A stretch of DNA of 64,000 nucleotides, from assembly GCA_009760855.2 (NCBI GenBank), contig WPIO01000377.1, forward strand, positions 1 through 64,000. Reading direction: 5' to 3'. The notes under the pieces were generated by a model, which was given only the letters and a program-made list of their open reading frames with translations, was not told where the DNA came from and did not search any database. The position numbers and the translations under genes are program-made. Positions 1 to 64,000 of this stretch are shown piece by piece. Positions within the stretch are counted from its first letter, which is position 1. Every line of letters starts with the position of its first letter. This DNA comes from Cristatella mucedo (Eukaryota > Bryozoa > Phylactolaemata > Cristatellidae).

Positions 1-20
1 CGTTCCGGTTACGTACAGCG

Positions 21-263
21 ACGTCATGACATCCCAGAACTTGATGACATTTAATACGACGTTGAAAACATCCATTCCTCACAGCATTTGGTGGGTCCTT
101 GTGGTGTTCCTGGTATGACGTAGGCCAATACCAACATTATGCATGTTGACTGAGCCTGTTAACACTAACCACGTGCATTCATGGTTCCTTTACAGCAAAT
201 GCAGTGCCTAGATAGAGATTAGTTCTGTTAGGGTGATATAAAAATGTGTTGTTATATTATAAA
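21..263 (+). mobile_element. LINE-A 3' end fragment
   Basis: 5'-truncated 3' terminus of the main CR1/L2-like LINE family. It starts in the decayed end of the ORF (a frame resembling the conserved 'TSPDLTTF' tail) and passes through the characteristic 3' UTR with CATGCTGAC-like and CTAACCA-like words. It ends in a degenerate GTGCCTAGATAGAGATTAG hairpin and an AT-rich tail. It is identified by comparison with the longer copies at 2605-3735 and 28562-30102. No coding capacity remains. Confidence 0.7.
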
Positions 264-872
264 TATGCTGCGACTGACATGAGCCATGAATGCTCACGTG
301 AGCTACAGTCGTGCTAGCTTGTGAACCTGTCAAGGGACCCCAACTTTAAGCCTCTAGCACGCTACGGACTTTTATGCTTGATTATCCAGAGAACTTCGTA
401 TAATCTGTTCCTAGTCGTTATAATCCCAACAACCGCAGTACTTTTGGGGTGATATCAGTCACACTTCTTGCCTGAGTTGAGCGCTGCTTCAGAAGCATGT
501 CCATGGTCCACCTTATAGTATAGTCCAAATATATTCCACTGAACTCGAGATGGTATTCCGCAAAAGAACAGACAACCACGTTTGTGCTATGTTCTGCCTC
601 AGCAGAGGCCCACATGTGAGCCATGATTAGCAGCTGCAAGTAGTCAGACTTTACTGTAGATCGCTTTAATCTCGTCCGCATAGGAGATCACGGATGGTCA
701 GAGTTCACCGAGCAGCCAGAGTGGCATGCATATTTGCTACACTATTATATGTAGCCTCGCTCCTTTTGAGATTTAGTGTTTCAAATTGTTCTGAGGATAA
801 CTAGGGCTTGCCCTTATCAGTAAGTTTGTTTGGGGTCGATTCACTATGAGAGATTTTGATGTTTCCCTACCT
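264..872. other. Unassigned sequence
   Basis: No gene, repeat family or strong signal was recognised. The 87-codon minus-strand open frame at 418-681 shows no motif I recognise and is treated as chance. Confidence 0.4.
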
Positions 873-1150
873 TTATAAAATATATAATAATAGCCCCACT
901 TTAATCAACGCGCCCTCATGGCACCAGAACTCAAGCTATTTCTAGACACTTTACATTTTGTCTGCAAGAAAAGCACGATCGAATGAGTTAGTGGTACGCA
1001 TGATCAAATGACAACCGTATACAAGGTTTACAGTGTGGCTTACGCACAATGTTTCAACATGTACATGATGACTAGTGAACACCCCAGTAACTATTAGCAT
1101 GCACAGTGTCACCACTCATACTCCCGTAAAGAGACGAGATCTGCTTCACC
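873..1150 (-). mobile_element. Degenerate LINE-A 3' UTR
   Basis: An old, diverged copy of the LINE-A 3' end in reverse orientation. It opens with an AT-rich tail and the decayed hairpin (GCGCCCTCATGGCACCAGAACT...TTTCTAGACACTTTACA). It continues with the conserved words that follow in other copies: CACGATCGAATG, AGCATGCACAGTGTC and ACTCATA. Similarity is word-level only, so the outer border is approximate. Confidence 0.55.
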
Positions 1151-2600
1151 CCTTTCTCGTTTCAAGGCTCACACTCGGCAACGGAAACCCGTGGCATGTG
1201 GTCCTAACCGCGGTCCTTTGAAAATAAATCATTTTCAAGACTTGGTGTGCCACGATGTACTCTTCAAGAAACTTTCTGCGTACAGTAGCTTGCTGTAACG
1301 TAACGTACAACTTGAAATTACCCCTACACTTCGACTAAAAAGGTAAAGGTTAGATCTCCTCGCCCGTTACTTGACATTCGACCTCCTACTTACTAGATGG
1401 CGTTTACTCTCGGTATCCGGGCTCTTCACCGTATCGCGCTAGCACAGTTGCATATAGGCAGCGACTAGTTCACTAAGTTGTTACTCGTAAATAATTTCTA
1501 CGTCCCGTTTATTGCTGGAGACGATCCAGGTCCGTAGAAGTTGCGGGAAGCATGTCAACTCCAATATTCCCAAGCCCGCAAGGCAGCATGCGATATTGCA
1601 ATGAGCTCGGTTCCGTCATCTTATGCATGGTCTTATAAGCATTGTTCCGTTGCCGTTTGTGTGCTGGGTGACGTTAGAAAGTTTACCGTATCCTGGTCTG
1701 TAACGCTGCTCTAGGAGCTTATCTATTTGAGTTGTGGCTTGCACGCGAGGGCGCACAGTGTGTGCCCGTCTTAGTGTCATGTATCCATGCGTCTTCGTGC
1801 GTGCGTGTCGTGCGTGTATCTTACCGTGTCGGTGTTCTCTCTTAGTTTAAACCTTTGACACCTCGCTTCCCAAGAATTTCTTGTGCTTCGGATCTTGGCT
1901 GGAAGCCCCAAGGCATTTCTCTTATCTTTGCTCGTAATGAGCCCGGCAGGCTGCCGCGAGCTCCAGGGAGACCGGAATGAAGTGACGGTCACGAGTTTTC
2001 AGCTATGCAATTGCAGGCCAACTGCTCCGGGTTCTTTCCCACTATGACGGTGTTTTACAGTATGCCAATCCATGTCAACATGTGGGTGTAGAGTCATCGC
2101 TCCCAATCTTTCCTAATCTCACAAATACTGCATATCTATGCGATTTTCATGTTTTTTTTTTTTTCCTCTCTCTCTTTCGCGTGTTTCCTATTAGTGCTGT
2201 GGGCGCTTTTCATGAATATGCCAATTCCGGTAAGCTCATGTCAAGCAAGTGTTCACCTTCAGTTTTTGACTCGAGTCCAGCCGCACCACCAACATCAATC
2301 TTTGTCCTACCTTGTCCAGGCAGGGCCTGATAGTCATGCCCCTCATTTCTTTTTGCTCCCGCAGGGTCCACGAATGTGTGGCTGCGGCTTGTGCGCCGTG
2401 TATATACTATGTGTGTGGGGTGTAGAGTGTGTGTGTTGTGTGTGTGTATGTGCTGTGCGTAACGCGTGAGTACATTGGTATGTTTAGCTTATTGCCTCTG
2501 TTGTGGTTTGGTGGCTGCACCCTCATTATGGTATATATCATGGTAAACTAGTATGGAGCTAAGCCGTCAGTGCGGCATTTCTAAAGCGTTAAGCAGCCCC
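1151..2600. other. Unassigned sequence with GT-rich patch
   Basis: No gene was recognised. It contains short GTGCGTGCGTGTCG-type repeats near 1797-1820 and a T-run with CT repeats at 2151-2176. A GT-rich microsatellite-like patch lies at about 2400-2456. The open frames crossing these patches are low-complexity and are not supported as genes. Confidence 0.4.
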
Positions 2601-2604
2601 TGAT

Positions 2605-3735
2605 AGATATCCTCGTGCCAGCCTTCGAGCACCTCAAATTCTCTCCACTCACTTGCCTGCAAATGCACTGATGACATGTCCGCACTATGGATAGTACTCA
2701 AATTTTCTAAAACTAAGCGATAATAAAACTAACTTACCAGTTATAGGAAAACCCGGTGTGATTCAGAGATTGGAAAGGCTGACTCTCTTCAAATTGGCTC
2801 TGCCAGCATATCTCCAGTTGAATCAGCCTCGAAAATTTAGGTGCCTTTATTTTCCAAAGCGACCTCTCGTTAGACGACCATATCAGCTCCACAGTCAAAT
2901 CTGCCTATATTTTCAGCTTCATAACATTGCTAAAAATTCGGGCTTGTTTAGATAAGGATACCCACGTCCAATGTTGGTCCATGCATTCGTGACATCTCGT
3001 CTCGACTTCTGGCAACTCACTGCTTACTGGCCTACCAGCATGTGCGATCAGGCGATTTTCAGCTGGTGCCAAACTCTGCAGCTAGCTCGTCTGTCGGCGG
3101 TGGGGTGTCTGTCGTGAGTCGTATCAATTGCCACATCACTCCACTTCTCGCCGAACTGCACTGTCTACCAGTCAAGCAACGGATGCACTTCAAAGGTTTT
3201 GTCACTCAATTTGATGTCCCCTTCATTCTATGGCCCTCCCAATTCATATCTCTCATATCTACTCCCACATCAGTCCCAAGCATCGTACCACCCGCCTTTT
3301 TCGGAATCCAACAGTCCTCCAAATACCATCGCACAAACCTTAAATCCTGTGGATACCGTGCATTTAGTTCGTATGCTCCCCAAAGCCTGGGACCTCCCTC
3401 CCGACCTGCGTCACGAAACATCCCCTGACCTGACCAAATTTAAAAAGAACTTGAAAAAAACACCTATTTAGGACAGCATTTAGTTGGTTCCCTGTGATTC
3501 GTCCCTTGATTGTGCTTATGCGTGCTGACCTGTGCATGCTGCCACTAACCACATTTGCATGCTGACCCTGTGTATGTCACGCCCTAACCATTGTTATTCC
3601 TTTTGTTTGCTTTTCAAGCATGATTTTACTTACTCATTCAATTGCATTTCACTTTGTGAGCAAATGTTAAGTGCCTAGAAAGAGATTAAGTTCTCTGAAG
3701 GCGCTGTATCAATTGCACTATTCTTATTATCCTAG
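2605..3735 (+). mobile_element. LINE-A fragment: end of RT ORF plus 3' UTR
   Basis: Second-longest LINE-A copy. In shifting frames it carries the region after the RT catalytic motif (SNSLHSLACKC-like, then NFLKLSDNKTNLPVIGKP) and the block 'FVTSRLDF'. The CR1/L2-type C-terminal block follows (CHITPLLAELHCLPVKQ, then 'FSSYAPQSLGPPSRPASRN'). It ends with the 3' UTR and hairpin GTGCCTAGAAAGAGATTAAG..GGCGCTG and an ATT-rich tail. Several frameshifts and stops make it a dead copy. The order of motifs matches the minus-strand copy at 28562-30102, which confirms that the blocks belong to one element. Confidence 0.85.
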
Positions 3736-3900
3736 CGGTGCAAAGCACAAGAATAGGCTGTACTCTCCTTGAAAGCTAGACCTTCGGTGACCGCGGAAAT
3801 CAGAGGCGGGAGTTACACCAAATCGTCCATATGAACCACGCTAATTGCCATGCAATTCACAATGCTGATGACCGCCTGTCACTAGCTTGTAACTATAGGT

Positions 3901-3975
3901 GACATACTTTATTATAGCGCCCTAAGAGAGTTAAATCTCATCAAATGGCACTTTGCGAGTCCTAGAAAGAGTAGC
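3901..3975 (-). mobile_element. LINE-A/SINE tail remnant
   Basis: A short remnant of the shared 3' tail in reverse orientation: ATTATAGCGCCCTAAGAGAGTTAAATCTC, followed by a displaced GGCACTTTGCGAGTCCTAGAAAGAG piece that suggests an internal rearrangement. Too short to say whether it came from the LINE or the SINE. Confidence 0.45.
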
Positions 3976-4930
3976 TGGTCTAATCAAATTTGCTTGAGGC
4001 ATCTCTGCCTGGGCAAAATATCTTCCATCAACTAGTTTTCCTGTTGATCACAAAGGGTCAAACGTGTCCAAAGTTGATCGAAGAATCAAAGATTTTACTC
4101 CGTGGGACGACCGAGTGAGGCTCTCAGGGGCGGCGAGTGCAATTCCGTTAAAAGTCGTCTGACTAAGAGTTTCCACAAACGTCATGGGGCACAGCGTCAC
4201 TCGCGCGAGAAACTCCAGTTCTACGTGCAAGCGAGTGCCCGTGCTACTGCCAAGGAGGTCTGAATACGATACCTGCTGCGTTCGTGTTGTTTGCGTAGCC
4301 TACGAGTATATTATAATAGGAGCGTATTATCTGGGTCGCTGGATGATGCTTCGTAAAGATGCAGCTTTTTAGGCCGTCCGCAGTCAGCGGACTAAGACGC
4401 AGATCTACAAGAAACTCGCGCATTCTATCTATGACTTTCCGCCGACCTATCGATGCACATGCAAGCCGTCCATGCTTTGATGCAGCTGGTGCATTTTTTT
4501 GTGTGAAATGGCAATCCTAGAGGAATCATGCAAACGCAGGTTTAGTCAGAGGGACGGAGGGAGTCACCTGTGTTATAAGTGTGTCACTGTTGCTAGTAAG
4601 GTGTAGCCGCGAGTCTTTTCGTCGCAAGATTTTTGCTGATGGCTGCTGACCAGGTTGTTGGTCAGCTTTGCTGCACGTGCTTGTTTTTCACATTCAGCCA
4701 ACCAGAGCTCTTCTAGGATGGCCGATTATCTCGAGGTCACGGTCTGGTAGAGGTCGCGGCCTGGTCGAGGTCAAGGACGGGATTGAGGCGAGGAGTATTG
4801 CAGTCGATCGGGTCGAGCTCCATCGCTAGCCTCTCTGGTCTGCAGCTGACGTCTTGTCGATCTGCATTCACCTGCCAGGTCGATGTTGTTGAATGTCCTT
4901 TCCTGTTCTGACGTCAAAGAGCCGCCTGAC
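3976..4930. other. Unassigned sequence
   Basis: No gene was recognised. The last part, about 4730-4790, repeats a GAGGTC-based word (CGAGGTCACGGTCTGGTAGAGGTCGCGGCCTGGTCGAGGTCAAGG in sections), a short tandem duplication just upstream of a TATA box. Confidence 0.4.
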
Positions 4931-4937
4931 TGATTGC

Positions 4938-4945
4938 TATAAATA
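4938..4945 (+). promoter_or_regulatory. Candidate TATA box 1
   Basis: TATAAATA in the context GC-TATAAATAGGC, a near-ideal animal TATA box. About 30-40 bases downstream the sequence (AGTCTTCAGCAGG) could serve as an initiator. An ATG in a good context (CCCATGG) lies at 5001 and opens a 47-codon, low-complexity frame that crosses a poly-G run at about 5047-5060. Upstream is GC-rich. It could be a real polymerase II promoter or a chance match. A second, near-identical box lies 362 bases downstream in the same orientation. Confidence 0.4.
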
Positions 4946-5199
4946 GGCGTGTCTCGAGGTGTGGCCGCGTCGGGAGTCTTCAGCAGGCGGGTGTTTTCCC
5001 ATGGGCACTCCCTCTCGGAGCAAGGGCATTTCGAGCGCGAGCGAGCGGGGGGGGGGGGGGAGGGGCGAGAGCATGCACCGCGAGGGGCAGGCACGCACTT
5101 ATGTGGCCTTCTTCGGGGCTTCGGATTTGTCGTCATTCTCGTGACTGCACTGTGGGCATAGAGCGCGCGTACAGTCAGTGCTCTTTAACCGCGTGCCAA

Positions 5200-5207
5200 A
5201 TTTGCAT
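5200..5207 (+). promoter_or_regulatory. Octamer-like element ATTTGCAT
   Basis: Exact octamer (the reverse complement of ATGCAAAT, a POU/Oct site), 93 bases upstream of TATA box 2. Octamers with TATA boxes are known in histone H2B and snRNA promoters, but no histone or snRNA gene was seen here. Positional evidence only. Confidence 0.25.
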
Positions 5208-5299
5208 GGCAGTTTTCGAAGAAATGGCGACGCATTTCTCCGCTTTTCCTCGCTCTCCTCTAAAAACTATGGGCTCGCTGGCAGGGGGAAAAAACAGCT

Positions 5300-5307
5300 T
5301 ATAAATA
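5300..5307 (+). promoter_or_regulatory. Candidate TATA box 2
   Basis: TATAAATA in the context CT-TATAAATAGCC, almost the same core as the box at 4938. The expected start site falls near 5330-5335. Downstream is rich in short A-runs and no open reading frame of note follows. The pair may reflect tandem promoters, a duplicated 5' region, or a repeat. Confidence 0.35.
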
Positions 5308-5339
5308 GCCGCGAGAAAGACGGGAAAAAAAAGTTCTGA

Positions 5340-6756
5340 TGATCGTCTCGCTGATCGTAACCGGTTGGGCTTTGGGTTCCTGGAGCTTTTAGACGTTCAA
5401 ACTCAAGGTCGAGGATGTAAAAAAACAACGAGGGAAAAAAACGCTTTTTGCGCCTGTCGTCAATTACCGATCAAGTAGGGAGTGCCCTAGAAGTTTTTAA
5501 GAGCGGGGAAATGTCTGACTCCGTGTGGGCCAAACGAAAAATATAAGTGTGTTGTGTTTAGGCAGCCCATTACAGAAATATCTTTCTGTTAATATAGTAC
5601 AGAAGTATTGTCACGCTCATTAAATTGTTATCTCAACGCGTTTTTTCACGGGGACTGACCAAAAAATGAATGCTTCCCTTGCAGACGTTCAATCCTGGAT
5701 TTTGGCCAGTTGTTTGATGACAAAAACGATGACAAAAAAAACAAAACTCTTAACACTTTATTACATGACAGCCTAAAGCGTGCCACGGAACTACCAGCTT
5801 CTCTTTAATTTAGTGAGATTGCTGAATTGTGACAGTCGCCGTGTGCTCGGAATTTAGCTGTCCTTCTTTGAAATCTTTTTCGGTGCTTGAAATTCTCATT
5901 CATAAGATTGCTTTCGAAAAAAACAAGTTATCACGTTGCGATTTCGTGTGCAACATTTGAAAAAAAACTTTCTACCCAAGGTGGCTGGGGCTAAGATCTA
6001 CTAGCTGTCTTGTCATGTCTAGGCTGGACTACTATTTTTCCGTTTTGGCCGGATTACGAAAAAAAGTGTAAATTAGGCGCCCACAGCCAGAGATGAATGC
6101 GGGGTTTGGTCAAAAGATCCAAAGGGCTCAGCCCTGCGGCTCCTTTGCTGATGGAGCAGCGATTGCTTGTGCCCGGACGATTCGACGGCTGCAGAGGAAC
6201 ATTAAAGAAACTCTGACTCGCAAGACGTGCCGTGGATGGCTCCTGCCCATATCAAGCTGATCTGCAGCAATAGTTTCAAAACCCCCTCGATGCACTCGGT
6301 TTTCCGAGGGACAATAGATAAATAAATAAATTATAAGTAAATAAATTAGCTGCTCGCCTTCTTTTTCCCTTCTTTCGCTGCAAGGTTTCATCTGGCAGCA
6401 GGAAAGAGGTTCTCCGGCAGGTCTAGGCCTCATAGGCTCATCAACTCACCACGTTAACATGGTACGAAATGACATCTCTCACAAAACTGTCGACTGACCG
6501 GCAAACATCCTTTCTAGCCGCCTTACGCCTCTGCGGCCATGCAAGTCCACTTCCTCCATTGAACCTTCTAACTAAGCTGTGCTACTCTCTCTCTCTCTTT
6601 CTTTATTGTTTGATATAAAGTCTGTAGGCCTTTTTGCTTGCGAACCGAAAGCCAGCGACGGGCTTTTGAATTTGGCCAGTTAGAAAGCTATCCAGCAGGG
6701 GACATGAACCCAAAGACACCACCACGTGACATCCATGTGGTAGCCTAAGTAGCCTA
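5340..6756. other. Unassigned sequence with frequent short A-runs
   Basis: No gene was recognised. Runs of 6-8 A recur every 50-100 bases between about 5310 and 6070, which is unusual against the rest of the window. A short TC repeat is at 6578-6600. The 101-codon minus frame at 6128-6433 has a low-complexity centre and no recognisable motif. Confidence 0.4.
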
Positions 6757-6867
6757 TATAATTATATAATTATATACAATTAATTATATATAATACTATA
6801 TAGTATATGAATTTATTTGTATATAATGTCTATAATTATATAATTCAGTATATAATATAATTATATA
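6757..6867. repeat. AT-rich microsatellite-like block
   Basis: About 110 bases of nearly pure A/T made of repeated TATAATTATATAATT words. It sits directly at the 3' (tail) end of the reverse-oriented SINE-1 copy at 6868-7006, as do AT-rich tracts beside other SINE-1 copies. Confidence 0.8.
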
Positions 6868-7006
6868 ATTCATTTGTATAGCGCCCTGAGAGAACCTAAT
6901 CTCTATTCAGGCGCTTCACATCATACCTCGGGGCTCAAGCACGCGACCTCAGTGGAGCCAGACCTGATCGGGGCGAGGGCAACCTTAACCACTGGACCAA
7001 ATCAGC
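6868..7006 (-). mobile_element. SINE-1 copy (tRNA-headed, LINE-A tail)
   Basis: Read on the minus strand it begins GCTGATTTGGTCCAGTGGTT (box A-like tRNA head). It then carries a box B-like GCGTGCTTGAGCCCC and ends in the hairpin tail GAAGCGCCTGAATAGAGATT..TCTCTCAGGGCGCTATAC. The head resembles a class II tRNA such as tRNA-Leu, and the tail matches LINE-A. It is a typical polymerase III-transcribed, LINE-mobilised SINE. This copy is nearly full length. Confidence 0.85.
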
Positions 7007-8169
7007 TTCGTGCGGTCACAGAAGGAGAAGCATTCTATTTATTAATTTGAGCTCTAATTTAGTCTGACTTTAAAACTGCTTATTGCCATTTCCCCAACAG
7101 CGCCATAAGGAACGCAGTGTTAATTAAAAATAAAATAAAAGAATTTCCTGTACGTTAGCTGGCACGGTAAGCGATGTCATTCAGACTCAATACAAGTATA
7201 TAGCAGCATAACGCTCAGAGCCACAACTATCCGACTGCCACAGGCCGTCGTCTCAAAGAGAGCTTCTGCAGCTAGGTTTCTCTGCTTGTAGGTCCAATTA
7301 GGTCGGAAGTCATGTAAATTGGATTATATAAAGAAAGTATAATGATGTAACAAATGCCTGCTTCTTTGGCGGCTACGTCAAACGTGATCTCCAGTTCAAA
7401 GTCATTGGACCAAGCTCAAAAATCATGAAAATCGTGGGCATTGCATCGTTCTACTAACTTATTCTTAACTCAGGGTCACGAAATTTACCAAGTTTTACTA
7501 TGCTGTTTAATATACTTTTTAAGTTTATTAGTGGTTCTAGGTCTAGCGATGCCTATTAACTAGCGAACAGCTTGTATCTTCTATTTGCAGTTGCGAATGC
7601 CAAAACAAAGCGACGAGTAACAGCTCTATATCATTGCACCGTTCCTGAATTAAATGAAGACGAGTGTGCATATCGCCACCTGCTCTCAACCCTCAGTTTG
7701 TTTTTACTTCTCGCAGAAGGTCGGAAACCAAGTATATCTTACTGCGTGGATTCAAGGAATTCTGTTGGTAATGGCAAGGAAATTTTTTTCTGCTCTGATC
7801 GTCAAATCGTGTGCCGCGGGCTGTTTCATTGTAGCCAGCAGCGCCAAATGCGACACCCGAGATATGGCTATAGAGTCATTTAGTATTCTACGTGCTCCGT
7901 TTTTACATGCACAAAGAGGGTGCCTAATGACTGTTGCTTAGCCCACTGCGTTGGGACTTCGCTGCCTGTACACCTTGAGATGACTTGAGAGAATCACTCA
8001 GCGTAATTTGTCAGCGCCTATCTCGTTAGAAAAAAAACGCCCCGCGCTACTCACAGCATTTGCTACGTCCATGCAAATTATTCTTTTTCGCGCTAATGTG
8101 TGCTGACACTACTTGCTCTCACTTACCAATTGACCCGCTTCCTCTGCAGCACATGTAAGGTGCCTTTAA
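7007..8169. other. Unassigned sequence
   Basis: No gene was recognised. Two overlapping plus-strand open frames (7572-7883 and 7654-7941, about 100 codons each) show no family pattern, and I treat them as chance. Confidence 0.4.
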
Positions 8170-8560
8170 ATAATACTAATAACAATGCTAATAGTAATAG
8201 AATAATAATAACACATTATTTATAGCACCCCTCAGAGAACTTAATCTCTTTCTAGGCACTTTACATTTTACTGCAAAGGAAGCATGATTGAATGGTTAGA
8301 GGTAGCCACGCCCACTAAACAGTACGCTTAACATGACTGTAACATGCACAGGGTCAGCTTGCCAGCCAGCATGTTTAGCGGCAGCGTTCATAGTGTCAGC
8401 ACTCATAAGCACACAAAGAAACGAATTACGTGGACCCACTAGATGCTGTGGGTAAATAGATGCATTTTAAGTTTCCTTTTAATTGTGGTCAAAGTCAGGG
8501 GATGTCGTGACGCAGGTCGGAAGTGAGTTCCAGGCTTTGAAGTTCTCTTTAGTGCGCTTT
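8170..8560 (-). mobile_element. LINE-A 3' end fragment
   Basis: Reverse-oriented. It starts with the ATA/ATT-rich tail, then the hairpin (AGCACCCCTCAGAGAACTTA..TTTCTAGGCACTTTACA), then the 3' UTR. It enters the ORF end at about 8470-8560 (GTCAGGGGATGTCGTGACGC and GTGAGTTCCAGGC, the reverse complement of the conserved C-terminal coding block). Truncated 5' at about 8560. Confidence 0.85.
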
Positions 8561-9187
8561 TACAAATATGGTATTATTATTTTCAACCGTTTTTTTTCTC
8601 CGCAAATAGGGACAGGGGTCTGATATTAATTTAACCTCTGAATATCCGCATTAGGACTTAGTTTTAGGGGATGTTCTTATTTTTTTCATGGAAAACAATC
8701 TGTTCTTTACTCGTGTACAAATTCATGAACCAAAATTTATATTGATTTTATTCAAATATAGTCATGTCATGTTTTTCTGGAAAATCGTCTAAATCTGCAA
8801 AACCTTTAATTCCTGCCTGAATTTCTAGCGAAATAATTTCCTATAGAATCATTGGACCTCCTTTCTCATGTCTAGCAATGGAACTCTCCTTAAATGAGCA
8901 ATTCTTGTCCATGTAGCCTGATTATAGTGCATTGGCAACACAACTGTCAGTTATTTTATTTCACGAATTCGTCCCTCAAGAAAAGAACTCTTTCAGGCCA
9001 GGCTTCAAAAACATTTCCACGCTGATTTCTCTCCACGGTCACTCATGTCAATTTAGTCATTGATTTCGATGTGCAAATGGTTCTTGAATGGTTCCCTTTT
9101 TCCTGCAAAATCAAGGAGTCTGCAGATAGGCAGTCATTCTAGCAGGAATCATTAAATTGATCTATGCCTCTCTTTGTGTCGTCTCTG
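8561..9187. other. Unassigned A/T-rich sequence
   Basis: No gene or repeat family recognised. Confidence 0.4.
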
Positions 9188-9228
9188 TCTGTCTCTCCTG
9201 TCTCTCTCTCTCTCTCTCTCTCTCTCCA
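9188..9228. repeat. (TC)n microsatellite
   Basis: An interrupted TC dinucleotide tract (GTCTGTCTCTCCTG, then about 14 TC units). Confidence 0.9.
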
Positions 9229-11372
9229 AGGAAGTTATTCATGTCTTTAGTGCGCTGTGCTGGCTGAATCCCAGACTAAGCAGTAGAACGCTTTTGGTCA
9301 CCTCTCAAAATAAGTGGAAGCATTACATCGACTCACTTCCTTATAAACGTGATGTCGTGCACCCTAGGCTTTTTTCGGTTTCAAGAATATAAACGCCTGA
9401 AACGCATTCAATCTTATCGTTCTTTGCCCTTACTGACGATTTTAGGCGTGGCTTTCTTTCCATCCTGACCGAATTTGCCAAAAATAAAGGTAACACGCGA
9501 ACTTTCGTAACCAGTGGAGTGGTGACGAGGTTGACGGGGCTTCCATCTGACCAATTGTCGTTTAACAACTTTGGCTAATAAACACTGTAGTTTAATTCTT
9601 CGCAATCATGTTCATCATCATTTTCAACCATCAAAATCAATAGGCTAATATGTACATGGAAAAGTTGATGCCGACAACAAATGACTCGAATCCAAGTGCA
9701 CGTTTAGCAAATTTTGATATCTTCCCGCTTGAACGGTGCTTTCGGTCATCTTAGAGATAGTACACAATGCTGAAGGAAACCATCCATCCAGTGGTGTAAT
9801 GCTTTGAATTATTCGGTGAATATTTCTAGCTAGGGTGCCGTTGCAAGTGCAAATGCTTGACTATCGGCCCTGCGCCAGAGTCTTTGCTTTCCTGTCACCA
9901 ATGCATTCACTGATGACGTCTTTCAGCTCAGGAAATAATAGTTGCCGACCTGATCCACACCTGCGCTTCTTAGCATTGCCCTCACACACCTGAGACGCGT
10001 AACTACCTAAGAAATCGCCGAGCCCTCCAGCAAAATGCTTGATTGCTCCCCCCACAGAAAGAAATGAGTGCGCCCACACAATACCGTGTCCCCACATGTG
10101 GCCCCGCATATTACCGGTAATACATTCTCCTATGTGCCCTCACATATCGTATATATGTAGTACCCAATACACAATACAGGACATGCACACATATGTGAAT
10201 ACACATACCGTAATTTGGGGGCACTATGTATGTGGGGAATGGATGTTCCCTACATTGCACCAAAAAAAAATAAAAAAGCACCATTTGCTCAATAACAAAT
10301 ACAATATTTCCCCAAAAAAATCTTGGGTTTCAGTGGGGTCAGCATTTGGTTAAACAAAAATGTACTGACCCCCATTGAATGTACTCCGAACCAGAGGTGT
10401 GCGTCCCGGGCTCCTTCCGTCGTCTTCTCTTTTATCCCTCCACGTGACCAAAACTCTCGAAGACGGCTGCAACGGCTGCTCCCTGCTGCATTACGAAGTT
10501 TTTCGATTTTTTAAGGCATATTTTTGGGGAAGGGCTAGACTTTTTTTCCTTGCATGATTAGCATGCTGGGGGTCTATTTTCGGTATATGGTCGTATTTCC
10601 GGGAAGATGCGGTATTACTGCTTTCTAGTGCTGTAAACTGGCAATTGAGTTCAATCGCTGTGAAAATAATGCTCGCTGTGATAATTGAAGTCCTGATATT
10701 GCCAGGAATGCGGGATACAGCCATTGTTACTAGTCTAGGCAATGTTAAAACGGCACAATACAAGGATCGCATGCAGCTTTTGCTGACCGTCCAAGCGATC
10801 CAGTTTCTACTTTCCAAGATTAAAAAAAAAATATTCTTTTGCTAGCTGTTTTCTTTCAGCTTTCAAGCACGAAAAAAATGTGCGGGGCTGTAATGCACTT
10901 AGCATAAAGAAATACTCTAAGAAATAATCAGAATCAGAGTAGTCGAAGGTAGGATGTCTAGCCTGAATAAGAAGTCTAGCTTGATATGCAGGCTGGAACG
11001 AGCAAATGTAAGTAATGTAGCAAATGCGAAACTGACGACAGAAAATTCTGGTTTAAGATGTTGGCATACAATTTAAGCGCCTTATCCCACCTGACCGGAA
11101 GACCTGAAGGCAGTGAGTAAGAGGGTTCAACCGGAATTTTCGCAAATGCCCAGACCAGCCTCAAAGTGGCGTCTCTAATTGAGCACTCATGTTGTCTAGC
11201 GCTTGTGCAGTTAATGAAAAGAAGAAAATACGAGTTGAGGTTGATTCTATACCTTTTTGATGCTCAAATATAGAATTAATATAGAATTAATAATATAATA
11301 TAGAATTAGATAATATAGAATTAGATGCTCAAAGTTGAAAGTGCAAGCTGTGCATATTCTTCGGTGATATTC
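9229..11372. other. Unassigned sequence
   Basis: No gene was recognised. Two opposing open frames near 10490-10845 (108 and 66 codons) have no known motif. A short tandem duplication of TATAGAATTA words lies at about 11267-11330, just before the SINE pair. Confidence 0.4.
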
Positions 11373-11500
11373 GCCGTGATGGCCCACCGAAGAATGGAGG
11401 TTGCTCTTCACGACCTCGGTCCCGTGGTCAAGGGTTTGAATCCCTTGGGCGGGTGATCCTGTATTGCCGCTGCGAGTGGTGGTGATAGCCTTTAAGGATC
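11373..11500 (+). mobile_element. SINE-2 copy
   Basis: A second tRNA-headed SINE family. The head reads CCGTGATGGCCCACCGAAG, then GGTTGCTCTTCACGACCTCGG. Box B-like GGGTTTGAATCCC follows, then the body TGATCCTGTATTGCCGCTGC and GTGGTGGTGATAGCC. The same order of words, reverse-complemented, is found at 22988-23128, 40020-40162 and 57765-57893. Twelve bases downstream a SINE-1 copy begins in the same orientation. Confidence 0.8.
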
Positions 11501-11512
11501 GCACTGATCCGC

Positions 11513-11640
11513 ACTGGTTTGGTCCAGCGATTAAGGTTCTAGCCCAGACTGAGGGCTGCCCGAGGTCGTGGGCTCGAGCCCGGTGGCATACGTGAAGGAG
11601 CGAAACCCCTGAATCAAAAAGAGGGCTACTAAATAAGCCA
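11513..11640 (+). mobile_element. SINE-1 copy
   Basis: Starts ACTGGTTTGGTCCAGCGATT (box A-like). It carries GAGGTCGTGGGCTCGAGCCC (box B-like) and GTGGCATACGTGAAG, then a decayed tail (CCTGAATCAAAAAGAGGGC). It follows SINE-2 immediately, forming a two-SINE composite. Confidence 0.8.
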
Positions 11641-12180
11641 GTATTTCTTGTAGCGGATATTTGTGCTGCTATTCGTTCCACTTTAGCCTCCACTTTGTCG
11701 CACGATTCATTGCAAAATTGAAAAGTGATTGAAAGTGAGTTGACTTCAATGAGTGCTAATAACTTTTTAAAGCAAATCTCAGCCCACAGTGAGTCGGCTT
11801 CTTTCTATACGTGCTCATCTGGACGACGGGAGAGGAGTACAGCACCACACGGCACTATAAATGGTCTCAATACTCCAGCGATACTCCTTTTCCGATCGAT
11901 GGCCACACCTTCGTATTCGAGTCGCTTCCACACACTGGACACGGAGCTATGCAGTACACCTAGCATTTTCTCATCGTGAGTCTTCAGCTCTGTTCTACGT
12001 TTCTCATTCTTCGACTTTGCTTACTAGGTATGTTTATCATGAGGCAGAACCTGATTGAAAGTCATGGCTGCATGGCTCAGCAGTTAACGAGCAGGCAGGC
12101 AGCAGAAACAAGCAGCAACGGAGGATCCACAGCTCGCATGCGCGCGACCGCATGCAGTTGACTCACCTCTTCTCTTGCAG

Positions 12181-12408
12181 TGAGCATGGCCGCGGACGGT
12201 TCGCCGCCCTCCGTGACGATGCGCTCCCACGATGAGAGGTGGACTTTCGCTGGGGCGTGCGCCTGCCGAATGATCCTCAGTGCGTGCACAGGGTGGGCGT
12301 ATATAATGCAACCCTCAACCTACCGTGGTGCCTGAAATACATAACAATTCAGTATAGATATCGTCTGAAGTACAAGCTCGACGGCGACGATGCGGCCGTG
12401 ACTGGCAG
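12181..12408 (+). CDS. Candidate exon, possible FN3-type extracellular protein (frameshifted)
   Basis: Bounded by a good acceptor (pyrimidine-rich CTCACCTCTTCTCTTGCAG ending at 12180) and a donor (GGCAG|GTACGC, intron from 12409). Two frames are open in turn: an early one (..MRSHDERW..) and, from about 12239, one reading VDFRWGVRLPND.. with YRYRLKYKLDGDDA near the end. The latter looks like the C/C' strands of a fibronectin type III domain. Joining the two needs an indel near 12239, which may be decay or a sequencing error. GC-rich codons differ from the surrounding AT-rich DNA. The FN3 call is pattern-based and no specific gene is recognised. It could instead be a chance GC-rich open frame. 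Confidence 0.3.
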
Positions 12409-12479
12409 GTACGCGCAGGTAGCCTCGTTTCGTCGACAGAACGGCTCTGTAAACCCACGAGCAAGGCGTTTATCTGTCA

Positions 12480-12870
12480 CATAATAATAATAATAATAAT
12501 TCACTTGATAAAGCGCTTTCATAGAACTTAATTTCTCTCTAGGCGCTTTACATTAGCTGTAAAGTGAAATGCAATTGAATGGTACGTAAAAATCATGCTT
12601 GAAAAAAAACAAACAAAATGAATAACATGGTTAGGGGTGACATGCACAGGGTCAGCATGCGAATGTGGTAGGTGGCAGCATGCACAGTGTCAGCACGCAT
12701 AAGCACATCAAGGACGAATCACAGGGACCCACTAAATGCTGTCCTAAATAGGTGTGTTTTCAAGTTCTTTTTAAATTTGGTCAGGACAGGGGATGTTCTG
12801 ACGCAGGTCGGGAGGGAGTTCCAAACTTTGGGAGCGTACGGACTAAATGCACCGTCTCCAAAGGATAAGA
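12480..12870 (-). mobile_element. LINE-A 3' end fragment
   Basis: Starts with (ATA)n at 12482-12500, then CACTTGATAAAGCGCTTTCATAG and GGCGCTTTACATTAGCTG, then the full 3' UTR. It runs into the coding end on the minus strand: a frame with FGDGAFSPYAPKVWNSLPTC is open at 12719-12970. This copy is relatively well preserved. It lies between the candidate exons at 12181 and 13530, consistent with an intronic insertion. Confidence 0.9.
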
Positions 12871-13529
12871 CGCTCTCGCTCTCTCTCGCGCTCTGCGAGT
12901 TGCTTGTCTCCGGATGCTCGCTGCGAGTCGTCTGCTGCAGGAGGCGAGAGACTGCGAGGTGTCGCAGCAAATCTCAGTGTTTCAGCGATTGGCATTTCGC
13001 ACGACTCGCTCAAGTGCCGTACTTTTGAAATGCTTACTCTTCTTATCAGCACGCGGATGGTCTAATTGATCTAATGGTCTAATCTGAATTTACTCGAAAG
13101 AACGCCGCCGGCTTGCACTATTTCGAACAGCAGCAAAAAATTGAAGATGAAAGCTTCCACTCTTCAGGAGCTTTTGGAAACTATGGGCGAACCGAAACGC
13201 ATCCGGTAGTTTTTTTATCTCGCCTTTCGCACCTTTCGTCGTTAATTTTTGGAGCACGTGAGAGTAGGGGCAATGAATGCAAAGCGCCAACCAGTAGAAA
13301 TTCAAGTTCGCCCCGAGACGTGTCGCGAGCGCTGCTGCCTTCAGCTTTCCAAAATAGTGCTGGTGCTTCGGGTACTTTCGGTGCCCGTGGGCTGGGTCAC
13401 TGGCCCCCCCCCCCGGTTGCCACGCTGTCGAGGCATAAGGGTTCGCGCTGAGTTCCTCGCGAGCGCGTGTCGAGTACCAAGCGACGGCTTCCTATCTCGC
13501 TCGTAGCTCCAATCCAGAGGCCAATCCGT

Positions 13530-13770
13530 CGTAGGTCAAAAGAGCTGAGCTGGGGCTGCGAGGCGTGCGGGTACGAGACGAACTGCAGCCACGCGTCGTG
13601 CCGGACGCGGCTGAGCTCGCTCCACGGCCGGCTTTCGCTACGACCTGCAGCTCGAGCGTGCGCCGCACCCCTACGAGATCATGGAGCAGGGCAGCGTGAA
13701 GGGTACCTGCGTGCACGGATTCACCGCCGGGGTCGGCCGTGACATTCAGTTTGAAAGACCAACGACAGCG
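13530..13770 (+). CDS. Candidate exon with FN3-like strands (frameshifted)
   Basis: GC-rich segment ending at a good donor (ACAGCG|GTGAGC at 13771). An upstream frame reads ELSWGCEACGYETNCS.., and from about 13621 another reads FRYDLQLERAPHPYEI then VKGTCVHGFTAGVGRDIQF. The second block has the alternating pattern of FN3 strands C-to-F (Y-x-L-x-L ... G-T-x-V-x-G-F ... R-D-I-Q-F). A stop at 13612 separates the frames, so one indel is needed to join them. It may belong with the exon at 12181. The family call is inference, and a cysteine-rich extracellular protein of another type is possible. Confidence 0.3.
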
Positions 13771-13837
13771 GTGAGCACCGGACGGCTTGCTGAGCTCGCC
13801 TGTCGGCGAGCTCCTCGCTTTCGTGCGTGCTCTTATG

Positions 13838-13838
<1 letters not shown>

Positions 13839-13904
<66 letters not shown>

Positions 13905-13923
13905 GCAGCAGCAGCAGCAGCAG
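13839..13923 (+). repeat. (CAG)n trinucleotide repeat
   Basis: About 28 CAG units with one CAAG interruption near the 3' end. All three forward frames and the reverse frames stay open through it (poly-Ala, poly-Ser, poly-Gln, poly-Cys, poly-Leu), so the ORFs seen here are artefacts of the repeat. It begins 68 bases after the candidate donor site at 13771, so it is more likely intronic than coding. Confidence 0.95.
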
Positions 13924-14039
13924 CTATATATCGGGAAAACGGAGAGGTGAGTGCGTGAGTGAACAAGTGCTCTCGATAATGCTGGCGCTGACCGTTCCAG
14001 GAGCCTCGCTAATGTCTGCAATCGCTGTGTGGAAATAAA

Positions 14040-15480
14040 ACAAAAAAATTTATCTCGTCGCACTCCAAAGTCAAAATGCTAGATATTAAAGGAAAAAATT
14101 CGTGATTTTTTTTCCCGCGGGACTTTTAAAATAGTCACGATTTTCTCCGTCATATTCGCGCGCGTACGGCACCAATTTAGCTTAATCGATTCACGTTACG
14201 TCGTTCTTTTCGCTGGCATTCGAACGCTTGTCGGCAAGTTGAGAGCGACCTACTGCGCGTCTTAAGTTGGCGCAGAAAATCGCAAAAAAGCCGCACCCTT
14301 GCTTTGCTCCAGCTGCAGCCCACTGTCTGCCAACTCAACTCGTTGAACAGACAATGTCAAACCTGTGCGTCCAGCGTCTTGACGAGCGGACTGAGGTCGC
14401 CATTTTTGGGGTTAGTTACGTCCGAATTGTAGTCGCACGGGCTCAAAGGAAAAGACATTATTTTATTAGAGATGCCGAAGCTTTTAGGTGAAGGAGGAGG
14501 AGAAAAAAAAATGAAGCTTTAACCTCGACCTTTCAGATCGGCCTACTGAAATGCGAAAAGGCACATCAGAAAGTGCAAAGCCGGCCGCCGGCGTTAAGGG
14601 CACCTACGTAACCTAGGCAACCAATTTTTAGTTACGCCTGTGACGGCAGGAGGGCCCGTCGAGTAAAAAAACCATCTTGCTTTCCTCTCATTCTCTTCTT
14701 GCAATACGAGATATTGCCGGGCATTTGGTAGATCCATGTACTAAAAACTCCATGCACCGCTTTAGCCACATTTAAAATGCGTAGCCCTTTTTTAGTGTTT
14801 GGTCGGGAAAAAGCAAGAAACCTGCTTATGCATTTTCTAAAAAATCCTTACTCTGAGTAAGCGCAAGTAAAAAAAAACATCAAGTTGGAACAGCGTCTAA
14901 ACGACAAACCGAGATCTACGTAAGTGGCCCGACCCTAGCCAATTTTTCGTCACGAAGCGCGAGCAAATGCACTGTGGCCCAATGAATCGGCTCCACAACA
15001 CCGAGTCGCACAGCCTGCAATCTGGCGGGACGCTCGGACTCTGGATCAAGGTCAAGGTATCCACGTCCAAGGAAGCCTCTATTTAACGCAGTAAAATCTT
15101 TGCTTAAAATGTTGCATTAAGTTTTTTACGGCGACGGCGGCGAACTTCTGCACTCTGTCCGCAGGCGGCCGACACAAGTACTTCCGTTAATTTCAGGAGT
15201 CCTGATAGGCCACCGGCCACGCTTTCATTTTTGTGACAACATACAAGGTCACTCTAAATTTTACATTTAAATTTTATTTTTATTATTAAATTTTATATTT
15301 ACATTTTAGTTATGACTGGTGCTCGCTCGCGTGCATTTACTCGCTATGTTTCGCACTTATGTTAGCGTATCTAGGATGGCGCATTAAATGGCGCGGAGAA
15401 AAAAAGGTCCGACTTGCGTGGGGGCGTTTAAAGGACTTTGATCATTCCAGCTCCATCGGGTGGAGTGGTGATAGACCCCA
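14040..15480. other. Unassigned, CpG-richer sequence
   Basis: No gene was confirmed. Many CpG dinucleotides occur (for example around 14160-14260 and 14580-14640), unlike the flanking AT-rich DNA. The 74-codon plus frame at 14267-14491 is not recognised. This could be intron or 5' flanking DNA of the candidate exons around it. Confidence 0.35.
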
Positions 15481-15499
15481 AGCGGCTTCACCATAACAG

Positions 15500-15574
15500 G
15501 ATGTGCAGGGGGCTGCCGCAGGCGACAATGCAAGCCTCAGCCTCAGATGCAGGCTGGTGACGGCGTATTGGAGG
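15500..15574 (+). CDS. Candidate 75-bp exon
   Basis: Exactly 25 codons between an acceptor (CTTCACCATAACAG, ending 15499) and a consensus donor (GGAGG|GTGAGT at 15575). The frame is open throughout and includes GDNASLSLRCRLVTAYWR, which has the hydrophobic/polar alternation of an Ig or FN3 beta strand plus an N-glycosylation sequon (NAS). Phase 0 at both ends. It fits the run of candidate plus-strand exons at 12.2, 13.5, 16.2 and 32.9 kb. A chance match of splice words is the main alternative. Confidence 0.3.
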
Positions 15575-16199
15575 GTGAGTCACTACTTGCGGCCAACGTC
15601 CGCGGCAATGGCGGCGACAGGAGAAGCTCCGAGCGTGCGAGCGTGCGCGCGAGATTTTAACTTATGGACGGAAGCTGGACGCGCCAGTGCCTGCGTCCAT
15701 CTGCACCGGTAGCTGGGCTCGCCTCGAATGCTTGGGATGCGGCAAGCCACGGCCCCAAGCTGGAACCTAGAGTGGCATCCGTTGATTCGTCGGGATTACT
15801 TGAAACTGTCATCGAAAACTCGTGAAAACTAATGGAAAGCTCAAGCTTTCCTTTGGAATGCGTGCCTGAGATTCACGCTGGCCTTGCTGGTGAGCTGACC
15901 CCTCTCTACTACTGAAGTGCCATCTTGAAGTCCTTCTTTAATGTAGCAGTTTTGACGACAGGAAAAATAAAGAACAAATTTCAGCTATGTTTTTAATTTT
16001 TATTTAGCATAAAACGAATTTGAAAAAATTCTCCGTTGTTATTTTTTTCCTTTTTGCTCCCTTGCGATAGTCAAGCACATGTCAATCTATTGCGTTACTC
16101 GCTCTTTTTGTTTCAGATCCATTGCTATCAAAGAGTGACACTTTCTCTCACTTCTGGCAATTGATCTCTTTTGCCCTTGATTAGAAAATTTAACATAAA

Positions 16200-16484
16200 T
16201 TGAGAAATAAAGTTTTCCAACTGCACTTATATTCGTATGAGCTCTCCGTCAACTGGTCAGCGCCGGCTAGCGAATCACTGCCGACTTTTGTTTCCGTGCG
16301 AAGAACGGAACGCGCATATAAAATTACTGTACATACTTTCGATGCTGGTGGAAAACTTGTCATAGGGAGGAATGGCGTTTTTTTGCCTAAATTAACATGC
16401 ACATTAGCACATACTTGCATTCAGTGCTCAGTTTCTTGCTGTCATTTGTTTTTGTTAGCAAACATGCGTGCTATTTTTGCTTGA
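16200..16484 (+). CDS. Candidate FN3-domain exon region
   Basis: Open plus-strand frame. Its core (about 16233-16360) reads YELSVNWSAPASESLP followed by RAYKITVHTFDAGGKLV. V-x-W-x-x-P is the classical strand B signature of fibronectin type III domains, and A-Y-K-I-x-V fits strand C. An acceptor could lie at TTCGTATGAG (about 16241), which would drop the first residues. The donor is unclear, because the AAG|GTAAGC at about 16531 lies beyond the stop. This is the cleanest FN3-like block of the set because it needs no frameshift. The residues after about 16370 are probably intron. Confidence 0.4.
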   Translation: MRNKVFQLHLYSYELSVNWSAPASESLPTFVSVRRTERAYKITVHTFDAGGKLVIGRNGVFLPKLTCTLAHTCIQCSVSCCHLFLLANMRAIFA

Positions 16485-16499
16485 AGGAAGTCCTACTTT

Positions 16500-17980
16500 T
16501 GAAGAGAGGGCGGAGTCATAACTAGTTATAAGGTAAGCAACCACGCCTTTCTTTGGTATGCACCTAATGCATATTGTATCTTGAGACCCAAGTTTAGTGA
16601 ATATTATGGATATCGAAGAATTGGACGTGTTGGCAGAGTCATCAAAGTACCTATATGTCTAAGCAAAAACAAGATTAGCTGGTTTGATAAATCGTTTTAT
16701 ATAGCGGCAGAAAGTTTTTTTTGAGCGATTTTTTTTTCCCTCCCGCTTGCGGGTGGACACCAAAGAATAGCATGCTGCAGGAGTCTAAACCCAACCAACA
16801 ACCTGAGTCGTGAAGAGCGATTACTTAGCTCTAGGTTAACAACCAGGGCTGGATACTCATTTTCGGATGTATTCACTCTTATTACTACCATCTACCTTTC
16901 CGTTTTTTTAATTTAATAGAATTAATAATCTTCCATTTTATAGCACAGTAAGAGAATTATATTGAGCAGTAAGAGACTTTAAATATGTTTCCAGAACTTT
17001 CAAACTTTCAGCAGCTGCCGAGCTGTAACCCGCCAGCACCTCTGCCTCCTGACCCCATTTGTCAAGGTCAAAAAACCCTTTCCTCTGGAAAGCCGAAAAA
17101 TCACCCAAAGAGACACAGCGCTTGATTTGTATGAATTTCAATAGAAAACAATACTGTTACAGATACAATCTCGTGCCTTAGTGTGTCAGGTTTAACTAGA
17201 AGAAGATTTTTTTTTTTACCATTTCTCCTAAATTTCTGATGCAAGTAATGGAAGAATGGTTAGCCACGCTGTCACTTTTCTCTACTACTTGCTGCTGGCG
17301 TCGGTCACCGGAGGTTCGGGAATTTTTGTGCCAGACACATAGTCAGCTGTTGATGTTCTCAAAAAAGAATTCCTATTTTCTGAGAGCCTATTTTTGGAAA
17401 TTACAGAGAGTAAGTAGTTTCGTTTGCTCACAAAATCTTCGCCGAGTAGACAAGTATTGGGACTCGGTACGCAGAAGGAAGGCCGCAAAGCTTGGCAGCA
17501 CGGTCAATTTAGCTGCTTTTGGCGAATGAAGATTGCTCCATCGCTTTCTGTATTCATACGCGCAGCCGTAAAGACTCAGCCAATGATTCTTAAAGAAGTC
17601 TTGTCAAAGGAGGCGTGAAAGTCTTCAACTTCATCTGAGCCACGGGAGGCTTTACAAGAGGCTTTAGAAAGAATTGGTTGCATAATATAGATATCAAATA
17701 AATAGATAAATATTCTTATACATAAATAAATATATATTCTTAGCGACCATAGCGTATATTGCCGAAAAAGGCTTAACCGTAGATAGCCTTGAATGTGAAA
17801 AGTGGCTAAACTTGTGTCGACTGATTCGATATCAGGTAATGATTCGCACACAAAATTCGGGCCACAATTGAAGAGCAGAAGAAGGTGCCTCAATACTACA
17901 ACTTTTTTTTATCAGTCGAATCCATAGATAGAACAGATAATTACATGCACACGCATATGTAAACAAACGAACCTATAAAA
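16500..17980. other. Unassigned sequence
   Basis: No confirmed gene. A minus-strand frame at 16938-17141 and two frames at 17239-17618 have no recognisable motif. A short A/T-rich TAAATA-type stretch is at 17693-17735. Confidence 0.4.
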
Positions 17981-17984
17981 ATAT

Positions 17985-18575
17985 CTATATGTGAGCGTCG
18001 CAGTTGCCACATCACACCACTTCTCACCGACCCTGTACTGGCTATCATTCAAGCAACGCATCGACTTCAAGGTTTTGTCGCTCACTTTTAGGTCCTTTCA
18101 TTCTTTGGCTCCAGCCTACCTATTAGATCTACTCCCCCACCAGGCTAAGCATAGTACCATCCACTTTTCGGAGTCTAACTGTTTACGTATATCTCTTACA
18201 AAACTCAAATCTTTTTGGAGACCGTGCCTTTAGTTTCGTATGCTCCTAAAGTCTGGAACTCAGTCCCTACTTATGTCACGACATCCCTTGACTTAACCAC
18301 TTTTAAAAGAAATATGAAAAAACGCACCTATTAAACCGCACCTATTAAAAACGAACCTATTTATCACAGCATTTAGTGGGTCCCTGTGCTGAAACAGTGC
18401 ATGCTGACCCTGCATTTCATGCCTAACCATGCGATTCTTGTTGTTTATTGAGGATGCCACTACTAACCATTCAGTTGTGCTTCCTTTGCTGTAAATGGAA
18501 AGCGCCTAGAAAGATATTGTGTTCACATTGGGGTGCTTTATCAAGTGTTTCATCATTATTATTGTTATTATTATA
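17985..18575 (+). mobile_element. LINE-A C-terminal ORF end plus 3' UTR
   Basis: Opens in frame with CHITPLLTDPVLAIIQATH-like sequence (two frames), then VLSLTFRSFHSLAPAYL and LLPHQAKHSTIHFSESN. It continues through the conserved tail block, the 3' UTR and the hairpin (AAGCGCCTAGAAAGATATTG..GGGTGC), and ends in an ATT/ATTATT tail. The C-terminal frame at 17991-18233 is open for 80 codons, which suggests moderate age. Confidence 0.88.
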
Positions 18576-18658
18576 TGTATATATTGTGAATGTGCCCTTA
18601 TATGAATATCTTTTCAATACCGGCATGCGTATATACAAATAAGGTATATACAAAATGA

Positions 18659-18663
18659 ACTAT

Positions 18664-18719
<56 letters not shown>

Positions 18720-18808
18720 AACATACTTGACATACAGGCTTTCACTGGTTCATACATAAAATATATGTATACATATATATGTATAAAATATATATATGTA
18801 AACACACA

Positions 18809-18839
<31 letters not shown>
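18659..18839. repeat. (AT)n microsatellites
   Basis: Two AT tracts (about 18659-18716 and 18812-18839) separated by A/T-rich DNA with TATGTATACATATATATG words. They explain the low-complexity Tyr/Ile open frames on both strands. Confidence 0.95.
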
Positions 18840-18842
<3 letters not shown>

Positions 18843-18844
18843 AG

Positions 18845-20100
18845 CAGCGCACCCAATGCATGCGTTTTAGCTCGACTAATGATATACTCGCATACCTCAT
18901 CGCATTATTTTGCAACACGAGTCACCCAAATGCAATCTTGCTTTGGATTGCGTGTACACTTTTAAGAGGAAACAGTAGGGCATTGCTGTAACTATATTAT
19001 TTCTATTCAGTGCGGCCTACTTTATGGAAAATCAAAGTGATGGATTTCGACATTTGAGACCGTATTGCTTAGCACGAGCTGTGCATTAGATTGAATAGAA
19101 GCAAGCAGGAAACTTTGTGACTTATACAAGAACGCGATGCTGGAAGAAAAGGCAATGCTTTAAATTTGCTAAGAGGAATGAGGGAATATGAATCTTTCGG
19201 CAGATATCTTATTTTGTACATACGAGTTCGAAAACTAAAAGCCTTCGGCTTAAACTCACCAGAAAAATTAGGGAATAGGGTATCGCAGTGAATCGTTTTG
19301 CAATGTGAGACACTGTCACCAGTGGACGCTGGGCAATGCTATCACAGGTGTGCACTGACACAGGGCAGAGCAAGTCGTTTTCTTTTAGAGGTATTGGCTT
19401 TGGCCTCAAACACTGTTTTGAAACCATCGTGTGCTCCGACGGCTTTGCTGGCTGCCAGTCAAGCTCCAGGTGTGCACAATGTAGGTGTGGCGATCTCTAG
19501 GTGCGTGCAGGATGTGCATGTGCAGCACCTATACTCTAGGTGCGAAACCTCTAGGTGTGCATATTAGGCCAGCTTGTAGCTATGTCAGGATTTGGGCGGG
19601 CCGGACTTACATGTACAACCTCTAGGGCGTGCTCGTGTGGCGAGCCCTAGAGGTGCAGGATCCGAGGTTACAGGCTACAGGCTACATCTGAGGTTACTTG
19701 CCAAGTGCTTCATCTATTGTTCAAAGTGAATAGCAAAATTAAAAAGATACTCGAACAGGAAGAAATTTTTCAATATTTTGGCAACTGGAGATTTTGTATT
19801 AATCCTAGCTGTTGCTCAAAGCATTTTATGATGCTGATTTGTGTAGGACCCGGTCCTTGACGATGGCACTGGATGGTGCTAAACTATTATGAGGTACAGC
19901 GTCACTAAAGAGAAAGAGTTACTTAATGTGCTGATAGTTGGACTTAAAACTTACTACTTCCGAGAGATAAAGTCATTATGCGATCGTGACTCTGCTCTGA
20001 TATCGGAAGGCGTCAAACGATAGCAATATAACGAGCTAATTCCTTATCCGAATCAAACATTTTGTGATAATAACAGTAGTGACAAAATTGAAATGTAATA
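18845..20100. other. Unassigned sequence with CTCTAGGTG repeats
   Basis: No gene was recognised. At 19495-19557 the word CTCTAGGTG occurs three times (19495, 19534, 19549). At 19618-19654 a perfect 11-bp inverted repeat (ACCTCTAGGGC / GCCCTAGAGGT, 15-base loop) uses the same word. Confidence 0.5.
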
Positions 20101-20104
20101 AGTA

Positions 20105-20225
20105 AAGTAAATTTAGTTTTGCATCCAGAGAGAACCAAATCCCTTTCTAGGCACTTTGCATATGCCGAAAATGAAGGATATCAATTGATTAGGGACAATA
20201 CGCACAATTTCAGAATGCCTAGAAC
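20105..20225 (-). mobile_element. LINE-A 3' tail fragment
   Basis: Reverse-oriented hairpin and proximal 3' UTR (GAGAGAACCAAATCCCTTTC then TAGGCACTTTGCATATGC). Short and diverged. The border with the downstream SINE is unclear. Confidence 0.6.
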
Positions 20226-20370
20226 ATAAAAGACAGTACATACCGATTGAGTAAGCTCCGACTATGCAATCGCATCTCGTGTTGGTTTTTTGGAGAGAGT
20301 GGGCTGCAAAACAAGGAACTTTGGGTATTCAACCACATAACAATCCGAGCTGACCTCGAGTCTTTGATGA

Positions 20371-20655
<285 letters not shown>

Positions 20656-20845
20656 CTTAACTCCTAGGCTGCTACTAACAAGACGTTTAAGCTGTGCTCC
20701 TGTAAATATCTTTGTGTATAGGTAGGTATGCGTGTGAAGGTATACAGGCCTTATATATACGTACATCTACCTGTATAGAATGCATGTACAAGAATTTAGC
20801 TGAATATTCTGTAAAATTATATATATACAAATCTTTTTATCTCTA

Positions 20846-20975
20846 TAATAATAATAATACATTTGCATAGCACCGTCAGGAAACTTAAATCTCTTACTAG
20901 GCACTTTACATTTGCTGCAAAAGATCTAGATACTTTTAATATGCTGGAAAATGAAGCACATTAACAGATCAGTAA
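20846..20975 (-). mobile_element. LINE-A 3' tail fragment
   Basis: (ATA)n at about 20846-20860, then CATAGCACCGTCAGGAAACT and CTAGGCACTTTACATTTGCT. This is the hairpin and start of the 3' UTR in reverse. Truncated shortly after. Confidence 0.75.
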
Positions 20976-21739
20976 TAATTAGGGCTGTTCCAAACTTTCG
21001 CTTCGGGGCTGAGCAGTGAGGCAAGTAGCGATTCGGTATTATGCATAATAGTGGTTGTGTGTTTCCAAATGCGAATGGTGGTGACGTGACAGCTGTTTCT
21101 TCAAACGCGAGTGCTAAAATGACTGAACTGAAGTTGCTCTTTCATTAACATAATACACATATCGGGTTTATTTCGCTGGTGAATGACACAAAATTACTCG
21201 CCAAATAACTGCTTAATTTTAGTTTTATTAAGTTAAATTAAATTAAATTTTGCTTACAGTTTTACATTTTTTAATCTTTTCTTTAGATCTATTCTGTACA
21301 CTGCATGTATTAAGCCGAATAGGTAGATGTTTAAATTACTTGTATTCGGCAGAAAAAAAAGCGAAAATTAACTAGTCGGTACAGCTCTAGTAGTATTTAG
21401 CAATGACAGTTTCTCGAGTAAGAAGCACAGTACAATTCGCAAGAAAGCGGCGATGGCTGTAAAGAGATGGCGGATGTCGAGCTTCCTTTTAAATTTCGTC
21501 GAGTAAATGGTTGGCTTGATGTAGATTGAGTTCCACGTTTCGGAACCATGGGTACTGTAGGTATGGTCTCAAAGGGGGCCGCGGACTGCACTGAAATCTC
21601 CTGCTAGGGTTGGGCCTAATCGCTGCATTGCACTGGAAAGAGGTACATCAAGGTGAAAACGGTTGTACACGCCAGAAGGACTGAGTGATACATTATATCA
21701 AGTGCTGTCGGAAGGTCCAACACAGAACTGGAGGACTCT
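20976..21739. other. Unassigned sequence
   Basis: No gene was recognised. Short TTAAATTAAATTAAATT repeats are at about 21230-21248. Confidence 0.4.
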
Positions 21740-21942
21740 ACCTAGACCAGCGGTTCTCAACCTGTGGGTCGCGACCCCTACGGGGGTCGAACGACACTTT
21801 CACAGGGGGTCGCCTAAGACCACCGGAAAACACGCACTTCCTCATTTGCAAACAACAATTTTATGGTCGGGGGTGGCCAAAACATGAGAAACTTTACCTA
21901 AGGGTAGCGGCATTAGGAAGGCTGAGAACCACTGACCTAGAC
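21740..21942. mobile_element. SPIN-like hAT MITE with 8-bp target duplication
   Basis: The element is 21748-21934 (187 bases). Its ends are CAGCGGTTCTCAACCTGTGG on the left and the inverted CAGTGGTTCTCAGCC on the right. It is flanked by perfect 8-bp direct repeats ACCTAGAC (21740-21747 and 21935-21942), the hallmark of hAT transposition. Internal words (GGTCGCGACCCC, GGGTCGCCTAAGACC, GCGGCATTAGGAAGG) match my memory of the non-autonomous SPIN ('space invader') family. That family was described as horizontally transferred among tetrapods, an insect, a planarian and a pond snail. No transposase is encoded. The hAT assignment is firm. The SPIN assignment rests on recognition, not a search. Confidence 0.92.
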
Positions 21943-21944
21943 TC

Positions 21945-22985
21945 ACATTCCTGAGAAGGTAATTAAATACTAGCAGAAGTGCTGACTACGCAGCAGCGTG
22001 ACTAGGTCCAAGTCCTGAGTAGAATTACCTTGCCAGGTTCAATATTTCAATAGATTTTAGCTGGTCTCCCAATTCTTGCTATAGTGTCTTTGCTGGGATT
22101 ATGAGGGAAACTGGGTGTGAATGTCAACAAAGTTCTCCACCTGCACAGACATTGTATGCGAAGCCTAAATGAACGCACGAGCAGCTGTAGAATCTCATCG
22201 AATGACTGAAAGTCGCCAATCTGCATTGCCCACATAAACACAAATTCTGTCTAGAAAAAAGTAAAGTCACAAAGCAGTTCATTCCACCTGTAATTCACAC
22301 GCGTTTGTATCACTCTAGGTTGTAGTTCACAGTTCCACATCGACGCCAGAAGAGTACGTGATCGCAGGAAGTGCTCAGAACTTCAGCCACTGTCATCGTG
22401 CCGACAGCAATGTGACGATAAGCATTAGGCCAGCTACAGCGGGAGGTGCTGGCGATGACCATACCGTTAGAAGGCTGTCAATTCCCCCAGAGAGCATGCC
22501 GGTTGAGCACTGCTTTGTCCTGCATGCGCTACAACAGTGCTCTGCCCGAGCGGTGTCGCTGCGTGTCGCCGTGTGCAGCCACCCAATCGATGTGCCGTTG
22601 CAGTCAAGCCCGTGGACGACATAGTGGTAAGAAAGCTCAACTCGTCCCACGGTGGTACTCAGCTGGAGATGGAAGTTTGAAGGCCACGCCTACATTCATT
22701 GCATTTTGGTGTACCAGCTTCGAGTACAGCTTGCCAGGTTTGGTGCTTTCGGGCGCACTCGGCGATTGCAATGACAGTATGAATGGCAAATGAAAGATAG
22801 CGTCTCAAAGTGTAGCAAATGCTTCGAATCTATTCGCTGCATCGAACCTTTTCATTACGTCTACCGCGATGTGCTTTTACAGTCCTTTTTTGTGCTGAAG
22901 TATGAACTTGAGCAGAAGCTATAAGCCTATAAGCCTTTAAAATAAATAAATACTAGCTGATTTAACAGCCTATTTTTGTATAGCG
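21945..22985. other. Unassigned sequence
   Basis: No confirmed gene. Overlapping open frames on both strands at 22358-22793 (up to 115 codons) lie in a CpG-containing, GC-richer patch without a recognisable motif. Short CTATAAGCC repeats are near 22920-22940. Confidence 0.4.
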
Positions 22986-22987
22986 AC

Positions 22988-23128
22988 AGAAAAATCCTTA
23001 GCGGCTATCACCACCACTTGCAGTGGCGATAAAGGATCGCCCACCACAGGATTCGAACCCATGGCCTCGGGGCGAGGTCGTGAAAAAGCAAACCACCTTA
23101 CCTAGTGAGCCATTATGGATCACCGCCT
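22988..23128 (-). mobile_element. SINE-2 copy
   Basis: On the minus strand: GGCGGTGATCCATAATGGCT, CACTAGGTAAGGTGG (box A region), TTTTTCACGACCTCG, GGGTTCGAATCC (box B), GATCCTTTATCGCC and GTGGTGGTGATAGCCGC. It has the best box B match of the family. The tRNA of origin was not determined. Confidence 0.82.
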
Positions 23129-23172
23129 GTAAGTCTATACGCCTATAACCCTATAAGCCTATAACCCTCTGT
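23129..23172. repeat. Short (CCTATAA) tandem repeat
   Basis: About five degenerate 8-base units (GTCTATAC, GCCTATAA, CCCTATAA, GCCTATAA, CCCTCTGT) abutting the SINE-2 head. A related pair occurs at about 22921-22940 on its other side. Confidence 0.7.
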
Positions 23173-23444
23173 GGCTTTGAAGGTCAGATCCGATTCCTGA
23201 GAAGGCGCCATCAAAACGGGACTCGAAGCATACAAATCCTGGAAGCGAAGTAGCTCTGCTGTACTAATGCAGGGGAGGATTCGATGTAGCATGTAAACAT
23301 ACTAAATGTTACAAAGCAAACGGGTAGATAACTCGCCACTGCCGAAGCGGTGTAGGTCGTAGCTTAGTCTGAGATTTCGGAGTGTAGTTGCTAACGCCAA
23401 CTGTCATCCAACGAGCCCCCCTTAAACTGGTCGTATCCCATGGA

Positions 23445-23570
23445 TAATACTACTACTATACTACTGCTATACTACTACTACTAATATATTTGGTATAGCG
23501 CCCCTAGGTAGCTTTATCTCTTTCCAGGCAAGTTACAGCATTATAAAGATAGCATGACCAGATGCAGGGC
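23445..23570 (-). mobile_element. LINE-A 3' tail fragment
   Basis: Begins with an ACT/ATA-rich tail, then GGTATAGCGCCCCTAGGTAGC and CTCTTTCCAGGCAAGTTACA, a diverged hairpin region in reverse. Confidence 0.65.
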
Positions 23571-23814
23571 TTACTTTTTTACTTCTTTTCGCCATTTATG
23601 TACATCCTCCTGCCGATATGATTTCTATGCACAATCTAGAATTTTATTTTGATTGCCACATAACTGTCACAGATTTCACATTTATGTATATACATTTTAT
23701 CCTTTATCTTCTTACAGAATGCCAAACTTTCTCAACTACCTTTCAGTAGATATAGCCTACATTTTCAGTGACATGGCAGCAGACTTTCTACAAAACTGAA
23801 TGACAATAAAAACA

Positions 23815-24448
23815 ACTCACAGTTACAGGAAAGCCTTTTGGTTATCAGCAGTTTCAAAGACGAACTTCATAATCCGTTTGACCGGCATATATCATGTAGA
23901 ATCCGCACGTAATCTGGTATCTCGTTATAAAGTCACCTTTCACTAGATGACCGCTTCAGCTCATCAGTCCAAGTTTGACTATTTCTCAGCCATCCCATCA
24001 CAGCAAAATCTGGCTTGCTTTAGAGAAGGAAACCACATCCCAGCAGGTCCTTCTATTTTTCTGACATAGACCGTCTAGACTAGACATACTTCCGTGACTC
24101 AGACTACTCGCACGTCTGCCTCTCTGCGTGGTAAGACGCACGTAAAACTGGTGCATCCGTTAGTCCTGTCTGTCGTGAACGCCGAAACCATGATATTGCA
24201 ACCGCTTTCTCACTAACAAACACTGGCTTCCCATCAGAGGCGTGTCGACTTCAAGGTTTTGTCACACCACTTTTAGGTCCCTTCATTCTCTAGCTACAGC
24301 CTACCTATGCGAACTACTTCTCAATCAGGCTTAGCCATCATAATACCCGCTTTTCTGACTCAAGTTGATTTAGCGTTTAGCTTTGCTTTCGAACAAACCT
24401 CAAATTCCGTGGACACCCTTTCTTTATTAGTTTGCTCTCAAGGCCTGG

Positions 24449-24483
<35 letters not shown>

Positions 24484-24620
24484 CCTCACTTTCTCTCTAT
24501 ACTGACGTCACATAAGCCACTGACCGACCTGAAGCCATTTAGAAAGAAGCCACAGATCCTCCTCACAGCACTTAGCAAACTCACAGCACTTGCTGAGAGT
24601 CCCTGGTGATTGCTCTTTGT
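23815..24620 (+). mobile_element. LINE-A fragment, diverged
   Basis: Begins at the GGAAAGCC-like 'GKP' block, continues through the middle spacer, and reaches the C-terminal block (CTAACAAACACTGGCTTCCC; GTCGACTTCAAGGTTTTGTC; TTTTAGGTCCCTTCATTC). A (CT)n tract interrupts it at about 24451-24482. It ends in a block corresponding to the ORF terminus. Many substitutions indicate an old copy. Confidence 0.75.
24451..24482. repeat. (CT)n microsatellite inside LINE-A
   Basis: About 16 CT units placed within the ORF end of the LINE-A copy, where other copies have no repeat. Confidence 0.92.
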
Positions 24621-24629
24621 AATGTCATG

Positions 24630-25020
24630 TAATGTATCTCCATCTGTAACTCCAAAAAGCCCCTAAGACTAGGTGGGTGCTACGCAGGAGAGTTTTAGTC
24701 GTGTGCTTAAGTATACCTACACTGTGAGTTTTATCACTGAGAGATTGCCGTAAGTGCTCTGCAGCATACGCATTATGCCCAGAAAGAGATTTAGTTATCT
24801 TAGGGCACCAAGCAAATGCACAATAAGTGTACATAGTGTCACTCGGGTCTTCTTGCTCAACAGCTGACAAAAGGCTGGTAGCACGCATTCAGGGCTGAAG
24901 TCTGGGTGTTCACTGCTTCCTGTACAACAGCTGCGTTAAGTGCAAAGAAAGAGATTCAGTTGTTTGATTGTGCTGCAAGAAGGTCTTATTGCAATTGTTA
25001 ATATAAAAGTCAAAAATAAA
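24630..25020. mobile_element. Mosaic of short LINE-B and LINE-A tails
   Basis: A reverse-oriented LINE-B tail at about 24640-24700 (GTAACTCCAAAAAGCCCCTA, GCTACGCAGGAGAGTTTTAG) is followed by two plus-oriented LINE-A tail scraps: ATGCCCAGAAAGAGATTTAG at about 24775, and AAGTGCAAAGAAAGAGATTC at about 24938. None is long enough to give insertion borders. Confidence 0.5.
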
Positions 25021-26895
25021 TAATTCCTAATCTGACGGAAACAGAATGGTGGCAGTGGGGTTGCAGCTAGTAAGTAGCCAACATCAATAACCAGATAGCA
25101 GGCTGAACTGCAACTGGCAGCAGTTAGTAGCTACTACCAGGATCCACCTGCTGTCAAGAAATTGCTGCACTACTGATAATGTTTATGTTTAGCAGCACAT
25201 TCACTGCTCATACAACCGAGCTTAAGGTCATCGTAAGCCGGTTTCTGGTCTGCGTCTGGCAAACCTTTAGCGCTCAAAAGTGACGAATTAGTGGAAACTT
25301 GGGCTACTAAAAGTGGAGGGCTTGCTGCGCTGCATCAGCCAAATTTTCATTTCAAAGGTGAAGGTAAAGTTACCGGTTCTTTTTGCCCTGCGGTCTACAA
25401 ACTAGTCTGCCTCAGAAGTTTCTTATTTAACATTAGCGGTAACTCAAAACAGATTGGCAGTAACCAGAACCGACTATTTGTATCTTACCTTAGCGACAGC
25501 TACTGTTTCGCTGGCTACCAGAAGCAATGATACTCTCGAGGCAGCGCACGACTTGCACTGAAAGTTATGAGGCAACATTCTTTATCGCATGGATGGCGTA
25601 ATGCATTAATTTTATTTTTAATACCAGAATTTCCGTAGCCATTTTCCGCACCTCAGATAAGAAGTCGGGGGATAGCTACCCCAATTCAAAAGCAACAATT
25701 TCTCAGAATTTTAGTGGCAAGATGTTGCTATAAAAGGACAGATCTATAACTTTCCAAATTGCTGCCTATTTTCTAAATATCTCTTCCTTTGTATTTTGTA
25801 CAGGTATTTCCCAAGGTTCAATTCATTTTCAAAGTTATGCTCGCTTATAGAAGTCGTTCAGCACAGCCTTAAAAGATGTGATTGCAAACTGGTCCACGAA
25901 AACGCGCATGATCGAATGACTCGCATAGCATCCGTCACTTATATATTCTAATTTAAGGGAATTTAATTTAATGTGACGTTATATATACCTCCACCAGTAG
26001 CTCCATAAAGCCTCTTAGACGAAGCGGTTGTTACGCAGAAGAGTTTTCCTACAGCGTATTCAAAGTCCAAGCTGTATTCAGTGCTCCAGGTGACTGCAAC
26101 CAGGTTTGCCTGCGCCAACAGACGTCGTCCTACAGCAGACCTACCGCCCCGGTGCCGCTTTAATCTCTGCTTCTAAGCGCCGTGTGCGAACTGCTACCCG
26201 TCACACCGTACTGGCCGATTTGCCACGTAGCATGCCCACGTTCACGCGGCTTGCTTAAGCCGCTGCGGCCGGCCTGCCTGATTTTAGGATATCCAGTGGA
26301 GACCTCTCTTCCACGCGGAGAGGCCGCACCGCAGAAACGATCGCTATCATACGATCCTGCAGTTCGGACAACCTGCAAGCTCAAGAGCATTCGCCATCGG
26401 CGCAGTGTCTGGTCATCAGGCAACGGTTTTTACAACGTACCGGCATGTGTCCTACAGCCAGCCGAGGAGTATGTAGTCGGCGCTCGCTCGAAGATGTGTT
26501 ACTGAGTTGAAGTCCGTAGTGTCAACACAGCTGCCTGCCACCGAATGTCATCTGCTTAGAGAGCTCCTGTCGCCCATATCTTATCAACATAACAACTAGG
26601 GACGAGCCTAGTGTCACTCTCAATTTGCAGGACCTCACCTTTGAGTTTGTTTCCCTTTAGCATCGCTTGATAGTGTGGTGTGCATGCTATTCTAAGCGCG
26701 ACTTGTCATTGGATGAGAACACTGCCTCTACGTAAAGCCGGGTCTACTTTGAGCTAGTAATTATTATCGCTAAAATAGGCGTCAGCTTTGGACAAGAGTG
26801 CGGCAGCAGCTAAAATAGCTTACAATTTTTATGCAACGTCGCGTCACGATTGCTGCAAATCTCTTAATTTAGATTTTCTCAGCAGCTCGATGCTC
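25021..26895. other. Mostly unassigned, with a LINE-B tail scrap
   Basis: At about 25985-26090 a reverse LINE-B tail (GTAGCTCCATAAAGCCTC, TTACGCAGAAGAGTTTTCC) is recognisable. A GC-rich patch at 26110-26480 has open frames on both strands but no identifiable motif. Nothing else was recognised. Confidence 0.4.
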
Positions 26896-27345
26896 GTAAT
26901 TGCATGCAGCTGCTGCAAAGCTCAGCAGCTTGTCTGGTTCTGTCGCCGCTTCAAACCGCGTAGCAGTCACACCAGCATCACTTCTGTCTAATCTCCATTG
27001 GCTCCTCGTAAAATGTAGAATTGACTTCGCGATTTTCGGTCTCTCTGTCTGTCTGGTCGCTTCATTCTCCTGCACAAGCCCACCTGTCCTGCCCCCTTTT
27101 TCGTGCCAATATACTCTACGACCACCCACTCCTCAGCTTCCGGTCGTCTGGCCGTCCCTCGAGCTAAATTGAAATCTACCGGTGATTGGGCCTTCAGTTT
27201 GAGTGAGACTTTTATGAAGTCTGGAGCTCACTTCTGGCGTCGGTAACTACCTGCAATGACTCGGCATCCTTTAAGGCTCAACTGAAGTCGCACCTGTTCC
27301 GCTCAGCTTGCCCCTTGTTTGAGCGAACTTTTTGCATTTTTCTCC
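26896..27345 (+). mobile_element. CR1-like LINE C-terminal remnant, lineage distinct from LINE-A
   Basis: An open frame reads VTPASLLSNLHWLLVKCRIDF, the typical 'HITPxLxxLHWLPVxxRIxFK' block of CR1/L2 LINEs. It is followed by a proline-rich segment. Then, in other frames, comes a region where the 'WNSLP...FKxxLKTHLF' block is expected (CTTTAAGGCTCAACTGAAGT, CGCACCTGTTCCGCTCAGC). The nucleotide sequence differs from LINE-A, so it is a separate lineage. No LINE-A-type hairpin tail follows. Confidence 0.65.
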
Positions 27346-28115
27346 CGCATGTGCTGTGCATCCTAACCTATGCATGAATCTTGGCTCGTTGCTTGTCAGA
27401 CTTGTCCCACTAGCCGGTGACACCGAGACTCTCTTCTTTCCCGTGCTTTAGCGCGTGTTTGCCGCGAGCCTAATGCCTGCTCGCTTTGGCGCTTGTCTCA
27501 GCAGAATACCGTGCAAGTATTTAGCCTTTGGGTGCCGATTCTCTTTCAGTGACTTGTATTTAGATAGAGACTTGATTCTCACCACAGGGTACTGTAAAAA
27601 TGAACAATTATTACTTTCTACAATGCCCATACCGTTATGAACACCTAATAAAGTCCCATCGTGTTAATCATTTCGCCATTTCGTGACTTGACTATATTTA
27701 AAATTGAGCTAGACACCCATCTGCTAATAACACCGTTTGCTTCATCCGTGAGAATTATCCTTAATGTACATTCGTGTGCTGAAATCGGATACATTACTAT
27801 CACTAAATCAGCGGTATTTTTAGTTTTTTTAACATATGTAAAGTACCAAACAAAGTAGCTAGTTCCTTAAGGATACTGTAGGAATATGTTATTATAATTA
27901 TTATTATTATCTTTCTATCATATCGCTTTCGCCCAAATTGTATATGCTGCCAGCCGCAGCTTTTCAGTGATCTTTGTCTTGGAAAAAGGTTAAGTAATTA
28001 CAGTTTCAATTTCCATACTATCATCAAACTCCAAGTGTATGCTACTCCTAATCCGTAAGGAACTAAAACTTTAAAGTTAAGGTTTTGCTAATTCAATAGC
28101 CTCATTGATTTATCC
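27346..28115. other. Unassigned sequence
   Basis: No gene was recognised. A short ATT repeat is at about 27892-27912. Confidence 0.4.
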
Positions 28116-28117
28116 GC

Positions 28118-28215
28118 ATAAGAGCCTTAACGACTATTACTTACCCGTCTTGCGGTTGGCCACAAAGAATCGCCTACTGAAGTGCTCGAACCCACGACCT
28201 GGGTTTTGTGGAGAT
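28118..28215 (-). mobile_element. Partial SINE-2 copy
   Basis: On the minus strand a box B-like GGGTTCGAGCACTTC and the body CGATTCTTTGTGGCCAACCG are recognisable, with a decayed end GTTAAGGCTCTT. Weak. Confidence 0.45.
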
Positions 28216-28561
28216 AGCACACCTTTTTCCTGGGCTAATAACCGACAGTTACGTGTTTATTCCTGCTTGTGCGAACGCAAGATTTCCCTGGCCTTCACTA
28301 AATAAAGTTCCTCAGTAGTAAAAACTTATGCAATATATGCACATTGATGTACGTCCCCTGTGTAACATGCACATATATGCTTATACAACAACATCACGTA
28401 AGTATAGTACTGTGAGCACATCGAGTAACGAGATTACAATATTAATTGTATCAAGTAATCATAATACCTTCACATAATAATATTAATCAATTATAATAGT
28501 TGCAATAGTAACAGGCTGCAAATATAGCCTATTTCAACCGACACAATATGAGTTGGCTAAT

Positions 28562-30102
28562 TTATATAATAATAATAATAATATTGCACTTGATAAAGCG
28601 CCCTCAGAGAACTTAATCTCTTTCTAGGCGCTTTTACATTTGCTGCAAAGTGATACGCCAATAGAATAGTAAGTAAAATCATGCTTGAAAAACAAACAAA
28701 ATGAATAACATGGTTGGGGGTTACATGCACTGGGTCAGCATGCAAATGTGGTTAGTGGCAGCATGAACAGTGTCAGCACGCATAAGCACATCGAGGACGA
28801 ATCACAAGGACCCACTAAATGCTCACCTAAATAGGTATGTTTTTAAGTTTCTTTTAAATGTGGTCAGGTCAGGGGGATGTTCTGACGCAGGTCGGGAGGG
28901 AGTTCCAGGCTGTGGGAGCATACGAACTAAATGCACGGTCTCCAAAGGATTTAAGGTTTGTACGAGGTATTTCTAGACTGTTGGATTCCGAAAAGCGAGT
29001 GGTACGATGCTTTGCCTGATGGGGTAGTATCTCTGAAAGATAGGCTGGGAGCCATAGAATGAAGAGACCTAAAAGTGAGCGACAAAACCTTGAAGTCAAT
29101 CCGTTGCTTGACTGGTAACCAGTGCAGGTCGGCGAGAAGTGGAGTAATGTGGCAACTGCGACGCTCACGACAGACAAGCCTAGCTGCAGAGTTTTTGCAC
29201 CAGCTGCAACCAGCTGCCCAATCGCCTGATCGCACATGCTGGTAGGCCAGTAAGCCCCAGCAGTGAGTTTGCAGAAGTCGAGACGAGATGTCACGAAATG
29301 AATGGACCAACTTGGACGTGGTATCCTTATCTAAAACAAGCCCTAATTTTAGCAATGTTTGTGAAGCTGAAAATAGGCGGATTTGACTGTGGAGCGATGT
29401 ATGTGGTCGTCTAACGAGAGGTCGCTTTGGAATATGACACCTAGATTTCGAGCTGATGCAACTGGAGATATGCTGGCAGAGCCAATTTTGAAAGTCAGGC
29501 CTTTCCAATTTCTGAATAACACTAGGTTTGCCCATAACTAGTAAGTTAGTTTTATCATCGTTTAGTTTTTAGAAAATTTGCTGCCATCCATGATCGGATG
29601 TCATCAATGCATGCAGCAAGTGAGTTGAAAGAATTTGAGGTGCTCGAAGGCTGAGAGGGATCAAAGCAAAGGTACAACTGAGTGTCATCCGCATAGAAGT
29701 GAAAGCCTAGATTGTGCTTGGCAATCACATCAGCGAGAGGGAGAGTATAAACGGTGAAAAGGACCGGACCTAGCACAGAGCCCTGAGGTACTCCATATTT
29801 TAGAGGTACTTCGATGATCTTTGTCCATTCACATCAATACTCTGGAGTCTTCCAATGAGATAGGACGTGAACCACTGCAGACCAGTGCCAGTGATGCCCA
29901 GGCGAGATGAGACGGCGCTCTAGAAGTACTTTGTGATCGATGGTATCAAAAGCTGCCGAAAGATCGAGCAAAACAAGAAGAGACACTCTACCCATGTCTG
30001 CATTCCTAAGTAGGTCGTTGTATGCCCGAAGCAATGCTGACTCTGTGGAGTGATTAGCTCTAAAGCCAGACTGGAACTTACTAGCAAGGTGTGAGGTAAT
30101 TT
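28562..30102 (-). mobile_element. LINE-A: longest copy, with reverse transcriptase and 3' end
   Basis: Best copy of the CR1/L2-like non-LTR retrotransposon. Read on the minus strand it begins (5'-truncated) at a block SKFQSGFRANHSTESALLRA. It then has LLVLLDLSAAFDTIDHKVLL (RT motif with catalytic Asp) and LGPVLFTVYTLPL. The catalytic box FHFYADDTQLYL has YADD at 29684-29695. WMAANFLKT and NLLVMGKP follow, then FVTSRLDF-like sequence. The C-terminal blocks are CHITPLLADLHWLPVKQRID and AWNSLPTCVRTSP. The 3' UTR, hairpin and an ATT tail close the element. At least three frameshifts interrupt the ORF. No endonuclease domain is present. The family makes DNA by target-primed reverse transcription. 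A possible short target duplication (ATAAATTA on both sides) is weak. Confidence 0.95.
28570..28635 (-). other. Conserved 3' hairpin of LINE-A and tail
   Basis: On the minus strand: stem AAGCGCC / GGCGCTT enclosing stem AGAGA / TCTCT with loop TTAAGT, then TATCAAGTGCAATATT and ATT repeats. The same structure closes the SINE-1 copies. It is the probable recognition structure for the LINE reverse transcriptase, as known for stringent-type LINE/SINE pairs. Confidence 0.75.
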
Positions 30103-30330
30103 ATGATTTTTTGGGATTTCATTTTTATTCTGCATTACATGATTGATTATTTGTCATTTTCAAGGTATGTCAATCTGTGATTCAGTTTTTAGCATCCCAT
30201 CTGAAGCCCCCTCCGAGCATCGAGTTTTGTACCTCGGATGAATATTTCTCTCACGTGACTCACGAGCATAGCCCCACAAAGACCACACTCTCCACAAATT
30301 ATTGCTATAAATATAAGTAAATAAATAAAA

Positions 30331-30467
30331 TTCATTGGTATAGCGCCACCAATAGAACTTTTATCTATATTCAACGTGCTTCTCGTATGCCATGGGGGCT
30401 CGAGCCCACGACCTCGGGGGGGACCTTGATCGGGGCGAGCACCTTAAACCACTTGGCCAAACCAGCG
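30331..30467 (-). mobile_element. SINE-1 copy with covarying hairpin
   Basis: On the minus strand: GCTGGTTTGGCCAAGTGGTT (box A-like), GTCGTGGGCTCGAGCCC (box B-like), ATGGCATACGAGAAGCACG, then a tail hairpin. Its inner stem is ATAGA / TCTAT instead of the usual AGAGA / TCTCT: both sides changed and pairing is kept. An A/T-rich stretch follows the tail. Confidence 0.88.
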
Positions 30468-30711
30468 CTATCAACTCATTCCCACTGCAGAACGTCTGCG
30501 GTCGCGCCGGATGTCAAAACTACTGCTTCCCTTGCACATGTCGCTAAAAAGTCCAATCATGAGTTTTCTCCGACATTCGCGGGTCGACCGTGGCAGTCCC
30601 GCCTCCGGTCCCGCAGTTGGCACCCCCTTATTTTCCAGGACGTTGGACAGTAAGTTGTGCTTCTGCTGACCCAGCAGTTGCAGAACGTATCCAATTTGCA
30701 ATTGGCAACGT

Positions 30712-30774
30712 AATTCAGGTGGGCTGTGCGAATGGTTGTCTTAGACACAACCATTCGCACAGTACTCCTGAATT
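30712..30774. repeat. 63-bp imperfect palindrome
   Basis: AATTCAGG (30712-30719) pairs with CCTGAATT (30767-30774). CTGTGCGAATGGTTGT (30724-30739) pairs with ACAACCATTCGCACAG (30747-30762). There are 4-base internal loops and a 7-base apical loop. All 24 base pairs are perfect. It could be a hairpin RNA, a foldback element or a recent inverted duplication. No transposon ends or target duplication were recognised. Confidence 0.85.
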
Positions 30775-31107
30775 GGGCTAGAGTGCGTAAAATGGAATTT
30801 GAAAAAAGACTTCGAATCACAGAATTTAGTGAGAAAACGTAAAGCAGTCTCGATAGCTGTTCAACCCATCAAGGCTGATCCATGTTGCACGGACGTGCTC
30901 CTGTGTGCCTCTGAGGTTAGCCACCTCTGCCAGCCTTTCAGCACCTCAAATTCTCTCAGCTCCCTCGCAACTTGTACTGTTCGCCCCTCAGATGAGCAGC
31001 AAAGGTTGATCCCATTTATTGACGGTCAACCATTGTTATAGCTTCAGGCAAAAGCTAGCCACTCAGAAAGTTGAAAGCCTAATCTTCGGAATTTGCTGCC
31101 ACCAGAA

Positions 31108-31410
31108 TAACCATAATACATTTGATGTAGCACCCTCAGAGAACTCACTCTCTTTCTGGGCACTTTACATTTGCTGCAAAGGAAGCACGAACGAATGGTT
31201 AGTGGTAAACATGCTTCAATAAACAGCAAGAATAACATGGTTAGAGATGATATGCACAGGTTCAGCACGCAAGTGTGATTAGTGGCAGCATGCACAGTGT
31301 CAGCACGCATAAGCACATAAAGGACAAATCACTAGGGCCCACTAAATGCTGTGATAGATACGTTTCTTGTTTCTTGTTTTTTAAATGTGGACAAGTCAGA
31401 AAATGTCGGG
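31108..31410 (-). mobile_element. LINE-A 3' end fragment
   Basis: Reverse-oriented hairpin (AGCACCCTCAGAGAACTCAC; TTTCTGGGCACTTTACATTT) and full 3' UTR with CATGGTTAGAGATGATATGC and AGCACGCATAAGCACA, ending near the ORF terminus (AAATGTGGACAAGTCAG). Confidence 0.88.
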
Positions 31411-31427
31411 ACGAAAGTCATTGCTAC

Positions 31428-31530
31428 CAAACCATCTGCTAATGCTTTCTACAAGTGCTTAGATAGAGATTCGGCTCTCAGAGGGGCGCAATATAAATGT
31501 ATTGTAATTATTATTATTACTATTATTCGC
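31428..31530 (+). mobile_element. LINE-A/SINE hairpin tail, opposite orientation
   Basis: CTACAAGTGCTTAGATAGAG then GGCTCTCAGAGGGGCGCAAT and a TTATTATTATTAC tail. It lies back to back with the minus-oriented fragment just upstream. Confidence 0.65.
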
Positions 31531-31549
31531 CCCCACCGGCCCCCGTGAA

Positions 31550-31707
31550 GACATTGGCCAATCAGGGCACACACACTCAACCCTGTGCCGACATTGGCTA
31601 ATCGGCGCACACCACCATGTGCAGACATTGGCCAATTAGCACACTAGTCTGCTCAGACATTGGCTAATCAGCAGCACCATCGCCGAGTGAAGACATTAGC
31701 CAATCAG
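31550..31707. promoter_or_regulatory. Five-unit CCAAT-palindrome array
   Basis: Five copies of a 16-base unit GACATTGGCCAATCAG start at 31550, 31590, 31624, 31656 and 31692 (spacings 40, 34, 32, 36). Variants: GGCTAATCGG, GGCCAATTAG, GGCTAATCAG, AGCCAATCAG. Each unit carries an ATTGG and/or CCAAT(C) core, the NF-Y binding motif, and in unit 1 both strands match. The linkers are unrelated apart from CACAC words, so the units look selected rather than a decayed satellite. A GC/CpG-rich stretch follows at 31940-32260. Known NF-Y-dependent promoters carry two or more spaced CCAAT boxes. Confidence 0.55.
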
Positions 31708-31939
31708 TACAATACCCGAAGTGCTGGCGGTAAAAGTTAGGAGAGGTCTAAAATTGCAGTAGCTTTGACTTTAGAGCTCCACCAGCATTTCTCAATTCTA
31801 GAAGAAAATTTCGGCGATGCAGGACCTTTTGACGACAGTCCCCTTTTTGAGTTCAAATGCGACGAAAGTTCCTTTCAAAACAGCTATTGCAGCGGGTTTC
31901 GTGCGATTTTTCAAAACTAACAAACTTAGACACCAACCA

Positions 31940-32280
31940 TAAACAGCGAGTTATTGCTACAGCGAGCATCGCAGCTATCGGGCGATTAACGAGCTGAGTG
32001 CATCGATAACTCTAGCAGCATGGCGCCAGAGGGCATGCCAGATCAGGAGCGCGGGCGAACCGGCGGCTGCTAAAGGCGAGGCGGCCAGCTATTTCGCCGC
32101 CACGCCCAAAACGTTAAGTTTAACTACTGCACGACAGCGATCGCACTCTTATCGCCTATATCCCTAGGCTCGCCGGCAAGCAGCCAACCTTTCTCTCCGT
32201 CAGCGCTTACCAGCCCATGTTAATCAGGGGCTGGCATAGGCACTCAGGCTAAGCCAGCGACGGCTAGAGCGCGTTTTTCG
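31940..32280. promoter_or_regulatory. CpG-rich, promoter-like stretch
   Basis: Rich in CpG and GC words (GGCGCGAGC-like, CGAGGCGGCC, TTCGCCGCCACGCCC). It lies 230 bases after the CCAAT array and before a LINE-A insertion and the GC-rich exon-like region at 32740. No TATA box was seen. Promoter role is inferred from composition and position only. Confidence 0.3.
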
Positions 32281-32284
32281 TTTT

Positions 32285-32706
32285 ACATGCTACCTACAAA
32301 CCTTAAATCTTTTGGAGACCGTGCATTTAGTTTTGTATCCCCCAAAGCCTGGAACTCCCTCCCGACCTGCGTCAGAACATCCCCTGACCTGACCACATTT
32401 TAAAAGGAACTTAAAAACACACCTATTTAGGACAGCAGCATAGTCGTCGGTCATTGTGGATTCGTCCTTGATGGGGCTTATGCGTGCTGATACTGTGCAT
32501 GCTGCCACTAACTACATTTTGCATGCTGACCCTTGTGCATGTCACCCCCTAACCATATTATTAATTTCGTTTGTTTTTTCAAGCATGATTTTACTTACCA
32601 TTCGATTGCATTTCCCTTTGCAAAAGCAAATGTAACAGCGACTAGAGAGAGATTAAGTTCGTCCGAGGGCGCTTTTATCAAGTGCCATTATTATTATTAT
32701 TATTAC
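32285..32706 (+). mobile_element. LINE-A 3' end fragment
   Basis: Begins in the ORF end (FGDRAFSFVSPKAWNSLPTC in frame), then the 3' UTR. The hairpin has an insertion (AACAGCGACTAGAGAGAGATT; GAGGGCGCTTTTATCAAGTG), and a (TTA)n tail ends the copy. It lies between the CpG-rich stretch and the exon-like region. Confidence 0.9.
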
Positions 32707-32739
32707 CTACATAGGACTAGGCTGCCTCCGCTCGCTCGT

Positions 32740-33114
32740 TGTGCTTGCAGGTCAGCCGCCTTCGCTGACTTACTGGTCAACGTGCTGGCAGCCGAACGGC
32801 GTTCAGACCCGAGCCGGCGCTGCTAGTTGCAGTGGCAGCCTCTGACCTGCGCCGAGTGCGGCGGCGGGCTGGCTCATAATTCTATCACTTGGCCGTCTGC
32901 AGCAACCGCAGCAGGCCGCCGTGCGTCGACCATCATGTTCCTCCCAACGCCACCGACTTCGAGCTCCCGAGCGCTCCAGCCGGGAACTCGCTACAGCGTC
33001 ACTCTCAAGGCTTTTCTTGCATCAACGGCAACGCACGTCATCCAATCTGCTAGCGGCAGCGTGGAGGACGTGCTAACGCAGCGGGCTCAACGAGGCGGGT
33101 CGTCGCGGGCATAG
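32740..33114 (+). CDS. Candidate exon with FN3 strand F/G motif (frameshifted)
   Basis: GC-rich. One frame (from 32827) ends with LQPGTRYSVTLKAFLAS at 32974-33024, the classical 'L-x-P-G-T-x-Y-x-V-x-L-x-A' strand E/F signature of fibronectin type III domains. Just upstream another frame reads HVPPNATDFELPSAPAG. Earlier still, TCWQPNGVQTR fits an FN3 strand B with the usual 'W-x-P-N-G'. The three pieces are in different frames, so two indels are needed. The order B, then E, then F is correct for a single FN3 domain. Typical owners are receptor phosphatases, Dscam/sidekick-type adhesion proteins and similar surface proteins; which one is unknown. Confidence 0.42.
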
Positions 33115-33130
33115 CTGCTGGCGCCACGTT

Positions 33131-33610
33131 TTGGCACCACTGCGATGCTCATTGGCATCGCTTCTGCTGCGGACGGTGGCTCAGAGGCTTGCTGCGGACC
33201 CGTGCGACAGAGCATCGTCGTGCCGACGATCAGATCCTCGCGCGGCCGGGAGACGGAGACAACGACGTCTACTCGTCTTGTCAGGATGCCTACTTTGCTG
33301 CCGCCGGATAGGCCGGGAGACGAGCTGGGCGCAGCGGTCGCCGCCGACCAACGCCCGACGTCAGGATCTGGAAAGTCGACTCGGACCTAGCCTTCGAGGG
33401 CATGCACCAGTGGAACAGCAGCTACCCGGAGCTGAACTCGGGGCACCTTCTGCACGGACGACTATCCACTGCTCCACTCGCCGGCCTCGCTCGCAGCCAG
33501 CGCCCGATCCGCCGCGGCCGCCGCAGACAAAGCAGCCGGCTCTGTTGGCCCCAGCACCGCTCCGTCATCCGCTTCATCGCGCCTGCGTAGCAGCTGGTCA
33601 CTAACTGAGC
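33131..33610 (+). CDS. GC-rich open region downstream of FN3 candidate
   Basis: Three overlapping plus-strand frames stay open (157, 81 and 62 codons), including RIWKVDSDLAFEGMHQWNSS in the last. High GC and CpG make chance open frames likely. The IWKVDSDLAF stretch and its position 350 bases after the FN3 motif suggest continuation of the same gene. No family recognised. Confidence 0.25.
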
Positions 33611-34490
33611 GCCCATGTTCAGCGTCCGTTAGCCATCGAACCCATGGGGCAGAGACCAGAGGCCGTGACCGACGTCCGCGGGTGACCTATCGTGGGCGGC
33701 CCGCGACTCGCAGCTGTTGACTAGGGCTTAGCCAAAGGGGGCGAGTGGGCCCCCCCCCCCCGCCGGCGCCGCTTCTTTGCACCCACGGGATACACAAAAA
33801 CATAACACACATAACACATATAATATAAACACACATAACGCTATGTAATAATAACACACATAACCCACAAATAACTACTACTCGTGAGCAAAACTTGCCG
33901 TTCGATCCAGCTGCCATTGTCGTGGTCGGCTCGAGCAGAGTTCGTCGAAATCGGCCGAGCAGAGCGGCTGCACAGGACCGTATTTTTCTTATAAAGCCGA
34001 AGCACCATTCGATTTGGTTGGATTGGCGACTGTCGAGTATTTTTTTTTGTTTTTGTTTTTTGTAAGGAACTGCCGATATGACAACGCCTGCCGTTTGAAG
34101 TCTTTTTGGGGGCTTTGTGCTGGTGGGACGGTTCACCAGGCCACATCGGTCTTCGTTGTATAGCCCGTATTTGTGTCCTTGCAATTCCGCAGGACGCCAG
34201 GCAGGCTCGCTGTGCTGATCATCGTCGGCGCCTCATCGCTACTCAGCGCTGGCTCGTCTGTTGGACAAATAATGTCATTATAACTCTATTATATGGACAG
34301 ATTAATTACCGCTGATGTCCTTCGGCTGGTCGAAAAGGTGTCAGTTTAGGCTGTTTATGCGCCTTTGCATGAAAGTTTTTGGCTTTCCATTTGCAACTAC
34401 CCTCACACCCACCGTTGCTGTGCATGACAAGTTCTTGGCTGGCCTGTCGGGTTTGCTCTCACGTAAACTACTGCGATGTAATGTGCCGTC
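33611..34490. other. Unassigned sequence with CA-rich patch
   Basis: A C-run (33751-33760) and an ACACATAA-type repeat (33790-33870) explain the long low-complexity minus frame at 33687-34184. No gene was recognised. Confidence 0.4.
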
Positions 34491-34493
34491 TTC

Positions 34494-34915
34494 CGTCTGT
34501 AACTCCCACAAAGTCAATAAGTACCAGGACCGTGTGGGGTGTTACGCAGGAGAGTTTTGTATAGCGAACTCACAGCCCAAGCGGCTTTTGGTATGCATTC
34601 GGTAGCCAGCAGACTTCGTCTCACACAACAAAGAGAAAGTGAGAAGCACAACAGAGTCAGGAGAGCAGTTGAGGTAGTGAGTAGCATGGAAGAACCAGCT
34701 CAGGACCGCTGAAAAGGATGAGCCATAGTCGGCATTAGTAGGAAAGTAGTTGTCGTTGCGTAAGAAATTGTGGAAGCGAGTTTCCACAGTCCTAGGACCT
34801 GCAGAGCTAAAGCTTCTGTCGCCAATGGTCCCTTTAAGCAGAGGAATGGATCAGCTAATTTATTGTCCACACACAGGACCTGAGTGAGGGCGCAGAAGAG
34901 GCTGAAACTGGTGCA
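34494..34915 (-). mobile_element. LINE-B 3' end with open C-terminal frame
   Basis: On the minus strand it begins AGTTTCAGCCTCTTCTGCGC. It continues as GGCGACAGAAGCTTTAGCTC and GAAACTCGCTTCCACAATTT, with an 81-codon open frame (FLRNDNYFPTNADYGSSFSA, then THYLNCSPDSVVLLTFSLLC). It ends in GCTATACAAAACTCTCCTGC and a GGAGTTACAG-type tail. The reading frame is the same as in the plus-strand copy at 40960-41360, which shows the protein end is real. The 'GDRSFSSAGPRLWNSLP' block places it with CR1/L2-like LINEs. Confidence 0.85.
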
Positions 34916-35074
34916 AGCAGTGTTCAGCTAGGTGACTTAGATGAAGCACGAACACCACTTTTCAACTCCTTCGGAGACCATGACTTTACTTCGCATGCTC
35001 CAAAAGCCCAAAAATTTCAAAACCTTGACATATATTTCAAAGTATTCTAGAATTACACAGAACAACAACAATAA

Positions 35075-35330
35075 TAGTAATGATAAAACATTGACATTTT
35101 TGTATAGCAAACCTCACAGAACTTAAATCTCTTTCTAGGCATTTTACAGATGCTGTAAGGGATGCATGTAAATTTGTCAATTGAATGTCCAATTGAACAG
35201 CTTGTGTCGGCAGGCATAAGCGTACGAAGGACAACCCAGCAAATGCTGCGTGAGGAACCGGTGCAGTTTTTGACTTCTTTTTAAATGTTATCAAGTCAGG
35301 GGCATGTCGTGACGTCAGTGGTGACTTAGG
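35075..35330 (-). mobile_element. LINE-A 3' end fragment, diverged
   Basis: Reverse-oriented hairpin (AGCAAACCTCACAGAACTTA; CTAGGCATTTTACAGATGCT), shortened 3' UTR, and ORF end (GTCAGGGGCATGTCGTGACG). An ATA/AAC-rich tail is at about 35060-35085. Confidence 0.78.
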
Positions 35331-36790
35331 TGAAGCATTCGAACACCACGATCCACCGCACCACACAACCTTACGAAAGCTACCCAGCCTGGTAAAACAG
35401 TCTAGACTCTCCGCAAGCATGCCATCTAAGCGTATAAAGAGGCTTACTCTTACAGGAGGAGAGTTCGAATTGGGGCAGTTGTAAGTGACTTCCTCCACCC
35501 AACCACCTACAGGGAGTAGAAAATGTTCTGATAAGGTTCGGTGCTGCACGTTTTGGCCACGTACTGATAAGCGTGGCGTGCGGCTTCCTCATCCGGTCAG
35601 CAACAAGGCCGCAAACGCAGCGAGCGTAACGGTGCCAGTCTCAGCCCACGCGAGACGAATACTGACGACGCCTGAACCTTTTAGCACGGCGGCAACACGC
35701 AATAGTTGCTGCACCAATTCGCGCAGGTGCGCCGAGTGTGTAGCCGGTGCGCGGCAGCGACGAATAGCACCCTCTATCACACATATCAGTGTTCGTATTC
35801 ATAATTTAGATTAGTCTATTTGTCAGGCAGCGGACGGTTGCAGGCGTTTCAACGACGGCCGTGACTTACCACCGACGGTCCTCTGGCCTAGAGCTAAAAT
35901 CGGCACTCCCAATGCCAATGCCGAATCCTGAATTAAAAACTGTCCACCTATTTATGGCGCCGGCTTTTATTATGCTTCAGTGATAGATTATCGCATAAGT
36001 GTGAATAATTATATCATGGCCGCGAGATGATGAAGAAAAGCCCTGGCGGGAAAGGATCACGTGACCACATGGCCATTCACTGATTCCTTCAGCCCAATCA
36101 GCGGGAGGACCCAGCTGCAAACCAAAAGCAATAAGCACTCTCCCCTCCCTGGTTTTGGCTCCTAGGTCGGGCGACGTGATGGCGATTCCACGCCCATAAC
36201 GCCTGACGGCGTTTTTTTTGCAGAGCAATCGCGCCAAAGTCATCCCTGGTAAGATAGAACGGGTATTGGTAATATAAACTTACCTCGAGCAGACGCAGCC
36301 TGTCATTTTCCGCCGTATTCTCTCATACTTCTCCTTCATGCCTGTGCCTATTGAGCTGGAAGGCTAAATTTGCCTTAAAGGCTAAAAAGATTACTAATCC
36401 CAATGGTGGGAGCTCGGGTTTTTATCCAGGGGGGCTCATTTTAAATCCAGGACTATTATAAAATATACTTTTTGTACTAATATATATTATAATGTGTAAT
36501 TTCCCCTCATATCCTTATTAAATTTTATTATTTATAATATTATTTCCCGCTAGTATTATAGCCCAGTAACATTGGGCTTACGACAAACATAGCTATACTA
36601 ATATTTTTCCTATAAGATGAAGTTTCTTACGGGCTGACGCATCAATGCAGCCGCCCACAGGGCCTGGCCTACTTCGTACACTAGCTGATCTGGTCTAGCA
36701 GGTCCGTTATTCCAGCCTGCTCGCGCCCAGCCGTCGCTCCTTTCTGCTGGTGGTTTGGACATAATTAGCGGTCCCATTTCCTCTCGCTTG
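35331..36790. other. Unassigned, with a possible E-box/CCAAT patch
   Basis: No confirmed gene. At 36058-36066 lies ATCACGTGA (CACGTG E-box) and at 36095-36102 CCAATCAG, within a CpG-rich patch (36050-36200). This could be a promoter, but no gene follows on either strand that I can identify. A/T-rich DNA is at 36450-36610. Confidence 0.3.
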
Positions 36791-36794
36791 AAAG

Positions 36795-37230
36795 GACAGT
36801 TGGCGACAGAGCCTTTGTGAGCCTCTGGCCAGGTCCGCAGTACCTTGTGGAACCCCTCGCTTCCACGATTTCGTTTACGGCAACGATACTCTACTCTTCG
36901 CTGCACCCTGCCACTAATATGGGCCACATCTTTTTCAAGGCGGAGTCCGCCCGTTTTGTATCTGTCTACTCAGTTTCTATGTTTAGGGCTGGCACTACCA
37001 GTCTTGGGAATGAACGCCGGTCAAATATGGCTCTTTCCTTATCTCGGCTATGGCTTTAGTCCCCACCTAGGTTCTCCTGTTGTTTGCTTGAGACACGAAT
37101 TCTGTTGTGCTACCGATGGCGTACGGCGAAAGCCTCCGTTATGCTGGTGACTGGCACTATGAGTCAAAACGTCTTCCTGAGCTAACACACCGCAATGGTC
37201 TTTATGACTTTGTGTCTGATTTACAGAGCT
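36795..37230 (+). mobile_element. LINE-B 3' end fragment
   Basis: GGCGACAGAGCCTTTGTGAG, GGTCCGCAGTACCTTGTGGA and CTCGCTTCCACGATTTCG follow the LINE-B ORF end. The copy continues to CGCAATGGTCTTTATGACTT at the tail. It is frameshifted but parallel to 40960-41360. Confidence 0.75.
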
Positions 37231-38095
37231 GAGGAGAACATTAACTAGTAAATAAAAAAAATCAATGATTTTCCTAAGGTATACTAATATTAGTCCAAAA
37301 TATTTTTATTATTATTACCTTTACTAGAGGCGCTACAGTTGTCTATGTGAGGAGTGATATGGAGGGTGCATGGCGAAGCGTTGTGGACTTTCAGTGATGT
37401 ATTGACGGCCCGAAATCAAGTAGGAAAATTTAGGGTGCGATCTAATTTTAATCCGACTCGAACGTCAATGCAGGCTCCTCGTCTAGTGAAAAGTAATGTC
37501 GCCAGGTCATAGAGGTCCTACGTTGGAGTAAGTAGGTCATGACTCCAGCGATGGCTGGCCGTCAATCGTGGGTTGGGGGGATTATGGGTTGTGGCTAGGA
37601 TCAGCTGCCCCGCCGCTGAGTTGTAGGGTGAGGGCAAAATGCCCCTGCCCCTCACCTGGATCCACCACTTGACTTGTCAATTAGACCCATCCTAACCGCC
37701 TCTTCGATTACGATGTTGCATTGACCCTGTTTTGCTTAAATGGCCGCTTTGAAAAGTTTACTTGTCTAAAACGCATTCCTGGTCGTCGACAAAGTCTATT
37801 TCCCTCCGAAGACGTTGGCGCGGCTCCAGGACACAAAGTTAAGAAAAACCCAACCAAGATCAAGAGAGATCAATGTAATGTAAACGTCCCACCAATTCTC
37901 GCCTCCTTTGTTCTTCTTATGCAATCAATATCTTTAAAGCGATATGTGAACGAGAGATGGCTCGGCAGCTAAACGATTGCTTCAGTTCACGAGCTCCTCT
38001 CTAGCAAGTTCAAATCGGAGGAATTTAATGCTAACTAATTTCACAGAACCTGCTCTGCTTCAGGCTGACTTACCTTTAACCTTCTGAATGATGCT
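37231..38095. other. Unassigned sequence
   Basis: No gene was recognised. A short TTATTATTATTACC stretch at about 37304-37320 could be a LINE tail without the hairpin. Confidence 0.35.
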
Positions 38096-38295
38096 GATCG
38101 GGGGCAGATCTCCTATCTGCTGGACTCTCCTAGATCTCCGGAAAATATTGATATACGGTATCTTACTGTCTATGGGATGCCTCTCGACTTTGTGAATATT
38201 CCTGAAAATCTGTGCCTAAACTGGTGTATGTCTTATCTTAGCGGGAGAAAACAGGTGGATTGTGGATTTAAACGGATGTAGGAGTTGTATGCCGG
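38096..38295 (+). mobile_element. LINE reverse-transcriptase remnant
   Basis: In one plus frame: GMPLDFVNIPENLCLNWC then MSYLSGRKQVDCG. 'LNWxxSYLSGRxQ' is a well-known block between RT motifs in CR1-type LINEs (after 'AFDTIDH', before 'GVPQGS'). The flanks are too decayed to assign to LINE-A or LINE-B. Confidence 0.6.
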
Positions 38296-38599
38296 CGAGC
38301 GCCTTAAATAGAGTGAGCTACCATCAGGGGTCAGAGTCGTGAGGGGCACCCTCAGGGGTCCGGTGCGTCAGGGGTGCGCATCTGTTACACTCGGCATAAC
38401 CTTCCCTCTAGTTTAGTGTTCTAGTCCGAACACAACTGAGGCAAGCCAACCTCTCCGAATAAACTTAATTTCCAGCCGATCAGTTCAATTCCAATGCAGG
38501 GCTTGAATCGATGGCAGTCGCACTCTTGGCATGGCCGACCAAACCTTTACTGAAGCCTTTAGAGGTGATGAATCAACCTAGAGATTTATTGGCAAGCTA

Positions 38600-38912
38600 G
38601 TGTCCTACACACAACTCACCTATTTATGACAGCATTAGTTAGTGGATCACCTGGGATTCGTCCTTTGTGTGCTTATCGCGTGCTGACACTGTGGCATGCT
38701 GTCCTTCTACCCCCCACTTGCAATGCTGACCCTGTCGGCATGTCACCCCTAACCATGGTTTAATCATGCTGGTTATCAAGCATGATAGCCATTCACCATT
38801 CGATCGTGTTGTTTCCTTAGCAGCAAATGGGAAGCGCCAAGAAAGAGATTGAGCTCTCTCTGAGGGCGCTTTTATCAATGTGTTGCTATTTTACTAGTAT
38901 TATTAGAAATCT
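38600..38912 (+). mobile_element. LINE-A 3' end fragment
   Basis: ACCTATTTATGACAGCATTA (ORF end), GGGATTCGTCCTTTGTGTGC, the 3' UTR, the hairpin AAGCGCCAAGAAAGAGATTG..GAGGGCGCTTTTATC, and a TATTATTAG tail. Confidence 0.9.
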
Positions 38913-39101
38913 GGGAGACGAGTTATGATTGTTTCATCTCGCATCACTTTGGGGCTAGCGACTACTACCGTAGGCCCCCGAGCGTACGCTAAATCAAAAT
39001 GCAGCTCGCCTCGTCACAGGGAAAATAAAAACTTGCCAGCACCTTTCAAGGTTGTTTTACATTCAGGGTAAAATTTTTTCCAACCAAAATCGGGGGCTTG
39101 C

Positions 39102-39900
39102 TTGAAGGAGAGTATGACAGCCAAACTGTTTCTGGCTTTGACATCATGCAGTCTAGATTATTTCAATTCCCCATCTTCCCTCCTTCGTCTTGAAAACTGG
39201 TTTCGGATTCGGCCCATGCATCTGAACCTGTGTATCAGTAGCGCTACAGCTGCCAATGTCGCCCTAAATCCCTCCTCCGAGCTTCAAGCGTCTCCTGTCG
39301 GCCAAGCATCCGAATCGATCCTTCCAAAGAAGCCTCCCCCAGACTTAAACTTCGCATTCACTCCAATTCAATTGGCCTTTCATCCATCCTGGCACCTCGA
39401 TTCCGCCAGGTCATGGGCTGTGAACTATCGACGTTTTTTGGCACTTTCCTTCCCCCGCTTTTTTTTTTTTTCGATACTCGGCCACCATGGTGTTCCTCGC
39501 CTTTTTCCAGCGCCCTTAAAATTGTCAAATCTTTGGAGGATGTGGTTCCTTCAAGTTTTTCAAATGCATTGTAGGTTGTTCTGGGGGTCCTCCTTCGGGC
39601 GGCTTAGGTTTACCATCTTAAGCGATCTTTGCGTCCATTTACGTCACGGCAAGAGACGCAAACATTCTCCCATCTTCCAGTTTTTCCATCCGAGCCCGGA
39701 TGGTTCCCTCGTTCTTCCTTTCATTTCAGTTGGCGTGTTGCGTGGTGCTTAAACTTGTGGCTGGATTCTTCGCTTGTGTTACAAGCAGATAAGTTCCCAC
39801 TAATCAGGGCGGCCTCATGTTGCGCGTCGTCTGGCTTTCATTTTAGCGTGTGGCATGCTACTCAGGCAACCTCTGGAATTGGCTTTTTACATGCTTGTCC
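39102..39900 (+). pseudogene. Decayed tyrosine-recombinase-like frame (DIRS/Ngaro/Crypton-type?)
   Basis: The longest open frame in the window (216 codons, 39102-39752) overlaps a second frame (39629-40018). The first holds SARSWAVNYRRFLALS (39402-39449), like the N-terminal 'T...Y...xRRFxxFC' helix of transposon tyrosine recombinases. It also holds CRLFWGSSFGRLRF (39570-39611), like the box I block 'AxFFGFLRxxE', whose Arg is catalytic. The second frame holds SGFHFSVWHATQATSGIGF (39830-39886), matching the pattern of box II 'SGHSFRIGAATxAAxxGI', with the HxxR motif altered. One frameshift joins them. The terminal catalytic Tyr was not found. Such enzymes belong to DIRS, Ngaro and Crypton elements. 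No RT of that element was seen. The call rests on motif shape and order, not a search. Confidence 0.45.
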
Positions 39901-39922
39901 TGGGCATATACAGAGCCTTGTG

Positions 39923-39992
39923 TTTTTTTTTTTTTTTTTTTTTTTTTTTTTGTGTTATTTTTTTTATTTTTTTTTTAATTGTTTTTTTTTTA
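39923..39992. repeat. Long poly-T tract
   Basis: About 70 bases of T broken by a few other bases. It begins 23 bases after the recombinase-like frame. It could be a low-complexity tract, or the A-tail of a reverse-oriented retroposed sequence. Confidence 0.9.
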
Positions 39993-40019
39993 AGCTGATT
40001 CACAGGCTCTTTTGGTAAC

Positions 40020-40162
40020 GACGAGCGCTTTTAACGGCGGGCTAATCCGCCATCGCTTGCAGAAGCAATAAAAGATAGGCCAACGCATGATTCGACACCC
40101 ACGAACCTCGGTGACCGAGTCCATTGAAAAGCAACCGCCCTACCCAGCATCGGGCCGGCTGA
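40020..40162 (-). mobile_element. SINE-2 copy, diverged
   Basis: On the minus strand: CCGGCCCGATGCTGGGTAGG (head), TTGCTTTTCAATGGACTCGG, GGGTGTCGAATCATGCG (box B-like), and a body ending GCGATGGCGGATTAGCCCGC. Confidence 0.68.
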
Positions 40163-40955
40163 GCGAAAGCTTCTGCTGTTGCCAAACGGTCAATAATCTT
40201 AGACTAGGTGAACAGATTAATACATCAAGCCATTGAGGAACCCTCATGAGCCCGGGGACCGACCTGGAAACTGAGCAGCAGTTTTGTGAATAGGTTAAGA
40301 AAGAGCCAGGCTATGGGAAGGCTTTAGGGTCGGTTGTAAGACTTGTATGCGTTTTATTTTAGTTATCGGCCACACTCGTAGCTCCTTCAGTAAAGGTAAC
40401 ACATGGCCTGAACCTTTATGGGATTTGTTTAATAGCCTTGTAGCCCTAGTCACCACACGGCTGCAGTGAGCTCAACCCACCCGAGCGCGTCCATTTTTTA
40501 GTAGTTCTGCAAAACCTGCATAATACGTAGTCCAGCCTAGGCAGAACCAAGATCTAGCGGGATGTTTTGTTGGGCACTTCCACGGTAGGAGGACGACCGC
40601 TTTAATCTTAGAATGGTATCGGTCGTGCTATAGGTCCGAGGCAATTTATCTTGAGAAATCGTTGACAGGGTAAGCGGGTTATTAAAGAGAGGCACATACA
40701 TTCTGAGCAATTGGTGACGGTCACCACACCAGCCTCCACCTATTAGAAAAACAGTTTTCCTATTCTAGCCACAGTCAGGGCGTGTTCCAAATTAGTAGAA
40801 CGCCTCTGTTTTATGAATCATTTAGTTTTGTAATCGGATCGTTAGGGGGCGCTCTGCTATTCCCCACCCAGCACCGCCGTGCTCAGGCCATGCCGCTCGC
40901 TGGGCACGACAGCTGAGTTCTCTGAAAATACTTTATTAAGTGTATTATTATTATT
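40163..40955. other. Unassigned sequence
   Basis: No gene or clear repeat recognised. Confidence 0.4.
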
Positions 40956-40959
40956 ACGA

Positions 40960-41360
40960 TCACTAGTTTCAGCCTCTTCGCGCCCTCAGATCCCGTATGG
41001 ACCATAAATTAGCTGTTATATTCCTCCGCTTAAAGACCGTTGGCGACAGAAGCTTTAGCTCTGCAGGTCCTAGACTGTGGAACTCGCTTCCACGATTCCT
41101 ACGCAACGACAACTACTCTACTGCTGTCAGCTATGGCTCACCCGTTTCAGCGGTCCTGAGCTGCTACTTCCATGCTACTCACTATCCTAACTGCTCTCCT
41201 GACTCTGTTATGCTTCCCACTTTCCCTTTGCTGCGTGAGATGAAGTCTGTTGGATACCGAATGCGTACAGAAAGCCGCTTAGGCTGTGAGAGCGCTATAC
41301 AAAACTCTTCTGGGTAGCACTCACATAGTCTTAATGGTTTTGTGGAGTTATAGACAAAGA
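40960..41360 (+). mobile_element. LINE-B 3' end with 106-codon open C-terminus
   Basis: Open frame 40997-41317. It holds GDRSFSSAGPRLWNSLPRFL (the CR1/L2 'RxWNSLP' block), then NDNYSTAVSYGSPVSAVLSC, THYPNCSPDSVMLPTFPLLR and a terminal block ending ESAIQNSSG. It is uninterrupted and matches the minus-strand copy at 34542-34787 residue by residue in long stretches. It is followed by the tail AGTCTTAATGGTTTTGTGGA. 5'-truncated and lacking RT. The best reference for LINE-B here. Confidence 0.88.
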
Positions 41361-42350
41361 TGCATTAAATTAATTACATGAGTTGTGTGAGAATGTCAGG
41401 CTAACCTTTGGCGAATATATCCAGATGCAATTGTCCTAGAATTATTGAAATGCCCGAACTCAGCGGGCGGGCGATGGTCAAGTTAGTAGTTGGTTAGATG
41501 GGGGAATGTCGTACATTTTCTGTCCAGGAACTTTTAATCCAGAGGTTTCGGCTATAGTCAAACTGACATTTTGCGTCCTTCAATGCAACAGCGATAGCTT
41601 ATTAGCAAGCTATGAACTGATTTCGATGAATATACAGAGCCGTGCAAGTAGAATAGCGAACTTAACTTTCCCATACAAAAATCAGGAGCGACGAACTGCA
41701 CCTCAATCTCTCCCAGACAGCCGTCGACAGCCCTCTTGCAAAAATAAGGCAAACTGAAAGTAGTGCCAAGTGTATCGAGAAACGGGCAAATTATATGCAA
41801 TTTTTAAGACGCTCAATCGAGAGGTTTTCTGGTGCGACGTGCAAATTCCGGAACGGCATTCCCGGCGCCGTCGGATAGCGAGCGGACACAGGGCGAGCTG
41901 ACTATGTCTCTCAGCAACGGGTGATGCGCCGAGTACCCCTCTCGGCCATCTCAGCCACGGCTGATTAGCTACGCACTGCAAATCTTGCAATCAGGTGACT
42001 CGGTTAACCAATCTGACGCTTAGCCTATGAAGTGGCAGTTGTTGGTTGCTGTTATCTATATAATCTAGTAGTATCAAGCTCTCATTTGTATGTCTCTTTG
42101 ACTCATTGGCATTTATTTATTGGATATTAAAACTGTACACATTTAATACCCGGTGGCAGCTACTAAGCACACCGCCTCACAATCGCAACACGTACACGCC
42201 GATTTCCGCTAACCTTATCAAGCGTGCTGATATTATCGATGCTACCAATAATCATATGGTCGTGCTTCTTTTAAAGCATATTTTTAATAATTTGAACGAG
42301 AGCAAGTTCCATTATTTATTTTCTTTGCAAATGTATTGTTATTACTATTG
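41361..42350. other. Unassigned sequence
   Basis: No gene was recognised. Opposing open frames at 41506-41990 carry no identifiable motif. Confidence 0.4.
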
Positions 42351-42352
42351 CC

Positions 42353-42486
42353 GAGCTGGTTTGGTCCAATGGTTTAGGTACTCGTCCCGACCAGGATCTG
42401 GCTGAGGTCTTGGGGCTCGAGCCTCGAGGCATATGTGAAGAGCCTAAATAGAGATAAGTTCTCTTGGGCGCTTTACAAATAAATTA
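42353..42486 (+). mobile_element. SINE-1 copy, full length
   Basis: GAGCTGGTTTGGTCCAATGG (box A-like), GTCTTGGGGCTCGAGCCTC (box B-like), GAGGCATATGTGAAGAGCC, and a tail hairpin with AGAGA / TCTCT (AATAGAGATAAGTTCTCTTG, then GGCGCTTTACAAATAAATT). An A/T-rich tract follows. Confidence 0.9.
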
Positions 42487-43985
42487 TATTCATATTTATA
42501 TATATTAGTATTATTTGCGTTTCAGCATGCTCACACTTCATCATGTGACCTTAAAATGCCAGCTTCTTGTGTTGCATCATCATCGTTAGCTTAGCAATGG
42601 CAGACAGGAATTTCCGGAAACTGAAAATGGTGGAATTATTAGTACCTTGGTGGAGAATTCCGTGGCTGAATTGTCCGTGCCGAAATGTTGATGACCCAGT
42701 CGACCCAAATGAGCAGCCCCGCCAATGAAATCTGAATTCACCGTGTGCGTAGATAAACAATTTAGGATTACAATACCTTTAAAGTACTTAACACTCATCG
42801 ATATTTATTATTACTGAAACAGGACCACACTAATTCAACGTAGACCACCTAAAATGGACGTGCTTTGCACTTTTGGTAACGATCGCGTATCGTGTAAAGC
42901 AGATCTAGCTTATTATGAAATAGGACCAACTTTATACCTATAACATATTACTATATTTTATCATCACTCACGAAACGCACTCTCACTCAATTTTAGCGGT
43001 GCTCAATACTCCCGAGAGGCTTTGACGGATGTAGGGCCGAAGATAGTGAGCTCGCACACCAGCGAGGTACAGTTTATTTCGCGCTCAGCAATGGACCCCG
43101 TCGTCGGTGACGGCGTATCATCTACCGGTAACTACTCGATTGTCTGGTCGTATTGACCGCCAAATCTTTCAAATAAATGCCATTCTTTGCTTCTGTGCAA
43201 CAGTAAATGTTACTTGCCTGGATGGAAATGCATGCTTCGTCTGTAGATACTGGGAAATCGCACCTAGCGGAGTCGTGCGTGATTAACCTACCATGCAGCC
43301 ACCAGCCCTCCCGGCGATAATGGAAACGAGACCGTGGACGATCAAGGTGATATTCAACAAAGAAACTATGATGTTACTTTTCAAACTGGATGCACAATTG
43401 GTAGCCTGAAGAAGCACCTGGAGACGCTTACGGGTAGGGAGCAGTGAGCGGTCGCAGTCCTTTCTACGCCTGCATTGTGCGCCAGCCATGCCGAAGGTCT
43501 CAGCAGACTCCGTGGTTTCTCAAAAATTGCGTCAGATATTTTCCTCAACATTTATCACGTACTAGAAGATGCGGCTGGGCCACTAAACGACTGTTTCTAG
43601 AAACTCTCCTCCCTCCACCAAGAGCGAGCTTCTGGTATTTTGCCGTATCACGCCTTCACTATCGCATCTCGCCATCACGTTCATTACCTCGCGAGTTAGT
43701 GAGGCACACACCATCCACAATCAGTATGCGCTCACGTCGTTGAAACTGCGTGTCGAGTCAGAGTGCACGGTCCGTGAGTGAGAAGCAGAAAAAGACACTG
43801 AGCCTGTGCCGTCGTGGTGAATATTGCCGCTGACTTGGTCTTTACATGCAGTGTATCAAGTCACGTGCTTTAATGCTAAAGCTGCAGCGGTGGTTCCCCT
43901 CGAGGACTCAGCAAGACGATTTCGGCTCCTGTGGTGCTTAGTTTCGCTGCAGTTCACTGGTCTCGGCTCAAGTGTTCTCCTCTAA
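42487..43985. other. Unassigned sequence
   Basis: No gene was recognised. A 99-codon plus frame at 43444-43743 lacks any motif I know. Confidence 0.4.
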
Positions 43986-43989
43986 ATTT

Positions 43990-44450
43990 GTTGTCCAATG
44001 CTATCACCGGGAGGCTGTTGGCGATAGAAGCTTTTGTTTAAAATGCAGAGCTCACTGTGCAGCAAATGTCAAGCGCCTATAAAGAGACTCCTTGAGTTCT
44101 CGGAGCGCACTTTGATGCTGTGAATGTAAGAAGCTCCTACTGAAAGGATATTGAGTTCTCTGAGGGCACTTTATCAAGAAGTGCATTATTATTATTTATC
44201 AAGTGTTATTATTGCATCGCATAATTTTTCATGCACCATCGTTTACATGCGCATCTTTCCAGCTGCTGAGCCCGGGCCCCACACCTGCGCCACAACTCAC
44301 ACCACTTTTCTCGACTTGCACCGGCTCAGCTGTGCTCCTACATGTTCCCTCTGTTGTCCGAGATTAAAGTCTTTTGGCTACCGTATGCACACCGGAAAGC
44401 CACTTATTCTTTTAAGTGTTCTATAGAAACTCCAGCATAGCAATTCCTGC
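43990..44450 (+). mobile_element. LINE-B fragment interrupted by LINE-A tails
   Basis: GTTGGCGATAGAAGCTTTTG (LINE-B) is at about 44017. Two plus-oriented LINE-A hairpin tails follow (CAAGCGCCTATAAAGAGACT at about 44070; GAGTTCTCTGAGGGCACTTT and a TTATTATTATT tail at about 44150-44200). Then the LINE-B end resumes (TGTTCCCTCTGTTGTCCGAG, TTTTGGCTACCGTATGCACA, CTATAGAAACTCC). The order suggests LINE-A tails inserted inside a LINE-B copy. Confidence 0.65.
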
Positions 44451-44770
44451 TTAAGCTGCTTGTCTCGAGCCAGCACAATCTTTAAAGCGATTTGGCCAAG
44501 GTGATTTAAGATTTATTTCTCTATTATATTTTAAGATTTATTTCTATTTATTTCTTATTTATTTCTTTATTTAAGATTTATTTCTCGTTCATTGGAGGAA
44601 GTAGGTGGTACAAAACTTGTACAGTCTAAATAAATTTAAGTATACTTGGCTTTGTGGAGTGATGAAACAGATTTAATCTTCTGGCCCAATATATATGTAA
44701 TTTCAAATATATATATCGCACGAAAATAGTGCTTATACGTTTAGTGAGTGTTCTCTTCGCTCACCCCATT

Positions 44771-44816
44771 CTCTCTCTCTCTCTCTCTCTTTTTGCTTCT
44801 CTCTCTTTCTCTCTCC
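44771..44816. repeat. (TC)n microsatellite
   Basis: TC dinucleotide tract with one TTTTGCT interruption. Further short TC runs at 44909-44950 flank the LINE remnant. Confidence 0.9.
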
Positions 44817-44944
44817 CCACTTGCTTGCTTTCATTCTATAATGGGATGCGCTAGTGGCATCAGACACGATGTAGTGTGCATGTAGTGTGCATGCATCTTT
44901 AGTGTGTTCTCTCTCTCTTTAACTCTCTCTATCTCCCTTCTCTC

Positions 44945-45300
44945 TCTCTCCATTGATTTTTCGACAGCTTTTGATACTGTTGATTTACGCAAGGCCTTTT
45001 GAGTGCCTCTGATCTCGCCTTGGCATCACTGGTGCACCGAAATCGTCCAGGTTCCATCTCAGTTAGAGACTCGAGAACATTGTAGTCAATGGCAATAGTC
45101 ATTTAAGAAACCTCTACGTAAGTACATGATTCCCAGGGCTGTGTGCTTTGTCTGCTTCTTTTCACAATCAATAATCTCTCTCCCTCTCTCTTGTCGATGT
45201 AACCTCCAAACACAATCTAGTCTTCCACTTCTGTGACGATGACACTCAGATGTACTTATGCTTATTGTATGACGATACTAACTTACTAGTTATAGGCACA
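44945..45300 (+). mobile_element. LINE RT core remnant
   Basis: In shifting plus frames: DFSTAFDTVDLRKAF (RT motif with the first catalytic Asp), TSKHNLVFHFCDDDTQMYLC (the catalytic box, YADD decayed to CDDD) and LLYDDTNL. The TC-rich insertion at about 45170-45190 is not in other copies. It matches the layout of LINE-A upstream of its C-terminus. Confidence 0.75.
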
Positions 45301-46240
45301 AAGTGTGATGTCAGTCTGGAGAGCTCTCTGCTTTGGCAGCATAGAAACTGGAGGCACGGTCTCAAAAGGATTTTGAGATTTGTCATTCCCTAGCTTATGC
45401 TTGTGACAGCTTTCAAGAGCATCAAGGGGATTTCTAGCACAAGCTTTTCTACCTTGGTAGTGTGCATTAAATGTACACTCGTAGTCCTTTGTATCATTGA
45501 TTGTGCACAGTTGTGTCTGCTCGTGCTTATTGTTGTTGCTGTGTACTTGTTGTTATTGTCTCCTAAGCTAGTGCAGCAACTAATGAGCACGTTTGCTCGT
45601 TTTGCCTCCATGCATTTGGCAGCTGCAAGCTCATGGTTGAAGGTGCGTGAAACATGTCTTAACTAGGGAATGAGATTCTGGCAACTGCCAGTAGAATTTG
45701 TGACTGAGTGGAAGTGAGGCAGTCGAAGTCTAGAATCCGTTGAGTAAAGTTATAATGGCCGTGTAGCGGACATTGGTAATCCGCTCGTCCGGTCGTCTTC
45801 GGCTGTGTGATGGGTGTCCAGTCCCTCTTGCTGGGGAAGTTGTTGTGAATCCCATCTAGATTCTAGTCTCATAAAGCATCATGTGGACACCATGACCTAG
45901 ACTTGGCCATTCTATGGCTACAACGTTTAGTATTGAGCAGCGTGCGTCACTGGGCTTGTTGGTTTGTGCCTAAAGGCCTTGAGGCTGTCAATATGTTGCC
46001 CGCACTTTGCACACAAACACACTCACACGCACACACTTCGCACACTGCACCTCACACTGCATTGCACTGCATCAACATATATACAAACACATACACATTC
46101 ACAGTAAGGATGTCGGCGAGCATGGCCACACCAAAGCAGATGAGAGCCACTTCTTCTTCCTCACGTAGTAAAAGCATGCTGGTTGCTTCTAGTGGCCAGA
46201 ATTGTGAGCTGCTTCTTTGGCTTTGCGCTGTTCTGCACGC
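45301..46240. other. Unassigned sequence
   Basis: No gene was recognised. A CACA-rich patch is at 46010-46100. Confidence 0.4.
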
Positions 46241-46400
46241 AAACGCGTATCATGTAGAGTTTATTCGTTGGCAGACTGCTGTTCCAAGTTCACACGAAGT
46301 TCTCACTATGTATATGCTCCCTCTTGCCAACGTAATCGTTGTTGCACAATCCAAGCCTTCATTTTAACGCATGAGCCCATCACCAGCGTCCTGAACTTGC
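46241..46400 (+). mobile_element. LINE RT scrap
   Basis: In the frame open at 45903-46367, the end reads QTAVPSSHEVLTMYMLPLAN, which aligns with the 'VPQGSVLGPVLFTxYxLPLA' block of the LINE-A RT. Low-identity remnant. Confidence 0.5.
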
Positions 46401-46779
46401 CCACCAGTAGCTTGTAAGCCGATAAGCTGCACTTGGATGGCAGCAAAAGTTTTTCGAAATGACGATAAAAGCCTACCTATACTTATACCAAACCTTACAA
46501 AAGTCTAGTGTCACCTTACAGAAACTGGAGCTTAACCTTTGCAATTGGGCCCAGCTAACGCATTGACTTAAACCCCTGCAGATTCTGAGGTTCAAAATTA
46601 TCTTTTGTTGAGTTTAGACAGCCTCCCAAAGCCAAGTACGCATGCAGCTGCATGACATTGCAAAATGTCTGCTTTGGATAATGATCTCACACCCTAATTA
46701 GTCTCTCGACATTTTGTTACGTGCTGCAGATCCTTGTAACTGACTTCTTTGCAGCTCTTGTTGCTTGTGCTCACAAGAT

Positions 46780-47260
46780 TTTTACAGCTGATACACAACT
46801 GTGCAGCAAGGCTTGGTCTTGGTAAACGTTGCAAATGCCATATTATGCCACTTCTTACCGATCTGCACTGACTCTGCATCAGAAGCAGTGAATCTACTTT
46901 AAGATCTTGGTCACCTCTTTGTCATGTCATTTGCTTGCTCGATTTTACCCATCTGTAGGAACTTACTCATCCAGACTTCTTCAGAGTTCAGACATCTCTG
47001 AGCTCGGGTCGTTTTGCTTTGTGCCTAACTCTGCAAATTAAAAGTGCTCTAGAAAGAGATTGAGTTCTCTGAGGCGATTTATCAAGTAGTATTATTATTT
47101 TTATTAACCAACCTCACATCCTACGAAGACCTTGCCTTGAGTCCCGTGCTAAAGCAAGCTGGAGCACACATTACCGACAGACAATATGACGACCCATGAT
47201 TTGACAACATTTATAAGAAGGCTAAAACCTAGCTGTTCCTCACAAGTATTGTTATGATTG
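46780..47260 (+). mobile_element. Nested CR1-like LINE 3' remnants
   Basis: At 46830-46960 a 'CHITPLLTDLH'-like block (ATGCCACTTCTTACCGATCT) is followed by a spacer. The LINE-A hairpin lies at 47040-47106 (AAGTGCTCTAGAAAGAGATT, GAGTTCTCTGAGGCGATTTA) with an ATT tail. After the tail, CATCCTACGAAGACCTTGCC and GGCTAAAACCTAGCTGTTCC look like the 'YGDRAFS..' and 'LKTxLF' blocks of another copy. Confidence 0.6.
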
Positions 47261-47704
47261 TGGTGTATGTCCTTGTGCATGCTGAAACTGGAGCATGTCT
47301 TATCAATCCCAGCAAGTGCGTACATGCTTAAACTTCATGCCTTTCTAGCTGCTGCGATTTTATTGCTGCGCGAGTCATATATGTCTAAGTCACATCATGA
47401 AAAGCGCATTCAACGCTAGCAAGTCATCTCAATATGGACAAGTCTCGGGCTTGGTTCTCACTAAGAATTGTCCGATCTGTATTCCACAAAGCTCTTGGCC
47501 TTACTTGCTAATTACCTGCTCTGCAAGCTTAATGCTTTGGTGTCACTTGCTATGCAGACGCACTCCTGATATGTTGCTATCAGTGATATGTTGCAACCAT
47601 AATTTTCAGCGCTGAATCTTGGCTCAAAGATTGCTGTACAAAATATTCGTGCCTTCTTCACCGAAAGCATCACTTTGATTAAAGATAAGTAAACCTGGAT
47701 GCCT
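47261..47704. other. Unassigned sequence
   Basis: No gene recognised. Confidence 0.4.
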
Positions 47705-47800
47705 CTGTTAATAATAATAATAATATTGCACTTGATAAAGCGCCCTCAGAGAACTTAATCTCTCTAGGCAGCTTTACGCATTGCAGAGTTTCAGGCAGCT
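47705..47800 (-). mobile_element. LINE-A 3' hairpin tail
   Basis: (AAT)n, CACTTGATAAAGCGCCCTCA, GAGAACTTAATCTCTCTAGG, CAGCTTTACGC. A clean tail and hairpin, truncated right after it. Confidence 0.85.
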
Positions 47801-48077
47801 TTAGAAAGTCCAAATACACTGTGCATAGCCCATCATCAACATATTTTCCAGTTTTCATAATTGAAATGGGAAATGTGATTTGAGTCTTGGGGATTGTGTC
47901 AACAATGCATTGTCTCATTCCTGCTGTTGTTGGACAAATCGTAGATGAACTGCGCTTCCTACCAAATGAGTACATCCATAGGCCAGACGTTAGCATAAAA
48001 TAAGGGCAAACCCAGAACGCACGATTCAGCACAAAAAGGCACTCCGTGGGTGCCTCGCCATAACTGCTTAAGAGCAT
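47801..48077 (-). CDS. Unassigned minus-strand open frame
   Basis: An open frame of about 92 codons upstream of the inserted LINE-A tail. It contains RAFWVCPYFMLTSGLWMY and GKYVDDGLCTVYLDFLKLP. Residue composition is protein-like, with hydrophobic and acidic segments, but no family was recognised. The ATG at 48077 has no supported promoter or splice context. It may be chance or a decayed gene. Confidence 0.2.
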
Positions 48078-48089
48078 GGATCATAATCT

Positions 48090-48140
48090 ATTCAGTAAGG
48101 TGCTTGCTCTTCACGACCCAGGTCGTGGTTTGGAGTTCTT
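48090..48140 (+). mobile_element. SINE-2 scrap
   Basis: AGTAAGGTGCTTGCTCTTCA and CGACCCAGGTCGTGG match the SINE-2 head and the start of its box B region. The rest is missing. Confidence 0.45.
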
Positions 48141-49849
48141 TAGCAGACATCGTCACTGCTGAAAGTTGGTCACACCTCTTTTTCAGCCGTATAAATCGAG
48201 ACCGATCAAACTCAGTACTTTTTACTTTCTCATTTGGTAATTTCTTGAGCTACCTGTATCTCAGTGGGATATCCCTGACTTGCTTGAGTCAGCTAAATAT
48301 GATTTACACCTCTGATTTTGGAGGCTCGTTTACTTACTGATCGTGACTCAGCATTTTCATTCTAGTGGTATGATATCCTTTTGCACTGACGCAAATTCAA
48401 GTCCTGCTGACTGCTAGCTACCTCACATATTTTCTATATTGGGTCTCAAGACACATTTTAGCAAGGGTGTTTCTCTGTGTCATGAATATTTTCGAGCTAG
48501 TTTGAGTCCTGATGATCTCCACAGCACTGTTGCACTTGTTTTCGTTCGGGCATACTTATTTTTATAGTGTTGACCAAATTTAGCATGCTCCCCGGAGCAA
48601 CTACAGCGCGTGCTCCAAATGGAAACTGATCAGAATTTTATCTCATGCACATGTCGATTATAATGACATCGGCATTAGCGGCATTTCGTTAGCATAACTT
48701 TCCCTGCCATTGCTGCTGCCTTCACCACGTGACCATATTTGGCATGAACTTCTTGTTATCCTCGGTATGTGTGGCGTAGGTTGCATGGAAAGTAGAGCCG
48801 CTTCCTTAAGAAATTCGTTTGGCACCAGAATGCTACCCTCTGAGTGACCTCTCTTGATAGTAATAGTAAGTCTTTTGTGTAATGCCCCAAGAGAATCAAA
48901 TCTATGAGAGAAGCACTACTACCTCGTAGTCGTTGTGTTGTAGGGGTTCCGGCTGCAACGCCGAAAGTGATGTTTAAAGGTATTACTTTTGACTGATGTT
49001 AGCATTGACTGCATTGTCCATCAAAGTGTTGGCATGTGCTCTGTATTAGAGCCATACCTGGTATTCGGCATGCCCTACTGCCAAAACAATGCAGCAGCTG
49101 CCTAATTCGAGGGCGCAGCTAGGGACCATCTGTCGGGATCAATCTCTGCCCGAATGGGTGTTCCAGTGTGTCTGCGCAGAAGCTGGCAGTGTTTGTCTTG
49201 ATCTATGTACGTGTACCATACGGTGCCCAGAAGTGGCAGTGTTTTTGTCTTGATCTATGACCGTGTACCATACGGACGTGCCGAGTCAAAGCTTCTGCTG
49301 CCGACTGTCTTAAAGCCGAGGAATGGCTGCATGATTTTATTTGTATCTTCTCTTTGTTGCCTTTCCCTTGCTAGTGAAGCTTGCTTGTGCCTATATTTCT
49401 AAATGCTTCCAGTATTAGTGCAATGTGCACAGAAAAGAGGTCTAATTCTCTTTGCTATGCCACATTTCTTTAGATTATTATTAGCCCTGTAATCCGAATG
49501 CTTATGGGAATTAGCACCACTCGGCAAAGAAAGACTATGTGAAGGAAGTTGCACTCTAGGGATATCTAAAGAACATTGTCGTTTCACAGCCAATAAAGTT
49601 TCTGACATGGAATGGCTTTCTGGCCGAGTTTATGCACTGCATGTTTATGCACGTGCATGTTGGCTTTAGCACTCTAGCCTCAAGCGATGATGTACTTGCT
49701 TTGCTTTTACATACTTGATGTCCTGCATGTCACTAACCCTTGAGTAGTAATTCTCTGGCAGCCAGTCATAAAACGCTGAATAGAGATAAAATTCTTTTGG
49801 GGTGCTGCAAACTGACAGCAATATTACACATTTATATGCAATTAGTGTG
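48141..49849. other. Mostly unassigned, with two LINE scraps
   Basis: A LINE-A tail scrap in reverse is at about 48858-48930 (AATGCCCCAAGAGAATCAAA). A reverse LINE-B scrap is at about 49283-49345 (AAAGCTTCTGCTGCCGACTG, AAGCCGAGGAATGGCTGC). A direct duplication of about 60 bases (TGTACCATACGG..GTCTTGATCTATG) occurs at 49205-49275. No gene recognised. Confidence 0.45.
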
Positions 49850-50028
49850 GTGGGTGGGTGGGTGGTGGTGTGTGTGTGTGTAGTAGTAGTGTGTGTGTAG
49901 TGTGGTGTGGTGTGTGTGGTGTGTGGTGGTGGTGGTGGTAGTGTAGTGGTGTGGTAGTAGTATAGTAGTGTGTGTGTGTAAGTGTGTGTGTATAAAAAAA
50001 AAAAAAAAAAATGTGTGTGTGTGTGTGG
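49850..50028. repeat. GT-rich microsatellite with poly-A
   Basis: GGGT, GGT, GT and GTA tracts, then an A-run of about 17 (49996-50012) and a (GT)n end. It accounts for the His/Thr-rich minus frames seen here. Confidence 0.93.
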
Positions 50029-52635
50029 GTTTCTGTACACCCAACACCAGGCACATGCCTCTGGCACAACAGTTGAACTCGCACGAATATAGCCTGCATG
50101 GCTCGAAACAGAGAAACGTCGAATTAGCTGTCCTGCAGCTGCTGCTGATAAGTAATTATTATAGTCTGTTCACCATGCCAATGTCTTACTACTCACAACT
50201 ACTCTGGTTCACTGGAAACCTGATGACTGCAGATCTTGACTTTGGCACATTGAGTGTCTGTCGCATTTTATAAAGATTAAAAGGCGCTTCTCACAGGAAA
50301 TATGGTTAGTTAGCTATAAACTAGGTGCCACCCAGCCATGTCACTCAGCCACAGCCTGGGCGAGACTTTCTTTGCGCTGTTTTCTGTGGCTGTCATTTGC
50401 ATATAGAGTCTGAAATGTCGTTGTTTCTCTGTTGCACAGCAAATGAGATTGGTTGTCATCTATGATCGCACTGCTGCTGCTTTTTGTGGGAACACTAAAA
50501 TACCTCATCACAAAGAGCTCTCATTACGACTACATTTCCGTATTCCAATTACTTGTGCTGCCATGCTTGGACAGACAAAGAATGTGACTGCTTGAGGTTT
50601 GCAAATGATCTCTATTATCATCCATTTTCACTGATTAATGCTGAAACATTAGAATGCCTTGACAAACAATGAGGTCGAATTGCTTGACAGCAACGCTGAC
50701 GTTGATTTTGTGGTCGTGTTTTGACGTTATTTGTAGTTCATACCAGCTTAGTTATCGGGAAGTAACACTTGAGATGGTTGGTATAAATCAGCCTTCATTG
50801 ATGCCGAAAACGCATATACCAACAATGAAATGAAATAAGCGCTTAGCTCGCTAGAACAGCTAGCGGTCCACTCATACGTCATATCAGATTTCCAACTGAG
50901 AGTACAAATAAATGTTAGGTCATTATCTTGCTGCCTAATATAACGATACCCAGCTGGGCTTTAGCTGAAACTGTTTGCTGATCAACAGTCTGATCTCGAA
51001 TCCACGAAACGACGGAGTTACTGACAGGCGGATGAGGCATGCCTGACTCCAGCCAGTGAGCTGGACAAGATCACGCAGACAAGATTGGCAATTCTACGCT
51101 GTCAGACAGGCGTCACAAGAGTCGAGATGCCCAGGCTCAAATGCATCCATAGTACGTGTTTGCTTGATTCTCAGTGTCTTTAAATGCCATCTTAGCACAA
51201 ACAGATGTCGTAGACAATCCTCTGTGGTCAGCCAGTGCCACAGCAAAATAGCGCTGTGAGGATTTTTTTGACTGAATGCTAGAATGGGCAGTTGCAAGGA
51301 CAAGATAACCAACATTAGTAGTTCTACATTGCTTGCCAAAGATAACAGATTGCAGTGCCAGCTGTATTTAACCATTGTTTGTATTAACACATTGGTTTAT
51401 ATACAAAATCATGTAGACGATATGCCAGTATTCCGGAGCAAATTTAGCTCCTGACTCACTCGTATTAAGCACAGCCTGCGAGTATTATTGAGCACGGATG
51501 GAATCATTTCAGTTATGGCCTAGTTTATCGCGGTCCAGTATACGACAAAGATTAAATGCTGACATGCTTCAGTTACAGCTCGATATGAATCGCGCAATGA
51601 ATAGATTTAATGGATAACGTTACGGTTCTTCGATAACCGACCAGCTGAACACAGCTTTGTATCGCAGTTATTAAATTGAATTATTTTTTCATTCCGTCAA
51701 TGATAACTTAGCGAACACAGATCTCTCGTGCTTTAGTATTTACGGAATTGGCCACACTCATGATCACGAGTCGGCTATCAACTCCTTTGTCTACTTTCTG
51801 CTAGTTCGACCAGTCGATGTCTGCATGTGCAAAACTGATGCCTAAAACATGACCATTTCTCGAAGAGTTCATATCACGACGTGCATTTTGATTATCTTTT
51901 ATACATCCAAAATTATCTGTGCTAAAGAAAATATTCTTGAGGCAACCGTTTTTTGGAATTCATCAACCACTCAGTTATAAGCGTACTAAACGGTAAAGAT
52001 GCACAATTTATTATCTCTCACATTTAGTAGCATTTCGATTTCATAAAATTCGCACAATATACTTGTTAATTAAGAAAGCATATTTCTGAGCACTGAATGT
52101 ATAGTTTATCACTGCATACATACATATATACATTATTATATAGCAGTTAAACACACGTAGTTTAGTTGCAGTGTTAAAAAAAGCACCATTATTAATGAAA
52201 TACAAGTAGCCGTCAGCTTTGCTGTGCTGATGCTGCATACTGTTTCTAGCTTGAGATTGATTACACACCAGCCTCCCCTAGCATTGAAGCAGGTGGTACA
52301 CAGCTCAAGACAGCTGCCTGCGAAAACCAAGCAAACGCAAAACATTGGGGTCTACTGTCTATCAGCAGTGCAGTTCAGTGGTGTTTCTGACTTACTCTGA
52401 TTGCTGTTCAAGAACACCTTTGTGTGTTAGTGATTGCAGACCATTCAATGTTGTTAATGCTTTCTGACATTGCAGCACACATAATATAAAGTCTGGCTGG
52501 GGATTGCCTGTGGTCACTAGTTCGTTGAATGCATTTGTCATTGTTCGTCAATTATCAGAGCAGCCAATGCGTGATCTCCGGTCAACTCACAGGCATGACT
52601 GAGTTCAGTGGCTGGATGATTTTCGGTGTTGGTTT
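50029..52635. other. Unassigned sequence
   Basis: No gene or clear repeat was recognised. The minus frame at 51094-51390 (98 codons) has hydrophobic stretches but no motif. Confidence 0.4.
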
Positions 52636-52639
52636 CAGA

Positions 52640-52875
52640 TTTCAGCAACAAGTGGAAGAGCAAGCAGAGTCAGTGGAGCACAGTGCAGTGAGTGCTATTG
52701 CACTAGGACGCTGAAAGATGTGGCCATAGTCGGCAGCCGAGCAGTAGATGTCTTACAGAATCTCGCTGAGTCTGTCTAGACTCCGCAGAGCAGTTTGTCG
52801 CCAACTGCTTGGTGAATGGGACAGCCAATTTATTGTCCACAGAGCACAACTGAGGCTCAGGGCTGTGGTACGAAG
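52640..52875 (-). mobile_element. LINE-B fragment
   Basis: On the minus strand: GTGGACAATAAATTGGCTGT, CAAGCAGTTGGCGACAAACT, GACTCAGCGAGATTCTGTAA, then ACTGCACTGTGCTCCACTGA. The order matches LINE-B from its 'DNKLA' block to its end. Frameshifted. Confidence 0.65.
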
Positions 52876-54920
52876 GAGCGCGGGCTTGGGGTCAGCGTAT
52901 AGGTCCACAGCCTGCATTTCAGCCACCACCATCTCTAGCTCTTCAGCAGAGACAGTTTCAAATGCCTGTGCAGCCGCACTCATAGTCCGCTGTAGTGGCA
53001 TGGGTTTGCTTTTGTGTTAAAAGGGGAATTACAACATCGCCGCATAGTTGCCTCATGAAGCCACTGTGGGAGACAGCTTCTAATCTGGGATAGATCTGAT
53101 AATGATAGTAGTCTTCTTAATGAAGCTGAGTTCCTCAGGCAGCCAGAACACGACACCTGTGACATGAGCACGCAGAAGGTCGCACACAGCATCACTGTAT
53201 CCGCCGCCACTGCTAGTGCCCCAGAGGCAGTCTCGGCTTGTCGTCATTTACTATGAAAGCCTGACATCCAGGACGAATGACACCAGAGATGAGCTGAGCA
53301 GCTCCAATAATACATGACAAAGAGAGGATGCTGCATAGAACACAATTCTCAATAACACATCGTCAGACCGTTAACTAGACACTTATACAGAGAAGGAAAT
53401 GTCAAAAGATTGCTGCCATCGCAGAATTGCACAGTGACAACAGAGGTACTTCCACCGTGCTTTATGAGTGCTATTATGATTTGCCCTTCTTAAGATGTGT
53501 AAATTTGTCTTCCATTCGTGGCTCACTGGAACAGCACTATGTGGGTGGGATGAAGGAGAGCCATGATGCAAAGCAAGGGTTTTTTGGTACGTTAGCCATC
53601 ACATGTAAGGGGAAAGAGATTGAGGATGCTTATACAAATCAATTATAATATTTGCTCACTTATTTTCAGGACAAATCACGAATAAAGTCTATGAACACCA
53701 TGAAAAATATTGGACTCACACAAATCCTGCATCGAATTAGCACACGACCGCCAGTCAGTACACTTGACACCAAACACCTTCAACAGCGGTAATATCGCTA
53801 TTGACAACAGCTATTATATTTTTTCTGTTGAGCCTTATCGATATTGAAGAAATTGGTGCCGCCAAAGGACATGCAGCCATTTTGAATAGTTCTTGACACT
53901 GGTTGTCAAAATTAGCGTACGCATACTATTATTACAACTACTTCTTAGGGCTGACCATTAGCAAATGATGGGGAAAGTTGTTAGTTCAGAAGTTCACTTC
54001 GTAGTAATAAAGCACTATCGCCGGGTATGCCAGCGTTCGGCCGAGAGATATCACAGCTAATTTACACCAAATAGCAAGGCATCCTTATGCCTGTGGTTAC
54101 GACGCGCCGGCTTCATGGCCTTATCACGCTTGCCATCGCCAACCTGGGGCCTTCGTGGCATCTCTGCTTCACATCTTCGACCGTCATCGGCTCGACCATC
54201 TCCCTTCATTTGCTGCGCCACACGTGGTAAGAATGCTGCCTAGCTAAAAAGATTTTCCGAGTCCTCACTCTAAAGCTTAGAAAAACAGCTTTTACAATCA
54301 AAAACTGAAGTATGCAGTCAGTTGGGACAGTGATTTCCACAAGACAAGTGAGCAATTTCCTGCTTGCCGATTCTAACCATCTCCCAGATTTATCAGCTGA
54401 CTGAAGCTGCCTTCACTGAAAAATGCCTGCATATGCACTATTAAGCCCCCGACTGCAGTTATTGATCGCACCTGATCTCTGTAGATTTCTCTGCATGCAT
54501 GGTGTCATTCGTGCTTGCAAAGAGCTCTCCTCACTCTCTCATTACTGGCAGACAGCACCGCTCAGCAGCCAGGTTTTAAATACAGCCCAGTTCGCGCGCA
54601 CATCGCCCACAGCTAGCCTTCACACTCGGATCTCTATCTGACAGTAACTTTCGCACCAATGCCACCAGCTCACTGTTGCTGCACCTCATTTGCTGCTTCC
54701 TAAAACCACTAGTCATATTTACAGAATAAGGTTAGTTGTCAAATTTCAGAGGGCTCTGACTATGAGCTGCGATGACTCAAGCTGTGTTCCAATACAGTTG
54801 ATCACGGATGACAGAGTAAAGCCTCTGACTCACATGCTCTGGTTGCCACGCCGGTCCGCGCAACAGCTCAGCCTGCTCGGTCATATAATGCATCATACTA
54901 GCTGCTCACCGGCTCACCTT
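52876..54920. other. Unassigned sequence
   Basis: No gene recognised. Open frames are short and overlap on both strands. Confidence 0.4.
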
Positions 54921-54925
54921 TACAT

Positions 54926-55513
54926 TTACTTCATGGGAATTTGTGGCTGCGACATCACTTGCACGACATCTTCCTGTTGATCGAGGCACATCCTTTCGGC
55001 TTCCATGCTACCACTATCTGCTGATTTGGCTTCCTGATATAGGTTCATTTTCTTTTTGATGTATGAAATGTTTGTTGCTTGTGCTTTTTTGGTCTGAGCT
55101 CGTGGGAAGAGCTTACGAAGTTTCAGATGAAGACATTGCACAGGAACCATTGAAAAATTTAGATGCACGGGTATTCATCCAGCTTGATGAGCATTGGTGT
55201 AGGTGGCAGAGGAGCCAAAATGAATAAGAAGGGTCAGCAGAATAGACGATGCCATCTATTACAGGTGCTCGTGTCTGCTTGAGGTCGAGTAGACATGCAT
55301 AGCCTTCCTGTCGCTTGCACATATCTCCTGGGCAATTCTTTTTTCGTCAGAGATAGAAGATTGACAGCTTGATGCGCTTGTTGGGAAGTAGATCAGCAAA
55401 TAATGTCCTCGTATCTGTGCCTTATAAATGATAGAACTCCTGATGGTGCAAGCTGGTAGCCTGATGACGCTCATGGGTGGCATACGTGGAGGAAAGGGAT
55501 GGCTGCATGGCAT
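54926..55513 (-). CDS. Possible frameshifted minus-strand coding region
   Basis: Three minus-strand frames are open one after another with overlaps: 55513-55259, 55322-55113, 55168-54926. Fragments read SISDEKRIAQEICASDRKAM, YACLLDLKQTRAPVIDGIVY and KLFPRAQTKKAQATN with a charged end SADSGSMEAERMCLDQQEDV. Their serial arrangement is what one exon with two indels would look like. I recognise no family. It could also be chance. Confidence 0.22.
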
Positions 55514-56280
55514 ACAACAAGCTCGGCCTTGCTTCCTCGATCACGTTCGTTGACCTCGATCAGCTGGCAGTGCGCCTAGTGGCAGCCGCGCACATCAAAG
55601 AGGTCTCATATCGCACCCGAGTTGGGGCAGGCTGAGTGCGTGGTTGAGCCACGACCAGCTGTCACACCTGGCACTGGTCGTTGGTGCTGCCAGTGCTGCT
55701 GCAGTGCTCAGCACAATGTTCAGGGTGGGACAGTGGCCACTGCTGATAACAGTTTCGGTCGCCTTGTTGTAAATAGCGCAACAGGTCCATGGTGGACTGC
55801 CCAAACCTGCCGGTGCCAGCTGCCGTGTTCTCCCGCCTGCCTCAGACATTCCTTCACCACCATTAAGATGGTCAGCGAAGCGATTGAGGGTCACGAGGAG
55901 AACACATATGAGGGCTGAAGGACCGGCGGATGGCAGCAGCAGTGGCAGCAGTTCCGGTTAATCCAGATCTGGGATTCTGCCGCACCACGCCCAGCACTCT
56001 TTCCTTCCATACGGCTCCATCGTCGCTGTTGCTGTGGTTTTGACCGGAACGAGGTGTCACGGTACTGGATCTAGCCAGGCCGGCACAGAGCGTGGAGGCC
56101 ATCATGATCACCATACTGGGAGCGGCTGGCTGCAGGCGCAGCAGCAGCCAGACCCGACGAGCAAGCACGGTCGTCGATGATGGATTGCCGCACGGTGTCG
56201 GCCGAGAGACTGGCAGCTCACTGCGCCAGGACGCCATCAGCTACGTGGCACCCGTCTCTTGACAGTGAGCGCCTGTTCTC
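55514..56280. other. GC-rich unassigned region
   Basis: CpG and CAG/CTG-rich, with overlapping open frames on both strands (for example 55595-55894 and 55872-56237, minus). No motif recognised. Confidence 0.35.
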
Positions 56281-56283
56281 TGA

Positions 56284-56682
56284 TGCCTGACAGAGCTGAA
56301 ATGCCCCGACGGCTGCTCGGGTCGCTCGCCTGCCCTGGTGGCAGACACCCTGCCAGCAGACCAGGCCTACGGCTCATCGCCGACTGCGCCGGCGCCGGAG
56401 TTACAGCCGCCGGCCGGCATGGAGAGGATGCCGACCAAGAGAAAGCAGCAGCAGCAGCAGCAGCAGAGCCATTCCACTGTGCAGACTTTCCCCATAGGGG
56501 CACTTAAGAAACAGTCACCCACGCCACGGCACATTAGAGCGCCGAGCCGTCTGGCCGAGCCTGCCAGCCGCATGCAGCAGGCGTGGTTGTTGGCGCCGAG
56601 CATGCTGCCTCACTCAGCTGGCAGCTGGGATCAGCTCATTTCTGTAACTAATTTGTTGGAGAGATACCGAGGATATTGCTAA
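56284..56682 (+). CDS. Possible coding region with short poly-Gln
   Basis: A plus frame is open from 56284 to the stop after 56679. It includes PTAPAPELQPPAGMERMP, a basic TKRK, seven Gln (CAG repeats at about 56446-56467), then SHSTVQTFPIGALKKQSP. The Pro/Gln-rich, basic composition resembles a disordered region of a nuclear regulator. The CAG tract also opens other frames, and no domain is present. Confidence 0.2.
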   Translation, partial: CLTELKCPDGCSGRSPALVADTLPADQAYGSSPTAPAPELQPPAGMERMPTKRKQQQQQQQSHSTVQTFPIGALKKQSPTPRHIRAPSRLAEPASRMQQAWLLAPSMLPHSAGSWDQLISVTNLLERYRGYC

Positions 56683-57764
56683 TGGATTTGCACAGCTGCA
56701 TGCCGCTAGCCATCTCAAGTAATAGTGACAACAGATCTGAACGGTTAGAATTAGTGTGTGGCTGGGAGTTTCACCCTGTCAGCCTTGGGAAATACACTCC
56801 ACGTTACATAAATGGAGTGCCACGACAGCTGGTCATGCACTTGTTAGAATCGTTTCACACTCATGCTGGAATAATGTGATTGCTCAAACAGTTGCCTATA
56901 AAGATCTGTAAGATGGAGGCACAGTGCAAACTCAGCCTAAACAAGTAGTAATGTAGCTGAAAGTCTATAAGCCAGTAGATATTTATGGGATCATAAAGAC
57001 ATCAAAGATAATGTCGGAGTTTGAGTTGTGAGTTGCTGCGAGCAGCTGTAGATCAAAGGACAGGTTCACAGGCACCAGCCAGTTTAAGAGGTGGGTGAGC
57101 CAAGACAGTGTGACGCACTGCAACATTGGCAGCCGATGAGCAAATAATTAATTAATTTAATTAATTGCCGTATGGACCAACTTGACATAGTTTCCTCTGG
57201 CAGTCACCAGCTGGCGGCCCACATATGGCCGATGGCGGCACTCTGACAGCGGAGCACATGATCGCTCGCGAGCAACAACAGGATCACTGAGGCAGCAGGC
57301 AGCCAGCCCAGGTCGCTGCTCTCACTAACTCAGTAAGTTGGTTTCATCGTTCACTGAGGCCAGTTTGGCCAGGAATGTCAGCACAGCAGTGACTTCCGGG
57401 AGACTGACTTACTGAAAAGGTACAGCTATCATCTGCATGAAAAGGCCTATTGTGCTGATCAGATCGTCAGTATCATAAACACATTGAAAAATCAAACGCA
57501 GAGCCTGCCATTCATTAACATTACTCTTTCTGATAATTGCTGCTGTTTGTTTAATGTCCAGCAGCCCCTGGAGATAAGAAACAGGTTGTGTCAGAGCAAG
57601 ATGCCGAATGACTCAGGGATCGTTAGGATCAGACGTTGGTCGATATAATGGTTACCCCAGGCTGTTTGCTGTTCTGGTCAGCGAAAGCACAGCACGCGCC
57701 GTAACATGTCGTGCTGACAGCCGCTCACTTCAAAGCCATTCAATTGCTGATTAAACAGCTCTTT
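56683..57764. other. Unassigned sequence
   Basis: No gene recognised. An AATTAATTAATTTAATTAATT palindromic A/T stretch, given here in part, is at 57146-57166. Confidence 0.4.
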
Positions 57765-57893
57765 TGTTTAGCAGAAGAGCCTTTACGGTTATCACCACCG
57801 TTGCAGCGGCGATAAACATTGCGAATCGAACCCGGACCGAGGTCAGCAATCGCCCACGCGCGTGCCATGGTTACCAAGACCGCCTTCAGCCAC
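57765..57893 (-). mobile_element. SINE-2 copy
   Basis: On the minus strand: GGCGGTCTTGGTAACCATGG, CGATTGCTGACCTCGGTCC, GGGTTCGATTCGCAATG (box B-like), TTTATCGCCGCTGCAACGG and TGGTGATAACCGTAAAGGC. Confidence 0.72.
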
Positions 57894-58234
57894 ACCCGAC
57901 TTCGTCCGCACAGTTGCCCACAGCGGCTTGCAGTTTAACTAGCTCTTTTGTTGCACCTGCTTGATTATTAGTAATTCTTTTGCCAGTGCTGCCAAAGATA
58001 TATACTGACAGCGACCATGGCGTTGCCGGCTCCTCAAGTCCCAGCACGTGCTGGCTGAAAGAGGCTTGCTTGAGTGAGGCAAAGCGCGAGGCCTGCCAGC
58101 TTGCTCGGTGCTCTCGAAGGTATCAGCTCAGCCTGGTTATGCCTCAGGTTCAGGTGACACTCCACTGACTCAACCCATGCTAGCTATGACAGAAGCTGGG
58201 CCTTGCAGTCTCAGATCGTGAGCTTACGCAACTG
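57894..58234. other. Unassigned sequence
   Basis: No gene recognised. Confidence 0.4.
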
Positions 58235-58455
58235 TTGGGTCTTGGCCTCCAACTGCCGACTCATGTGGTCATCTATCTGAATCAAGCACATTTCTCATGC
58301 CACTCACTACCAACTGCTCTCCTGACTGTTATGCCTCACTTTCTGTTCGTGAGACTGTCTGTATTGCACATCGTAGCTGAGCTGCTTTTGGTGAGTGCGC
58401 TATGCTTCTGCGTAACACTCAATACAGTCTTTATGATCTTGTGGAGTTACCGGAC
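58235..58455 (+). mobile_element. LINE-B 3' end fragment, diverged
   Basis: TCATGCCACTCACTACCAAC, TGCTCTCCTGACTGTTATGC, CTCACTTTCTGTTCGTGAGA, GAGTGCGCTATGC and CAGTCTTTATGATCTTGTGG run in the same order as in the 40960 copy. Confidence 0.72.
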
Positions 58456-61400
58456 GGAGATAGCGAGGCCACATTGCACATGGGCAAAGAGAAGAGCCAG
58501 CTTTGCTTCGCTTGGTCTGACGGCGATGAGACATTGACCAGTCCGGTTGCCTGCCTAAACCAGGCAGCCACGGTTTAGACCAATCAGCTAAGCATATTTC
58601 AGAGATGTCAACGGTGCCACCAGAAAGTAACCATGAAAGAACCTTAGACGATCCATTCTTTCAACGATTTATACTCTCTAGCTGATGCAATATCTAGTAC
58701 AGTTTACTATTTTACGCAGATCGCACACATTGCACGCTGCTACTCTCAACAGCACAGTGAATGTGAGCAGCCGACATTCGTGCTGATGATTAAACCACTT
58801 AATAATGTTTAAATGAGCTCAAGAATCGAAAGCTTAACCCTCCAAAGGGCCCTTTATGCTTTCTGTTTAAAATGAACATTTACTAGATGACCGTCACAAT
58901 CAATAATGGCATACTGGCTCGCATAGCATTTGGGAATAGTCAAAAGCCAGCGATGACAGCTGGTTGCGCACTTGGCACACATCTAGATCGTACCAGATTC
59001 ATCGGTCTTTTCGTTAAGCAACAGTCAATATATCTGTATAGCTGTTCCCAAGATAGAGCCACCAGCAGGCTGTTGAGCAGATCATGATCTGTCGCTCAGG
59101 TGAGCTGCCTTGACCTCGGCTGCGGCGAGCACTTTGTCACTGGCCAGCTCAGGCTGCCATCTGCATGTAAACGCTGCAGAAGCCACACTTATACGTCGTT
59201 CCTTTGACTACTCTGTTTCGAGGGCAACGATTTTGCTGCCCACATCATTGTTATTCTTCATTTGTTCATATCGTTACACGCCATGATCACTTAAGGAAAT
59301 GAACTTTCACGGTTGCAAGCTATGTTTCCAATGATCTAGGAATTGTCAAGTCGCCTGTCGACTGAGTAGTCAATTCGCGAGCATGCATCTTTCCTGAAGG
59401 ACAGTATTGCTGAACAGTCATCACTCAACGATGCTTTTGCTTACATGCCGAACTGAAAGGAGAATGAGACTAGTCTCCTGGGGTGTGTTTTCGATCTAAG
59501 CGATGCCAGGCGTGCCTGATCGCTAGTGTCGACAGCGCAGGCCTCATCGAGCTCGCCTGCTGCAAATCTGCAACTGCACTTATTTGTCAGTCTTACCATT
59601 GTCACGTGTCACAAGATAAGGAATTGTCGTTGCAGTTATTACTGGAGAGCCGTGGCAGGCTCGCTGTCGTTCAGCTGTATTACTGCTTTTCGTAGACCAG
59701 ACACAAGATTGCGAAAATCGTAATAGCTCAGCTCGCATTTTACATATCGGCTACCCTGAAGAAAGACATGTGCCACAGCAATTGATAAACGAGAAAGGGG
59801 GAACGTGACCGCAAGCTGAACGTTTTCGCATCGGCCATTCCACTCTCGCCTACACTTCCAGTTCGATAAGGTGTCTGGGTCACTCAGAATCGACGGCTTA
59901 TTTAGTGATCTGCTCGCCTGAGATCAAGATTGTAAAATCAAAGAGTTGACCTTAATTACCATTATTGGTATTCTTTTAACAAAGACGTACTGGGTAGCAG
60001 CTGCAACCCAGCCAGCCTAATGTAGTGCTCCTTGCGACTAACTTGGAAGGTGCTATGTAATAAGCATAGGATTGTTCATCGGGGATGTATTGCTTGGGGA
60101 TGGACTGCTTCTCGGGGGCTGAAACACTTGCTTGGGCCGACTGCCTGCCCAGGGGGATCCGGTGTACCAGCCGCTTTTCCGGTGTCGTACTGATTGCACA
60201 TGCGGCGGCGCCCGAGCTCGAGTTACCGGCGACATTGCAGCTGCAATTTAGCTACTTTGTTATGAGTACTATCCCAAATCGCTCACCCGGCGCGCTGAAG
60301 GAGACGTGGCTTGCTACTCGGTTTCACTCATCCTTCACAGAGCAGCGTAGCTTCAGACATGCAGGAAATGAAGAGTAGCCATCGACGCGCCGAATGAAAA
60401 ATGCTCGAGGAACGATGATCAGTGCATCGTACGCGACCTGAACGTCGATCGAGCCCTTCTGCAGCAGTACGCTACTGTCCGCGTACAGAATCTCGTAAAT
60501 ACAGCAGATAATACAGGTGGTGGTATGCAGCATAGTTGAATGCAATGAATGATAAATGCAGCCCAGAATCAACTATAAATGCATGCAGATATCAATATCA
60601 GATAAGATCAGGTTGAGAGCTGACACGATAATTTTGGTGCTTTACTGTCTTCGTACATTATTTCCTGAATAAGACATATAACATAGGGAAACAGCGGTGG
60701 CACTGCAAGAGCATGATGATAAGGATTTTTATGACAAAGAATACAGGCATGCACATACACTGCACATCACACATCAGTGGTGAGTAATGTAGCACGTTGA
60801 ATAATACTTGGACAAAAGAAGAAGGGATGTCCCTGCAAATGTCACCATTCCCAATGTACTCAGACACCAGATGCGCTAGTTGACCAGGATGGATATATGT
60901 TTCTGTGGTACCATCAGCGAGTCGATATCAGAAGCAGTGAGACATAGCAGTAGAAGTGATCTACGTGGATCTGTTGAACGTACAAGTGGAAGAAAGCCAC
61001 GCCCCGGCGAACAGAATGGCAGGGTACAGCTGATTGCCATTAGTAGCCAGTGCGGCAGGGAGCATTACGGTCGTACTCGTCAGATCTTCCGACCTCCGGT
61101 CACAGCCTGCTGGCGATTAGTACGGGGAGACGGAAACCGCGTCCACAACCTGCTGCCTGCATATGGCGCCTGCCGTCGACGTAAAGTCAATCTGTGGTGA
61201 TAAGCAGATTGATTCAGCGCAACGTAGTTAACGGAAGCACACAGTTAACGCAGCCAGTTTGCTGAATCATTGAGCTCATTGGCCCACACCAACCCTCCCC
61301 AGCTATGCAAGCCTGGGCTCCTTTTCCAGCCTGCTTTCACCCAACATCTCCAAGCAATGTGCCCACCACCTTCCTTCCTGTGCTGTCCTGCCTCGCCTCC

Positions 61401-62049
61401 TCAGCTAACTGGCTTACCGCTCAACGCTCTGCAGCTGCCCGGCCTGTCATTCCTGCAAGCTAATAGCAGACAAATGCTTTCTAGAGCGATCTGCAGTAAC
61501 AGTTGTTGTGTCTACTTCTTCTCTCAGCCAGTCATCACCACATCAGAGTCAAAGACATTTGTCTCAGCCGCATTGCTAATACTCACTGTCTCTGTTTGAT
61601 GACGCAACAAGCCGTCTGGGTCTCCGATGTTACCATTAAAGATGCAGTGGCCACAATGCTGGGACAGCCAGAGGCCTCTTGCCGAGATCTCAGAAAGAGA
61701 GAGATCATCTGAAAGCATGATTACGTGTAGTATCGGCATCCGCACCGAGTGTCTAATCGTACACGCAGCGTCGCGCAAGTTGACACGATAATAATAATAC
61801 ATATGCCGAGACCAATCTTCAGGGCACTTTCACTGAAGATATCATACTTCTCGGGCTACAGACGCCAGCAGGCGTTGCCCCTTTTATTTTCGCCGCTGAG
61901 ATGTGCCGATACACGGTTATCGGGCAGACAATATACTAATCAATTTATCCAGTTCGAACTACTTATTGGCGCCGGCCAGCTGACTAAAAGCCGCCGCTTA
62001 GGACGACGATTCACTGTACGCTTTCAGCCACCGATCATGGCGGCATGAC
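58456..62049. other. Unassigned sequence
   Basis: No gene or clear repeat recognised across this stretch. Open frames of up to about 110 codons occur on both strands (for example 60085-60378, 60880-61200, 61270-61599) without a known motif or splice support. Confidence 0.4.
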
Positions 62050-62100
62050 TTGGCGCGCAGAAAGAGATCGGGCCTCTGAGGGCGTTACAGAACATGCACA
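62050..62100 (+). mobile_element. LINE-A/SINE-1 hairpin scrap
   Basis: TTGGCGCGCAGAAAGAGATC and GGGCCTCTGAGGGCGTTACA match the tail hairpin. Nothing upstream is recognisable. Confidence 0.5.
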
Positions 62101-62643
62101 TTGCAATAATGTCGCTGTGCCCAGTAGCGGCTTGAGTCGCTTTTCCGTGCACCGCCTATCGCGAAGTCGAGCGGCATTGCCACTGCTTTGTTGCTCATTT
62201 ACGCATTCATTTGCTATAAATTAGTCACAGCCTATTGTTGTGAACTGAACAGACGGATATGCTAGCACCAGAACACCTGTACGATGGTTATTGTGGCATC
62301 AGCAGACTAACACACATGAGGACATAATGTGAGCCATGTCTCATTTTCTTCACCTGGTCAATGATCTTCCTGACGCACGTCACCTGCAGCTTCTCGAGCC
62401 TCTGACGTTCTTCAAAGCTTCAGTTTGCGTCTGAAACGCCGCAGTATGCCCGCAAGAGCTGAACCGAAGTCGCAGATCAGGATGCCTGAGCACGTTGTTC
62501 ACAACCATACCACAGCTAGCTCTTTATCTGGTGATCACGACAGCTCTACTCGAGGCCGAAATATGCAAACCATAGTACCGGTGCCCGAATGGCGATTGGC
62601 AGTGGCACAAGCGACAGCCCGAAAGGCCAGCATCGCTCCCACA

Positions 62644-62719
62644 ATGTTTCATGTTCATGTCTGTGCAAAAGTGACATGCTCGATAAATAAATGCAGTCGC
62701 ACGCACGAACATGAAACAT
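62644..62719. repeat. Perfect 13-bp inverted repeat
   Basis: ATGTTTCATGTTC (62644-62656) and GAACATGAAACAT (62707-62719) are separated by 50 bases. It may be a hairpin or a coincidence. No transposon ends were seen. Confidence 0.6.
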
Positions 62720-63070
62720 GGGGCACATAGCATTACCTATTAGGGCGATAAGGCGACCTTTCAGGTAATGTCAGCTTGTACCCTTTACTTAATCGCACCT
62801 TGTTATTACATATGGGTATACATATTATACATCAACTTACCTACACCAGTAATAGTATATGTATATACAGATATGCATTCAACCGGTACCTATAGTTTGG
62901 CATACTCGGCTACCTCGAGAGTAGGAGTGATCGCCGTCTTAGCATACGGAGCTAGCGCTGTGGGCATGGATGCATGGATAGCATCAATTGCCAGAGCATC
63001 CTGATCTCACGCCGACTTACTCGCGAGTTCTGGACGAGTTGATCGTCTGATGCGGCAGCGCCATCATTAA

Positions 63071-63280
63071 GCCCCGAATTCCAGTTCCTTCTTTGCGGAA
63101 CCTTCTGCGAACGTTTCGAGAAAACTGGAGCGCAGGCTGAAAACTTTGGAAAGAGCGTCAGCAAAATTAGAGGCTCGGAGGAGCTGCCAGGAGGCTCGGC
63201 GTCGCGTCAGGAGAGATCGTGAGCCAGAGATAGAGGCCGAGGAAAAAGAAAAATATGGGCGATTATGGGCGCCGCGTGCG
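63071..63280 (+). CDS. Possible charged coiled-coil frame
   Basis: An open frame of about 69 codons with no ATG at its start. It holds SRKLERRLKTLERASAKLEA, then RRRVRRDREPEIEAEEKEKY. Alternating Leu and charged residues suggest a helix or coiled coil. Such Arg/Glu-rich frames are also common in decayed transposon proteins. Family unknown. Confidence 0.22.
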
Positions 63281-63732
63281 TGATGGTCCGTTCCAGAATC
63301 ACTGGCCGGTGCCCGAGTCTTCTCCCAGAGATCAACACTTTTCTTTTACCTTTAACTGGGCATCTTGCATTAATTTTTCGAATTACACAGTCAGGTCTGC
63401 CATGCTGCTTGCACGCTCTATATAATCCTCATATTATGTATTACATTAGCTTCTCATTTAGTGCAATAGCTAGGGGATGCCTTTTTATTAGCCATCGTAC
63501 AGGTGTTCTGAATGCTAAGCATATCCGTCTGGTCAGTTCACAACAATGGGCTGGCTGTTAAATTTACGCTAGTTTTACATAGCAGGCACAGTGTATATAA
63601 AGTGTATAAAAAATAGTATATACAAAGCAGGCAGCAGTATACGCTTCGGCTTGCGATCACTTAGGCAGTTGTACAATACCTGCACGGAAGAAGCGACTTC
63701 CAGAAATGCACTATGGACAGTGACGTGATATA

Positions 63733-63845
63733 ATAATAATTATTACTAATAATACATGTTCTATAGCACCCTCAGAGAGCCCAATCTCTTTCTAGGCACT
63801 TAAATTAGCTGCAAAGGAAACATGATCCGGTTAACTGAAAGCGTA
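63733..63845 (-). mobile_element. LINE-A 3' tail fragment
   Basis: ATAATAATTATTACTAATAA tail, TATAGCACCCTCAGAGAGCC, CTCTTTCTAGGCACTTAAAT and GCTGCAAAGGAAACATGAT: hairpin and start of the 3' UTR in reverse. Confidence 0.82.
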
Positions 63846-64000
63846 CGAATAGTCGGTCATTATTTCGCAGCAGCTTTGGGTCAACAATGGCCAGCCGGTT
63901 AGAATTAGTTCAGGCTAAGGTTAGAATTAGTTAAGGCATAATCAATCTGCCTGCGTGCCCGTGAGTGTATCGGCCATGCGAAGGAGCTGAAGAGGAATAA

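Follow-up and report, generated by a model that had tools for sequence, protein, structure and literature searches.

A 187-bp element lying between two identical copies of ACCTAGAC has been identified in the window, the whole stretch of 64,000 nucleotides of DNA considered in the current analysis. The explanation that best accounts for the observations as a whole, and one that we consider probable, is that the element is a miniature non-autonomous hAT copy of the Buster branch, most likely belonging to the SPIN group, which has arisen as an internal-deletion derivative of a full-length transposon.

Structure of the element and its target site

The structure of the 187-bp element is real and is confirmed at the level of individual bases, as are the matching ends and the perfect 8-bp duplication that the sequence-only reading had described. 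The two copies of the duplication are identical at 8/8 positions, and the inverted ends, CAGCGGTTCTCAACCT compared with reverse-complemented CAGTGGTTCTCAGCCT, agree at 13 of 15 or 14 of 16 positions. The similarity of the ends stops past 16 bp, the identities over longer stretches being 14/20 and 17/30. The features of the element and their coordinates are listed in Table 1.

Target site duplications of 8 bp are described as a defining feature of the hAT superfamily (PMC11008031) and the terminal inverted repeats of hAT elements as short, of about 10-25 bp (PMC3942097). Both features are present here in the form of the 8-bp duplication (8/8) and the 16-bp inverted ends (14/16). The target consensus of TcBuster is given as nnnTAnnn in a report that also places SPIN in the Buster family (PMC3499496). 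The duplication, ACC-TA-GAC, fits this consensus, and as a central TA is expected by chance in 1 of 16 cases the fit may be taken as support for the Buster branch and not as proof of it. The Ac branch of hAT, whose target consensus is nTnnnnAn, has been set aside, the second base of the duplication being C and not T.

It is extremely improbable that unrelated bases merely happen to resemble a pair of inverted ends bordered by a duplication. A scan of the window that uses no knowledge of hAT sequences, and in which the intervals considered were 60-3000 bp long, bounded by exact, non-simple 8-bp repeats and provided with inverted ends of 16 bp, revealed three intervals with at least 11/16 end matches, among which the 187-bp element alone has at least 12. 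In 300 dinucleotide-preserving shuffles of the window the best match was at least 12 in 32 cases, at least 13 in 4 and 14 in none, so that ends and duplication together as observed were reached by 0/300 shuffles; the duplication also obeys the Buster target rule. In favour of chance it may be said that the ends are imperfect (14/16) and that the end pattern taken singly is the weaker evidence: CAGYGGTTCTCARCC, searched at up to 2 mismatches, is found in the window only at the two ends of the element, both exact, and 5 of 100 shuffles likewise contained two such matches.

Table 1. Coordinates of the 187-bp element, its target site duplications and its repeats within the window
Feature	Position	Strand	Remarks
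Left 8-bp target site duplication, ACCTAGAC	21740..21747	.	Fits nnnTAnnn; from the sequence and the published target rule (PMC3499496)
SPIN-like non-autonomous hAT element (MITE)	21748..21934	+	187 bp, GC 53%, 11 CpG
Left terminal inverted repeat, CAGCGGTTCTCAACCT	21748..21763	+	14/16 match to the other end
GGGTCG copies 1 (+, 21766-21771) and 2 (-, 21772-21777), jointly the palindrome GGGTCGCGACCC	21766..21777	+ and -	Candidate transposase-binding repeats (putative function)
Subterminal GGGTCG copy 3	21784..21789	+	
Subterminal GGGTCG copy 4	21807..21812	+	
GGTCG of the right side	21865..21869	+	Shorter version of the repeats on the left side
Right terminal inverted repeat, CAGTGGTTCTCAGCCT	21919..21934	-	Read on the - strand
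Right 8-bp target site duplication, ACCTAGAC	21935..21942	.	

Coding capacity, subterminal repeats and probable relationship to SPIN

Four of the listed open reading frames of at least 30 amino acids overlap the element, each of them crossing one of its ends and the longest comprising 89 codons. No Pfam match at an E-value of 0.01 was obtained in the two scanned stop-to-stop frames over the element (76 and 89 amino acids). A transposase gene could not be accommodated in the element, which, being devoid of coding capacity, is therefore a non-autonomous DNA transposon (MITE); the hAT MITE proposed in the sequence-only reading is supported both by the structure and by this absence of coding capacity. 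The stop-to-stop frames of the window that are at least 58 amino acids long and pass a complexity filter, by which simple-sequence frames were dropped, number 362, and the Pfam scan at an E-value of 0.01 covered the 300 longest of these (at least 62 amino acids). No hAT domain was detected at that threshold among the 300 frames and no source of transposase was found there. The single copy in the window noted earlier also holds: blastn with a word size of 7 reveals no second copy in the window, the only matches being of 11 to 16 bases with E-values of 1.4-4.8. About 500 bases flanking the element on each side have no match elsewhere in the window at an E-value of 0.01.

The hexamer GGGTCG is represented by 4 copies within the element, both strands considered, against 0.05 expected from its count in the window, and all the copies lie within the left 65 bases; this ratio is descriptive, five motifs having been counted that were picked after the sequence was read. 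Short repeats near the ends are the usual binding sites of hAT transposases. As single-stranded DNA the element folds better than most shuffled sequences (z -2.68, with 3 of 200 shuffles as good), and the centroid pairing involves chiefly its termini together with the GGGTCG region on the left. The possibility of a foldback element was weighed, and the folding has not been taken as a separate function.

A mechanism may be proposed from established hAT biology. Transposase supplied from another locus of the host genome would attach to the inverted ends and to the subterminal GGGTCG copies, the element would then be excised and pasted into an nnnTAnnn target, and repair of the staggered cut would give rise to the 8-bp duplication.

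The comparison sequence used for the family assignment is what we take to be the URR1/SPIN-type consensus of murine rodents, in an uncurated version written down after the window had been read and possibly biased toward it. To this uncurated consensus the element aligns from end to end, with 161 of 186 ungapped columns identical (87%), and outside the 16-bp ends 130/154 columns are identical. The alignment score is 219. In 500 controls, in which the interior bases were shuffled and the ends kept, the scores averaged 25.6 and did not exceed 56.5. By hand count the identity to the uncurated consensus is 71/74 columns over the first 75 bases and 66/78 over the last 78 bases, the parts in which the element is like this version of URR1. 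It differs from it in lacking a counterpart to 39 of the 225 bases of this version and in that its middle 34 bases match at 24/34 positions only across several gaps. Such uneven identity would be expected of two MITEs that had each lost a different internal part of the same autonomous transposon.

We are fairly confident that the element is a member of the SPIN group, an assignment that would follow from the target rule together with the uncurated consensus. The SPIN-like character suggested by the sequence-only reading is supported by the target rule and, as a lead short of a database test, by the alignment to this consensus, which runs on into the interior, where that reading had seen SPIN-like words; the family label itself depends on the uncurated consensus. 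Features shared with the SPIN non-autonomous elements (hAT, Buster/Charlie group) include the nnnTAnnn 8-bp duplication, the small size and, in the uncurated version of the SPIN/URR1-type consensus, ends and interior that are similar to those of the element. Some features are less readily accommodated by a SPIN-group MITE, namely the lower similarity of the right part compared with the left, the confinement of the GGGTCG copies to the left side, the failure to detect a source of transposase in the frames scanned, and the want of a second copy in the window that would show past mobility of the family.

Three other systems may be likened to the element by description. OC1_Das_NA, the OposCharlie1 MITE of the Tasmanian devil, is a non-autonomous hAT of 192 bp, near the 187 bp of the element, and is described as thought to be a product of internal deletion (PMC3621081). 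TcBuster shares the Buster family and the nnnTAnnn targets as they are described (PMC3499496) and differs in being autonomous and derived from a beetle. The hAT of Biomphalaria glabrata is comparable in being a SPIN-like element described as resident in an invertebrate (PMC5440852).

Age of the insertion and its possible origins

The sequence-only reading had regarded the insertion as recent on account of the intact duplication and the well-kept ends, and a recent date is compatible with the duplication. The probabilities that both 8-bp copies (16 sites) remain unchanged are, by simple arithmetic, 0.72, 0.44, 0.19 and 0.07 at 2, 5, 10 and 15% divergence respectively. A recent insertion is therefore weakly supported, because a perfect duplication is expected to persist in 18.5% of cases at 10% divergence and in 44% at 5%.

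The GC content of the window is 45.7%, and the ratio of observed to expected CpG is 0.83 in the window, 0.82 in the element and 0.87 in the 1-kb flanks. This ratio is near 0.2 in mammalian DNA. With a ratio of 0.83, the DNA of the window is unlikely to come from a mammal, whether as host or as contaminant.

SPIN or SPIN-like elements have been described from a number of hosts, including galago, murine rodents, opossum, tenrec and vespertilionid bats (PMC5857283), the painted turtle, with 385 elements (PMC4054807), and the insect Rhodnius prolixus, and movement of SPIN linking vertebrates with an insect has been reported (PMC11614815). In the snail Biomphalaria glabrata, a hAT present in about 1,000 copies is described as sharing significant identity with SPIN; the genome is described as being without intact transposases, and its DNA transposons as not being recent invaders (PMC5440852). 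With SPIN or SPIN-like elements already reported from Rhodnius and Biomphalaria, an invertebrate host alone would therefore be no first, and the present element is probably a further example of an already reported kind, SPIN or SPIN-like.

Two accounts of how the element came to be in its host are about equally likely, and each of them is tentatively put forward. It could be a MITE from one of the ordinary hAT families that are inherited vertically in the host clade, sharing the ends and some of the interior with SPIN. The snail hAT, with its roughly 1,000 copies, is an instance of a SPIN-like family that has settled in an invertebrate genome (PMC5440852), and the match to the uncurated consensus, at 87% of ungapped columns, falls short of near-identity; this same match, however, spans nearly the whole element and extends well beyond the ends, which argues against a vertically inherited family. 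Alternatively, horizontal transfer could have brought SPIN into the lineage of the host, as has been published for other lineages. The similarity to the uncurated rodent-type element is high and yet the CpG ratio of the surrounding DNA (0.83) is not mammal-like, and the reported movement of SPIN between vertebrates and an insect (PMC11614815) provides a precedent. Against transfer it has to be considered that, with a single copy, age and subfamily distance are not distinguishable. SPIN may also have invaded, on a separate occasion, a lineage so far missing from the list of hosts, be it an invertebrate or some other non-tetrapod, the element being a trace of that invasion and of an internally deleted MITE subfamily peculiar to it; this would seem a rather unlikely outcome.

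If the host lies outside the reported lineages, the element would extend by one branch a well-known example of DNA transposons that cross between animal phyla, and a vector or habitat in common might be suspected. If a SPIN-like family is a settled resident of the host, as described for the snail (PMC5440852), the element would be just another ordinary copy.

Exact patterns of 20-21 bases taken from the ends of the element gave no match in GTDB genomes or in IMG/VR, collections of prokaryotic and viral sequences that are uninformative on animals, and a distant blastn of the element against phage and plasmid records gave no match either. A 17-mer scan of IMG/VR brought up one contig (L001), in which the best match comprises 22 bases with 21 identical (E-value 3e-05 within that contig) and two further short pieces elsewhere on the contig match the element at an E-value of 0.19. 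Given the search for a 17-mer in so large a collection, this match has been taken as chance and not as a relative.

Repeats and genes in the surrounding window

A self-comparison of the window reveals 62 repeat pairs at an E-value of 1e-8, which fall into several families with LINE 3' ends being prominent; at least two families of short repeats bear words like those of tRNA promoters, as judged by eye. The description of the window in the sequence-only reading as otherwise full of LINEs is a loose one: LINE ends are present, and the self-similar bases at an E-value of 1e-5 amount to 8,977 of 64,000, part of them LINE. The LINE 3' ends, presumably L2-like, are situated at 28566-29653 (-), 2619-3730 (+), 12481-12866 (-), 31104-31419 (-), 32295-32705 (+), 38613-38906 (+), 17991-18576 (+) and 8189-8539 (-) and are pairwise about 66-89% alike. 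Before the final stretch of these ends, the motif GGCGCTNTATCAA is found in two of the three that were read and GGTGCTACATCAA in the third.

A family of short repeats is located at 6849-7007 (-), 30310-30466 (-), 42354-42506 (+), 20441-20544 (+) and 11511-11597 (+), its members being 74-78% alike pairwise. By eye, words resembling A and B boxes, such as TGGTCCAGTGG and GGCTCGAGCCC, can be recognised in this family, and four of its five members have a LINE-like tail. It is probably a tRNA-derived SINE using the 3' end of the LINE. A second pair of short repeats, at 11407-11499 (+) and 22994-23084 (-), is 82% alike and has a GGTTCGAATCC-like B box. A longer repeat, about 400 bases in length, occurs in inverted orientation at 34495-34913 (+) and 40961-41355 (-), the two being 83% alike, with a weaker third fragment at 36753-36886 (-).

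The patterns of the LINE tail and of the SINE gave no match in IMG/VR. A search of the literature for sequence words of the element, the LINE tail, the SINE and the LINE found no paper, which does not imply that the element has never been published.

Among the 300 frames of the window scanned against Pfam, RVT_1 was identified in two (best E-value 7.5e-09), reverse transcriptase being the only credible protein family, and no recognisable host gene was found. A match to DUF1427 in one frame (0.0095) has been taken as chance, and a match to SR-25 in a frame of CAG repeats (0.00015, with 21.9 bits against a cut-off of 40) as low complexity. No match at the gathering level of Rfam was obtained over the whole window, one match in 21700-21980 had an E-value of 0.94, and no tRNA gene was detected in the window by ARAGORN.

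A CAG repeat at 13839-13924 consists of 28 copies with a 97% match. Long AT repeats are also present in the window, and one of them, at 20521-20651, runs unbroken for 131 bases about 1.1 kb from the element.
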